IMG/VR virus record: IMGVR_UViG_3300045283_000127
Span: 1 to 40,322 of that record
Source of the DNA: a virus
Strand: one strand, 5' to 3'
DNA: 40,322 bases
Each line of letters starts with the position of its first letter. Within the stretch, counting starts at the first letter, position 1. Below, piece by piece: positions 1 through 40,322 of this stretch. The notes under the pieces were generated by a model. That model was not told the DNA's origin, did not search any database, and saw only the letters and a program-made list of their open reading frames with translations. A program made the translations under genes and the position numbers.

Positions 1-414
1 GATTGGAGATACGGGAGCTTTTATCTCTGGGGCGATGTGCCGGCGCTGATGCCGATTGTGCGGAAGAACATCAAGAACCAGACCGGCGGCTCATGGTTCC
101 CACAAGGTAACGGTGCGAGCGTCGAGAACAACCACGGACGCGATCGGCTGATCAAGAACAACGGCGGCTCATGGTTCAACATTGGTTCACCTGGGCAAAA
201 AGTCACGAACAAGAACCCTGTCCATGCACTGACATTGGAGGGGCGGAAAGTCGCGAAGGATGATCTCGGCGGCTACGGCGGCGGATTCGGCTGGGATGAT
301 TCACCGATGCGCCGCGGCAACTCCAAATCATCAGCCCGCAAAGCCGCTTCCGCGCACATCGCGAAGATTCCGCTGCCGTTGGCGCAGTGGATTGCGCGGG
401 CCTGGCACCCATGA
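1..414 (+). CDS. C-terminal part of a DNA methyltransferase-like protein (5' end outside window)
   Basis: The frame is open from base 1, so the gene is cut by the window edge and about 137 C-terminal residues remain. The end of the protein, around 'ASAHIAKIPLPLAQWIARAW', resembles motif X of cytosine-C5 DNA methyltransferases (the IGNAVPPxLA element), which normally lies close to the C-terminus as it does here. An alternative is a beta-class N4/N6 enzyme whose motif I would have followed and is missing. The middle is rich in Gly, Asn and Trp, as a target-recognition region might be. The stop codon overlaps the next start as ATGA, so this end looks natural rather than broken. The catalytic part is not in the window, so the assignment is tentative. 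Confidence 0.45.
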   Translation, partial: DWRYGSFYLWGDVPALMPIVRKNIKNQTGGSWFPQGNGASVENNHGRDRLIKNNGGSWFNIGSPGQKVTNKNPVHALTLEGRKVAKDDLGGYGGGFGWDDSPMRRGNSKSSARKAASAHIAKIPLPLAQWIARAWHP

Positions 415-746
415 CCAGCCTGCGCAATAAGACGGACCTCGCCGACACGCTCGCGCAGCATCTGCGCGCGATGCGGCTGCCGCTGCCGGTGCGCGAATAC
501 GCTGCGCTGGCCCCGCGCAAGTTCCGCTGCGACCTCGCCTGGCCTGACCGGAAGCTCTACGTCGAGGTGGACGGCGGCGAGCTCATGCAAGGCCGCCACA
601 ATCGCGCCGCGGGCATGGCGTCCGATTGCGAAAAGGCCGCGCTCCTGACGCTGGCCGGATGGGTCGGCTTCCGCTTCGTCGGCAGCCAGGTGAAGAGCGG
701 CTTCGCGCTGCGCATGCTCGAGCAGTGGTTCGCCGCGCATCCCTAG
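411..746 (+). CDS. Small Vsr-like / PD-(D/E)XK nuclease
   Basis: A 111-residue protein. The core has Asp41 in 'FRCDLAWPD', then 'VEVDGG' (Glu52, Asp54), then 'GRHNRAAGMASDCEK' with His63, and 'GWVGFRF'. This is the arrangement of short phage nucleases related to very-short-patch-repair and DUF559 endonucleases, which bind a metal through the Asp and Glu residues. The ATG at 411 was chosen because it forms an ATGA overlap with the upstream methyltransferase-like gene, implying translational coupling. A GTG 24 nt upstream is possible but less likely. Placement next to a possible C5 methyltransferase recalls dcm-vsr pairs, but the substrate cannot be read from the sequence. Confidence 0.65.
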   Translation: MTSLRNKTDLADTLAQHLRAMRLPLPVREYAALAPRKFRCDLAWPDRKLYVEVDGGELMQGRHNRAAGMASDCEKAALLTLAGWVGFRFVGSQVKSGFALRMLEQWFAAHP

Positions 747-787
747 CCCTTGGGCCGCGGGCCACAGCCTGTCGCTACATTTCGCGG

Positions 788-815
788 TTGACATTTGTTG
801 ACTGATTTGTATACT
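788..815 (+). promoter_or_regulatory. Sigma70-type promoter TTGACA-N16-TATACT
   Basis: A consensus -35 (788-793) and a near-consensus -10 (810-815) are separated by 16 bp. The expected transcription start near 822 falls 1-2 nt before the ATG at 824, and no ribosome site lies between. The mRNA would be leaderless or nearly so. Confidence 0.6.
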
Positions 816-823
816 GAGCCGTC

Positions 824-1588
824 ATGCCCGGCTACACCAAGCTATTCAACTCCATCCTCGCCTCAACGGTCTGGAACGAAGCGCACGAAACGCGCATCGT
901 CTGGATCACCCTCCTCGCCATGACAGACCGCGACGGGCGCGTGGAGGGCAGCGTGCCAGGGCTGGCGGTGCTCGCTCGCGTGACGGTGGATGAAGCGCGT
1001 CAGGCGATTGCCCGGCTCTGTGCGCCTGACCCGGATTCACGGTCCCTCGAGCAGGAGGGCCGGCGGATTGTGCCGATCGACGGCGGCTGGCTGGTCGTGA
1101 ATCATGCGAAGTTCCGCCAACATCTCTCCACCGATGAGCGGCGCGAATATCAGAAGCTGAAACAGCGGGGTTATCGGGCGACGAAGCGCGGTCAGTTGAC
1201 ATCTGTCAACAATGTATCAGACAAGTTGACAGTAGACCCGGTAGACACCCCATCTCCATCTCCATCTCCATCTCCAAAGAAGAAGATATCGGAGCGCGTG
1301 CGCGCTCCTCACCTCAGCTCCGCTGAGGCACCGCCCGCCTTTCTCGGCTTCTGGGCCGCCTATCCCCGCAAAGTCGGCCGCGCCGCCGCGCTCCGTGCCT
1401 GGAACAAGCTTCATCCCGTCTCACAAGCCACCATCATCCTGATGCAGGAGGCTCTCGCATGGCAGACCCAACAAGACCAGTGGACGAAGGACAATGGCCA
1501 GTTCATCCCGCACCCGGCGACGTGGCTGAACCAAGCGCGCTGGCTGGATCAACCGACCACAACCCTACGCCGAGGCGCGAAGCTCTGA
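824..1588 (+). CDS. Phage replication initiator-like protein (O/DnaD type)
   Basis: A 254-residue protein with two parts and a low-complexity hinge. The N-terminal half ('KLFNSILASTVW...RIVWITLLAM...SVPGLAVLARVTVDEARQAIARL') has the winged-helix pattern common in phage replisome organisers. The hinge is a Ser-Pro repeat encoded by four CATCTC hexamers, followed by Lys. The C-terminal part ('FWAAYPRKVGRAAALRAWNKL' and then 'FIPHPATWLNQARW') is the conserved tail of such initiators and is thought to contact host helicase-loading factors. The gene starts directly downstream of a strong promoter with no Shine-Dalgarno sequence. Repeated TTGACA boxes inside the gene could be an origin, since such genes often carry their own origin. 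The family role is well supported; the origin is inference. Confidence 0.65.
   Translation: MPGYTKLFNSILASTVWNEAHETRIVWITLLAMTDRDGRVEGSVPGLAVLARVTVDEARQAIARLCAPDPDSRSLEQEGRRIVPIDGGWLVVNHAKFRQHLSTDERREYQKLKQRGYRATKRGQLTSVNNVSDKLTVDPVDTPSPSPSPSPKKKISERVRAPHLSSAEAPPAFLGFWAAYPRKVGRAAALRAWNKLHPVSQATIILMQEALAWQTQQDQWTKDNGQFIPHPATWLNQARWLDQPTTTLRRGAKL
1196..1231 (+). repeat. TTGACA repeat cluster with inverted pair (possible origin iterons)
   Basis: TTGACA occurs at 1196-1201, as its inverse TGTCAA at 1204-1209 (a 6-bp palindrome with a 2-bp centre), and again at 1226-1231. Another copy is at 788-793. The clustering inside a replication-initiator gene is suggestive of binding sites, but the units are short. 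Confidence 0.3.
1251..1274 (+). repeat. (CATCTC)4 hexanucleotide microsatellite
   Basis: Four perfect 6-bp units encode the Ser-Pro hinge between the two domains of the replication protein. Changes in copy number would keep the frame and only lengthen or shorten the linker. Confidence 0.85.
1446..1451 (+). promoter_or_regulatory. Ribosome binding site AGGAGG inside the replication gene
   Basis: A perfect anti-rRNA match, spaced 7 nt from the ATG at 1459. It is the main reason for accepting the overlapping 73-residue gene. Confidence 0.5.
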
Positions 1589-1680
1589 CCGGCTACGCCG
1601 CCACCCTCGCCAAATGGCGACGCTTCCATCGACTCGACCCCAACGGCTCCGGTCACTACCTGCCCGAGGACGAACCATGA
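1459..1680 (+). CDS. Small overlapping protein of unknown function
   Basis: A 73-residue frame beginning inside the 3' end of the replication gene in another frame (130 nt of overlap) and ending in an ATGA overlap with the next gene. It has a perfect AGGAGG ribosome site at 1446-1451, seven bases before the ATG. The C-terminal third, after the replication gene has ended, reads 'GYAATLAKWRRFHRLDPNG', which looks like ordinary protein. The N-terminal part is constrained by the overlapping gene and is rich in Pro. No family was recognised. The long overlap argues for caution, while the ribosome site and coupling argue for expression. Confidence 0.45.
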   Translation: MADPTRPVDEGQWPVHPAPGDVAEPSALAGSTDHNPTPRREALTGYAATLAKWRRFHRLDPNGSGHYLPEDEP

Positions 1681-1970
1681 AGACTTGGCAAATGGCCGTG
1701 CGCTCGCTCACCTGTGGATCATGCCGGCAGGAGATTCCCGTCAACAGCCTCGTCTGCGCCTGGACCCTTCCCGGCCTGTCACGTCCGAAATGGCGCTGCC
1801 CGGCGTGTGCCGACACGCCCGCACCGCTCACGGTCCCCACTGCCCCGTCGCGGCTGACGTTGACCTTCATCGACGAAGATGGCATCGAGCGGCCGCGCCC
1901 GTCGCCGATGGTCGCGCTCCAACAGATGACCGCCGACTGGAAGCGCCGCGCCAGCGGAGATGCTGAGTAG
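1677..1970 (+). CDS. Zinc-ribbon protein, unknown function
   Basis: A 97-residue protein starting with an ATGA overlap on the preceding gene. It has two Cys pairs, 'CGSCRQEIP' near residue 14 and 'CPAC' near residue 42, giving a four-Cys zinc ribbon, followed by a proline-rich stretch and an acidic 'FIDEDGIERPRPSP' segment. An in-frame upstream ATG at 1614 would add 21 residues that lie inside the previous gene, so it was not chosen. Position between replication and terminase genes suggests an early accessory or DNA-binding role. No specific family was recognised. Confidence 0.6.
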   Translation: MKTWQMAVRSLTCGSCRQEIPVNSLVCAWTLPGLSRPKWRCPACADTPAPLTVPTAPSRLTLTFIDEDGIERPRPSPMVALQQMTADWKRRASGDAE

Positions 1971-1993
1971 GCGCATAATGGCCTTGTAATCGG

Positions 1994-2431
1994 ATGGCAA
2001 ATCGGAATCCGCAGAATCAGGACAAATTGCGCCGCGGCGGCCCTGGCCGTCCGAAAGGCTCGAAGAATAAACTCACGCGCGATTGGGTCGAGCACCATCT
2101 CCGCTGGCGCGTCGATTTCGACCCCGTGGCCGCGCTCATCGAACGGCACGGCAAGGGCAAAGACGCGGTGTGGACGATGCGCGACCTCGCGAAGCTCAGT
2201 CCACAAGAGCGCATGTGCCTTGAGAGCTACGACGTCGTGAAGGGCAACGTCGATAAAACCGACGATGCGCTCGAGACGGTCATCAAACCGCGGTGGTATG
2301 CGAAGGACAAGGCGCTCGAGCTCTGCGCGCGGTCACTCGGCATGTTAAAAGATCACGTCGTGGTCGAGGGACTCGATGATCGGAAAGCGCGATTACGGGC
2401 CGCGCTGACGAAGCGCGACGGTGTAGACTAA
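1994..2431 (+). CDS. terS: Terminase small subunit
   Basis: A 145-residue protein. It begins with a basic 'GGPGRPKGSKNKLTRDW' segment, followed by helices and the signature 'KPRWYAKDKALELCARSLGMLKDHVVVEG', which closely fits phage small terminase subunits of the 'KALELLARHLGMF' type. These recognise the packaging site and recruit the large subunit. The large terminase follows two small genes later, as expected. There is no good ribosome site: the start lies 14 nt after a CATAAT box at 1974-1979, so the leader may be very short. The assignment rests on motif and position. Confidence 0.75.
   Translation: MANRNPQNQDKLRRGGPGRPKGSKNKLTRDWVEHHLRWRVDFDPVAALIERHGKGKDAVWTMRDLAKLSPQERMCLESYDVVKGNVDKTDDALETVIKPRWYAKDKALELCARSLGMLKDHVVVEGLDDRKARLRAALTKRDGVD
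2424..2429 (+). promoter_or_regulatory. TGTAGACT -10-like element ahead of a hairpin leader
   Basis: TAGACT preceded by TG lies at the very end of terS. The same GTGTAGACTA string recurs at 12206-12214 ahead of the coat gene. No convincing -35 is visible. Confidence 0.3.
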
Positions 2432-2433
2432 GC

Positions 2434-2467
2434 GGAGTCGAACAGCGTGGGTGCGCCGCTCGACTCC
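2434..2467 (+). promoter_or_regulatory. 8-bp perfect inverted repeat in the leader (RNA hairpin)
   Basis: GGAGTCGA (2434-2441) pairs exactly with TCGACTCC (2460-2467) around an 18-nt loop that can form an inner 3-bp GCG/CGC stem. No T-run follows, so a terminator is unlikely. It lies between a -10-like box and a strong ribosome site, so it could be an mRNA 5' structure. Confidence 0.45.
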
Positions 2468-2486
2468 TCGCCACGGTCACCGCACC

Positions 2487-2493
2487 AAGGAGG
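2487..2493 (+). promoter_or_regulatory. Ribosome binding site AAGGAGG
   Basis: A full consensus site 8 nt before the ATG at 2502. It fixes that start over the upstream GTG at 2451. Confidence 0.7.
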
Positions 2494-2501
2494 CGGCTTG
2501 C

Positions 2502-2738
2502 ATGGTTGACCCTATCGTAACCGCATCGGACACGCCCGACGCCCTGCGCTGGACGGTGGACGCTGAAGGACGCACGAACAACTCGCCGCTCTTTCACAGC
2601 ATCGTGGAGACCGTGACGACCATTCTGCGCGGGCATCGTCTCGGTGAGGCTCCGGAAGACACAGCGCGCATCATCGTCGCGAGGCTCGCTCATTCGCGGG
2701 GGTTGGGGCCGGTCGGGGACGACAAGGAGCGGCCATGA
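2502..2738 (+). CDS. Small conserved-looking phage protein, unknown function
   Basis: A 78-residue protein with a perfect AAGGAGG site before its ATG. It has a central helical segment 'LFHSIVETVTTILRGHRLGEAPEDTARIIVARLAHSRGL' and a charged C-terminus. The sequence 'APEDTARIIVARLAH' is of the kind seen in small phage proteins next to terminase genes, but no function is known. It ends in an ATGA overlap with the next gene, so the two are translationally coupled. Confidence 0.65.
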   Translation: MVDPIVTASDTPDALRWTVDAEGRTNNSPLFHSIVETVTTILRGHRLGEAPEDTARIIVARLAHSRGLGPVGDDKERP

Positions 2739-3478
2739 GTGACCAGACGCCCGACGCCCTCGTGGAAGCATGGCGCGAGTTAGCTAAGGACGGCACGTGG
2801 GCTGACTCGACCGCGACCCGTTCGTGGGCAGCAGGATTGAATCGGTGTGCGAACGACCTCGAAGCCGCGCTCGCCCTCTCCCGTGAGCCGATGACGCTCG
2901 AACTGCGCGCTGATGATTACAGCGTCATCGTCGAGGCTGTGAACGAATATCTTGGCTTCGACATCACGACTCGTGAACAGCAGGACCGCATCACGACCTG
3001 GGCGACTGCCGCCTCCTCCGCACCCCCCCCACAGGCGGGACTGACGTGCGAGCAGGCGTTACGCGCCATTCTCGAAATCGGCAAACGCGACATGAGCAAC
3101 CCGAAATACGACGGCTATTTCGACGCCGCCCGTGCCGCCCTTCCCCGCTCAGATGGACCGCAGGCCTCCCGCTCGTCGGCATCGACGGAAGCACCGGATG
3201 ACATCCTAGCCCGCGTTGCGAACTACTTCGAGCACGGCGGATTCTTCAATCCTGAATTAATGGACCCGCAGAAGGTTAAGCAACTCTTGATGGACCTTGC
3301 CGACGAAATCCGGCGGCTGCGCGTCGAGCACACCCGCGCGATTCTGCACTACACCGCGAAAGGCTATGCGGCTGGCGAGAACACCAACGCGAAGCATTGG
3401 CGCGAACGTGCAGAAAAAGCAGAAGCGGCGCTCGCCTCGCCCTCCCCGGCTCCGGTCGCTGAGCCACAGCAACCGTGA
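2735..3478 (+). CDS. Hypothetical phage protein with C-terminal coiled coil
   Basis: A 247-residue protein between terS and terL, coupled at both ends (ATGA at its start, GTGA with terL at its end). It is mosaic: an N-terminal helical part, a central low-complexity segment near 'PRSDGPQASRSSASTEAPDD', and a C-terminal helical part 'LLMDLADEIRRLRVEHTRAI' ending in an Ala/Glu-rich coil. The 'LADEIRRLR' piece is frequent in small phage early proteins. Position suggests an accessory of packaging or of the early region, but nothing in the sequence proves it. Confidence 0.6.
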   Translation: MSDQTPDALVEAWRELAKDGTWADSTATRSWAAGLNRCANDLEAALALSREPMTLELRADDYSVIVEAVNEYLGFDITTREQQDRITTWATAASSAPPPQAGLTCEQALRAILEIGKRDMSNPKYDGYFDAARAALPRSDGPQASRSSASTEAPDDILARVANYFEHGGFFNPELMDPQKVKQLLMDLADEIRRLRVEHTRAILHYTAKGYAAGENTNAKHWRERAEKAEAALASPSPAPVAEPQQP

Positions 3479-4977
3479 GCAGCCTCGACGAGTCCCTCGC
3501 CTTCGAAGCCGACGTCGATGCCTGGCTCGTCTCAACCTACGCCGACCCGCTGCGCTATGTCCTTGGCTCGTGGTCCTGGGACGAGGGCGAGCTCGCCGGC
3601 TCCAAAGGCCCGCTCCCTTGGCAAGCGCGCTTCCTGCGCGACCTCGGCGCCCACGTCGCCGCGCATCGCTTCAACGGCATCGACCCCGTGCCGACCATCA
3701 AGATGGCCATCAGCAGCGGTGTCGGCCCCGGCAAGACGGCGCTGCTGTCGTGGATTCTCCACTGGTTGATGGACACGCGGCCTGATTGCAAGTGCCGCGT
3801 CACCGCGAACACCGTGACGCAGCTCGAGACCGTGACCTGGGCCGAAGTGCGCAAGTGGGGCGCGTCGAAGCTCACCGCGAACCGCTGGACCATGACCTCC
3901 GAGCAGATGTATGCGACCGGCGACCGCGTGAACTGGTTCGCCGTGCGCACAACGTGCGCGCCGGAGAATGCGCAAGCCTTCGCCGGCTGGCACAATCGCA
4001 CCAGCACGACGGCGAACTTCTACGATGAAGGCGGCACCATTCCGGAGGAGATATTCGAGAAGGGCCGCGGCATCGAGGTGGACGGCGAGAGCTTTCAGTT
4101 CGTGTTTGGGCAGTGCTCGCGGCGCTCGGGGCAACTACATCGCGCCGTGTTCGGGGCGGAGCGCGACGTCTGGGACCATCGCATCATCAACGGCTACGAC
4201 GTTGTCACCAGCCCAGTCGTGCTGGCGAAGTATCACGAGTGGGAAGAGACCTATGGCGGCGAGGACTGCGACTACTGCCGGGTCCATATCAAAGGCCTGC
4301 CGCCGAATGCGGACGAGCTCCAATACATCGACCATGCGCGGGTGCAGCAGGCGGCGAAGAACGCGTTGCAGCCGGTGCAGGGCGATCCGCTTATCGTTGG
4401 CGTGGATGTTAGCGGAGGCGGCTCGGCGTGGAGTGTCGCTCGCTTCCGCCGCGGCAATGACGCCAGAAGCATTCCGCCGATTCGTCTCACCGGGCAGCAA
4501 ACCGTAGCCAATGACCGGCAGTTGCTCGTCTCGAAGCTCGCGAACGCGCTGACCGAGCATCAGGTCGATGCGATGTTCATCGACTCTGCGTTCGGCGCGG
4601 TCATCGTGTCGAAGCTGCGCGACATGGGGTATAAGCAAGTGCACGAGGTGAACTTCGGCGGCGAAGCGCCCGACGCGCACGACCTGAACTGGCGTGCGTT
4701 CATGTATCGCCAGTGTAAGCAATGGCTGCCCTCGGGCTGCATTCCCGAGCGCGACCAGCGGCTGCAGGATGACCTCGAAGGGCCTGGCTACCATATCAAC
4801 CGGAAGAATCAGCTGGTGATCGAAGCGAAAGAGGCGATGCGGGACCGGGGCGTGCCGTCTCCGGATGACGGGGATGCGCTGTGTTTGACGTTCGCGCAGA
4901 AGGTGCGCCCGAGGCCGGCAGACTCGAAGACCGGGCCATCGCACGCGCCGACTGGCCCGACAGGTTGGATGTCGTAA
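3475..4977 (+). CDS. terL: Terminase large subunit (ATPase and nuclease)
   Basis: A 500-residue protein starting at a GTG that overlaps the previous stop. The N-terminal packaging ATPase shows Walker A 'SGVGPGKT' (residues 81-88) and Walker B 'NFYDEG' (181-186, acidic pair 184-185). The C-terminal RNase H-like nuclease shows Asp311 in 'VGVDVSGGG', Asp370 in 'MFIDSAFG', and the acidic 'SPDDGDAL' cluster (462-469). Together these are the complete active sites of a headful or site-specific packaging motor, which pumps DNA through the portal encoded at 7680. All motifs are intact and the length is normal. Confidence 0.95.
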   Translation: MSSLDESLAFEADVDAWLVSTYADPLRYVLGSWSWDEGELAGSKGPLPWQARFLRDLGAHVAAHRFNGIDPVPTIKMAISSGVGPGKTALLSWILHWLMDTRPDCKCRVTANTVTQLETVTWAEVRKWGASKLTANRWTMTSEQMYATGDRVNWFAVRTTCAPENAQAFAGWHNRTSTTANFYDEGGTIPEEIFEKGRGIEVDGESFQFVFGQCSRRSGQLHRAVFGAERDVWDHRIINGYDVVTSPVVLAKYHEWEETYGGEDCDYCRVHIKGLPPNADELQYIDHARVQQAAKNALQPVQGDPLIVGVDVSGGGSAWSVARFRRGNDARSIPPIRLTGQQTVANDRQLLVSKLANALTEHQVDAMFIDSAFGAVIVSKLRDMGYKQVHEVNFGGEAPDAHDLNWRAFMYRQCKQWLPSGCIPERDQRLQDDLEGPGYHINRKNQLVIEAKEAMRDRGVPSPDDGDALCLTFAQKVRPRPADSKTGPSHAPTGPTGWMS

Positions 4978-4986
4978 GGAGCAGGT

Positions 4987-5391
4987 ATGAGCATTTGTGA
5001 CGGCCCGCGGCGCCTCGCGGTCTTTCTCGTCGTGGTCTGCACCGCAACGGGTTGCGCGCCGCCGGCAGCGGTCGCCGGCCGCTCCACCGCCACACTGACC
5101 GCGCCTGGCATCGCCGCCCTTCAAGCTAAGGAAGCCCTGCGCTACCTCGACATCATCCGCGACGCGGCGCAAGATGCCGAAGCCGCGCACCTGATGCCGC
5201 TCGCCGACGCCGAGGTGGTGGTTCGCTGGCACCGGGCGCTCGCGCTCACCCTCGACCGCGCTCCGGACTGGCGCGCCGTCGCCCTGACCGGCCTCGACCA
5301 ACTGGGCACGCTCCTCAGTGCCCGCGCCCAGCGGCTACTGGACCCCTACCTCGTGGCGGCGCGGCGGATTTACCAGGCGGTGCAGGCATGA
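4987..5391 (+). CDS. Putative phage lipoprotein
   Basis: A 134-residue protein with an AAGGAG site (4976-4981) 5 nt before its ATG. The N-terminus is a short lipoprotein signal: two Arg, a hydrophobic 'LAVFLVVVCTATGC' run, and Cys23 as the expected lipidated residue followed by a Pro/Ala stretch. The rest is helical, rich in Ala and Leu. Phage lipoproteins often act at the outer membrane in spanin pairs or superinfection exclusion, but this one lies between terminase and small neck-proximal genes and its role is unknown. It ends with an ATGA overlap. Confidence 0.6.
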   Translation: MSICDGPRRLAVFLVVVCTATGCAPPAAVAGRSTATLTAPGIAALQAKEALRYLDIIRDAAQDAEAAHLMPLADAEVVVRWHRALALTLDRAPDWRAVALTGLDQLGTLLSARAQRLLDPYLVAARRIYQAVQA

Positions 5392-5588
5392 ACCCCTTAC
5401 TCGCGCTGATCATCACCGATATCGTGCCGAACGTCATCGAGGCGATTAAGGCCCGACACGCGCAGATCAACCCCACGCTGCCGCCGCTCACCGATGAAGA
5501 GGCGGAGGCGCTGCTGCACGCGGCGGTCGTGTCCACCGTCGCCAAGGATGATGTCTGGCTGCTGGCGAAAGGACTCCCGCCGTTCTAA
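5388..5588 (+). CDS. Small helical protein, unknown function
   Basis: A 66-residue protein coupled to the lipoprotein gene by ATGA. It begins with a hydrophobic helix 'MNPLLALIITDIVPNVIEAI' that could be membrane-associating, and then has an acidic helix 'LTDEEAEALLHAAVVSTVAKDDVWLL'. Coupling suggests it works with the lipoprotein upstream. No family was recognised. Confidence 0.6.
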   Translation: MNPLLALIITDIVPNVIEAIKARHAQINPTLPPLTDEEAEALLHAAVVSTVAKDDVWLLAKGLPPF

Positions 5589-5592
5589 TCGG

Positions 5593-5601
5593 TGCTACAC
5601 T
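5593..5601 (+). promoter_or_regulatory. Extended -10 promoter TGCTACACT
   Basis: TG-C-TACACT ends 7 nt before the GTG at 5609, in the short gap after the previous stop. The predicted transcript would begin at or just before the GTG. The same TGNTACANT form recurs at other operon heads in this window. Confidence 0.45.
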
Positions 5602-5608
5602 GCCGGGC

Positions 5609-5926
5609 GTGCCACGGGCGAAGGACCGCGACCAGGACCATCACGAGCGGCTCGAGCACCAACTTAAGGCAATCGAGCGTCGTTTACGCGCCATTGAGGC
5701 GCAAGGAGTGCAACTCATGGCCGATGTGAAGACGCTGACCGCGAAACTGGACGAAATCGACACCGCGACGAGCAACATCGCGGCGGACATCCGAACGCTG
5801 CAGGGCCAGATTGGCACGGGCATGAGCCAGGCGGACGTCGATGCGGTGCAGGCCCGGCTCGACGCGACAGCGACGGCGCTGGAGGCGATTGCGGCCGAGA
5901 CCCCGGACACCCCGCCCGCAGTCTAG
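5609..5926 (+). CDS. Coiled-coil protein, unknown function
   Basis: A 105-residue, almost entirely helical protein with heptad spacing of Leu, Ile and Val ('HQLKAIERRLRAIEAQ' and then 'VKTLTAKLDEIDTATSNIA'). Two starts are possible. One is the GTG at 5609, 7 nt after an extended -10 box. The other is the ATG at 5717, preceded by AAGGAG at 5703-5708, which would give a 69-residue protein. The coil continues unbroken across both, so the longer form is listed. Both forms may be made. Similar short coiled coils in phages often precede holin or neck genes. The function is unknown. Confidence 0.55.
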   Translation: MPRAKDRDQDHHERLEHQLKAIERRLRAIEAQGVQLMADVKTLTAKLDEIDTATSNIAADIRTLQGQIGTGMSQADVDAVQARLDATATALEAIAAETPDTPPAV

Positions 5927-5929
5927 GAT
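5924..5929 (+). promoter_or_regulatory. -10-like TAGGAT overlapping a stop codon, 6 nt before ATG
   Basis: The stop TAG of the upstream gene forms the first half of TAGGAT. The next ATG is at 5936 with no ribosome site. No -35 is obvious, so this is a weak call that fits the wider pattern. Confidence 0.25.
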
Positions 5930-5935
5930 GCGCCA

Positions 5936-6241
5936 ATGAACGGCGCTGAGCAAGTGCGGCATCGGTCGGTGACGGAGCGCTTAGACGCCCGACTGGCGGC
6001 CATCGAGCCGCTGGTTGACCGGATGATGCACAACGGCGATGCGCTGTATCAGGGCCACGAAGCGAACGCCGCCCGCATCACGACGCTGGAGGGGCGGCTC
6101 GCAGCGCACGCGTTGGACATCCATCAACTTCAGACGCAGCGCCGAGTCTTTAACGGCGAAGACCGCGTGATGGCGCTGGAATACTTCAAGACCTGCAGCA
6201 CGTTCTGGCAGCGTCTGCGATGGCTGGTGCGCGGTGTCTGA
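5936..6241 (+). CDS. Coiled-coil protein with basic amphipathic C-terminus
   Basis: A 101-residue helical protein: 'RLDARLAAIEPLVDRMMHNGDAL', then 'ARITTLEGRLAAHALDIHQLQTQRRVF', and a C-terminal Trp/Arg-rich helix 'FWQRLRWLVRG' that could bind membrane or nucleic acid. It resembles the preceding coiled-coil protein in style, so they may form a hetero-oligomer, though no clear sequence identity is seen. The start follows a TAGGAT box by 6 nt. The end overlaps the next gene by 8 nt. Confidence 0.55.
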   Translation: MNGAEQVRHRSVTERLDARLAAIEPLVDRMMHNGDALYQGHEANAARITTLEGRLAAHALDIHQLQTQRRVFNGEDRVMALEYFKTCSTFWQRLRWLVRGV

Positions 6242-6620
6242 GTTCCGCCTGCCCGACATCCCGCAGAGCGAACAGCCCGCCACGCGCCGCGAGCGCGAAA
6301 CGCACGACGTCGTGCAGCAGTTGATTCGCGGCCTTGAGCGCAACCGGTTCACGCTGCTCACAATCGTCATCAGCGGGAAAGAGACATGGCGCCTGCACGC
6401 GCCGAAAGTGCTCGGCCGGAGAATCGGAGAACACCATGAAATCTTAGACTCGGTGTTTCACTACCTGGAACTGCTCGCGTGCCGTCCCGCCTTCCAGCGG
6501 CGTCTGCTCGACGCGAAAAACAATCCGCTGCAATGGCGGGCGATTATGAGAGAGGCGATGCCGGATCTCGAGGAGCAACGCGAAGCGGTGCGGCGCATCG
6601 AGAACGGCTGGCTCGCATGA
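6234..6620 (+). CDS. Hypothetical protein, helical
   Basis: A 128-residue protein starting at a GTG inside the end of the previous gene. It contains 'LIRGLERNRFTLLTIVISGKETWRLHAPKVLGRRIGEHHEILDSVFHYLELLACRPAFQRRLL', an amphipathic helical region with conserved-looking basic and aromatic residues, and ends 'MREAMPDLEEQREAVRRIENGWLA'. No family was recognised. The tight overlap on both sides (the next gene begins in ATGA) places it in one polycistronic unit leading to the portal gene. Confidence 0.55.
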   Translation: MSEFRLPDIPQSEQPATRRERETHDVVQQLIRGLERNRFTLLTIVISGKETWRLHAPKVLGRRIGEHHEILDSVFHYLELLACRPAFQRRLLDAKNNPLQWRAIMREAMPDLEEQREAVRRIENGWLA

Positions 6621-6895
6621 GGACAGCGCATCGGCGGAAAGCAGGCGGGCGACGTGATGAAGTTGCGCGAGGCCGTGATGACCAGGACGGGCGCCGCCAC
6701 GAGCAACGCCGTTGCCGTGTTCGCATCGTGGACCCGCAGCATCCGCACTACCCGGAGCACGGAGAATTCACGGGTGAAATCATTTCGCTCTTAGGCACGC
6801 CGATGGCGAAGGTGAAACTCGACAACTGTCGGCACGGCACTGACGCGTGTTTTGTGAGCAAGGGTCAGGTCGTGGAAGAAAACGCATGGGCATGA
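6617..6895 (+). CDS. Small protein with SH3/KOW-like C-terminal part
   Basis: A 92-residue protein coupled by ATGA to its neighbour. The first third is very basic (Arg/Lys/Gln-rich), as in nucleic-acid binders. The rest, 'RIVDPQHPHYPEHGEFTGEII' followed by 'GTPMAKVKLD' and 'VSKGQV', has the short beta-strand pattern of an SH3-like or KOW-like barrel. The start is chosen by the overlap; the basic N-terminus could be over-long. The function is unknown. Confidence 0.5.
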   Translation: MRTAHRRKAGGRRDEVARGRDDQDGRRHEQRRCRVRIVDPQHPHYPEHGEFTGEIISLLGTPMAKVKLDNCRHGTDACFVSKGQVVEENAWA

Positions 6896-7068
6896 AGGCG
6901 AGCCCTCAGCGGCCACCGCAGACTGTGACGCTGGCCGTGAACTTCACGCTGCTCAGAGCGCAGTGTCCGTGGTGCGGCGTCTGTGTGTCGGCGATTACGC
7001 CCGTCGCGCTAGAGCAGGCGATTGCGGACCATGAAGCCGCGGCGCATCCGGGGGTTCATGCCCACTGA
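6892..7068 (+). CDS. C2H2 zinc-finger mini-protein (copy A)
   Basis: A 58-residue protein. Its C-terminal part has Cys-X2-Cys-X18-His-X4-His ('CPWC' to 'HEAAAH'), a plausible zinc finger, and it ends in 'VHAH'. The mini-protein at 7249-7395 has exactly the same spacing and the same 'SAI' and 'VHAH' landmarks, so the two are paralogues. The stop lies inside the 15-mer GTTCATGCCCACTGA, which also carries the next start. The gene is coupled by ATGA to its upstream neighbour. DNA or RNA binding is inferred only from the zinc-finger pattern. Confidence 0.6.
   Translation: MKASPQRPPQTVTLAVNFTLLRAQCPWCGVCVSAITPVALEQAIADHEAAAHPGVHAH
7054..7068 (+). repeat. Gene-junction 15-mer, copy 1
   Basis: GTTCATGCCCACTGA ends one gene as Val-His-Ala-His-stop and starts the next as Met-Pro-Thr in another frame. 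Copy 2 (7381-7395) is identical and copy 3 (7676-7690) differs at one base. Confidence 0.9.
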
Positions 7069-7249
7069 CATTGACGACGGCGTATGTCCCGGTTGCGGTG
7101 GCACGGACGGCGCGTGTGATTGCTTCGACGACGACGAGGACGACATCATGCAGCATGACGACGATTGCCACATGCACAACGGCTCGTGTGGCAAGGCCGG
7201 ATCTGAAGGATGCGATTGGGAATGCCCAAATAGCAGGCTGCTACAGTGA
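7058..7249 (+). CDS. Cys- and Asp-rich mini-protein
   Basis: A 63-residue protein starting 'MPTDIDDG'. It has 'CPGC', 'CDCFDDDEDD', 'HDDDCHMHNGSC' and 'CDWEC', giving many possible metal ligands and a strongly acidic centre. The start lies inside the 15-mer that also ends copy A (11-nt overlap). A further upstream ATG at 7031 would extend into copy A and is less likely. The N-terminal 'MPT(D/E)' is shared with the genes starting at 7385 and 7680, because all three starts are provided by the same repeated junction. The function is unknown. Confidence 0.55.
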   Translation: MPTDIDDGVCPGCGGTDGACDCFDDDEDDIMQHDDDCHMHNGSCGKAGSEGCDWECPNSRLLQ

Positions 7250-7395
7250 TGAGTGAACTGATCCGCACGATCGTGGCGGCGCGATGTGCACGGTGCGGCC
7301 ATCCCCTCTCGGCTATCTCGAATCAGTCCGTGATTGACAGTGCGGACGCACATGACGATTACGCTCATCCGGAAACGATCGTTCATGCCCACTGA
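7249..7395 (+). CDS. C2H2 zinc-finger mini-protein (copy B)
   Basis: A 48-residue gene starting with a TGATG overlap. Its fingerprint is Cys-X2-Cys-X18-His-X4-His ('CARC' to 'HDDYAH'), identical in spacing to the gene at 6892-7068, with the shared 'CG', 'SAI', 'AD', 'HP' and terminal 'VHAH' features. The two copies flank the acidic mini-gene at 7058, so a gene-plus-junction unit seems to have been duplicated. It is probably a small metal-binding regulator, but the target is unknown. Confidence 0.6.
   Translation: MSELIRTIVAARCARCGHPLSAISNQSVIDSADAHDDYAHPETIVHAH
7381..7395 (+). repeat. Gene-junction 15-mer, copy 2
   Basis: Identical to copy 1. It ends zinc-finger copy B and starts the 101-residue gene at 7385. 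Confidence 0.9.
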
Positions 7396-7690
7396 GCCCT
7401 CGACGCTTTCGCAATGGACCTTCACGCGTGCCTTCGAGCATGACTATCGCTGGCGCGCCACAGTGCCATCGCTCATCACCGAGGCGCAGACTCTTTTACG
7501 CGAGAAGAATCTTGCGCCGCAGTTCGCGCCAGAGATGCCGCCGTTGAAAGACGGATTGCAGGGTTACATCAAACAGCCGTTCCGGGTGCTGTATCTGTGG
7601 GTGCCTGATTGGGCGATGAGCGAGGACGCGGGGAAGTTTGTGCTGCGCATTGACACCATGACCAGACCGATGGCCGTCCATGCCCACTGA
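7385..7690 (+). CDS. Hypothetical protein upstream of portal
   Basis: A 101-residue protein starting 'MPTEPSTLSQWTF' inside junction copy 2 and ending 'MAVHAH' inside copy 3. The middle contains 'FEHDYRWRATVPSLITEAQTLLREKNL' and 'LQGYIKQPFRVLYLWVPDWAM'. The body has no zinc-finger spacing, so it is not a paralogue of the mini-fingers even though its ends are the same. An upstream GTG at 7334 is possible but ignores the junction. The function is unknown; it is co-transcribed with the portal gene. Confidence 0.55.
   Translation: MPTEPSTLSQWTFTRAFEHDYRWRATVPSLITEAQTLLREKNLAPQFAPEMPPLKDGLQGYIKQPFRVLYLWVPDWAMSEDAGKFVLRIDTMTRPMAVHAH
7676..7690 (+). repeat. Gene-junction 15-mer, copy 3
   Basis: GTCCATGCCCACTGA differs from copies 1 and 2 at one base. 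It provides the stop of the 101-residue gene and the ATG of the portal gene ('MPTEPDDL'). Confidence 0.9.
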
Positions 7691-9962
7691 ACCGGATGAC
7701 CTGATCCGCGGGGCGCGCAAACGCTGGCAGAAGTGCGCCGAAGCGGAGAACGGACAACGCAAAAGGATCTTAGCCGCGAAGCTGTTCCGCGCTGGCGAAC
7801 AGTGGACGCCCGCGCTCAAAGTGCAACGCGAAGGCGGCCACGCCATTGCGGGGATGCCCGCCGTGCCGCCGCGCCCCTGCCTCGTCGTCGATCGCCTCTC
7901 GCAGCCAGTCCGGCAGACCTCCAACATCATCAAGAACGCCCAGTTCAGTTTTGACGTGATGCCGAACGGCGGCGGCGCGGATGACGATACGGCGGAAATC
8001 TTCAAGGGATACATGCGACGCGTGCACAACAATGCGCGCGGCGAATCGCCCGTCGAGTGGGCGGCCGACGGCGCCATCGAGGCTGGCCTCGGCTGGTTCC
8101 GGCTGCGCACCGAATACGTCCATGAAACGTGGGACGGCGACCCGAACGACCCGGAAGTCTTCGACCAGGAAATCCGCGAAGAGCGCATCACGAACAGTCT
8201 GACGGTCTACTGCGACCCGAGCTCGAGCCATCCGACGCGCCGCACCGCGCAATTCATGTTCATCACGGAAGACCTCGACAAAGACGAATTCACGCGGCAG
8301 TTTCCCGATGCGGATGTGCGCGGGCTCGAAGAGTTCATGGCGACCGGCGACATGGATGGCTGGGTGACGAATGACATCATTCGCATCGCCGAATACTGGC
8401 GCATCGAATATCAGGAACGCACGTTCTGCGAATTGGTAGACGGCCGCATCATCGAGAAGAGCGACGGCGTGAAGGTGCCGAAGGACCAGGTGAAGCGCGA
8501 GCGCGTGATGCAAGTGCCGCAGGTCAAGTGCGACAAAATCAACGCCTGCGAATCGCTGAAGTCCTACAAGTGGGTGGGCTCGCGCATTCCCATCTTCCCG
8601 ATTCTCGGCGAAGAACTGAACGTGGACGGCAAGCCGGTGCTGCGCGGCATCATTGACGAGGGCATGGACGCGCAGCGGATGGTGAACTACACCTATAGCG
8701 GCGCGATGGAGATTTTTGCGCTGTCGCCGAAGTCGCCCTACATCGTGGCCGAAGGGCAAATCGACGCCTACAAGGCGATGTGGCAGACGGCGAACATCTA
8801 CAACTACAGCGCGCTCTACTACACACCGCAGTCGATTGCGGGCGACCTCGTGCCTCCACCGCAGCGTCAGACCTACGAGGCGCCGATTCAGGCCGCCGTG
8901 GAGCTGATGCGGACGAGCGAAGAGGCCATCAAGGCGACGACTAGCACGGGCGATGCCTCGCTGGGCAACAGCAATCCGAACGAGCGCAGCGGCAAGGCGC
9001 TCCAGGCGCTCCAGGCGCAATCAGAACTGAGCAACAGCAACTATCCGGACAACGTGCGCCGCGCGCTGATTGCCGCGGCGGAGGAGATGGCGATTGTCAT
9101 CCCGAAGATTACGCGGCCGGGGCAAATCATCCAGATTCTCGGGCAGGATGACGAACCGAAACAGGTGATGGTCGGGAAGCCCTTTCAGCAGGGTCCGAAC
9201 GGTGTGCCGCAGGCGAGTCCGCCGGACATCACGCCGGAGATTGCGAAAGACCCGAAGAGCTTGCACAAGTTCTACGACCTGAACCACGGGCGGTATGCGG
9301 TGACGGTGACGGTCGGGAAAGCGAGCAGCACGAAGCGCGAAGAGGGCGCGATGGCGCTCGGGGCGTTGATTCCGCACCTACCGCCCGAGATGGCTGCCGT
9401 CGCCACACCGGATTACGTGGAGCAGTTGTCGTTTCCGGGCTCGCACAAGATTGCGGAGAAGTTGCGCAAGACGCTGCCGCCGCAGTTGCAGGACCAGGAC
9501 CAGCAGGCGCAGGTGCCGCCACAGGTGCAGGCGCAGATGCAGGCCATGCAGCAGCAGTTGCAGCAGGCGCATCAGATCATCCAGACGGATCAGGTCAAGC
9601 AGCAGGCGACGATTCAATCGGCGAAGGTGAAGGCTGACGCGGATATTCAGATTGCGCACCTGAACAACGCGGCACGGATTGAAATCGCTCGGATTGGCGC
9701 CGCGAAAGAGGCCATGAACGAGCAGGCCGAGGACGCCGAGGAGCGGCTCGCGACGGGACTGCAGTTGACGCACGAGCATGTGCAGGGGCAGCTCGATAGG
9801 GCGCATGAGGCGCAGATGGCGCAGATGGGCCACGCGCAGGCGTTGGAACAGGGCGCGCAGTCGGCTGCTGTCGGCCAGCAGTCGCAGCAGGCGGACCAGC
9901 AGCATCAGGCCGCAATGGCGCAGCAGGCGCAGGATGCGCAACAGACACAGGGGCAGGAATGA
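7680..9962 (+). CDS. Portal protein, P22 gp1-like
   Basis: A 760-residue protein with the long form typical of P22-like portals. The N-terminal part includes 'GEQWTP' and 'RPCLVVDRLSQPVRQTSNIIKN', followed by the wing and stem regions ('VYCDPSS', 'DIIRIAEYWRIE', 'DEGMDAQRMVNYTYSGAMEI') and 'ATTSTGDASLGN...ERSGKALQALQAQSE', a conserved portal segment. From about residue 600 the chain is Gln/Ala-rich helix, matching the C-terminal barrel coiled coil seen in P22. Twelve copies would form the DNA channel at one vertex, docking terminase during packaging and the gp4/gp10 neck afterwards. The start lies in a repeated junction, and the stop overlaps the next start by ATGA. Confidence 0.9.
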   Translation: MPTEPDDLIRGARKRWQKCAEAENGQRKRILAAKLFRAGEQWTPALKVQREGGHAIAGMPAVPPRPCLVVDRLSQPVRQTSNIIKNAQFSFDVMPNGGGADDDTAEIFKGYMRRVHNNARGESPVEWAADGAIEAGLGWFRLRTEYVHETWDGDPNDPEVFDQEIREERITNSLTVYCDPSSSHPTRRTAQFMFITEDLDKDEFTRQFPDADVRGLEEFMATGDMDGWVTNDIIRIAEYWRIEYQERTFCELVDGRIIEKSDGVKVPKDQVKRERVMQVPQVKCDKINACESLKSYKWVGSRIPIFPILGEELNVDGKPVLRGIIDEGMDAQRMVNYTYSGAMEIFALSPKSPYIVAEGQIDAYKAMWQTANIYNYSALYYTPQSIAGDLVPPPQRQTYEAPIQAAVELMRTSEEAIKATTSTGDASLGNSNPNERSGKALQALQAQSELSNSNYPDNVRRALIAAAEEMAIVIPKITRPGQIIQILGQDDEPKQVMVGKPFQQGPNGVPQASPPDITPEIAKDPKSLHKFYDLNHGRYAVTVTVGKASSTKREEGAMALGALIPHLPPEMAAVATPDYVEQLSFPGSHKIAEKLRKTLPPQLQDQDQQAQVPPQVQAQMQAMQQQLQQAHQIIQTDQVKQQATIQSAKVKADADIQIAHLNNAARIEIARIGAAKEAMNEQAEDAEERLATGLQLTHEHVQGQLDRAHEAQMAQMGHAQALEQGAQSAAVGQQSQQADQQHQAAMAQQAQDAQQTQGQE

Positions 9963-10129
9963 GCGACCTGAAAGACCAAATCGAACAATTGCCCAGACGC
10001 ATCGAGTATCTCGGCGGCCAGCAATTCTCATACGTCAAACTCGATGATGTATTAGCACTCATCGAGCAGGACGACGAGGAGCGGCGGTATTCACTTCAAG
10101 AACGGCTAACGCCGAGCGGAGGGCAGTAA
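9959..10129 (+). CDS. 56-residue helical protein
   Basis: A small gene coupled to the portal by ATGA. The translation is a charged helix ('[17 protein letters not shown]') followed by '[18 protein letters not shown]'. A short gene in this position is common in phage head modules. The function is unknown. Confidence 0.55.
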
Positions 10130-10130
10130 C

Positions 10131-10295
10131 ATGCCGTTGAAGAAAGGCGCCAGTCGCGCAACCGTGAGCCAGAACATCCGCACCGAAATCAACGCAGGCC
10201 GGCCGCAGCGTCAGGCCGTGGCGATTGCGCTGCACACGGCGCATCCCGGCAAGAATCTCGGCCATCATCTGCGACCGAAAAAGGGCGGGCGGTGA
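10131..10295 (+). CDS. Small basic conserved phage protein (KKG...[10 protein letters not shown] type)
   Basis: A 54-residue protein beginning '[19 protein letters not shown]' and continuing '[15 protein letters not shown]'. This pattern, a basic start followed by 'G(R/K)PQ(R/K)QAVAIAL', is widespread as a tiny gene between portal and scaffold or coat genes of many phages. No biochemical role is established. It ends in a GTGA overlap with the next gene. Confidence 0.7.
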
Positions 10296-10615
10296 ATCAG
10301 GCCATTGGTGATTGGAACTATCAAGGCGGATTGGCGACGCACGTCATGGACTACGGACAGTATTTTCAACACGGCACGTTGCCATCTTCGCAACTGCAAC
10401 AGCTTTTGAGCGTGCAACAGACACAGGGAGCACAAATGGACGGCAGCAAGCCGATTGTGGTGTGCGGATCGACGGTGGAGAACGCGGACGACCTTGACAA
10501 GGCGCAGAAGCGGGCCGAAGAACTCGCACACAAACAGGGCGCGAACGCCTACATCCTGAAACCGATCAAGATGGTCGTGCCGAAGCGCGATGTCGTGACG
10601 ACGGACCTGCCATGA
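10292..10615 (+). CDS. Hypothetical small protein
   Basis: A 107-residue frame starting at GTG with a GTGA overlap. An alternative ATG at 10436, preceded by a GGGAG motif, would give 59 residues. That part looks like a compact alpha/beta protein ('[30 protein letters not shown]') similar in style to small phage proteins with a 'GS' turn and helix. The upstream 48 residues are low in charge and rich in Gln and Tyr. Both starts are plausible. Confidence 0.5.
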
Positions 10616-10815
10616 CGCCGCAGAAGTCGGACCTCATCGAGCAGAAAACGTCGCTGCTGGCGTATCTCGCGTCGAAGCTGAAAGCGGGCGACATGCACGC
10701 CGTGCAGGACGCCGCGGTCGATGTGCGCGAGATTGACGCGAAGCTGGAGGTCTTGGCCGAGATCGATACCCACCAGGCCGAGACGGACCCGCGCATCCTT
10801 AAGCGCATCGGGTAG
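10612..10815 (+). CDS. Small helical protein
   Basis: A 67-residue protein, coupled by ATGA. It is helical and charged ('LIEQKTSLLAYLASKLKAGDMHAVQDAAVDVREIDAKLEVL'), a type of small coiled protein often encoded near the head genes. The function is unknown. It is the last gene of the portal-proximal overlap series; a regulatory-looking gap follows. Confidence 0.55.
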   Translation: MTPQKSDLIEQKTSLLAYLASKLKAGDMHAVQDAAVDVREIDAKLEVLAEIDTHQAETDPRILKRIG

Positions 10816-10819
10816 GGTG

Positions 10820-10825
10820 TAGGAT
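10820..10825 (+). promoter_or_regulatory. TGTAGGAT -10-like element
   Basis: GTGTAGGAT resembles the GTGTAGACT boxes at 2422 and 12206. It lies in the gap before the scaffold/coat operon. A tiny 21-codon frame (10838-10903) follows an AGGGG motif. Weak without a -35. Confidence 0.25.
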
Positions 10826-10882
10826 AGGGGCGACAAGATGCACCAAGCGCAGGCCGGGCGACCGGACTTGAAAGCCATCCCA

Positions 10883-10913
10883 GTTACCGTCAGTGCGGAC
10901 TGAAAACGGTGAC
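10883..10913 (+). other. Inverted repeat in the pre-scaffold gap
   Basis: GTTACCGT (10883-10890) can pair with ACGGTGAC (10906-10913), seven Watson-Crick pairs plus one G-U, around a 15-nt loop. There is no downstream T-run, so it is a possible mRNA structure rather than a standard terminator. Confidence 0.35.
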
Positions 10914-10998
10914 CTCTTGACGATGTATCACGTTGTGGTGACTGTCGTTGAACACACGGGGCGAGTCCGCTCATGAGCGCACACGCGAAAGGGGCACG

Positions 10999-11217
10999 GT
11001 GACCACAACTAGCCGTGCTCCGCTTGCTACCGTTACTGACGTGCTTCCTTCTGCATGGTGGCGAAATGCTGAGGTGATTGTGCTCGATTGCGGGCATCGT
11101 CACATTCGACCGAAAGGTTATGCACCGCCGAAGGGTGAGCCGTGGCCCTGTTGTTTCTGTGATCCGACAGCTGCATCGATTGAAGGCGAATGGTATTCAG
11201 ACGCACCAAACCCGTGA
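10999..11217 (+). CDS. Small Cys-rich protein before scaffold
   Basis: A 72-residue protein starting at GTG with an AAAGGGG motif four bases upstream. It contains 'VLDCGHRHIRP' and 'WPCCFCDP', a Cys/His set suitable for one zinc site. An upstream TTG (10948) would add 17 residues lacking a ribosome site. The gene ends 6 nt before the scaffold ATG. The function is unknown. Confidence 0.5.
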   Translation: MTTTSRAPLATVTDVLPSAWWRNAEVIVLDCGHRHIRPKGYAPPKGEPWPCCFCDPTAASIEGEWYSDAPNP

Positions 11218-11223
11218 AGAACC

Positions 11224-12189
11224 ATGGCCGATGACCTCACCCTGACCACCGTCAGCGACGACACCGGCCGCACCCTGTCCGGCGTCGGGGTCACCGCCGA
11301 CGACCTCCAAGCCACCGTTGATGCCCATGAGCCGGCGCCGCCGGCCGACCAGACCGCGCCCGTCGCTGGGGCGTCAGCCGCGGCGTCCTCCCCCCCGGAG
11401 CCGCCGCAGCTCGCAAAGGGACGGGCGCGGTATTCCGCGCTCACGCATGACCGCGACACCGAGAAGGCCCGCGCCGACGCCGCCGAAAAGAAAGCCGCCG
11501 AGCTCGAAGCGCGGCTGAGCACGACACCGAGCACCGTCGCCCAGGCCCAGCCTGCGGAACAGGCGTCGGCCTCTCGTGTTCAGCCGCCACCTGCCCAGCC
11601 GCCAGCCACGCGCCCCGAGCCGACCGAAGACGAAGTCGGCACCACCTACCCGACCTACGGCGCCTTCGTCGCCGCCCACGGCGCCTGGGTCTGGGACCAG
11701 CAGCAAGCCACCATCGACCAGCGCATTCAGCAGGGCATCGCCTCGCACCAGCAGCAACAGGCCTTCCAGGCGCACGTCGAGAGCACCCGCGCCAAGGGCC
11801 GCGCCGCCTATGCCGATTTCGACCAGATGCTCACCAACGGCCCCGGCACGTTCATCAACATGCCCATGCCGGCGGTGCAAGCCATCCTGAACGCGCCCAA
11901 TTCCGAGCATTTGCAGTATCAGATCATGAAGGACGGGGCGCTGGCGCAGCGGCTCGCGGGGCTGGCGTTTCAGGATCCGTTCGCGTTTGCGGTGGAGCTC
12001 GCCCGCCTGGTGCCGCCGCCGACGCCTGTGGCCTCGAACGGCAACGGGCAGCCGCCGCCGGCCCCAATGCAGCCGGTCGGCTCGAGCAGCAAGAGCACCA
12101 CGACGAACTTTGCCGACTACGCCGAAAAAGGCGATTACCAGGGTTACAAGGCGGCGCGTGCCGCTGACCGGAAACGGGGTAGTCGGTAG
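11224..12189 (+). CDS. Scaffolding protein
   Basis: A 321-residue protein directly between portal and coat genes, the classic scaffold position. It is acidic, Ala/Gln/Pro-rich and largely helical: an N-terminal disordered part, a coil at 'DTEKARADAAEKKAAELEARL', then 'AAYADFDQML' and 'MPAVQAILNAPNSEHLQYQIMKDGALAQRLAGL', a pattern common in phage scaffolds, and a basic C-terminus ('YKAARAADRKRGSR'). In P22-like phages a basic helix-turn-helix at the scaffold end binds coat. Scaffold directs procapsid assembly and leaves before DNA enters. The call depends on position and composition as well as motif. Confidence 0.7.
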   Translation: MADDLTLTTVSDDTGRTLSGVGVTADDLQATVDAHEPAPPADQTAPVAGASAAASSPPEPPQLAKGRARYSALTHDRDTEKARADAAEKKAAELEARLSTTPSTVAQAQPAEQASASRVQPPPAQPPATRPEPTEDEVGTTYPTYGAFVAAHGAWVWDQQQATIDQRIQQGIASHQQQQAFQAHVESTRAKGRAAYADFDQMLTNGPGTFINMPMPAVQAILNAPNSEHLQYQIMKDGALAQRLAGLAFQDPFAFAVELARLVPPPTPVASNGNGQPPPAPMQPVGSSSKSTTTNFADYAEKGDYQGYKAARAADRKRGSR

Positions 12190-12207
12190 CGTATGACCGT
12201 TCGGGTG

Positions 12208-12213
12208 TAGACT
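12208..12213 (+). promoter_or_regulatory. TGTAGACT -10-like element upstream of coat gene
   Basis: The string GTGTAGACTA matches that at 2422-2430 exactly. It lies about 115 nt before the coat ATG and could give the coat gene its own promoter. No good -35 is visible. Confidence 0.35.
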
Positions 12214-12227
12214 AGCCGCACTTCTGC

Positions 12228-12299
12228 ATGGACGCCCCTCGCCGGTCTGGCCTCGAGGGGGCCGTGCTCCTGATTCGCGCGCATCCCAGCAGCCAGTAA
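12228..12299 (+). CDS. Possible 23-residue leader peptide in the coat-gene leader
   Basis: ATG 12228 to TAA 12297-12299 encodes a short basic peptide. A 7-bp hairpin (12235-12260) lies within it. A translated micro-frame overlapping a hairpin just upstream of the most highly expressed gene resembles leader control, but coding cannot be shown from one sequence. Confidence 0.2.
   Translation: MDAPRRSGLEGAVLLIRAHPSSQ
12235..12260 (+). promoter_or_regulatory. Hairpin in coat-gene leader
   Basis: CCCCTCG (12235-12241) pairs with CGAGGGG (12254-12260), loop 12 nt. No T-run follows. It may stabilise the coat mRNA 5' end or regulate translation. Confidence 0.4.
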
Positions 12300-12327
12300 G
12301 GATGCCGCTCGGCTGCAGGGGCACGTT

Positions 12328-13581
12328 ATGGCGAATACCCTCCTGACGAATCGCATCATCACTTACGAAGCACTCGACGTGCTCGAGAACACCGACGCGG
12401 TGATGGGCAAAGTGAACGGCGAATATTCGGATCAGTTCGAGTTCGGCGGCGCCGTGCTCGGGCAATCGCTCGACATTCGCAAACCGCCGCGCTACATCGG
12501 CCGCCTCGGCCAGGCGGCGCAGATCGAAGCCATCACCGAGACCTTCGTCACGCTGACGCTCGCGTATCAGCGCGGCGTGGACACGGAAGTCTCCAGCCAG
12601 CAGCTCACCCTCGACATCGATAATTACCGCGATCGCGTCGTGGGGCCGCAGATTGTGCGGCTCAACAACCTGATCGACCAAGACGTGTGCGGCCTCGCGC
12701 AGGGGCTGAATCAGGCGGTGGGCACGCCTGGCGTGACGCCGACGACGCTCACCACCTACGGCCTCGCGAAGGTGCTGCTCGACAACATGGCGGCGCCCGA
12801 CGACAACGGCCGCATGAACTTCCTGAATCCGATTGCCGATTTCTCGCTGATGGACAACCTGAAAGGGCTGTTTCACAACGGGAAGGAAATCAGCTCGCAG
12901 TATGACAGCGGCTCGATGACGAAGTCCTCGACGCTCGGGGCGAAATGGTTCATGGACCAGAACATCTTCGTGCAGACGGTCGGCGCGCTCGGCGTGTCCA
13001 CGCCGATTCTGAACGGTGCGCCCGTGTCCGGGGCGACGAGTGTCGTGACGAGCGGTTGGCAGTCGGGCCTCTCGACGCTCAACGCGGGCGACAAGATCAG
13101 CTTCATCAGCACCACGACGCCGGTCAACGGCATCAATCCGCAGAGCTTCTCGAGCACGGGCCAGCCGATGCAGTTCGTGGTGACGGCGACGACCTCGGAC
13201 ACCACCGGCGCGATGACGATTCCGATTGCGCCGGCGATCATCGGGCCGGGCTCGCAGCTGCAGAACGTGACGAACCTGCCGGCGACCTCGACACCGGTCT
13301 TCGTGTGGAACCAGCCCGCGGCGAACTTCGCGTCGATTGCCGGGAAGCAGACGCCGAACAATCTGGTCTGTCACAAAGACTTCGGGACGCTGGCGATGGT
13401 GGACTTGCCGTTGCCGGGTGGTGTTGACCGTGCGTATCGGGCCGCATCGAAGAAGAGCGGCAAGGCGCTGCGCGTGATTCGCGATTACGTGGCGACCACG
13501 GACCAATTTATTCAGCGCCTGGATGTCTTGTATGCGGTGGCCGTGCTGCGTCAGGAGCTCGGCGTCGTGGTGGCGGGCTGA
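12328..13581 (+). CDS. Major capsid protein, P22 coat (gp5)-like
   Basis: A 417-residue protein with the start signature 'MANTLLTNRIITYEALDVLENT' seen in P22 coat-like proteins, followed by 'SLDIRKPPRY' and 'DTEVSSQQLTLDIDNYRDRVV'. The length is close to the P22 coat (about 430). The fold is expected to be HK97-type with an inserted domain; the central Thr/Ser/Gly-rich stretch may be that insertion. An AGGGG ribosome site lies 6 nt before the ATG. The gene follows the scaffold and has its own structured leader. It forms the icosahedral shell. Confidence 0.9.
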   Translation: MANTLLTNRIITYEALDVLENTDAVMGKVNGEYSDQFEFGGAVLGQSLDIRKPPRYIGRLGQAAQIEAITETFVTLTLAYQRGVDTEVSSQQLTLDIDNYRDRVVGPQIVRLNNLIDQDVCGLAQGLNQAVGTPGVTPTTLTTYGLAKVLLDNMAAPDDNGRMNFLNPIADFSLMDNLKGLFHNGKEISSQYDSGSMTKSSTLGAKWFMDQNIFVQTVGALGVSTPILNGAPVSGATSVVTSGWQSGLSTLNAGDKISFISTTTPVNGINPQSFSSTGQPMQFVVTATTSDTTGAMTIPIAPAIIGPGSQLQNVTNLPATSTPVFVWNQPAANFASIAGKQTPNNLVCHKDFGTLAMVDLPLPGGVDRAYRAASKKSGKALRVIRDYVATTDQFIQRLDVLYAVAVLRQELGVVVAG

Positions 13582-13615
13582 GTCACGGGTTCTGCATCTC
13601 TGAAGGAGTAGTGAT

Positions 13616-14209
13616 ATGGCTTTGACGACCACAACGCTCGCAGCGGCCAAGGGCACGAACGACCGCGTCATTAAACTGACCTCGGCCACCGGCGCCACGA
13701 ATCAGATGATTGCGCTGGTGGATGGCGAGTTCATGCGCATCACCGACACCAGCCTCACGCCGACGCTCGGCGTCGTGCCGGGCTACACGCGCAGCACGGC
13801 CACGCCGCACGGCATTCTCGCGCCGGTCACCTTCGGCCTGCCCAGCGATTTCGTCGCCGGGCAGGAACTGAATCCGCAGATCGAGAAGACCTCGCTCAGC
13901 TTCGGCGTGGACGGCGCGATTACCGGCCCGTTCGGCGCGGGCACCGTGCCCGTCAACGACGTGACGATCTTCTTGACGAAGGCGACGGCCGGCGCGTATA
14001 CGATTGCGGCCCCGGCCGTGGACCAGCAAAACACCATTACGTTCATCTCAACCACGGCGGCCGCGCATGTGCTGACGATGACGGGCATGCCAGCAGCGAC
14101 CGACGTCGCCACGTTCGTCGCGAACATCGGCGCCACCCTGACCATCAAGGCGCAAGGCGGCCTGTGGGATGTCATCGCGGGCGGCACGGTGAGCGCCGTG
14201 GTGGCGTAA
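13616..14209 (+). CDS. Probable head decoration or structural protein
   Basis: A 197-residue, beta-rich, Thr/Ala-rich protein with an AAGGAG site at 13603-13608. The part 'MIALVDGEFMRITDTSLTPTLGVVPGYTRSTATPHGILAPVTFG' resembles small head-associated proteins that follow coat genes in environmental phages. The C-terminal half is a low-charge Thr/Val-rich beta region. A role on the capsid surface is inferred from position and composition. Confidence 0.55.
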   Translation: MALTTTTLAAAKGTNDRVIKLTSATGATNQMIALVDGEFMRITDTSLTPTLGVVPGYTRSTATPHGILAPVTFGLPSDFVAGQELNPQIEKTSLSFGVDGAITGPFGAGTVPVNDVTIFLTKATAGAYTIAAPAVDQQNTITFISTTAAAHVLTMTGMPAATDVATFVANIGATLTIKAQGGLWDVIAGGTVSAVVA

Positions 14210-14212
14210 GTC

Positions 14213-14893
14213 ATGGCGATCAACTACCAGAGCGGCGGTGCGTTCATTCCCGCGCAGGCGGCGAACTTCAACAACCCGAACGACGCGACGAACTTTGCGA
14301 TTGCGCCGACGATCGGGCTGACCGACCAGAACGGCACGACCACCGTCACGGCGACGATCCAGACGACGGCGGGGGGCACGACGATGGCGGCCTCGACGTT
14401 CGTCAATCCGACCGTGACCGGCGATGCGACCAGTGGTGTCGTCGTGAGCAAGACGGTGGCGTTTGTCGAGAACGCCACGATGACCACCAGCACGGGCACG
14501 GTCATCATTCCGGCGGGCGCGACGTTGGTGGATATTGTCGTGACCAGTTCCGTGCTGTGGAGCAAGGCGTCCGCGCGCCTCACCGTCGGCGACACCCAGG
14601 CGGCGAACGGCTGGTTCCTCTCGACCAATCTCAACGCGACCGATCTGCTCGTCGGCGAAGCCCTGCGCGCGGCGGGCGGCACCGCGGCGTGGGGCGGGCT
14701 GAACGGCGCCTATCTGGTGTCGGCCACCGGCGTATTCGGCCAGGCGACGGCGACCAAGGCCGGGCCGTTCTATGTCACCGCGGGCAACGTGATCGGCGTG
14801 GTGACCGTGACGCCGGGGGCGGGCGCGGCCGGGCGCACGTTCATGACCGTCACGTATGCGGTCGGCCAGGCGATTGCGCCGGTGATCGTGTAG
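14213..14893 (+). CDS. Probable structural protein
   Basis: A 226-residue protein beginning 3 nt after the previous stop. It is beta-rich with many Thr, Val, Ala and Gly residues and few charges, like a virion surface protein. Segments such as 'GTVIIPAGATLVDIVVTSSVLW' and 'GPFYVTAGNVIGVVTVTPGAGAAGRTFMTVTYAVG' suggest a jelly-roll or Ig-like layout. Following coat and a first decoration-like gene, it may be a second head protein. No family was recognised with certainty. Confidence 0.55.
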   Translation: MAINYQSGGAFIPAQAANFNNPNDATNFAIAPTIGLTDQNGTTTVTATIQTTAGGTTMAASTFVNPTVTGDATSGVVVSKTVAFVENATMTTSTGTVIIPAGATLVDIVVTSSVLWSKASARLTVGDTQAANGWFLSTNLNATDLLVGEALRAAGGTAAWGGLNGAYLVSATGVFGQATATKAGPFYVTAGNVIGVVTVTPGAGAAGRTFMTVTYAVGQAIAPVIV

Positions 14894-14902
14894 GAGTGGG
14901 GC

Positions 14903-15154
14903 ATGAGTGAGCAGACCACGCCATTTCCCGCGCTGATGTGGCACAAGGACACCGGGCAGGAAATCACGGTGTCCTCGGCGGCGGAACAGGCGACGCGGGC
15001 GGCCGAGGGCTTCGTGACGGTGCCGTGGGAGGCGACCCCCCCGGCGCCCTCTCCGCCCGTGGAGGAGCCGTCGGCCGTCGAGGACGCCAACGCCCCAGAC
15101 GTCGAGGAGAAGGCTGAGAAGAAGCCTGCGAAGAAAGCGAAGGACAAAGCATGA
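14903..15154 (+). CDS. Small protein, short paralogue of the next gene
   Basis: An 83-residue protein with an AGGAG-like site. It has a folded N-terminal half ('FPALMWHKDTGQEITVSS...EGFVTVPWEA') and a Pro/Glu then Lys/Ala-rich tail. The folded part matches residues in the next gene ('FPKLLWDGTTGTEITVTS...MGYVFTAPAW'), so the genes share a domain of about 38 residues. Coupled to the next gene by ATGA. The function is unknown; a structural or chaperone role near head completion is possible. Confidence 0.55.
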   Translation: MSEQTTPFPALMWHKDTGQEITVSSAAEQATRAAEGFVTVPWEATPPAPSPPVEEPSAVEDANAPDVEEKAEKKPAKKAKDKA

Positions 15155-15696
15155 ACCTGAATCCGGAGATGCTGGCGGCGATTCAGCAGGCGCTCAACAA
15201 CGGCACGCTGACGCTGGGGAATCCCACGGGGCGCTCGCCCATCCGGCCGCGGCAGTTGCATGACCTGCGGCTGCTGCCAACCAAGGATGACCCGCGGCCG
15301 ACGTTCTTGTGGAGCGCCGAACCGCCGCGGGACGGCGTGGACCTGACCAAGACCACGGAGTTTCCCAAACTCCTATGGGATGGGACCACCGGGACGGAAA
15401 TCACGGTCACGTCGCGCGAGGATCAAGAGACCTATCTTCGCATGGGCTACGTCTTCACGGCCCCAGCGTGGGTGGAACCGGACCCGATGGACGCGATTCG
15501 GGCACAGTTCGAGGCGCTGCCGCCGGAGGACCGGGCGCTGCTCATTGCGGCGCAGCAGCAGGACCGCATCAACCGGCTGAAGGCGCAATTGTCGGAGATG
15601 CCCGAAGACAAACTGGCGGCGCTGCTGGCGAGTGCGGAGCCGGCCGGCGAGGCGAAGCGCGGACCGGGGCGCCCACGGAAGGACTCGGCGGCCTAG
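15151..15696 (+). CDS. Protein with shared 'W-TG-EITV' domain, unknown function
   Basis: A 181-residue protein. The central domain ('FPKLLWDGTTGTEITVTS') is homologous to the upstream small protein. The C-terminal part is helical ('MDAIRAQFEALPPEDRALLIAAQQQDRINRLKAQL') and ends in a basic 'RGPGRPRKDSAA' tail resembling an AT-hook. The stop overlaps the end of the leftward HNH gene by 4 nt. It probably belonged to an operon with the gp4-like gene before the HNH gene entered. Confidence 0.55.
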   Translation: MNLNPEMLAAIQQALNNGTLTLGNPTGRSPIRPRQLHDLRLLPTKDDPRPTFLWSAEPPRDGVDLTKTTEFPKLLWDGTTGTEITVTSREDQETYLRMGYVFTAPAWVEPDPMDAIRAQFEALPPEDRALLIAAQQQDRINRLKAQLSEMPEDKLAALLASAEPAGEAKRGPGRPRKDSAA

Positions 15697-16220
15697 CGAT
15701 GTTTCCAATGGCGTCTTTTCCGAACCATATCCGCCATGTTGTCGGCGTGTGTGCCCAGGAACAAGTGCGCGGGATTGCTACACGGCGGATTGTCGCACCG
15801 ATGCAGCACCCACAAGCCATCTGGAATCGGACCGTTTTCGATTTCCCACGAAATACGATGGGAAAATATGCTTCGGCCAGCAGACTGTTTCAGGTAGCCA
15901 TATCCGGTATTACTCAATTGTCCAGTCCAGCCCCAGCACGCATTTGGATCGGCGGACTTTTGAACGTGAGCAGCCCATCGGATGAAGTAGTGCGGATATC
16001 GCCCTTTGTCGGCGCATCGTGGCGAACAATATTTGCGATGTGCCGACTGATGGTCTGTAAATTCGGTCAGACATTCTACGCAGGCAGTCGTAATTTTCGG
16101 CCTGCGAGAAGCATTGTCGCAGGTGTGCGAACAGAATCTGAACGGACGAGAACGATTCAGATTACGTTCAAACGTGCGACCGCATTGCTCACAGACTCGT
16201 GTTACTTTGGTTCTAGCCAT
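15693..16220 (-). CDS. HNH homing endonuclease with two N-terminal zinc fingers
   Basis: A 175-residue protein on the strand opposite to the structural genes. The start is fixed by AGGAGG (16225-16230) before the ATG. The N-terminus has two Cys4 treble-clef-like fingers ('CEQC...FCSHTC' and 'CVEC...YCSPRC'). The nuclease part is 'CWGWTG...YGYLK...SHRISWE', then 'LHRCDNPPCSNPAHLFLGT' with His140 and His152, the HNH core seen in many phage freestanding endonucleases. Base composition is less GC-rich than its neighbours, a sign of recent arrival. It cuts DNA lacking it and so spreads by repair. It interrupts the head operon between 15696 and the gp4-like gene. Confidence 0.85.
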   Translation of the reverse strand: MARTKVTRVCEQCGRTFERNLNRSRPFRFCSHTCDNASRRPKITTACVECLTEFTDHQSAHRKYCSPRCADKGRYPHYFIRWAAHVQKSADPNACWGWTGQLSNTGYGYLKQSAGRSIFSHRISWEIENGPIPDGLWVLHRCDNPPCSNPAHLFLGTHADNMADMVRKRRHWKHR

Positions 16221-16224
16221 GCGA

Positions 16225-16230
16225 CCTCCT
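16225..16230 (-). promoter_or_regulatory. Ribosome binding site AGGAGG for the HNH gene
   Basis: Lies 4 nt upstream of the ATG at 16220. It excludes the 39-residue upstream extension of the open frame. Confidence 0.65.
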
Positions 16231-16321
16231 CGGGGTCCGTGGTGAGGGCCGCGCTCGGTGCTGATAACACCCGCGCGGTCCGTGCATTTTATCACAGTGG
16301 AGGTGTGCCATAGCCAACACT

Positions 16322-17059
16322 GTGCGGGACATTTCAACTGATGCCTACAGAGAGTTAGGGGTATTAGCTGAAAGTGAAGGCATGAACGCCTCGCAGGGCG
16401 CGCTGGCGCTCCTGCGCGCGCAGTCGATGATCGATGCGTGGGCCGGTGACCGGCTCACGCTCTCGCGCCAGTTGCGCACGACGTTCACGCTGCTGAACGG
16501 CGTGACAGCGGTCACGCTCGGCCCGGCGCCGGCCACCGTCGTGATGACGCGGCCGATGTTCCTGAACCACTGCACCTACATCATTCCTGGCAGCAGCCCG
16601 CCAGTCGAGAACAGCGGTGGCATCGCCATCATGGATGAGGACAGTTACGCGGGCCTCACCATCAAGACACTGCCAAGTGCGCTACCGACGCAGTGCTTCT
16701 ATCAGGTGAACCTCGATGGCATCAATGGGACGCTGACGTTCTGGCCGCAAGTGACGCAGAACGTGGATATCGTCATCTACACGCCGGAGGCGGTCGGCGT
16801 GCCGGTGTCGCTGAACACGGTGCTGACCGGGCCGAGCGGGTATCAGGAGGCGTTCCTGTATCAGCTCGCGATGCGGCTGGCGACACCGAACGGCGTCAAC
16901 GTGGCCGAGCAGTGTCCGATGCTGCCGAAGATGGCGATTGATGCGTTCGCGCTGATCAAGCGGAACAACGTGCGACCGGGCATTCTCAGCGTCGATCCGG
17001 CGCTCGTCGCGCAACCGAGCGGCGGGCGGTATAACGTGCTCACCAACGAAGGCGGGTAG
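16322..17059 (+). CDS. Head-completion / neck protein, P22 gp4-like
   Basis: A 245-residue frame from GTG 16322. The helical N-terminus 'VRDISTDAYRELGVLAESEG...GALALLRAQSMIDAW' is typical of gp4-like packaged-DNA stabilisation proteins that attach under the portal. The middle and C-terminus ('GYQEAFLYQLAMRLATPNG', 'AIDAFALIKRNN') also fit. Oddly, the sequence directly upstream reads ATA-GCC-AAC-ACT, that is Ala-Asn-Thr before Val, with a GGAGGTG ribosome site four bases before ATA. Related proteins commonly start Met-Ala-x-Thr-Val, so the ancestral ATG may now be ATA at 16310. Translation may start there at low efficiency or at the GTG. Confidence 0.8.
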   Translation: MRDISTDAYRELGVLAESEGMNASQGALALLRAQSMIDAWAGDRLTLSRQLRTTFTLLNGVTAVTLGPAPATVVMTRPMFLNHCTYIIPGSSPPVENSGGIAIMDEDSYAGLTIKTLPSALPTQCFYQVNLDGINGTLTFWPQVTQNVDIVIYTPEAVGVPVSLNTVLTGPSGYQEAFLYQLAMRLATPNGVNVAEQCPMLPKMAIDAFALIKRNNVRPGILSVDPALVAQPSGGRYNVLTNEGG

Positions 17060-17061
17060 CG

Positions 17062-17346
17062 ATGGCTAATGGTTCGGTCGCGCGGTATGACATCTGGCAA
17101 CCGATTACCATTTCCGATACGGTCAACATTGACCTCGTGACAATGGGGGGCGGGGTCGGCGGGCCGTGGGTGAAATGCACGGATGCGATCTGGGTCGGTG
17201 GGGCAGGGATTGTTGCCGCCGTCATGCAAAACGATGTCGTTGTCAATTTCACCTGCACGGCGGGCACCGAACTCCGCATTGCCGCCAAACGCGTGAACGC
17301 GACGAATACGACGGCGACGCTGCTTGTGGCGTTGTATCACCAGTAG
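17062..17346 (+). CDS. Small beta-rich virion protein
   Basis: A 94-residue protein starting 2 nt after the previous stop. It is all-beta in pattern ('YDIWQPITISDTVNIDLVTMGGGVGGPWVKCTDAIWV...GIVAAVMQNDVVVNFTCTAGTELRIAAKRVNAT'), a size and layout that could suit a decoration or neck protein. It sits between the gp4-like and gp10-like genes. No specific family was recognised. Confidence 0.5.
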   Translation: MANGSVARYDIWQPITISDTVNIDLVTMGGGVGGPWVKCTDAIWVGGAGIVAAVMQNDVVVNFTCTAGTELRIAAKRVNATNTTATLLVALYHQ

Positions 17347-17350
17347 ATTC

Positions 17351-18808
17351 ATGCCCACCATTAGCCTGCCGGGGTTCGTCGGACCCGCCTATCAGGGCCA
17401 GTCCTACATGCAGGACAGCGAGCGCCTGATTAACTGGTATCCGGAATCGTCCGGGTCACCGACGGCGCCCGCGCCCTCAGCCTTGCTGCCCTGCCCCGGC
17501 TTTCAGACCGTCGCCACCGTGAGTCAAGCGCCGATTCGCGGCATGTTCTTTCAACGCAATCGCGCCTTCTTCGTCGCCGGCTTCGCCTTCTACGAACTGT
17601 TCTACAACGTCGGGACGAACGTCTGGACCACGACGCAGCGCGGCACCGTGGCCGCCGACAGCAACCCCGTCACCATCCACGCCAACGGCGACGCGGGTGA
17701 CCAACTCTGGATTACGTCAGGCGGCGTCGGCTACATCTATGACCTCATCGGCAACACGCTCACCGTCGCGGGACCGGCGGGCACCGTCGTCAGCATGGGC
17801 GACTTCCTCTCGGCGCGCTTTCTGTCGCTCGACTCGACCACGGGCGCCTTCTACGCGAGCGACCGCTATAACGGCCTCGTCTGGAATCCGCTGTTCGTCG
17901 CGCAGAGCGAATCCGGCGACCCGTGGCGCACGCTCGTCGTGACACCAGATAACCTGATTCGGCTGTTCGGAGAAACGACCGGCGAAGTCTGGGCCGATCA
18001 GGGCGCGTTTCCGTTCCCGTTCTCGCAGGTGCAGGAAGGCTCCTCGCCGTATGGCATCGTCTCGCCGTTTGCGTTCTCGGTCGATCAGGCCGTGACGCTG
18101 GTGGCGCAGAATAAGCAAGGCCGCGGCCTCGTGGTGCGGATGAACGGCTACGCCCCGCAGCGCGTGAGCACGCACGCGATCGAAACGGCGATTCAAGGCT
18201 TCACGCCGCTGAACGATACGATCAGCTTTCCGTATCAGGAGTTCGGGCACAGCTTCACGATCCTCACGTTTCCGACCGCGCAGAAGACGTTCGTCATCGA
18301 TGAAACCACGGGGCTGTGGGGCGAGCGCGCCTACTGGAATGGAACGACCGGCGAGTTCCTGGCGTATCGGCCCGGCTGCCAGATGGAGGCGTTCAATAAA
18401 ATTATCGTCGGCGACCGGCTCACCGGGTCGATTTACGAGATGTCGTCGCTGTTTCAGAGCGACGTGGACGGCGCGGTCATCAGACGGATGCGGCAGCCGC
18501 CGCGGTTCTCGGTGAATCAGCGACGAATCACCATCAACAGCCTCGAAGTCATCTGCGACAAGGGGCAGGGACTCGTCACCGGCCAGGGCAGTAACCCGGT
18601 CCTGATGTTGGACACGAGCCGCAACGGTGGCAAGACGTTCGGCAACGAACGCTGGGTCGGGGAAGGCGCGATCGGGGCGTTTGACACGCGCGTGCGCTGG
18701 ACGCGCTTAGGTCAAAGTAGAAACTTCGTGCCGCGCTTCACGGCCACGGATCCCGTGCCGCACCGCCTCGTCGATTGCCTCATCAGCTTTACCGTGGGGC
18801 TGAGCTGA
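17351..18808 (+). CDS. Packaged-DNA stabilisation protein, P22 gp10-like
   Basis: A 485-residue protein. The start 'MPTISLPGFVGPAYQGQSYMQDSERLINWYPESSGS' followed by 'LLPCPGF' is the hallmark N-terminus of the P22 gp10 family ('R.vN.YPE...', then 'YPTPG'). The remainder is beta-rich and propeller-like ('FVAGFAFYELF', 'LWITSGGVGYIYD', 'FLSLDSTTGAFYASD'), ending in 'RFTATDPVPHRLVDCLISFTVGLS'. In P22, gp10 binds gp4 and closes the tail hub after packaging. An upstream GTG at 17324 lies inside the previous gene and was not used. Confidence 0.85.
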   Translation: MPTISLPGFVGPAYQGQSYMQDSERLINWYPESSGSPTAPAPSALLPCPGFQTVATVSQAPIRGMFFQRNRAFFVAGFAFYELFYNVGTNVWTTTQRGTVAADSNPVTIHANGDAGDQLWITSGGVGYIYDLIGNTLTVAGPAGTVVSMGDFLSARFLSLDSTTGAFYASDRYNGLVWNPLFVAQSESGDPWRTLVVTPDNLIRLFGETTGEVWADQGAFPFPFSQVQEGSSPYGIVSPFAFSVDQAVTLVAQNKQGRGLVVRMNGYAPQRVSTHAIETAIQGFTPLNDTISFPYQEFGHSFTILTFPTAQKTFVIDETTGLWGERAYWNGTTGEFLAYRPGCQMEAFNKIIVGDRLTGSIYEMSSLFQSDVDGAVIRRMRQPPRFSVNQRRITINSLEVICDKGQGLVTGQGSNPVLMLDTSRNGGKTFGNERWVGEGAIGAFDTRVRWTRLGQSRNFVPRFTATDPVPHRLVDCLISFTVGLS

Positions 18809-19659
18809 TGGCCGTCGAGCTTCTGAACCGCGCGCCGCTCGACAAAGACCCGCAGACGCCGACGTGGACGCGCTGGCGCACGCTGCTCGTGCAGGCGGTG
18901 AATGACCTGCTCACGGGCACGCAGACGGGCATGGGCGACCCGAATGGCGTCGTGACGGCGCCGCAAGGGTCACTGTTTAGGCGCACTGACGGCGGCACGA
19001 GCACGACGCTCTACGAGAAAACGAGCGGCGGCACCGTGACGCCGACGAATACCGGCTGGACCGTGGCTGGTAGTGGCGTCGCGGCGGATGCGGGCACCCT
19101 GACGGGCACGACGCTCGCGGCGAATGTCGTGAATTCGAGCCTGACGAGTGTCGGCACGCTGGCGGCACTGACCGTGACCGCGCCGATTGTCGGCAGCGTG
19201 ACGGGCAATGCGGCGACGGCGACGAAACTCGCCACCGCGCGGGCCATCAACGGCGTGAGCTTCGATGGCACGGCGCCGATTACCGTGACGGCAGCGGCAG
19301 CGACGCTCACAGGCGGCACGACGGCATGGACCCCGGTCGATAGCAGCGGTGCGGGCTTGACGCTGACGGTCACGTCGGCCGTCTATCAGCGCCTCGCGAA
19401 CTGGATTCTGTTTACCTGTCAGGTGACCTATCCGGTCACGGCGAGCGGGGCCAATTTCACGCTCGGCGGACTCCCGGTCGCGGCCACGGTGAATACCGGA
19501 GTGGCGGTCGGAATCACCACAGCCGCCGCTATCTACGATTACGTGGTCATCGCGAGCACGACGGCCATTCAAACGCGCATCCCGGTGGCTGGTGGGCAAG
19601 CGACGAACGCCCAACATAACAACGCGGTCCTGATTCTGACCGGGATGTATCCGGTATGA
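18808..19659 (+). CDS. Tail fibre-like protein
   Basis: A 283-residue protein with a TGATG overlap at its start. Its middle contains 'GNAATATKLATARAINGVSFDG' (from about residue 132), a motif shared by lambdoid side-tail fibres and T4-type fibres, followed by a beta-rich C-terminal domain. The N-terminal 'LLNRAPLDKDPQTPTWTRWRTLLVQAVNDLL' is probably the virion-attachment part. It is short for a fibre, so it may be a tail needle- or knob-like protein. It occupies the place of the needle gene in P22 order, after gp10. Confidence 0.65.
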   Translation: MAVELLNRAPLDKDPQTPTWTRWRTLLVQAVNDLLTGTQTGMGDPNGVVTAPQGSLFRRTDGGTSTTLYEKTSGGTVTPTNTGWTVAGSGVAADAGTLTGTTLAANVVNSSLTSVGTLAALTVTAPIVGSVTGNAATATKLATARAINGVSFDGTAPITVTAAAATLTGGTTAWTPVDSSGAGLTLTVTSAVYQRLANWILFTCQVTYPVTASGANFTLGGLPVAATVNTGVAVGITTAAAIYDYVVIASTTAIQTRIPVAGGQATNAQHNNAVLILTGMYPV

Positions 19660-20111
19660 CGATCCGCGAAGCGACCCTCGCGGACGTGCCGGCGCTCGTC
19701 GCGCTCGGGCAGCAGTTCCGCGCCTCGACCGCCTACGCGGCCATCGTCGCCGAGAATCCGGCGCAGATGCAGGCGACCGCCGAACGGCTCATCACGCAGG
19801 ACGACGGCATCGTGTTCGTGGCCGAGGACGATGGCGCGCTCATCGCGATGATCGGGCTGCTGCTCTTCACGCATCACATCTCGGGGGCGCTGACGGCCGG
19901 CGAAGTGTTCTTCTGGAGCGAGGCGGGCGCGGCGGGTGTGCGGCTCGCGCGTCAGGCGATCGCGTGGGCGCAGCATCACGGCGCCAGCACGTTGCAGCTC
20001 ATCCAGCCGATTGACGATGTGCGCGTCGGGGTGTTCTATGCGCGGCTCGGCGCGCGGTGCATCGAGGCGGCCTGGCAGCTGGACCTCACCGCGCAGGAGT
20101 CCGTCGCATGA
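19656..20111 (+). CDS. GNAT-family N-acetyltransferase
   Basis: A 151-residue protein coupled by ATGA. It begins 'MTIREATLADVPALVALGQQF', the classical GNAT start, and has 'GIVFVAEDDGALIAMIGLLLF' and a 'GAAGVRLARQAIAWAQHHGASTLQLI' helix at the acetyl-CoA loop position, though the usual 'RGxGxG' is degraded to 'AAGVRL'. It ends 'VGVFYARLGARCIEAAWQLDL'. The substrate is unknown. In this position it could modify virion components or be an ejected or host-acting enzyme. Confidence 0.7.
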   Translation: MTIREATLADVPALVALGQQFRASTAYAAIVAENPAQMQATAERLITQDDGIVFVAEDDGALIAMIGLLLFTHHISGALTAGEVFFWSEAGAAGVRLARQAIAWAQHHGASTLQLIQPIDDVRVGVFYARLGARCIEAAWQLDLTAQESVA

Positions 20112-20659
20112 TGCCGCGCGTGTTCGATGACGTCATGCCCGACCCGCTGACCTATCGCGCGGCCGCGCTCGCCTTGCCGTTCGGCGATCTGACCGCAGGG
20201 CCGGTCACGTTTCACGGCATGGTCGCGATTGGGCCGAACCCCGTCTCGGCGCTGCTCGAGGCCGAGCTCGGCTTGCGCACGACGTTCGCGGCGTTTCGCT
20301 TGTCGCCGGAAGGGCAAGAAGAGCCGCACTACATCCACACCGACCGGGACATGGGCGACTGGACGGCGATTTACTATCTGAATCCCGACCCGCCGGCCGG
20401 CGACGGCACGACGTTCTGGCGGTCGCGCGTCACCGGGGCGACCCAGAGTGCGGCGGATGGTGAGGCGCTGCTCGAGGAATGGCTGGCGTGGCGGGATCAG
20501 GACCAGTGGGAGCCGTGGCAGACCGTCGCGGCGGTGTTCAATCGGCTGCTGCTGTTTCCGTCGGCCTATTTCCATTCGCGGGCGCTGGCGGGCAATTGGG
20601 GCCACGGGCCGGAGGCGCGCTTGATCCAACTCGCATTCGGCACAGGAGACTTGCCATGA
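20108..20659 (+). CDS. 2-oxoglutarate/Fe(II)-dependent oxygenase-like protein (DUF6445-like)
   Basis: A 183-residue protein coupled by ATGA to the GNAT gene. Likely metal ligands are His77 and Asp79 in 'HYIHTDRDMGDWTAIYYLN', and His156 in 'LLLFPSAYFHSR'; Arg171 in 'ARLIQLAFG' can bind 2-oxoglutarate. 'GDGTTFWR' fits the jelly-roll. This is the layout of small prolyl-hydroxylase-like proteins found in many tailed phages near the tail genes. The substrate is unknown; hydroxylation of a virion protein or of host material is possible. Confidence 0.65.
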   Translation: MMPRVFDDVMPDPLTYRAAALALPFGDLTAGPVTFHGMVAIGPNPVSALLEAELGLRTTFAAFRLSPEGQEEPHYIHTDRDMGDWTAIYYLNPDPPAGDGTTFWRSRVTGATQSAADGEALLEEWLAWRDQDQWEPWQTVAAVFNRLLLFPSAYFHSRALAGNWGHGPEARLIQLAFGTGDLP

Positions 20660-21207
20660 GCGTGGGAACCGCCGTCGCGATTGGCATCGGGGTCAGCGCC
20701 GCCGCGTCGATTGCGTCGGCCAAGATGCAAAGCAATGCGGCCAAGAGCGCCGCCAAGACGCAATCGGATGCGGCCGGGAAAGCGCTGGGCGTGCAGCAGC
20801 AGCAATACCAGCAGGCGCGGCAGGACTTCAGCCCCTACCAGCAGCAGGGCGCCAGCGCGGTCGGGCGACTCGGGGGCATGGCGGCACAGCCGGGACGCAC
20901 CTTCACGCCGCCGGGACAGATGGCGAGCCTCGGGAACCCGGGTGGCGGCCAGATGCCGCAGGGACCGCCGCAGATGCCGTCAGGAGGCGGGATGCCGCCC
21001 CAGCAGCCGATGGGCGGGGCGATGCCGCCGGGAGGCCCACAGGGGCCGCCACAGGGCCAGATGGTGCGGGTGCAGGCGCCGACCGGCGAAGTCGCCATGC
21101 TCCCGATGACGCAGGCACAGGCGGCCGTCGCCAAGGGCGCCAAGATTCTCGGGCCTGGTGGACCGCCGCAAGGCGGGATGATGCCGCAGCCGCAGGGACG
21201 GGTGTAA
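20656..21207 (+). CDS. DNA ejection protein, gp7-like
   Basis: A 183-residue protein coupled by ATGA. The N-terminus 'SVGTAVAIGIGVSAAASIASAKMQSNAAKSAAKTQSDAAGKAL' is a hydrophobic, glycine-patterned segment followed by helix, and continues 'QQQQYQQARQDFSPYQQQGASAVGRLG'. This is typical of short phage virion proteins delivered with the DNA. The rest is Gly/Pro/Gln/Met-rich low complexity. It takes the place of P22 gp7 in the order. In Gram-negative hosts such proteins help build a trans-envelope conduit. Confidence 0.65.
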   Translation: MSVGTAVAIGIGVSAAASIASAKMQSNAAKSAAKTQSDAAGKALGVQQQQYQQARQDFSPYQQQGASAVGRLGGMAAQPGRTFTPPGQMASLGNPGGGQMPQGPPQMPSGGGMPPQQPMGGAMPPGGPQGPPQGQMVRVQAPTGEVAMLPMTQAQAAVAKGAKILGPGGPPQGGMMPQPQGRV

Positions 21208-21210
21208 GCC

Positions 21211-22854
21211 GTGTCGTGGTTCAGCGACCAGGGGATCGACGAAGGACAGGGCGCAGCACTGGCTGGCGCGGCCGACGCTGGCGGACAGGCCACGGGCGGG
21301 CAGACCACGCAGGGTGCCCCGATGGCGGCGACCAACGTGATCAACTCTGGCGGGTCCAACACGCCGACGCCCCAGATGCCGGCGGGCATGGACCCCGCCC
21401 TCGCGCAGATTTACCAGCAGTCGGGTATGAACCCTGGCGATCGCGGGCAAGGCTTCGCGGACTGGCAATACTGGCAAGGCGTCGGCCCGTCCCAATATGG
21501 CCGCCTCGCCTCGGATATCGCCGGCCACGGCCCAGACCAGCCGACCGGCACGCCAGGCAGCGGCGCCTGGCAATCCTCCGGCGCGGGCGGCGGCGGCGGA
21601 TTCGGCGGCAGCAGCTCGAGCGGCGGGGGCGGCATCAACGTGCAGATGCCCACCGCGCCGACGAACACGCCGATCAACACCCCGGCGCCGTTCAACTATC
21701 CGCAATCCAGCCTCGGGCAGTTCAACGCGCCCAGCGCTTTCCCGGCCTACAATCCGGCCGCGACGCCCACGGCGTTCTCGGGCAGTCGGCAAGCCGACCC
21801 CGGCACGCTGTCCTATCAGAACCTCGCGACGCCGGCAGGCTACACGCCCGACAAATACACCGGACTGTCAGCGGCCGACCTCGCCGCGGACCCGAGCTAT
21901 CAGTTCCGCAAGCAACAGACACTCGACGCGCAAGCCAACATCAGCGCCCACGCCGGCGCGCTCCGCACCGGCAACGCGCTCCAAGCGCAAGGCGACCTCG
22001 CTGGCAATCTCGCCTCGCAGGAATACGCGGCCGCCGATGCCCGCGCCCGGCAGACGAACCAGATGAACAACGCGACGTCGCTCGGCGCGTATCAGACGAA
22101 CGCGCAGACCGGCCTCGCCTACAACCAGAACGCCAACGCGAACGCGATGAACTTCGGGCAGGCGAACATCCAGAATCAGTTCAACGCGAATCAGGCGAAC
22201 TACGGGCGCGACGCCGCCGAAAATCAGCAGAACTTCCAGAATCAGTTCACGGTGAATCAGGCGAACAATCAGGGCGCGCAGGCCGCGCAGAATCAGCAAT
22301 TCGGGCAGGCGGCGACCGCCTATGGACTGAACCAGCAGGCGCAGAACCAAGGCTATCAGCAGGCGCTCGGTGCCTATGGGCTGAACGCCCAGACGGGGCT
22401 GCAATACAACCAGCAGAACAATTCGAACGCGCTCAACAACTATCAGGCGCAAGTGCAGGCGGCGCTTGGGCAAGGGAACCTCGCGCTCGGCTACCAGAAC
22501 AGCAATAACCAGTATGCGCTCGGCATGGGGAACCTCGGCCTCGCCCAGCAAGGGCAGCAATACAATCAGGGGCTGAATACGTTCATGACGAACTACCAGA
22601 CCCAAGTGGCGGATCCGTGGAACCGCAACTATCAACTGGCGACGCTCGGCAATCCCGGGGCACCGAACGGGCAGGGCTATGCGAATGCGCAGAGCGATCT
22701 GATCACCGGGCAGGGCAATGCGAACGCCGCGGGCCAGGTCGGCAGCGCGAACGCCTATGGGAACGCGCTGGGTAACATCGGCAACAGCGCGAGTCAAGCG
22801 GCGTATCTGCAATGGCTGCAGCAGAATCCGCAGAATCGGCAAGCGGCCCTGTAA
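21211..22854 (+). CDS. Asn/Gln-rich DNA ejection protein, gp20-like
   Basis: A 547-residue protein starting at GTG. It has three parts: a Gly/Ser/Pro-rich N-terminal third with poly-Gly runs, a conserved stretch 'DPSYQFRKQQTLDAQANISAHAGALRTGNALQ' near residue 230, which is common in phage virion proteins of this class, and a long repeated Asn/Gln/Ala/Tyr-rich region (about residues 270-540) built from units such as 'NFGQANIQNQFNANQANYG'. The composition is prion-like and probably disordered or coiled. The position matches P22 gp20. It is most likely stored in the capsid and released into the host envelope. Confidence 0.65.
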   Translation: MSWFSDQGIDEGQGAALAGAADAGGQATGGQTTQGAPMAATNVINSGGSNTPTPQMPAGMDPALAQIYQQSGMNPGDRGQGFADWQYWQGVGPSQYGRLASDIAGHGPDQPTGTPGSGAWQSSGAGGGGGFGGSSSSGGGGINVQMPTAPTNTPINTPAPFNYPQSSLGQFNAPSAFPAYNPAATPTAFSGSRQADPGTLSYQNLATPAGYTPDKYTGLSAADLAADPSYQFRKQQTLDAQANISAHAGALRTGNALQAQGDLAGNLASQEYAAADARARQTNQMNNATSLGAYQTNAQTGLAYNQNANANAMNFGQANIQNQFNANQANYGRDAAENQQNFQNQFTVNQANNQGAQAAQNQQFGQAATAYGLNQQAQNQGYQQALGAYGLNAQTGLQYNQQNNSNALNNYQAQVQAALGQGNLALGYQNSNNQYALGMGNLGLAQQGQQYNQGLNTFMTNYQTQVADPWNRNYQLATLGNPGAPNGQGYANAQSDLITGQGNANAAGQVGSANAYGNALGNIGNSASQAAYLQWLQQNPQNRQAAL

Positions 22855-22860
22855 CTGATC

Positions 22861-24195
22861 ATGGCGATTGATCCCTCGATCCCCCTCAGCGTGCGTGGCC
22901 CGGCGATTAATACGCCGTTCGAGTCGCTCGGCTCGATGATGCAGCTGCAGCATCAGCAGCAGCAGATGCGCGCGAGTCAATCGCTCGAGGAGGAACGCCG
23001 CCAGCAGATCGCGAAGCAACAGAAGCAGGAAGCTGATGAGGAGGCCTATCGGCAGACCATCACCGCCACCGCAGCCTTACCGCCCGATCAGATCCGGAGC
23101 GCCATCGCGCAGCATGCCCCGCAGCATCTGGCGGCGTTCGATAAAGAGGCAGCGGATCTCGCGGATAAAGCCGCCGTGACGAAGGAACATAAAGCCACCG
23201 CCGCCAAATCCGAGCAGGACTATATCGGTAAAGCGGCCGATGCGATGCGGCAGGCGCAAGGCGATCCCGTCGTCATGAATTTCGTGCTCAACAGGACCGT
23301 GGAGCATTTCCCCGAGTGGGCGCCGCACGCCGATGAACTGCGTCATGTGGCCCTGACCCAAGGCAAAGAGGGCTTCCTCAAGACGCTCGACGCGCTCACG
23401 CCGGCCGACATCGCGAAACAGCGCGCCGAGGGCGCGAATGCAACGGCGGAACTGCCCGGCAAGACGGCGCAGGCCGCGGTGCAGCAGCAAGTGGCGGCGG
23501 GCACGGTGGGCGGGCTCACCCCGGAACAGCAGGCGCAAAATGCGAACGCGGCCGCGACCGCCGCGACGGCGCGCGGGCAGTTGGGCGTCGCGCAAGGGCG
23601 GCTCGGCGTCGAACAAGCGCGACTTGGCATTGAGCAGACGAAAGCCGCGAAGGGCAAACCGCTGACCCAGACGGAAGCCGATAAGATTTCAGACATCACC
23701 GGCGCCCTCCGCGATCTGGACAGCCTGCGCGTCAGACTCTCGCAGCCCGGATCGGTCGGACCTAGTGCGGCCTTTGGCGCGCATCTCCCGAATATCATTA
23801 CCTCGACCACCGGCCTTGGTGCCGAAGCGAAATCGACGCAGGCCGATATCGACCGAACGCGCCAGACGATTGCGCGCATGATTCACGGTGGTGTGTTGCG
23901 CGCCAACGACCAAGTGCAGGCTGAGAAATTCCTGCCGGTTATTGGCGATGCCGAATCGGTGAAGAACGACAAGATTGCCCAACTGCAAGCGATGATCACC
24001 AGTCGCCTGCAGGATCATCTCGGCAATCTCGGTAAGGCTGGTTACGACGTCAGCAATTTCACGGCGGCGGACACCGCTGCGGCCCCAGCCACGCTCGCGG
24101 CCGGGAAGGTGCAGCGCGTCGTGCAGAATGGCGTCACGTATGACGTGGCGACCGATCCGCGTGGCAAGGTCATCAGCAGCAAGGTCGTGCCGTAG
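22861..24195 (+). CDS. Internal virion / ejection protein, helical
   Basis: A 444-residue protein, predominantly helical. The first 200 residues are rich in Gln, Ala, Glu and Lys ('SMMQLQHQQQQMRASQSLEEERRQQIAKQQKQEADEEAY'). The C-terminal domain ('ADKISDITGALRDLDSLRVRL' and then 'MIHGGVLRANDQVQAEKFLPVIGDAESVKNDKIAQLQAMITSRL') is a conserved pattern in phage internal virion proteins. The stop overlaps the next GTG as TAGTG. It follows the gp20-like gene and probably belongs to the same ejected complex. Confidence 0.6.
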   Translation: MAIDPSIPLSVRGPAINTPFESLGSMMQLQHQQQQMRASQSLEEERRQQIAKQQKQEADEEAYRQTITATAALPPDQIRSAIAQHAPQHLAAFDKEAADLADKAAVTKEHKATAAKSEQDYIGKAADAMRQAQGDPVVMNFVLNRTVEHFPEWAPHADELRHVALTQGKEGFLKTLDALTPADIAKQRAEGANATAELPGKTAQAAVQQQVAAGTVGGLTPEQQAQNANAAATAATARGQLGVAQGRLGVEQARLGIEQTKAAKGKPLTQTEADKISDITGALRDLDSLRVRLSQPGSVGPSAAFGAHLPNIITSTTGLGAEAKSTQADIDRTRQTIARMIHGGVLRANDQVQAEKFLPVIGDAESVKNDKIAQLQAMITSRLQDHLGNLGKAGYDVSNFTAADTAAAPATLAAGKVQRVVQNGVTYDVATDPRGKVISSKVVP

Positions 24196-25880
24196 TGCCG
24201 CAGGCCTTTGACCCATCGAAGCCGTTTACGCTGGCGAAGGGCTTTGATGCGGCGCAACCGTTTACGCCCGCGCCGGAGCCCCAGGCGCCTGAGGAGGATT
24301 CCGCCGTCTCCCGATTCGCGCAAGGCGCGTGGAGCAACCTGAATCCGATGGGGCTCGTGCATGCCGCGATGGACCCGAAAGCGGCCGTCAAGGGGCTGCT
24401 GGACGCCCATGCCGCGCAACTCGACAAAGCGAAAGCGGCCTACAGCGATGGGCACTACTCAGAAGCCGCTGGGCATCTTGCCGCGGCGGCGCTGCCGTTG
24501 ATTGGACCGGCGGCGGCGCATGCCGGCGAACGCATCGGGGAAGGCGACATCGCCGGCGGCCTCGGGGAAAGTGCAGGACTGCTCGCGCCGTTTGCGCGCA
24601 ATCCGATCGGGCGCGCGGCCAATCTTGCGGATCAAGGCGCAGCCTCGGCGGTGCGCGCGGTCGCGAATGTGCCGCGTGCGATTGCCGAGTCCCCCATGAC
24701 GGCCCGCATTGCGCCGCGCTTGGTCAAGTATGGAACGACAGCGGTCGGCGGCGCGGTCGGGGGATGGCCGGGGGCGATTGTCGGGCGTGAAGTCGGCGCC
24801 GATTTGGCGGATACACTCGCAACGCGGATGGCGCGGCCTGCCGCACCCCCCCCGCCGACCCCGGCGGCGCAGGCGTTGACTGCCGGGTTGTCGAGCGGCG
24901 AACCGATGCAGGCCGCGAAGTTTCTCGAACTGCTGAAGCAAGTGCCGCCGAATGAGCGACCGGCGATTCTGGCCGCGCGTCAGCAGGCCATCCAGGCGAG
25001 TCGAGCAGGCATGGCCACGGCGCCGCCGCCCGCAAGCGTGGAAACCCCGCCGCAGGCGCCCGGTGTCTCTGCGCCGGGCGGTGTTCGTCCTGCGCCGCCC
25101 GTGCTGGACCCAGTGGCGCAAGCGATTCGCGATCAGACCGCCGCGCCGCCTGCTCCTGCACCCGCGCCGCCGCCAGCGCCGTTCAATCCGAACGTCGGCC
25201 TGAAACAAGCCAATGAAGCCTTCGCGGCCGCTGGGGAAACGGCGCTCAAAGGCGAAGCGGCGAACGCCATGTCGCTTATCAAGCGCGGCAAGACGCCCGA
25301 GGAGGCGATCCGCATCGTCATGGGCAACCGGCCTGCGGCGGCACCAGTGGCGCCGGTCGATCCTGCCGCAGAACTCGCGCGCCGTCTCGGCACGCCATCA
25401 GAAGCGGAGCGCATCGCCGCACAGGATCTGCGGAATGCACAAGGCAAGGTCAAGACGCCGAGCGCGGAAACGGCGCGCGCGATGAAGGCGGCACCATCAG
25501 CGTTAGATCAGCAATTTCCGAAAGCCGGTCCCATGACCGATGGTCGCTTGGTTGGAAAGTCCGTCCCTAACCAAGATTCGATTGAAGCATCCCTGACGAA
25601 CTACGAAACGCTGCCCGGCATCAGGCAAGTCGATATGGCCTCAATGGATCCCAATTACCAAGTGAAACCATATTCTGTGTCTGAGCAAAAACGACTAGAC
25701 ACACTTGTTGAGACGATGAAATCTTCGAATCGCATCGATCCATTGATTGTGGTCATTGACAAAGAAGCCCATCCCTACATCCTTGAAGGCGGACATCGCT
25801 ACGATGCGCTCCGTGTGATGGGCGCGAAATCGTTTCCGGCGAAAATCGTCATTGATCGGGATAGCCTTCCGGTGAAGTAA
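24195..25880 (+). CDS. Large ejection protein (gp16-like) with C-terminal ParB-like domain
   Basis: A 561-residue protein. The N-terminal part starts with two short 'FDPSKPFTLAKGFD' / 'FDAAQPFTPA' repeats, then an Ala/Gly-rich helical section with hydrophobic segments ('HLAAAALPLIGPAAAHAGERIGEGDIAGG') as in ejection proteins. A Pro/Ala linker follows. The last ~70 residues read 'LVETMKSSNRIDPLIVVIDKE' and 'YILEGGHRYDAL' (531-539), the ParB/sulfiredoxin-like nucleotide-binding fold ('ID.liV' and 'eGgHR' motifs). From about base 25500 the DNA is visibly less GC-rich, so this end was probably acquired. Virion proteins that carry an enzymatic effector domain into the host are known as polyvalent proteins. 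Confidence 0.65.
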   Translation: MPQAFDPSKPFTLAKGFDAAQPFTPAPEPQAPEEDSAVSRFAQGAWSNLNPMGLVHAAMDPKAAVKGLLDAHAAQLDKAKAAYSDGHYSEAAGHLAAAALPLIGPAAAHAGERIGEGDIAGGLGESAGLLAPFARNPIGRAANLADQGAASAVRAVANVPRAIAESPMTARIAPRLVKYGTTAVGGAVGGWPGAIVGREVGADLADTLATRMARPAAPPPPTPAAQALTAGLSSGEPMQAAKFLELLKQVPPNERPAILAARQQAIQASRAGMATAPPPASVETPPQAPGVSAPGGVRPAPPVLDPVAQAIRDQTAAPPAPAPAPPPAPFNPNVGLKQANEAFAAAGETALKGEAANAMSLIKRGKTPEEAIRIVMGNRPAAAPVAPVDPAAELARRLGTPSEAERIAAQDLRNAQGKVKTPSAETARAMKAAPSALDQQFPKAGPMTDGRLVGKSVPNQDSIEASLTNYETLPGIRQVDMASMDPNYQVKPYSVSEQKRLDTLVETMKSSNRIDPLIVVIDKEAHPYILEGGHRYDALRVMGAKSFPAKIVIDRDSLPVK

Positions 25881-26570
25881 ATGGCCCTCTACACCCTCGC
25901 GCCGTGGTTCGTGCAGCAGTTTTTCACCGATAACGGCGACCCGCTCGCCGGAGGGCTTGTTTCGACCTTCGTTACGGGGAGCTCGACGCCGCTCGCATCC
26001 TACGCCGACGCGATAGGAACCCCGAACACGAACCCGATTGTCCTCAACGCGGCGGGACGGACGCGCATCTACTTGGCGCCGACGGCCTACAAAATCACCG
26101 TGACCGATGCGCTGGGCGTGCCGGTCGGCCTGACGATGGACCCGGTGAACGCGGTGGCGTCGGCGGCCGGCGCGGGCAGTGGCCTCGGCGAAGTCTTCAG
26201 CTTCGGCAGCAACTCGAGCGCGGCGATTGCCAATACGACGTATGCGGTCGGCGCGACGTATGATTTCTTGCAGCCGGGCACGTCGGTGTTTGTGGCCGAT
26301 AGCGCGACGCTGGTGGGCACGTTCATCATTCGGGCAACGGGCCTCTGCACGCCGACGGGCACGCTGTCGGTGTCGCTGGTCGATCTCGATTCGGGGGCAC
26401 CCAACACGCCGCTAGCGACGGCAACCATCACGAGTGCCACAGGCGCCGTAGCCGACAGTGGCGCGACTGCGTTCGGTGCGCCTGGCGTCGCACGGCACTA
26501 TGGAATCAAGTGCCTCGTCAGTGCCAATACGGGCTTTCTGATCGGTTGCCAGCTTACGAAAACGGCGTAG
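25881..26570 (+). CDS. Tail adaptor protein with tailspike-type N-terminal domain
   Basis: A 229-residue protein starting immediately after the previous stop. The N-terminal 75 residues ('FFTDNGDPLAGGLVSTFVTGSSTPLASYADAIGTPNTNPIVLNAAGRTRIYL') match the head-binding fold of P22-like tailspikes and related fibres ('nGkPL.gG.vyty..gt.....ty.d..g....NPivLda.Gra'). The rest is a Thr/Ala-rich beta domain. It has no catalytic spike domain, so the receptor-binding part may be the fibre encoded after the HNH gene. The stop overlaps the HNH gene by 17 nt. Confidence 0.7.
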   Translation: MALYTLAPWFVQQFFTDNGDPLAGGLVSTFVTGSSTPLASYADAIGTPNTNPIVLNAAGRTRIYLAPTAYKITVTDALGVPVGLTMDPVNAVASAAGAGSGLGEVFSFGSNSSAAIANTTYAVGATYDFLQPGTSVFVADSATLVGTFIIRATGLCTPTGTLSVSLVDLDSGAPNTPLATATITSATGAVADSGATAFGAPGVARHYGIKCLVSANTGFLIGCQLTKTA

Positions 26571-27213
26571 TTAATCGTTGATGATAATCAAGTGGCAACA
26601 AGAGCGCCATCGAAACAGGCATACCGATAGAAAGCCGATAGTGCAACGCTTGAGGACTGATACCGAACTTGTGGGCAGCTTGAGCCAGCGTCATCGATTC
26701 ATCATCGATGGTCACTCGAATATTCGACCGTCGATTGTTCTGTTGCTGTGCCCATGTGGCCCATCGCACATTGCCAGGCTCGTAGTTGCCGTTGTTGTCG
26801 ATGCGATCAATCGAATGCTTCGGCGATGGGCGCGGCCCCATGTCGGCGAAAAACGCTTCGAACGATTCACGCCAACGCTCGCAGACCGTAATCCCTCGAC
26901 ACCCATAGTAGACATACTCACGGCCTTGAGTCATGCCGCAGCGCTGTTTCATGCCGTGCCATATAGAGTATTCGGGCGTATGTTTCATGCCGTGCGTTTT
27001 GTTCCTCAAGCCATTCAGTCGCACCGTTTCTTCATGCAAACAACCGCAACTTTTCGTGTTGCCACTCTTGAGATTTTTTCCGGTTGGCGAGCAATACCCG
27101 CCGCAGGTGCAACGGCATTTCCAGACGGCTGTGCCGTCAGATGTTGACGGGAGTCTGGCAATGACGGTGAGCCGTCCGAAAGTGAGCCCGATGAGGTCAA
27201 TTTTTCGAGACAC
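26554..27213 (-). CDS. HNH endonuclease with zinc site and C-terminal HTH
   Basis: A 219-residue protein on the opposite strand between two tail genes. It has 'LIGLTFGRLTVI', then 'CRCTCGGYC' and 'SCGC', a zinc ribbon, then 'YSIWHGMKQRC', 'YYGCRGITVCERW', and 'SIDRIDNNGNYEPGNVRWAT' (residues 134-153, ending in 'QQQNNRR'). This is the common phage HNH core. Residues 174-195 ('MTLAQAAHKFGISPQALHYRL') form a helix-turn-helix. GTG 27213 is preferred because the family starts Met-Ser-x-Lys-Ile-Asp. TAGAAT lies 10 nt upstream as a possible own promoter. The 5' end overlaps the fibre start antisense by 23 nt. Its DNA is less GC-rich than its neighbours. Confidence 0.85.
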   Translation of the reverse strand: MSRKIDLIGLTFGRLTVIARLPSTSDGTAVWKCRCTCGGYCSPTGKNLKSGNTKSCGCLHEETVRLNGLRNKTHGMKHTPEYSIWHGMKQRCGMTQGREYVYYGCRGITVCERWRESFEAFFADMGPRPSPKHSIDRIDNNGNYEPGNVRWATWAQQQNNRRSNIRVTIDDESMTLAQAAHKFGISPQALHYRLSIGMPVSMALLLPLDYHQRLTTPFS

Positions 27214-28552
27214 GGTGACGACGATTCTACTCGTTTTCACGTCATGTATTTGCGCCGCGGCGCAGCCTGCGAATCTGGTGGGCCAGACGCTCGTCACACT
27301 CAACACGGGGCCGACGTCGGTCTGTGTCGGCGGCAATACCGCGAGCGCGCCGTCCACCTGTCTCGGCGGTCTGCAAGCGGGGCCGACCGTCGTGAATCAA
27401 GGATTGACGCTGCCGTCGTTCACGCCGGGCACGACGACCAATGCGCTCTACAACGTCGGCGGTAATCTCTTTTTCAACGGCCTCGCGCTGGCGACCGGCG
27501 GCAGCGTCGGGCCAGGCACGGCGACGTTCATTCCGGTGTTCACCGGCGCGGCGTCTATCGGCAATTCGATCATGTCGCAAGCGGGCACGGTCATCACGCT
27601 GGCCGGGACGCTGAGTAGCACGCTGTTCGGCGCGTCCTCGTTCACCGCAGGTGGCGTCGGTGATCAGATGCTGACGGTGCGCAACACAACGGCGGGCGTG
27701 GCGAATCGCGGCATCCTGTTTTTGGGCAATGACGTGACCGCGACTCGTGGATCTCTGGGTGTTCAGTCCTCCACCTATACCACCGTGGGTTCGCTTATTG
27801 CTGACGGGGCGCGCCTCAATAGCAGTGGCGTGGGCGGCTTGAGTCTGTCGGCGGCGGATGCGACCGGCATCATTCATTTCTTCACCGGGAGCGGGACCGT
27901 GGAACGCGGCCAGATCACGGCGGCCGGGCTGTTCAACTGGGAGACGTTCGGCGCGCATCTGTTCTCGGCCGGGGGCGTCGGCGTCAACAGCCTGACCGTG
28001 ACGAATTCGACGGCGGGCTCCGGCAACATCGGCCGGGTGTCGTCGAATAGCGACACCGTGACCAGTGTCCTCGATTCCTACAGTTCGACGTTCACGACGT
28101 CCGGCGCGCAGGTGCAGGCGGGCACGATGGTCTCAGGTAACGGCACGGGCGGTGTGTCGCTGGCGGCGTTCAACGCGGTGGGCGCGGTGCGGATCTACAC
28201 CGGGAGCGGCACGCTGCGCGCGACGTTCGATGCATCGGGGAACTTCAATCTCGGCTCCACCAACATCATGGACTCGCCCGCGGTGCCAACGCTCGGCACC
28301 GTGACCGGCGGCACGGCCACGATTGCCGGTCGGAATACGGCGATGAAGATCAGCCTCACGTCGGGCACGGTGACGCTCATCAATGTGAATTTCAATACCA
28401 CGTATACCAATACGCCAGCCTGCATGATGTCCACCAATGACGGGTTCACGCACACGTTAGTCGTGAACAGCACGACGACGCTCGTGCAGCTACAGGCCTC
28501 GCCCGGCATTGCTAGTGGATCAGACATTTACGTGCTCTGCCGGGGTTGGTGA
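27191..28552 (+). CDS. Tail fibre-like protein with N-terminal signal-like segment
   Basis: A 453-residue protein from ATG 27191 (GTG 27215 is an alternative). The first ~26 residues ('MRSIFRDTVTTILLVFTSCICAAAQ') look like a Sec signal with a basic start, hydrophobic core and AxAQ end. That is strange for a virion fibre and may be a non-native start created by the adjacent HNH gene. The body has two ~95-residue tandem repeats ('AGGVGDQMLTVRNTTAG...YTGSG'-like) and a C-terminal beta domain with 'ACMMSTNDGFTHTLVV'. The repeats and Gly/Ser/Thr composition fit a fibre. Receptor binding is inferred. Confidence 0.6.
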   Translation: MRSIFRDTVTTILLVFTSCICAAAQPANLVGQTLVTLNTGPTSVCVGGNTASAPSTCLGGLQAGPTVVNQGLTLPSFTPGTTTNALYNVGGNLFFNGLALATGGSVGPGTATFIPVFTGAASIGNSIMSQAGTVITLAGTLSSTLFGASSFTAGGVGDQMLTVRNTTAGVANRGILFLGNDVTATRGSLGVQSSTYTTVGSLIADGARLNSSGVGGLSLSAADATGIIHFFTGSGTVERGQITAAGLFNWETFGAHLFSAGGVGVNSLTVTNSTAGSGNIGRVSSNSDTVTSVLDSYSSTFTTSGAQVQAGTMVSGNGTGGVSLAAFNAVGAVRIYTGSGTLRATFDASGNFNLGSTNIMDSPAVPTLGTVTGGTATIAGRNTAMKISLTSGTVTLINVNFNTTYTNTPACMMSTNDGFTHTLVVNSTTTLVQLQASPGIASGSDIYVLCRGW

Positions 28553-28554
28553 TA

Positions 28555-28845
28555 ATGCGCGCCATCCTCGCGCTCGCCCTGCTGCTGCTGACGCCGCCCG
28601 CGCTGTCGGATCTTGACAAAGCGCACGCCGAAACGCACCAACTGCGCGTCAGTCTGCTCGGCTGTCAGGAGCAACTCGTCGCCGCACAAGTCGCCGCTCA
28701 GAAAGCCAGCCTCACTGAGCAACAAGCCGCGCTGGAGGCGAAGTTCCGCGAGCTGCTGAAGCCGCCGGAAGGTTCCACGTGGAACTGGCAGACGCTCGTT
28801 TTCGACCCGAAACCCGCGCCCGCCCCGACGAAGGAGCCGCAATGA
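28555..28845 (+). CDS. Small exported coiled-coil protein (possible spanin-like)
   Basis: A 96-residue protein. The N-terminus 'MRAILALALLLLTPPALS' is a signal or membrane anchor. The rest is a long coil 'LDKAHAETHQLRVSL' and 'AAQVAAQKASLTEQQAALEAKFRELL', then a Pro-rich end. A short membrane-anchored periplasmic coil next to two holin-like genes resembles an inner-membrane spanin, but no outer-membrane partner overlaps it. It ends in ATGA with the next gene. The lysis role is inferred from context. Confidence 0.5.
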   Translation: MRAILALALLLLTPPALSDLDKAHAETHQLRVSLLGCQEQLVAAQVAAQKASLTEQQAALEAKFRELLKPPEGSTWNWQTLVFDPKPAPAPTKEPQ

Positions 28846-28985
28846 ATCTCCCCTTTGTGCTGCTGGTCTTCGCCTTCGTGTTCTTCGTCATCGCCGCACT
28901 GCCCTATGAACCGGCCTCGCCCTACTGGAATCGGCTCTGCGCCGCTGGGCTGGCCTGCTGGGTCGCGGCGTCTATTTTCAAGTAG
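28842..28985 (+). CDS. 47-residue two-helix membrane protein
   Basis: A gene coupled by ATGA. The protein has one hydrophobic segment at residues 3-20 ('LPFVLLVFAFVFFVIAAL') and a second at about 32-46 ('LCAAGLACWVAASIF'), with a short loop containing Pro and Trp. Tiny two-helix proteins of this form are frequent in phage lysis or tail-end cassettes. It could be a small holin or antiholin. Confidence 0.55.
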   Translation: MNLPFVLLVFAFVFFVIAALPYEPASPYWNRLCAAGLACWVAASIFK

Positions 28986-28988
28986 ACT
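28983..28988 (+). promoter_or_regulatory. TAGACT -10-like element 6 nt before ATG
   Basis: The stop TAG of the upstream gene begins TAGACT, and ATG 28995 follows after 6 nt with no ribosome site. Fits the leaderless pattern, but no -35 is clear. Confidence 0.3.
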
Positions 28989-28994
28989 CACCCG

Positions 28995-29393
28995 ATGAGT
29001 CTGTCGCCCGCGCCGATCCCCGTCGTCTTCGCGCCAGACAGCGCTGACACGCCGCACCAGCTCGACCCGTCACGCCAATCGCAGGCGCATGACCCGTCGA
29101 TGCCCGCCACGACCACGTTTCAGGCCGATCTCACCACCGAAGGCCAGCGCCGCATCAACTTAATCTGGGAATATACGCAGGCCGTGATTGCCGTGGTGGT
29201 GGTGCTGGCGAATATGGCTGTGGGTGTCTATCAGGGACTGGTGCCCTATACCGGTCTGGGCGCGCGGATGGAGTTTCCGGTGATTCTCTCGTCATCGCTG
29301 TTCCTGATTGTCGGGTTCTATTTCAGTCGGACGAATCACTCGGCCATCGGCGGGGTCGGGCCGAAGGCCGTCTCGAACTACGTCGGGCGGTAG
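28995..29393 (+). CDS. Holin-like membrane protein
   Basis: A 132-residue protein. A hydrophilic N-terminal 50 residues is followed by two transmembrane helices, about 60-82 ('AVIAVVVVLANMAVGVYQG') and 93-113 ('FPVILSSSLFLIVGFYFS'), then a short tail. This two-helix type occurs in phages as a holin or a small tail-end membrane protein. No endolysin was recognised next to it. The gene ends at the junction with the leftward arm. Confidence 0.6.
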   Translation: MSLSPAPIPVVFAPDSADTPHQLDPSRQSQAHDPSMPATTTFQADLTTEGQRRINLIWEYTQAVIAVVVVLANMAVGVYQGLVPYTGLGARMEFPVILSSSLFLIVGFYFSRTNHSAIGGVGPKAVSNYVGR

Positions 29394-29400
29394 ACGCCCG
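29384..29400. terminator. Possible bidirectional hairpin at the convergent junction
   Basis: CGGGCG (29384-29389) pairs with CGCCCG (29395-29400) around a 5-nt loop, spanning the stop of the rightward gene and lying 5 nt from the stop of the leftward one. It is a strong GC stem but has no T-run on either side, so this is a tentative call. Confidence 0.35.
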
Positions 29401-29404
29401 CGCG

Positions 29405-30664
29405 TTACGTCAGCGCCACGAGGAACACATCCTGCCGCGGACGGTTGCCCCACGTCGAGGTGAACGTCGCCCAGCGTCCGTTCGGCGCGACATGCACAAT
29501 CGGCTGCGTCCAGAAGTCGGACCCAATCACCGACTGATGGTGGCAGAACCGCCAGACGTTCGACCCATCCGGCGCGACGGCGATCACTTCATCATCCCAC
29601 GCCCGCCACGCCGCGGTGCTGCCCGTGTGGCGAAACGTCGCCGTGATGAACGGCCGCGCGTTATCGGCCTGCACCGCGCGCCAGTTCGCGTGGTCGCTGA
29701 TGTAGACCTCTTGCGGCGTCGGCATCACGGTCAGCACGTCGCGCGTCACCTCGGGCGCCGTGAGTGCCCGATACTGCCACTGTAGGCCGTCATAGATGCT
29801 GCTTGTGCAGCAGTCCTGATTAATCATCACGCCATAGCCGAGCGCGACGTGCCCGCCAGCCAGCGCGTGGATCGGCGTCACGGTGCCGGTCACCGTGTCC
29901 CAGACGAGCTGCTTCGCCACGCCGGCATCGATATCCGGCTGGCGCGGCCCGAGCAGCACCGAGCGCCCGCTGCGTTCGAGCATGAGGCCATGCAGACGGA
30001 AGGGCGTCGGCAGGGCGAGCGTATCGAGTAGCCGGTTCGACAATGAATGCCAGACGTAGTGGTGCTGGTCTGCGCTGCTGCCGCCGAAGAGCACCGCCAG
30101 GCAATCGCCGTCGGTAACGGTGACGGTGGCGTAGGTGTCGGTGAGCCCGAGATGCGGCGGGAAGTAGGCCACGAGGTCCAGCACGTCCACATGCGACCCG
30201 TCGAGCACGTTCCACTTTTGGATGGTCAGGCTATTGGGGCCGCCAACACGGTAGACGCTGTTGGGCTCGATATAGCTGAACGCCGGCTCGGTGTAGCCGC
30301 CGATGGGCGCGCCGATCTTGACCGGTGCGCCGACGGCGTTGAGCCCGAACGTCGTGACGGCGGTGCTCTCGTCAATCACGGCGAACACCGTTGAGTCCGC
30401 ATTCCACGACGAGATGGCGGCATTGCTCGGCACGCGGCAGGACTTGCCAGAGGCCGTGTGCTCGTCGGTCACGCGCCACATCTTCGCGCCGAAGGTCGGA
30501 TCGGTGAACGCGAAGCCGGCCGGGCCGAGCGCCAAAGGGGCTGGCTTTGGGCGCACGCTGCGGTCGCTGAGTGCCGTGTAGAACGACGTCGGCGGACAGG
30601 TGCAGAGTCCTTCAGCCTCGACCAGTGCTTGCTGCAGCAGCGCCTTTAGACGCTCGACGCTCAT
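29405..30664 (-). CDS. Beta-propeller-like protein, unknown function
   Basis: A 419-residue protein, the last gene of the leftward arm. It shows repeating four-stranded blade-like segments ending in 'W', such as 'GAKMWRVTDEHTASGK', 'SSWNADSTVFAVIDES', 'LTIQKWNVLDGSHVDVLDL', 'VAPDGSNVWRFCHHQ' and 'VHVAPNGRWATFTSTWG'. The Asp-Gly and Asn-Gly turns before Trp/Phe strands are typical of WD40/PD40-like propellers. It overlaps the next gene upstream by 4 nt (ATGA). It could be a virion or cell-surface binding protein; the evidence is repeat pattern only. Confidence 0.5.
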   Translation of the reverse strand: MSVERLKALLQQALVEAEGLCTCPPTSFYTALSDRSVRPKPAPLALGPAGFAFTDPTFGAKMWRVTDEHTASGKSCRVPSNAAISSWNADSTVFAVIDESTAVTTFGLNAVGAPVKIGAPIGGYTEPAFSYIEPNSVYRVGGPNSLTIQKWNVLDGSHVDVLDLVAYFPPHLGLTDTYATVTVTDGDCLAVLFGGSSADQHHYVWHSLSNRLLDTLALPTPFRLHGLMLERSGRSVLLGPRQPDIDAGVAKQLVWDTVTGTVTPIHALAGGHVALGYGVMINQDCCTSSIYDGLQWQYRALTAPEVTRDVLTVMPTPQEVYISDHANWRAVQADNARPFITATFRHTGSTAAWRAWDDEVIAVAPDGSNVWRFCHHQSVIGSDFWTQPIVHVAPNGRWATFTSTWGNRPRQDVFLVALT

Positions 30665-31785
30665 GGCTGGCCTTTCCGTGACGCGTTCGTGACATCCGAA
30701 CGGAGCACCTTAAGCTTATCGATATACAGCTGCCAGAGGGCCTGTAGTTCCAGGTCATCTTCGATGATGAAGTGCTCGATGCCTTCGATGATCTGATCGA
30801 TATCCGCCACGGTGAGTCGGGCCTCGTCGGTCACCGCCTCGGTCAGAGGTGAGCCGGTCATCCGAGAGTCACTGTGTTGGCCGTTGCCAGATCCCATGAC
30901 CGAGACCATCCCGGCCGGGCCGCCTTGTGCGGGCGTCGCCAGCAGCACACTCCCGCGCCGATCGGCTTCCGCCTGATCGTAATCGCCGTCATACATCGCT
31001 TCTAAGCTGTGCTCGACGGCGTGACAATCGAACGGATGACCGAAGCCGCAATCCGGCACGACCCCGAAGTTCCCGGCGAAGCGCTGCAAAATCGGGATCA
31101 TCTCGGCCTGCAGGTTCGCATCGCTGTCATAGACGTAGGACTGAAACCATAGCCCGCCGGAGAGCTTGCCCGCGTTCGGGTTCCAATACTCCGCGAACGT
31201 CGAGCCGGGATGATCCGGGCGCCAATCGGCGCGGTCGGTGGAGAAATGGACCGCGAGCGTGCGGCCGATCGCGTTGACGCTGGGCGCGATCGCGTCGGTC
31301 AGCGCTTGCAGCGAGGCATAGGTGTTCCAGAGGTCGAGTTCCCCGCCGACACAGTAGCGCGAGATGCAATCCGCCGCGAGGAAGGCGGCCAGCGTCGGTT
31401 CCATAATCGCCAGTGTCCCGGCGGCATCGTCCCGCGGACTGTAGACCTTGCTCGCCAGCCACTCGCACGGGCGGAAACCCGCCGCGCAGAGTTCCTGCCG
31501 GGCGGCGACGATCGCCGCGAGCGGCAAGCCGTAGGCGGCATCGTCCTGATTGGACAGCAGCACGTCGAGCGACTGCCGCGCCTGCCACGCCGCGCGAATC
31601 GTCGCGCGGAAGTCGGCCGGGTAGCGCGGATACATGAACGAGAGGACGAGGCGCGGATCGCCGCCAGCGCCCACATCCGGCACGTCGTCGAGGAAGATGC
31701 CCATATCGCCGCGGTAGACGCGCGGCGCGACTGGCGCGACGATGCGGACGGGTCCCATCGCGGCGAGGACGGCCGCGGCGCTCAA
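30661..31785 (-). CDS. Large unrecognised protein, possible alpha/beta (TIM-barrel-like) fold
   Basis: A 374-residue protein. The start is TTG 31785, overlapping the previous stop; ATG 31758 is an alternative without a ribosome site. The pattern of beta strand then helix repeats ('DPRLVLSFMYPRYPADFRATIRAAW', 'SLDVLLSNQDDAAYGLPLAAIVAARQEL', 'YCVGGELDLWNTYASLQALTDAI', 'TLAVHFSTDRADWRP') resembles a TIM barrel such as a glycoside hydrolase, with acidic residues at strand ends (Glu in 'GGELDLW'). A helical C-terminus with 'IDQIIEGIEHFIIEDDLELQALWQLYIDKLKVL' may oligomerise. No family is certain. In the absence of a recognised endolysin it is a candidate glycan-active enzyme. Confidence 0.4.
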   Translation of the reverse strand: MSAAAVLAAMGPVRIVAPVAPRVYRGDMGIFLDDVPDVGAGGDPRLVLSFMYPRYPADFRATIRAAWQARQSLDVLLSNQDDAAYGLPLAAIVAARQELCAAGFRPCEWLASKVYSPRDDAAGTLAIMEPTLAAFLAADCISRYCVGGELDLWNTYASLQALTDAIAPSVNAIGRTLAVHFSTDRADWRPDHPGSTFAEYWNPNAGKLSGGLWFQSYVYDSDANLQAEMIPILQRFAGNFGVVPDCGFGHPFDCHAVEHSLEAMYDGDYDQAEADRRGSVLLATPAQGGPAGMVSVMGSGNGQHSDSRMTGSPLTEAVTDEARLTVADIDQIIEGIEHFIIEDDLELQALWQLYIDKLKVLRSDVTNASRKGQP

Positions 31786-32057
31786 TAGACCTGCCCCTGC
31801 GCGCAGTAGTAGCCCTGCGGCGCATCCTGCGGGCGGGTCACGAAGCAGGCCGACTGGCCCTGCAGCGTCGCGCGCTGGTAGACGCCCGGCGTCTCGGTCG
31901 CCGGCTGGTCATGCCGCACGCCGTAGGCGTTCGGTTCCTGCCCCGCCCAGACTCCATCCGGCGTGCGGAAGGACACCGAGCCATCGGCGTTGGGGACGAT
32001 CTCGGCGTCAGCGACGAACGGGCGGCCGGTATCGACGCGGTAGAGGGCACACTTCAT
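31782..32057 (-). CDS. Small hypothetical protein
   Basis: A 91-residue protein. Beta strands and turns: 'MKCALYRVDTGRPFVADAEIVPNADGSVSFRTPDGVWAG' and a C-terminal 'SACFVTRPQDAPQGYYCAQGQVY'. The two Cys in the latter part could form a disulfide. It is coupled by ATGA to the lipoprotein gene upstream and to the next gene downstream. No function was recognised. Confidence 0.5.
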   Translation of the reverse strand: MKCALYRVDTGRPFVADAEIVPNADGSVSFRTPDGVWAGQEPNAYGVRHDQPATETPGVYQRATLQGQSACFVTRPQDAPQGYYCAQGQVY

Positions 32058-32584
32058 GGCTTCACCTCACATCGGAGCAGAATCGTCAATCCCTCGGCGC
32101 CGATTGTCACTGTTTGCGGGCCGTAACTCGCGCCGTGCGTGCCCGTGACGGCGATCTGGTGGGCGCCGAGGTTCACGCCGCCCTGCCAAGTATTGCCGAG
32201 TGTCCCTGTTTCGATCATCCCCTGCGGACGCCCATCGATCGCGATGCTCGCGTTGTCGGCGGGGCCGCAACTGACGTGATCGAGCGTGATGGTCACGAAC
32301 GCCATCGTCGCGGGCAGCGGACTCGGCACGATCGGCGGCACGACCGGCGGCACGGGCGGGTGAAAGTCGGGCGGCAACGTGGTGATCGGGGTCGGATCGA
32401 ATTCAGGCGGCACGGGCACGATCGTCGGAGGTGGACCTGGCACCGGCACCGGCGCCGGCATCGGACTGTCGAGGGTCGTGCGGGTGCGCGCCGTTGAGGC
32501 GGTCTGATCGGTCGGCCCGGTCAGGACCGGCGAGGCGCAGGCCGATGTGAGGACGACGGCGACGAGGAGGATGGCGGTTCGCAT
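32054..32584 (-). CDS. Putative lipoprotein with Pro-rich stalk and PEGA-like domain
   Basis: A 176-residue protein. The N-terminus 'MRTAILLVAVVLTSAC' is a lipoprotein signal with Cys16 as the lipidated residue. A Pro/Val/Thr-rich stalk spans about residues 40-95 ('PMPAPVPVPGPPPTIVPVPP'). The C-terminal domain ('FVTITLDHVSCGPADNASIAIDGRPQG' and 'WQGGVNLGAHQIAVTGTHG') has the surface beta-sandwich pattern of PEGA-type domains ('i.iDG...G......l..G.H.i.v'). It probably sits on the outer or cell membrane after expression. Superinfection exclusion is one possible role; no direct evidence. Confidence 0.6.
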   Translation of the reverse strand: MRTAILLVAVVLTSACASPVLTGPTDQTASTARTRTTLDSPMPAPVPVPGPPPTIVPVPPEFDPTPITTLPPDFHPPVPPVVPPIVPSPLPATMAFVTITLDHVSCGPADNASIAIDGRPQGMIETGTLGNTWQGGVNLGAHQIAVTGTHGASYGPQTVTIGAEGLTILLRCEVKP

Positions 32585-32621
32585 ATGACAGGCTTTCTTT
32601 CCGACGATGGGTTAACGACGT

Positions 32622-32714
32622 CTACCAGAATCGGCTGACCAGCCAGACGGCCAGCAAGATCAGCACGTAGCCGACGAGGATCAGTTCAAGGTCATCCGAC
32701 AGGCGCGGCTTCAT
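32622..32714 (-). CDS. 30-residue single-pass membrane protein
   Basis: A small gene. ATG 32714 overlaps the methyltransferase stop as ATGA and the frame ends at TAG 32622. The peptide starts 'MKPRLSDDLELILV' and has one hydrophobic helix 'LILVGYVLILLAVWLV' ending 'SRFW'. The coupling and membrane helix support it. The function is unknown. Confidence 0.5.
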   Translation of the reverse strand: MKPRLSDDLELILVGYVLILLAVWLVSRFW

Positions 32715-33445
32715 CGCTTACCGAATAGCGGCGCTTGTTCGGCTGGCGCATCGTCTAGCGACAGGGGCAGCGCCTCTTGCTCTAATCGCTTAATGGCTAT
32801 TTCAACGTAGCGTTCTTCGATCTCCACGCCGACGCACTGACGCCCGAGACGTTTCGCGGCCACCAACGTGGTGCCGCTGCCCATGAACGGGTCGAACACC
32901 GTCCGCACGTCCTGTGGAGCCTGCATAAGCGCCCATCGCATCACTGGCTCGGGTTTCATTGTGGGATGTAGTCGCGGCTCCTTTGGCACTCCAGCTCCCT
33001 GCAACATCCCATTCCAGCGAAATGTGAGTTTACGAACGGCGCTATCGAGATTCGTCCATGCGAGTTCGCAGTCTGCGTAGTCCGTGCCTTCGTTCGCTTT
33101 GTCCCACACCAGCCAGCAGCGGCTCGGCGGTAGGTCGTAGTAGTTCCCACCGAAGACGATCTGATATTTCGTGAGCGCCCTGAGTCTCGGGAGCACGTCC
33201 GCGCAGGTGTCACCATCCCATGTCACCTCTCCGAAATCGGTCGCGTCAAGCACCGCGTAGCCGTTCGATTTCGTGCGACGGCCCGACCCGACCCGACCCG
33301 ACTTCGCAACCCCGATCCCATACGGCGGATCAGTCAACAGCAGATCGAACAGTTTGTCGCCGTAGTGTGGTGCGAAGTCTTCGATTACGTCTCGGCAATC
33401 CGCGTTAAAAATCGTCACGCCGCTCTGCTCATAGTAGGGCGTCAC
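32711..33445 (-). CDS. DNA N6-adenine / N4-cytosine methyltransferase
   Basis: A 244-residue protein. The GTG at 33445 overlaps the previous stop as GTGA. Motif IV is 'DPPYG' (39-43) and motif I is 'DPFMGSGTT' (185-193), preceded by 'HPTMKPEPVMRWAL', a beta-class methyltransferase layout in which the catalytic motif comes first. It transfers a methyl group from AdoMet to an adenine N6 or cytosine N4 in phage DNA, probably to evade restriction. A 20-bp run of four CCGAC repeats (33283-33302) lies in the coding frame at 'SGRVGSGRRTK' after motif IV. Gain or loss of one unit would shift the frame. Confidence 0.85.
   Translation of the reverse strand: MTPYYEQSGVTIFNADCRDVIEDFAPHYGDKLFDLLLTDPPYGIGVAKSGRVGSGRRTKSNGYAVLDATDFGEVTWDGDTCADVLPRLRALTKYQIVFGGNYYDLPPSRCWLVWDKANEGTDYADCELAWTNLDSAVRKLTFRWNGMLQGAGVPKEPRLHPTMKPEPVMRWALMQAPQDVRTVFDPFMGSGTTLVAAKRLGRQCVGVEIEERYVEIAIKRLEQEALPLSLDDAPAEQAPLFGKR
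33283..33302 (-). repeat. Pentanucleotide tandem repeat (CCGAC)4 inside the methyltransferase gene
   Basis: Four perfect 5-bp units plus a partial one. Because 5 is not a multiple of 3, copy-number change truncates the enzyme, the usual architecture of phase-variable methyltransferases. The tract is short, so the rate may be low. Confidence 0.75.
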
Positions 33446-33618
33446 GGGTGCTCCTGGCGGAAGATGGCAATCTCGATGTCGAGGCGCAGCGCGTTCACCG
33501 CATCCACGAGCGCGGGCTGGTCGAGTCGCAGTTCGACGCCGCAGGATGGGCACTCTTGATACTCGGCGCCGTGCGCGGTCATCTGCTCCAGGCGCACGAC
33601 AATCTCGGCCAGCGTCAT
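33442..33618 (-). CDS. 58-residue protein with CxxC
   Basis: A small gene. It starts in an ATGA overlap and ends in the GTGA that starts the methyltransferase. The protein is helical with 'CPSC' at residues 23-26 ('LEQMTAHGAEYQECPSCGVELR'). One CxxC pair could bind zinc in a dimer. The overlap suggests translation coupled to the methyltransferase. Confidence 0.5.
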   Translation of the reverse strand: MTLAEIVVRLEQMTAHGAEYQECPSCGVELRLDQPALVDAVNALRLDIEIAIFRQEHP

Positions 33619-33845
33619 GGCTGGGCCGATGTCGGCTGCCCATCGGCGCCGTTCGCCTTCTTCAGTTTGTTCGCCGCGCGCGTTGCCACCTGTTTGCGGA
33701 TGGCTGCGGCGCTGCGCTTCCGCTTCGTAACGACCGGGGCATCTTCAGCAGGCAGCATCGGCTGCAACGCCGCAATCGCGGCATTCAGGCGATCGCGTTC
33801 AACAACGAGCGAGTCGAGCACGGCGCGGAGATTCGGCATTTTCAT
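33615..33845 (-). CDS. Small coiled and basic protein
   Basis: A 76-residue protein. ATG 33845 is in an ATGA overlap and is preferred to the longer frame. It contains 'LDSLVVERDRLNAAIAALQPML', a short coil seen in many phage early mini-proteins, then a basic stretch 'TKRKRSAAAIRKQVATRAANKLKKANG' that could contact nucleic acid. The function is unknown. Confidence 0.5.
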   Translation of the reverse strand: MKMPNLRAVLDSLVVERDRLNAAIAALQPMLPAEDAPVVTKRKRSAAAIRKQVATRAANKLKKANGADGQPTSAQP

Positions 33846-34069
33846 CGGTCTGCTCCTTCGGTGATGTAAGAGACGAGTTCCAGCAGCTGCGCTTTCCACT
33901 GCTGAATGGCGGCGCGGTCAGCGGGTGTCAACGTCGCGCCATGGCTCACGACCAGGGCGCCATCCTTGGCGCTGAGCGCATGCCCGCAGTCCTCCAACGC
34001 CAGCGCCAGCACCAGCGCCTCTTCGGCGAACTGCACCTCGCTGCCGCGCAACGTCAGGAAGGCCGTCAT
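33842..34069 (-). CDS. TubC-N-like small protein
   Basis: A 75-residue protein. 'EEALVLALALEDCGHALSAKDGALVVSHGATLTPADRAAIQQWKAQLLELV' resembles the TubC N-terminal docking-type fold ('L..L...G..l....g.L.v.......t......l...K..LL.lL'), which occurs alone or fused in phage early genes. The role in phages is unknown. It is coupled by ATGA to the gene downstream and lies 2 nt after the gene upstream. Confidence 0.5.
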   Translation of the reverse strand: MTAFLTLRGSEVQFAEEALVLALALEDCGHALSAKDGALVVSHGATLTPADRAAIQQWKAQLLELVSYITEGADR

Positions 34070-34071
34070 GG

Positions 34072-34527
34072 TCAGAACGCCACGTCCGCATCATCGACCA
34101 CCGGCGCATCGCTCGGGAAGCCTGCCGTATCGACCGGCGGCGTCCAGCCCGCGCGCATCCGTGCCGCCCAGCCGCGGGCGCGGCTCGCGTCGAGCGCCTG
34201 ATACGTCTGCTTCTTCGCGTCCGGTTCCAGCGTGTTGAAATAGTCGAGCCGGTCGGCCACGAGCTCGAGATAGGCCGGCGGGCACTGACTGAACGGCTTG
34301 CCGAGTTGGTCCTCCCCTGACCAGTCGCGCGGGCTCTTCGCACGGACCACGGGATCGCCATACTTCCCGTCGAGGTCAGAGTCTGACGCCACGCGCGGGA
34401 TGGTGCGGCCCGTCGCCGCCGGGGCCGTCTGGGGCACGCAGCCGAAGTGCGCGACCAGCAGCTTCAGGCTCGCGTCGATGGACTTCAGGGTGTCGATGAC
34501 GTCTTGCGCGGAGGCTTTCTCGGTCAT
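34072..34527 (-). CDS. Hypothetical protein linked to the recombination module
   Basis: A 151-residue protein. ATG 34527 is used because it overlaps the HNH stop as ATGA. A ribosome site (AAAGGA) lies inside the HNH 3' end. It has an N-terminal helix 'AQDVIDTLKSIDASLKLLVAHFG', a middle with 'KYGDPVVRAKSPRDWSGEDQLGKPFSQCPPAYLELVADRLDYF', and a C-terminal 'ARARGWAARMRAG'. This 'cpPeYL..lA..lD...' plus 'ARGWA.R...G' pattern recurs in phage proteins encoded near annealing recombinases. It is probably a partner of the exonuclease-annealase, but no activity is established. Confidence 0.55.
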   Translation of the reverse strand: MTEKASAQDVIDTLKSIDASLKLLVAHFGCVPQTAPAATGRTIPRVASDSDLDGKYGDPVVRAKSPRDWSGEDQLGKPFSQCPPAYLELVADRLDYFNTLEPDAKKQTYQALDASRARGWAARMRAGWTPPVDTAGFPSDAPVVDDADVAF

Positions 34528-34994
34528 CTGACGTCCTTTGGGGCATACACTCGATCCCATGAATGACCGAGCACAATTTTGCTGATGGTGGCTGGTGATA
34601 GGCCGAACTCTAGGCGTAGAGTTTTTTGTTCACCACGTTTGCCGGTATAGCGGCGTCTGATATCAGCGACTTGTTCATTCGTAAGTTTGGCGTTGCAATT
34701 ACGCTCGCCGTGATCGCTTCGTCGCCGTCTGTTCGTGCATTGTTCTTTAGCGGTGGCCCACCGCACATTCCCGGGTTCATAGTTGCCGTCGTTATCCGGC
34801 CATCGGTCGATCGAATAGGCGAGAGATGGACGTGGGCCGATATACGCGAGAAACGCGGTGTAGTCATGTTTCCATGCATCACACACGACAATGCCTCGTC
34901 CGCCGTAAGCAGGAAACTTATGGTTGCTCGTGTTGTAACATCGCGTTTTCATCGCGCGCCATACACGATATTCAGGACAATCACGTCTGCGCAT
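34524..34994 (-). CDS. HNH homing endonuclease within the recombination operon
   Basis: A 156-residue protein related to the HNH gene at 26554-27213: 'YRVWRAMKTRCYNT', 'YGGRGIVVCDAW', 'SIDRWPDNDGNYEPGNVRWAT' and 'NRRRR'. It lacks the N-terminal zinc part. The C-terminal 'NAKLTNEQVADIRRRY...LRLEFGLSPATISKIVLGHSW' is an HTH of the type fused to phage HNH enzymes. It begins 3 nt after the exonuclease-annealase stop and ends in ATGA with the next gene, so it is co-transcribed on the same strand, unlike the two HNH genes in the structural arm. Confidence 0.85.
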   Translation of the reverse strand: MRRRDCPEYRVWRAMKTRCYNTSNHKFPAYGGRGIVVCDAWKHDYTAFLAYIGPRPSLAYSIDRWPDNDGNYEPGNVRWATAKEQCTNRRRRSDHGERNCNAKLTNEQVADIRRRYTGKRGEQKTLRLEFGLSPATISKIVLGHSWDRVYAPKDVR

Positions 34995-34997
34995 CTC

Positions 34998-36632
34998 TCA
35001 CTCCATCTCCTCGCCTGAAATCAGCCCATGGGTGACATCGGGGTAAACCAACCGCGCGAGCTTGGCCCCGGCCCGTGCCACTAACATGTCCGCGCAATTG
35101 CGACCCCAGCCGCTCGCATCCCACGCCTTATCGCCCTTCGCCCATGCCGTGCGCCCTTCCTGCACGGTATAGGTAAGCGCAATGGGCGTCGGATCGCCCT
35201 TTCGATGCGTTTCGAACGTCGCTTTCTCGGCCGTGCGTTCGGTGCAGCGAAAATAGAGCGCGAGTCCGCTCTTGAGCACCAGAGCTCGAATCAGGTCAGC
35301 CTTCATGGTCGGACGTCCGTCGATGTTGTCGAACGCTCGTAGGCTTTGCATCGCCTGCATGCCGAATTCGCGTCCCGAGAGAACCACAGCGAGCACGGCG
35401 GCCGGTGAGCCCCATGCGCTGAACAGTCGTGAGGCGGCAAGGTCACTCGCCATCGCTTTGGCTTGTCCGTAGCTGCGCGGCTCAAGTTGCATCGCAAATT
35501 CGTCTGACGGCGGGGGCAGCACCTCAGGCTCAAGGACGCGCGCCGGAGGCGGCAAGGTGATGGTCGTCGCCTGCGAGGTGACCGTGCCGGGTCGTCCCTG
35601 CTGCACCTCGGCGGCGATGCGCTGCCGGATGGCCTCGTTGGCGGCCTGCTGGGCGGCGTTGGGTGCGAAGGTGGCCACGTCAGGCTCTGCGGCTACCGGC
35701 ACCACTGGCGTCGTTCTGGGGGCATACTGAGCCGCTGGCGGGGCCATCTGGGGCACGACGTCGAGCGGTAGCGGCACCTGGGGCGCTTCGATGGTCAGTT
35801 CAGTCATGGTCTCCTCAATGTCGGCGGCGATGCCGGCATGATCGCGGGTGGCAAAGTCGGTCGGCTGGCGCTCCTTGAGCACCTCGTCAAACGGCAGCGG
35901 AACGTCGGTCCGCAGGGCAATCAACTCGCGCACAGTTGCCAGCCGGGGCTGCAACTCCTGCAGTGCCTTGGCGATCGCGGGCGTGAAGCCGTTGCCGGCC
36001 ATCGCCGATACGAGTGCATCGTCCAGGTTGCCGTAGAGGTCGAGAATCTCGGCGGCGCGTTTCGGGCCGATGCCCTTGGCGCCGCGGATGTTGTCGCTGG
36101 CGTCGCCCACCAGCGCGAGGTAGTCGCGCATCTGGTGCGGCCAGACGCCGAACTTCGCCTTCACCTCGTCAGGGCCGACGAGCGCGCCGTCCCGCAGGCT
36201 CTTCAGACTGACCGTGTGCGAGACGAGCTGCGCGAGGTCTTTGTCGGCCGTGGCGATGAGGAAGGTGCCCGGCATCTCGGCCCCGTGAAACATCGTGGTC
36301 GCGGACGCGATGATATCGTCGGCCTCGTAGCCCTTCACGCCCCAGATCGGGAAGCCATCGGCGCGTAGGCGGTCGGCCGCAAGCGCCAGTTGGTGCCCGA
36401 TGACCGCGTTGTTGTCCTTGTCGCGCTGCGCTTTGTAGGTCGGGTCCACGTCGCGCCGGAAGTAGGGCGGGCTGTCGAGGCAGATGGCGCAGTGCGGCTG
36501 GCCGCTGGCGAGGGCGCGCACGCGCTCGACGGTTTTGGTGCTGGTGGCGTCGGGGTCGGGGTCATTGCCGCTGGTGTGGAACATCAGATGGGTGATGCTC
36601 GACAGGTCAATCAGGAGGATGTTGATCGCCAT
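34998..36632 (-). CDS. Fused FEN-type 5'-3' exonuclease and RecT-like annealing protein
   Basis: A single 544-residue frame. Residues 1-270 are a 5' nuclease: Asp9 in 'LLIDLSS', Asp53 in 'ICLDSPP', 'FRRDVDPTYKAQR' (58-70), 'GYEADD' (101-106), 'TADKD' (128-132), and 'GDASDNIRGAKGIGPKRAAEIL' (176-197, with a helix-3-turn-helix). All carboxylates of the Pol I/T5 flap nuclease family are present. Residues ~285-375 are a Pro/Ala-rich linker. Residues 378-544 ('SYGQAKAMASDLAASRLF', 'VVLSGREFGMQAMQSLRAFDNIDGRPTMKADLIRALV', 'WGRNCADMLVARAGAKLARLVYPDVTHGL') match RecT-type single-strand annealing proteins. These are normally separate genes. The start overlaps the previous stop as TAATG. This polypeptide would chew ends and anneal the strand. 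Confidence 0.8.
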   Translation of the reverse strand: MAINILLIDLSSITHLMFHTSGNDPDPDATSTKTVERVRALASGQPHCAICLDSPPYFRRDVDPTYKAQRDKDNNAVIGHQLALAADRLRADGFPIWGVKGYEADDIIASATTMFHGAEMPGTFLIATADKDLAQLVSHTVSLKSLRDGALVGPDEVKAKFGVWPHQMRDYLALVGDASDNIRGAKGIGPKRAAEILDLYGNLDDALVSAMAGNGFTPAIAKALQELQPRLATVRELIALRTDVPLPFDEVLKERQPTDFATRDHAGIAADIEETMTELTIEAPQVPLPLDVVPQMAPPAAQYAPRTTPVVPVAAEPDVATFAPNAAQQAANEAIRQRIAAEVQQGRPGTVTSQATTITLPPPARVLEPEVLPPPSDEFAMQLEPRSYGQAKAMASDLAASRLFSAWGSPAAVLAVVLSGREFGMQAMQSLRAFDNIDGRPTMKADLIRALVLKSGLALYFRCTERTAEKATFETHRKGDPTPIALTYTVQEGRTAWAKGDKAWDASGWGRNCADMLVARAGAKLARLVYPDVTHGLISGEEME

Positions 36633-36859
36633 TACTTCACTGCCTCTTTGGGAAGAATCTTCTCAAACCGCAGCACGCACACCAAGCGCCGTTGGTTCTC
36701 GAATGAGGGGATCTCAATTTCGGCCTGCTCAACGGCATAGATCACGCTCGCCGTGTCCAAGATGGCGCGGGCTTCATCCGCCGTCACATGCTTTGCGCGG
36801 GAAACGTATTTCTCGCCGTAAATTGTTCTTGTTTTCGTTCTGCCGCGTGTTGGGATCAT
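36632..36859 (-). CDS. Small first gene of the recombination operon
   Basis: A 75-residue protein. ATG 36859 is chosen because an extended -10 promoter lies 7 nt upstream; the longer frame would begin inside that promoter. The protein is beta-rich and basic at its start ('RTKTRTIYGEKYVSRAKHVTADEARAILDTA'), then 'VIYAVEQAEIEIPSFENQRRLVCVLRFEKI'. No family was recognised. It is coupled to the exonuclease-annealase by TAATG, so it may be an accessory. Confidence 0.55.
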   Translation of the reverse strand: MIPTRGRTKTRTIYGEKYVSRAKHVTADEARAILDTASVIYAVEQAEIEIPSFENQRRLVCVLRFEKILPKEAVK

Positions 36860-36866
36860 AGAAGGC

Positions 36867-36895
36867 ACTGTAACAGAAATCAGGAACACACGCAA
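36867..36895 (-). promoter_or_regulatory. Leftward promoter TTGCGT-N17-TGTTACAGT
   Basis: On the - strand, -35 TTGCGT (36890-36895) and extended -10 TG-T-TACAGT (36867-36875) have a 17-bp spacing, with the ATG 7 nt further on. A CTTGCG + TTCCTGAT signature is shared with the promoter at 39078-39107. Confidence 0.6.
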
Positions 36896-36909
36896 GCGGT
36901 CTGTCTAGA

Positions 36910-36938
36910 TGCGGCGGACGCGCGATTCTCACGCCGCA
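36910..36938. other. 7-bp inverted repeat between leftward units
   Basis: TGCGGCG and CGCCGCA with a 15-nt loop lie between the stop of the topoisomerase-type finger gene and the next leftward promoter. It might end transcription of the upstream unit, but it has no T-run. The rest of 36860-36990 shows no gene. Confidence 0.3.
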
Positions 36939-36990
36939 GGATTACAGCGCACCCGGTCACACCTCATGCCGGATGACACGCGCCCGCCGC

Positions 36991-37200
36991 TTACCTGTTG
37001 CGCCACCGATTGCGGTCATGCTCACGCAAACGGTCACTCGGCGCCATCTCGCCACGACGTTCTGCGGTGGAATTGCCGTCAGTGTCACGCGTGCCGCGGC
37101 ACTTCGGATAATCCTTGCAGCCCCAAAATCGCTGACCCGTCGTCTTGTTCGCACGGCTGACCATTGGGCCGCCGCATTCAGGACAGAGCGTGTCTTCCAT
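36991..37200 (-). CDS. Topoisomerase-type C4 zinc-finger protein
   Basis: A 69-residue protein. 'LCPECGGPMVSRANKTTGQRFWGCKDYPKCRGTRD' is the Cys4 finger found at the C-terminus of bacterial topoisomerase I ('CP.CG..m........g..FwgCs.YP.Cr'). Here it stands alone with a basic, hydrophilic tail. It may bind single-stranded DNA. It begins directly next to the stop of the gene before it. Confidence 0.7.
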   Translation of the reverse strand: MEDTLCPECGGPMVSRANKTTGQRFWGCKDYPKCRGTRDTDGNSTAERRGEMAPSDRLREHDRNRWRNR

Positions 37201-37452
37201 TTACCGGGGCTCCCATCGGTCGAGCGCATCGCACGCTTCGTCTATGCTGATTTCGCCAAGCGCGGCCACGATAGCATTGACATCCGCGACATCAACAAGA
37301 GGGCAGCAGCGTCGAGCGTAGGATCGAACAAAGCCTTGGGCGTTCAGTCGAAGGGCCGCCGCATACACACGAAATTCGTCACGAGACAGAACCTTATCTG
37401 CATCCATACATGGGCCTCCGAAATGCCAACCATGACCGCATGGCTTTGTCAT
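37201..37452 (-). CDS. Hypothetical small protein
   Basis: An 83-residue protein beginning 'MTKPCGHGWHFGGPCMDADKVLSRDEFRVY', with Cys and His residues near the start that could bind a metal, then 'CCPLVDVADVNAIVAALGEISIDEACDAL', helical. It starts in an ATGA overlap with the HTH gene. No family was recognised. Confidence 0.5.
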   Translation of the reverse strand: MTKPCGHGWHFGGPCMDADKVLSRDEFRVYAAALRLNAQGFVRSYARRCCPLVDVADVNAIVAALGEISIDEACDALDRWEPR

Positions 37453-37652
37453 CTTTCCGTCCGCTCGTAGGTATCGCCCTTGATGCGATAGCCGAGCGCC
37501 TCGACTACCTTCGGCACCGGCTTGCCGCCATGCTTCAGGAACACCGACAGATGCGAGGCCTGACAGCCGACCTGCCGCGCATAGCCGCGCAGGCTCAAGC
37601 CGCTGTCGGCGAGCTGGCGCGCGGCCGCCCGGCGCAGTTGTTCACGCGTCAT
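37449..37652 (-). CDS. Small helix-turn-helix DNA-binding protein
   Basis: A 67-residue protein. Residues 19-41 ('LSLRGYARQVGCQASHLSVFL') form an HTH of the Cro/XRE style, where the tripeptide 'QAS' and 'SVFL' are in the recognition helix. 'KHGGKPVPKVVEALGYRIKGDTYER' ends the domain. It is the only clear classical regulator in the arm and a candidate to bind the paired operators at 39122-39158, though no binding data exist. It is coupled by ATGA to its neighbours. Confidence 0.7.
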   Translation of the reverse strand: MTREQLRRAAARQLADSGLSLRGYARQVGCQASHLSVFLKHGGKPVPKVVEALGYRIKGDTYERTER

Positions 37653-37918
37653 CGACCCTCCGCTTTCGCAATGGCGGCACGCACCTGCACGATCACGGCA
37701 TCGGCCTCACCGTTGTCGCAGTCGGGCAGGACATCTAACGCGGCTATCAGCGCGTCGAGCAGTTCCGGCGCCGCGGCGATGAGACGGGCGTTGGCTGCCG
37801 CTTGGTAATCGTAGGCCTGAGTGAAATTCCGCACCGAGGCGATGACGGTTGGATCTGCCACCGTAGCGATTAGGAAATGATTCATCGTTCCCCACGGTCC
37901 CGGCGTGTGCTTACTCAT
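37649..37918 (-). CDS. Conserved phage protein, 'HTPGPW...ANARLIAAAPELL' type
   Basis: An 89-residue protein with the widespread phage signature 'SKHTPGPWGTMNHF' at its start and 'AAANARLIAAAPELLDALIAAL' in the middle. This family occurs in early operons of very many phages and its role is unknown. Coupled by ATGA to the HTH gene and by an 8-nt overlap to the membrane gene before it. Confidence 0.75.
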   Translation of the reverse strand: MSKHTPGPWGTMNHFLIATVADPTVIASVRNFTQAYDYQAAANARLIAAAPELLDALIAALDVLPDCDNGEADAVIVQVRAAIAKAEGR

Positions 37919-38072
37919 GGTCTTGTTTCCCGTCGCGGTAGATATGGTCCGTCATCCATTGCGTGCTCACCGGCCCCGGCAGATTCGACCGCCGCGGGCG
38001 CCAGCGGCGCCAGAGCCACCAGCCAGCGCCGAGCGCGAGCAGAGCGCCGAGCCCCGCCAGCAGCCATCTCAC
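37911..38072 (-). CDS. Small membrane protein
   Basis: A 53-residue protein. GTG 38072 overlaps the HNH stop as GTGA. One transmembrane helix 'LLAGLGALLALGAGWWLW' is followed by a strongly basic 'RRWRPRRS', giving an N-out/C-in orientation. The function is unknown. Confidence 0.5.
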   Translation of the reverse strand: MRWLLAGLGALLALGAGWWLWRRWRPRRSNLPGPVSTQWMTDHIYRDGKQDHE

Positions 38073-38587
38073 GGCGTGTCCTCGACTGGCCGTGTCCGTG
38101 AATGACGCTCTCGATCCATAACAGCCGTGCATGAGCGGCAATACCCTTGTGGATGACCAGCCAGTTGGCCCGTTTTGCGAATCGTGAACGCGGCACGCGG
38201 AAGTGCCAGGCGGCAACGTGAACACATCACATCTGTATTCGGATTACCGCCAGCCCGAACAATCCGCATCCGCACATGTAAGAGCCGATGATAATTTTCG
38301 TCTTGGCAAATCACGAGGGGCGCATCATCACGCATGGACCCGTCGGCATGATGCACGACAACTCTAGGTGGTAACGGTTTCCCAAGCGCACGTTCGGCGC
38401 GTAGTCGATGCAGGTATCGATTCTTTTTTCGATCACCAACGCCGCCACGACGATATGTTTTCGTGGTTTTGTTGCGATGCTGGTGATGGACAATGAAGCG
38501 GATGGGTTGTCCTTTTACCCATCCGGTCTTCGAATTTGATTGCGGCGCGAGTCGTGTGCGCTGTCCGCAGCCACAGGCGCAGAACAT
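38069..38587 (-). CDS. HNH endonuclease with terminal zinc ribbon
   Basis: A 172-residue protein. The N-terminus has 'CACGCG', then a basic 'RGGVGDRKKNRYLHRLRAERALGKPLPPRVVVHHADG', with a His pair (79-80) and 'NYHRLLH' (99-104), an HNH core of a different subgroup from the other three. The C-terminus has 'CSRC...YCRSC', a zinc ribbon. It begins in TAATG overlap and ends in GTGA, so it is embedded in the operon. Its codon use is slightly less GC-rich than neighbours, as with other homing genes. Confidence 0.75.
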   Translation of the reverse strand: MFCACGCGQRTRLAPQSNSKTGWVKGQPIRFIVHHQHRNKTTKTYRRGGVGDRKKNRYLHRLRAERALGKPLPPRVVVHHADGSMRDDAPLVICQDENYHRLLHVRMRIVRAGGNPNTDVMCSRCRLALPRAAFTIRKTGQLAGHPQGYCRSCTAVMDRERHSRTRPVEDTP

Positions 38588-38877
38588 TATTTATCTCCGC
38601 GACACTGGTTGAGTTCGTCGGCGAGTTGCAACAAGGGCTGCACTGAGCTAATCGACAGCGGCGCGTCGCGGAACTCGCGCAGAATGCGGGCGATGCGCCG
38701 CTGCTGCGCGACCAGGGCGTGCCGCTCCGCGATGATCGCATCGATGCCGTCTGACAGGCGGTCGAAGCTCGCGGCCAGCGGGTCATCGTCGGGCGCATCG
38801 TCGGCGTCAGGCTCGTCGCTCAACGCATTGCAGTATTCAGGATCCTGACCGGGATCGGGATAGTCATAGCGGCTCAT
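38587..38877 (-). CDS. Hypothetical acidic helical protein
   Basis: A 96-residue protein. The N-terminal third is acidic and Tyr/Pro-rich ('RYDYPDPGQDPEYCNALSDEPDADD'). The rest is a helix 'FDRLSDGIDAIIAERHALVAQQRRIARILREF' that probably forms a coil. ATG 38877 is coupled by ATGA to the first gene. No function was recognised. Confidence 0.5.
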   Translation of the reverse strand: MSRYDYPDPGQDPEYCNALSDEPDADDAPDDDPLAASFDRLSDGIDAIIAERHALVAQQRRIARILREFRDAPLSISSVQPLLQLADELNQCRGDK

Positions 38878-39071
38878 TTCGTCTCCTTCGCATCCATTTC
38901 GGCATGAAGCCGCTGCTGGCAGCTGGCGCAAATGCCATGACTCACGGGCGCGGGCGGTCCACCCTGAATCACCGTCAAACAATAGGAGCACACGATCCGC
39001 ATCGGGTGCGCGCCGTGAAAGGCTTTCATCGCGTTGAAAATCAGCACGTCCGCGTGTTCCTGAAGCGTCAT
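38874..39071 (-). CDS. First gene of the leftward operon, zinc-ribbon-like
   Basis: A 65-residue protein with 'CSYC' and 'CASC' pairs ('VCSYCLTVIQGGPPAPVSHGICASCQQRL') forming a probable four-Cys zinc site, and helices on either side. ATG 39071 follows an extended -10 by 6 nt. It leads a run of tightly coupled early genes. The role is unknown. Confidence 0.55.
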   Translation of the reverse strand: MTLQEHADVLIFNAMKAFHGAHPMRIVCSYCLTVIQGGPPAPVSHGICASCQQRLHAEMDAKETK

Positions 39072-39077
39072 GCGCGT

Positions 39078-39107
39078 AGTGTTGCACACATCAGGAACGT
39101 TCCGCAA
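39078..39107 (-). promoter_or_regulatory. Leftward promoter TTGCGG-N18-TGCAACACT
   Basis: On the - strand, -35 TTGCGG (39102-39107) and extended -10 TG-C-AACACT (39078-39086) are followed 6 nt later by ATG 39071. Inside it lies the palindrome GGAACGTTCC (39094-39103), which could be an operator covering the spacer. Confidence 0.55.
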
Positions 39108-39121
39108 GCCCCTCGCCATAA

Positions 39122-39136
39122 TGAGACGGGTTCTCA
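39122..39136. promoter_or_regulatory. Operator-like palindrome TGAGA-N5-TCTCA (site 1)
   Basis: Perfect 5-bp arms around a 5-bp spacer, in the gap between divergent genes. Site 2 has the same arms and spacing. Confidence 0.55.
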
Positions 39137-39143
39137 TTAATAC

Positions 39144-39158
39144 TGAGACTGAGTCTCA
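39144..39158. promoter_or_regulatory. Operator-like palindrome TGAGA-N5-TCTCA (site 2)
   Basis: TGAGACTGAGTCTCA is symmetric over all 15 bases. Its centre is 22 bp from that of site 1, about two helical turns, suitable for cooperative binding of a dimeric regulator. Confidence 0.6.
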
Positions 39159-39179
39159 AGATGGGCCGTTCCTATTCGG

Positions 39180-39188
39180 TGTTACAAT
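39180..39188 (+). promoter_or_regulatory. Rightward extended -10 promoter TGTTACAAT
   Basis: TG-T-TACAAT ends 9 nt before ATG 39198, with no ribosome site. Site 2 lies just upstream, where a -35 would be. Confidence 0.5.
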
Positions 39189-39197
39189 CGGCCGACT

Positions 39198-39623
39198 ATG
39201 CCATTCCATGTGCCCGAAGCGGCCCGCAATCGCACGCATCCCCTGTTCGGCTCCGACTCTGACGCCGGCAACAACGGCATGTTCCTATTAGCCTCGCCGG
39301 AACCGGGCTGGCGCCTGATGCTCATCTGCTCGGACAGCAGCGAGCCTGACGCGGTGGGATTCGACCGCTGGGAGCATGTCTCCGTGCATGCGTTCAAGGA
39401 TGGCACGCGCGAATTCGTCTCGAAGGACCGCACGCCCTCGTGGAAAGAAATGTGCTTTGTCAAAGACCTCTGCTGGGATGCCGAAGACGTGGTGATGCAG
39501 CTGCATCCGAAGCGCAGCGAATATGTGAACCAGCATCCGCATACGCTGCATCTCTGGCGCCCGCTCGATGCGACGATTCCCACGCCGCCAGCCATCTTCG
39601 TAGGCGAGCGCGATGCCGACTAG
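39198..39623 (+). CDS. DUF7694-like phage protein
   Basis: A 141-residue protein. 'MPFHVPEAARN', then 'GNNGMFLLASPEPGWRLMLICSD', 'WEHVSVHAF', 'TPSWKEMCFVKDLCWDAEDVVMQLHPKRSEYVNQHPHTLHLWRP' and 'IPTPPAIFVG' make the characteristic layout of a phage domain of unknown function often annotated DUF7694. The 'W.EMcfvKdlcWd.ed.V.Q.HP..SeYVn.Hp..LHLWrp' block is the strongest signal. No role is known, but it is common in early regions of phages infecting many hosts. It heads the rightward unit under the divergent regulatory region. Confidence 0.75.
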   Translation: MPFHVPEAARNRTHPLFGSDSDAGNNGMFLLASPEPGWRLMLICSDSSEPDAVGFDRWEHVSVHAFKDGTREFVSKDRTPSWKEMCFVKDLCWDAEDVVMQLHPKRSEYVNQHPHTLHLWRPLDATIPTPPAIFVGERDAD

Positions 39624-39759
39624 TGACCTCGACCTGACGCACGCGGCGTTGGACCTGCTGCATGCCGCGCAGATCCGGATCGCGCAGCTCGAGCAGCAGA
39701 ACCAGGCGCTCCGCGACGAACTGCGGCGCGTCATTCGGGCCGCGATGGGGCAACCGTGA
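39613..39759 (+). CDS. 48-residue coiled-coil mini-protein
   Basis: A small gene. ATG 39613 overlaps the end of the previous gene, and the stop overlaps the next start as TGATG. The protein is one long helix with Leu/Ile heptads ('LDLTHAALDLLHAAQIRIAQLEQQNQALRDELRRVI'), a leucine-zipper type coil. The function is unknown. Confidence 0.5.
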   Translation: MPTSDLDLTHAALDLLHAAQIRIAQLEQQNQALRDELRRVIRAAMGQP

Positions 39760-40322
39760 TGTTTCGCGTCTACCGTGTCGTCTGCCTCCGATCAGCTAAG
39801 CACTACATCGGCATCACGTCTGGCGATGTGCTCCGACGCTGGAAGGATCATGTCTATTACGCCCGGCGTCAGCGGTCCTATGCCTCGGCCCTCGGGGCGG
39901 CGATTCGGAAATATGGGGCCGCGGCCTTCTCTGTGGAGGAACTCTGCACGATGCAGACGCAGCAACAGGCCCAAGACGTTGAGCGGATCTTGATTCAGCA
40001 GCACGGCACGTTAGCCCCTAATGGTTACAACCTGACATTGGGCGGTGAAGGGCGGATGGGGTTTCGTCCGTCAGCCGCGTCCGTTGAGCAGAGCGCCGCG
40101 AAGCATCGCGGACGACCCTGTCATCCGCACACGCGCATAGCGGCCTCGCTTTATCACAAAGGGCGCAAACGAAGTGCGGAACATTGCGCTCGCATTTCAG
40201 TCGCCAAGCTTGGGCAACCGAAAAGCGAAGCGACGAAAGCCAAACTGCGGGCCTATTGGGCTGCACGACGCGCGCGTGGAGAGTTTCGCACCGCTCGGCC
40301 CTATGCGCATGCGAGAAAATCG
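39759..40322 (+). CDS. GIY-YIG homing endonuclease (3' end outside window)
   Basis: 188 residues are visible and the frame is open at base 40322. The N-terminal 'VYRVVCLRSAKHYIGIT' is a GIY-YIG module (Tyr5, 'YIG' 16-18), followed by 'LRRWKDH', 'AIRKYG', a Glu within 'DVERILI', and 'GYNLTLGGEG', all landmarks of phage GIY-YIG nucleases. The C-terminal part has basic repeat-like segments ('RGRPCHPHT', 'KGRKRSAEHCARISVAKLGQPKSEATKAKLRAYW') of the NUMOD3 DNA-binding type. It starts in a TGATG overlap. If the window ends were joined, the frame would run on into the partial gene at base 1 without a stop. Confidence 0.8.
   Translation, partial: MFRVYRVVCLRSAKHYIGITSGDVLRRWKDHVYYARRQRSYASALGAAIRKYGAAAFSVEELCTMQTQQQAQDVERILIQQHGTLAPNGYNLTLGGEGRMGFRPSAASVEQSAAKHRGRPCHPHTRIAASLYHKGRKRSAEHCARISVAKLGQPKSEATKAKLRAYWAARRARGEFRTARPYAHARKS

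Follow-up and report, generated by a model that had tools for sequence, protein, structure and literature searches.

A conserved phage gene family joining a flap-type 5' nuclease to a RecT/Red-beta-type annealing core in one reading frame

Introduction

In lambda Red and RecET the exonuclease and the annealing protein are two proteins, and the locus described here raises the question of whether a phage can hold both in a single gene. The window, that is, the whole stretch of DNA that was analysed, is an IMG/VR record of 40322 bases. From its letters, the original prediction had placed at positions 34998-36632 one uninterrupted frame of 544 residues with a complete 5' nuclease active site of the Pol I/T5 flap family, a Pro/Ala linker and a RecT-type C-terminal domain, and it had called this pairing unusual since the nuclease is not of the lambda-Exo or RecE type. 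We analysed the two halves of the protein, the extent of the fusion family, its genomic context and the rival explanations of what such a protein would do.

Results

Gene, frame and domain layout

The frame was read on the minus strand, which had been left unstated, from an ATG at 36632 to a stop codon at 35000-34998, with 544 codons and no internal stop, so that both the predicted coordinates and the predicted length were correct. The opposite (plus) strand over 34998-36632 contains only shorter, overlapping frames. The protein consists of a nuclease domain (residues 1-262, positions 35847-36632, minus strand), a disordered linker rich in proline, alanine and glutamate (residues 263-381, positions 35490-35846, minus strand) and a RecT/Red-beta-type annealing core (residues 382-544, positions 35001-35489, minus strand), and it stops at the end of this core. 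An AlphaFold2 model built on a 12-member alignment was confident in the nuclease, mostly confident in the C-terminal domain and disordered in the linker, most of which (residues 260-324 and 346-382) had a pLDDT below 50; the predicted linker is thus real. Its length varied from 41 to 119 residues across the 27 fusions measured, and its sequence was unconserved while its presence was constant.

The nuclease half

Residues 1-262 have beyond doubt the sequence of a complete 5' nuclease of the Pol I/T5 flap family, with a PIN-like core, a helix-3-turn-helix and all the acidic metal ligands, and would be expected to have the corresponding activity. PF02739 was matched by residues 5-162 (E 1e-23, 84.2 bits against a Pfam cut-off of 34.3) and PF01367 by residues 163-250 (E 9e-20, 71.4 bits against a cut-off of 40), the exonuclease profile phrog_107 matched at 5e-31, and the PDB sequences matched were those of the Taq polymerase 5' nuclease, E. 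coli ExoIX and T5 exonuclease. The residues and clusters on which the original prediction relied (Asp9, Asp53, GYEADD, TADKD and GDASDN) were all found, and the active site aligned with that of Taq. Residues D9, D53, K67, R70, E103, D105, D106, D130, D132, D177 and D180 were invariant in 27 of the 27 fusions checked, which indicates that the nuclease is under constraint and is no relic. The DNA polymerase A domain (PF00476) was not found in the 544-residue protein, and a remnant of Pol I was ruled out, there being no polymerase domain in the phage record.

The annealing half

The assignment of residues 382-544 as a RecT/Red-beta annealing core, with a predicted annealing activity, holds on profiles and on the modelled fold. 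With the annealing domain alone as query, residues 384-543 matched two RecT-like families, phrog_4171 (5e-10) and phrog_561 (2e-6), while Pfam RecT (PF03837) gave 15.8 bits against a cut-off of 24 (E 0.01) on the domain of the window. The evidence for this half is therefore weaker when a single sequence is considered, but it is clear at the family level, since both RecT-like PHROGs were matched by 12 of the 12 members of the first alignment (best 2.8e-23); PF03837 was matched at E <= 0.1 by nine of the 12 (best 1.9e-6). Profile alignment showed an end signature common to Red-beta and the fusions, W..[HN]P..M...A....ARL...G.Y..[ED]E.

Foldseek with the whole model first retrieved ExoIX, Taq, T5 and FEN relatives, followed by lambda Red-beta (7ujl, probability 1.00); with the C-terminal domain alone (pLDDT 84.7 when modelled by itself), 7ujl was the only match below 0.001, again at a probability of 1.00. 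VIA-align comparison of the predicted model gave Z scores of 8.7 for Red-beta 7ujl (139 residues), 6.7 for LiRecT (Listeria RecT) and 6.5 for RAD52, of which only the first exceeds the tool's middling range; all three top matches are annealing proteins, the pattern expected of a true relative. PDB matches between the annealing profile and designed repeat proteins were rejected, since they consisted of short repeats in which no stretch was significant by itself. The profiles, the signature motif and the Red-beta-like predicted fold thus bear out the predicted RecT-type domain.

Extent and origin of the fusion family

A scan with the window protein recovered one full-length relative, 54% identical, and a scan with the alignment of two sequences recovered 12 full-length contigs, all with unbroken frames, while the 12-member alignment detected further relatives down to 27-30% identity. 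A scan with only the annealing domain gave 68 loci, of which 62 were new: 58 were fused in frame, three were cut by a contig end and one stood alone. Of the new loci, 59 in IMG/VR were thus intact, and 58 of these were fused. The search for the same two-domain order elsewhere, which the original prediction had proposed, yielded 63 non-redundant viral and bacterial sequences with both domains in one frame (26 + 37 after removal of close copies, the window included). A stop or frameshift in the linker, named beforehand as a sign against the fusion, is absent, and many independent contigs have the linker in an unbroken frame. The unusual pairing of a flap-type nuclease with an annealing domain is thus confirmed by the profiles, the predicted fold and a large conserved family.

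The fusion gene was also present in two bacterial assemblies, a Thermoanaerobaculia bin (L100, JAGOBQ010000487.1) and a Myxococcota bin (L101, JAICYS010000010.1). These are perhaps prophages or binned phages, and they hint at hosts. The BFVD/UniProt entry A0A6J5MUB0 (uncultured Caudovirales phage, 462 aa) was 38% identical to the window model over 547 columns and is apparently the same fusion; its name, 'PIN_53EXO domain containing protein', covers the nuclease half only and leaves the annealing half unnamed. The phage and plasmid collections yielded no record in which 80% or more of the full fusion was covered. In the open-access library that was searched, no report of a flap-nuclease/annealase fusion was found, and a prior mention is possible.

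In trees of both halves the fusions clustered far beyond chance. Stand-alone copies from bacterial genomes lay among the deeper fusions L030, L031 and L033 in the annealing-domain tree, and the fusions in the nuclease tree were mixed only with two viral rows that are not joined to RecT, one of them L032, and stood apart from the cellular Pol I nucleases. One single fusion event as the origin of the family is not established by these sequence trees.

A second pairing

Contig L032 carries, at positions 7001-8725, a flap-type nuclease whose fusion partner, joined to it by a charged linker of great length, belongs to a different annealing family, phrog_3290 (4e-50). The nuclease domain of L032 grouped with the nuclease of fusion L037 (support 100/99), and the C-terminal domain shared about 55-57% identity with proteins from Streptomyces phage ZL12 and from mycobacteriophages. 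Besides L032, no further contig pairing a flap-type nuclease with phrog_3290 was found. One nuclease type is therefore joined to two annealing families, and we argue from this that the combination of nuclease and annealing is what was selected.

Phage context and stand-alone relatives

The window contains head genes of P22-like families, namely a portal (phrog_156), a major head protein (phrog_283) and a connector protein (phrog_578), and it also encodes a large terminase and a replication initiation protein; many related contigs are 39-45 kb long. A DNA methyltransferase gene (positions 32711-33643, minus strand; phrog_67, 1e-40) and a gene for a small zinc-ribbon protein resembling the C-terminal finger of topoisomerase I (positions 36991-37200, minus strand; PF01396, 2e-11) were also observed.

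In 14 fusion phage records, possibly incomplete, we found no exonuclease of the YqaJ, RecE-type (phrog_412) or DUF3799 families, YqaJ being the Pfam family of lambda Exo, and neither Pol A (PF00476) nor SSB. Each of these records had exactly one RecT-like domain, which was always fused. The nearest named stand-alone annealing relatives were those of Thermobifida, Gordonia, Propionibacterium, Salinibacter and other phages. A RecE-type exonuclease gene was located, in each of the four actinophages examined, directly upstream of the annealing gene or one gene removed from it (its type checked against phrog_412 in three of the four), so that the fusion reproduces the order of this operon with a different nuclease. 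The Salinibacter stand-alone copy had no recognised exonuclease next door, and no split pair of flap-nuclease and RecT genes was found beside the stand-alone relatives within the stretches fetched.

Absence of a C-terminal tail

Comparison of the fusions with stand-alone relatives showed that 0-15 residues follow the annealing core in the former and 49-263 in 14 of 15 of the latter, the exception being L191 with a tail of 10 residues. The C-terminal region of Red-beta is dispensable for annealing, is required for recombination and contributes to contact with the exonuclease, and a Red-beta truncated to remove this tail anneals and does not recombine (PMC5052646). By analogy, the covalent tether of the fusions would render a tail-mediated contact with the exonuclease dispensable. 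Since tail-less Red-beta anneals without recombining, the second function of the tail, perhaps contact with a host factor, must be provided otherwise in the fusion.

A probable nested start

The linkers of the fusion alignment often have a methionine and a run of acidic residues at their beginning. For the window this methionine is encoded by an in-frame ATG at codon 276, which would give a free annealing protein of 269 residues (positions 34998-35807, minus strand), about as long as known members of the RecT and Red-beta families. A candidate ribosome-binding site, GAGGAG (positions 35811-35816, minus strand), precedes it in the arrangement GAGGAG-ACC-ATG, with a Shine-Dalgarno energy that is only moderate (-5.6 kcal/mol); the start signal is one of the family.

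An in-frame ATG occurred within 20 codons past the end of the nuclease in 20 of the first 26 fusions. In this set, 41% of the post-nuclease ATGs (those up to 20 codons from the nuclease end) had a Shine-Dalgarno energy of -8 or lower; the corresponding figures were 0 of 81 for ATGs of the nuclease, 0 of 26 for those of the remaining linker and 3% for those of the annealing domain. Such a site was present at 11 loci, compared with 1.5 +/- 1.2 when codons were shuffled (maximum 6 in 1000) and 7.0 +/- 1.6 with synonymous codons. With the criterion unchanged, the 37 new non-redundant fusions gave 8 loci, compared with 2.0 +/- 1.3 by codon shuffling (maximum 7), and 19 of 1000 synonymous sets reached 8. 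When the sets were pooled, 17 of 49 first post-nuclease ATGs were at -8 or lower, against the 9.3 +/- 2.2 expected from synonymous codons, in sequences that are related and hence incompletely independent. By mean energy, pairing at the first post-nuclease ATG was stronger than expected from the amino acids encoded there (z -3.0), while ATGs in the nuclease, the rest of the linker and the annealing domain paired more weakly than expected (z +4.9, +3.0 and +3.9, respectively). Shine-Dalgarno pairing is thus favoured at one place and avoided elsewhere, as an internal start predicts.

A post-nuclease ATG was missing in 14 of the 63 fusions, and the nested start was absent or weak in some members. 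From these sequence statistics, an in-frame nested start probably gives a free annealing protein in many members of the family, so that some annealing subunits could be free of a nuclease. A peptide motif, DI[DEN]x[AT][ML]x[TS][LVI], was present in 18 of the 63 linkers and nowhere else in the proteins (codons 271-279 of the window, Met276 included), and could possibly be a binding motif. That Met276 also has a place in this motif, like the missing or weak starts, counts against the nested start.

A conserved companion gene downstream

A conserved gene at positions 34072-34527 (minus strand) encodes a protein with an acidic, aromatic C-terminal tip, DDADVAF, for which no Pfam or PHROG family and no PDB chain was matched. 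The tips of its relatives include DDDVPF, DDDIPF, DDEIPF, ADDIPF and DSEIPF, and the E. coli SSB ends in DDDIPF. A relative of this companion was located close downstream on the same strand, mostly within 1 kb, at 69 of 97 annealing-domain loci (copies included), while none was found among the fetched loci without an annealing domain. Twenty-three of 51 distinct companions ended in F, compared with 3.4% of background frames, and many of the others ended in W. Judging by the tip, the companion may serve the phage as an ssDNA-binding protein or mimic SSB. The fusion gene and the companion are separated in the window by an HNH endonuclease gene (positions 34524-34994, minus strand; phrog_374, 2e-34), which is absent at that place in the closest relative, L002, and may therefore be a mobile insertion. 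The probable nested start and the companion with its SSB-like tip are two unreported features.

Discussion

The nuclease-annealase fusion is real and conserved, and it makes functional sense as a relative, in one gene, of the exonuclease/annealase recombinases, predicted to work like lambda Red/RecET. We consider it likely that the gene specifies a single-strand-annealing recombinase in itself, composed of a nuclease, a tethered annealing core and a probable nested product, and we infer its enzymatic activities, the order of events and the stoichiometry as follows. The N-terminal flap-family nuclease would strip the 5'-ended strand at phage DNA ends, nicks or flaps, and the tethered RecT/Red-beta core would take up the emerging 3' strand and then anneal a complementary strand to it. 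The long flexible linker would stand in for the contact between exonuclease and annealase that lambda makes partly via the C-terminal tail of Red-beta, and the nested start after the nuclease would supply free annealing subunits to an oligomer or filament without a nuclease on each subunit. Resection and annealing would in this way be coupled in cis, a suggestion which is strengthened by the lack of YqaJ, RecE-type and DUF3799 exonucleases in the 14 fusion phages, by the missing tail and by the second pairing in L032.

A broader proposal is that this is a widespread phage lineage in which one gene gives two products (the fusion and a nested free annealing protein) beside a companion with an SSB-like tip, in which a covalent tether replaces a protein-protein contact, and whose flap-type nuclease means that exonuclease/annealase recombinases arose more than once from unrelated nucleases. 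For this proposal taken as a whole we see the chances as evenly balanced.

The strongest alternative, unlikely in our estimation, is that strands are first annealed at the phage replication fork and that the nuclease then clears away the remaining 5' flaps or RNA primers, with no resection of ends. Nucleases of the flap family often act on flaps or nicks and are not processive end resectors, which counts against an end-resecting recombinase, and the nuclease of the fusions is closest to the Pol I/T5 enzymes that cut 5' flaps. The fusion records contain no phage-encoded Pol I, so that a phage flap enzyme could serve replication, and the lagging strand is where Red recombination takes place (PMC5052646). 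However, bacterial hosts generally own a Pol I, the strict fusion to an annealing domain is left unexplained by a trimming role in itself, and the fusion matches the gene order and the unit of the exonuclease-plus-annealase operons of its relatives.

It is very improbable that the annealing domain merely targets the nuclease to DNA, for instance in the breakdown of host DNA, without annealing. The domain is indeed short and lacks the C-terminal tail, and Pfam RecT is below its cut-off in the window member, but the core has the fold and the signature of Red-beta, the nested start would yield a free annealing protein, and the different annealing family behind the same nuclease type in L032 points to annealing as the selected function. 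That an assembly or sequencing error joined two genes is next to impossible: apart from the metagenomic source of the record nothing was found to support it, and it is already refuted by a conserved family in which the same fused frame recurs in many independent contigs from different metagenomes and in two bacterial assemblies, and in which a deposited viral protein (A0A6J5MUB0) can be aligned along nearly its whole length.

An annealing recombinase in a single chain would bear on an open question of lambda Red, which is how the 3' strand exposed by the exonuclease is passed on to its annealing partner, since a single chain allows direct tests with mutants. Mismatched pairs of exonuclease and annealase fail, and RecE and Red-alpha cannot swap partners (PMC5052646); the need for matched pairs therefore limits recombineering, and a self-contained single-gene recombinase could ease this limit. 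The existence of the family further suggests that this task has also been taken on by nucleases with no relation to lambda Exo and RecE, and proteins annotated merely as '5'-3' exonuclease' gain a likely function from it.

Comparison with known systems showed that the RecE/RecT-type pairs of actinophages (Gordonia phage SmokingBunny gp54/gp55 and Thermobifida phage P1312_077/078) have a related annealing domain (about 25-37% identity) and an upstream nuclease gene, the same order as in the fusion. Unlike the fusion, they consist of separate genes, with a RecE-type exonuclease (phrog_412) and an annealing protein that has a C-terminal tail. The Pol I 5' nuclease, T5 exonuclease (D15) and ExoIX/Xni have the same nuclease fold and active site as the fusion, which differs from them in having no polymerase domain and in being joined to an annealing domain. 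Lambda Red (lambda Exo and Red-beta) likewise combines a 5' nuclease with an annealing protein of the Red-beta fold, and the structure of Red-beta 1-177 was matched at a Z of 8.7. The fusion departs from lambda Red and RecET, which are defined by two proteins, in holding exonuclease and annealing protein in one frame with a flap-type nuclease; compared with lambda Red, it is one chain instead of two proteins, its nuclease is of the flap family and not a PD-(D/E)XK enzyme like lambda Exo, it has no Red-beta C-terminal tail, and it has a probable nested start.
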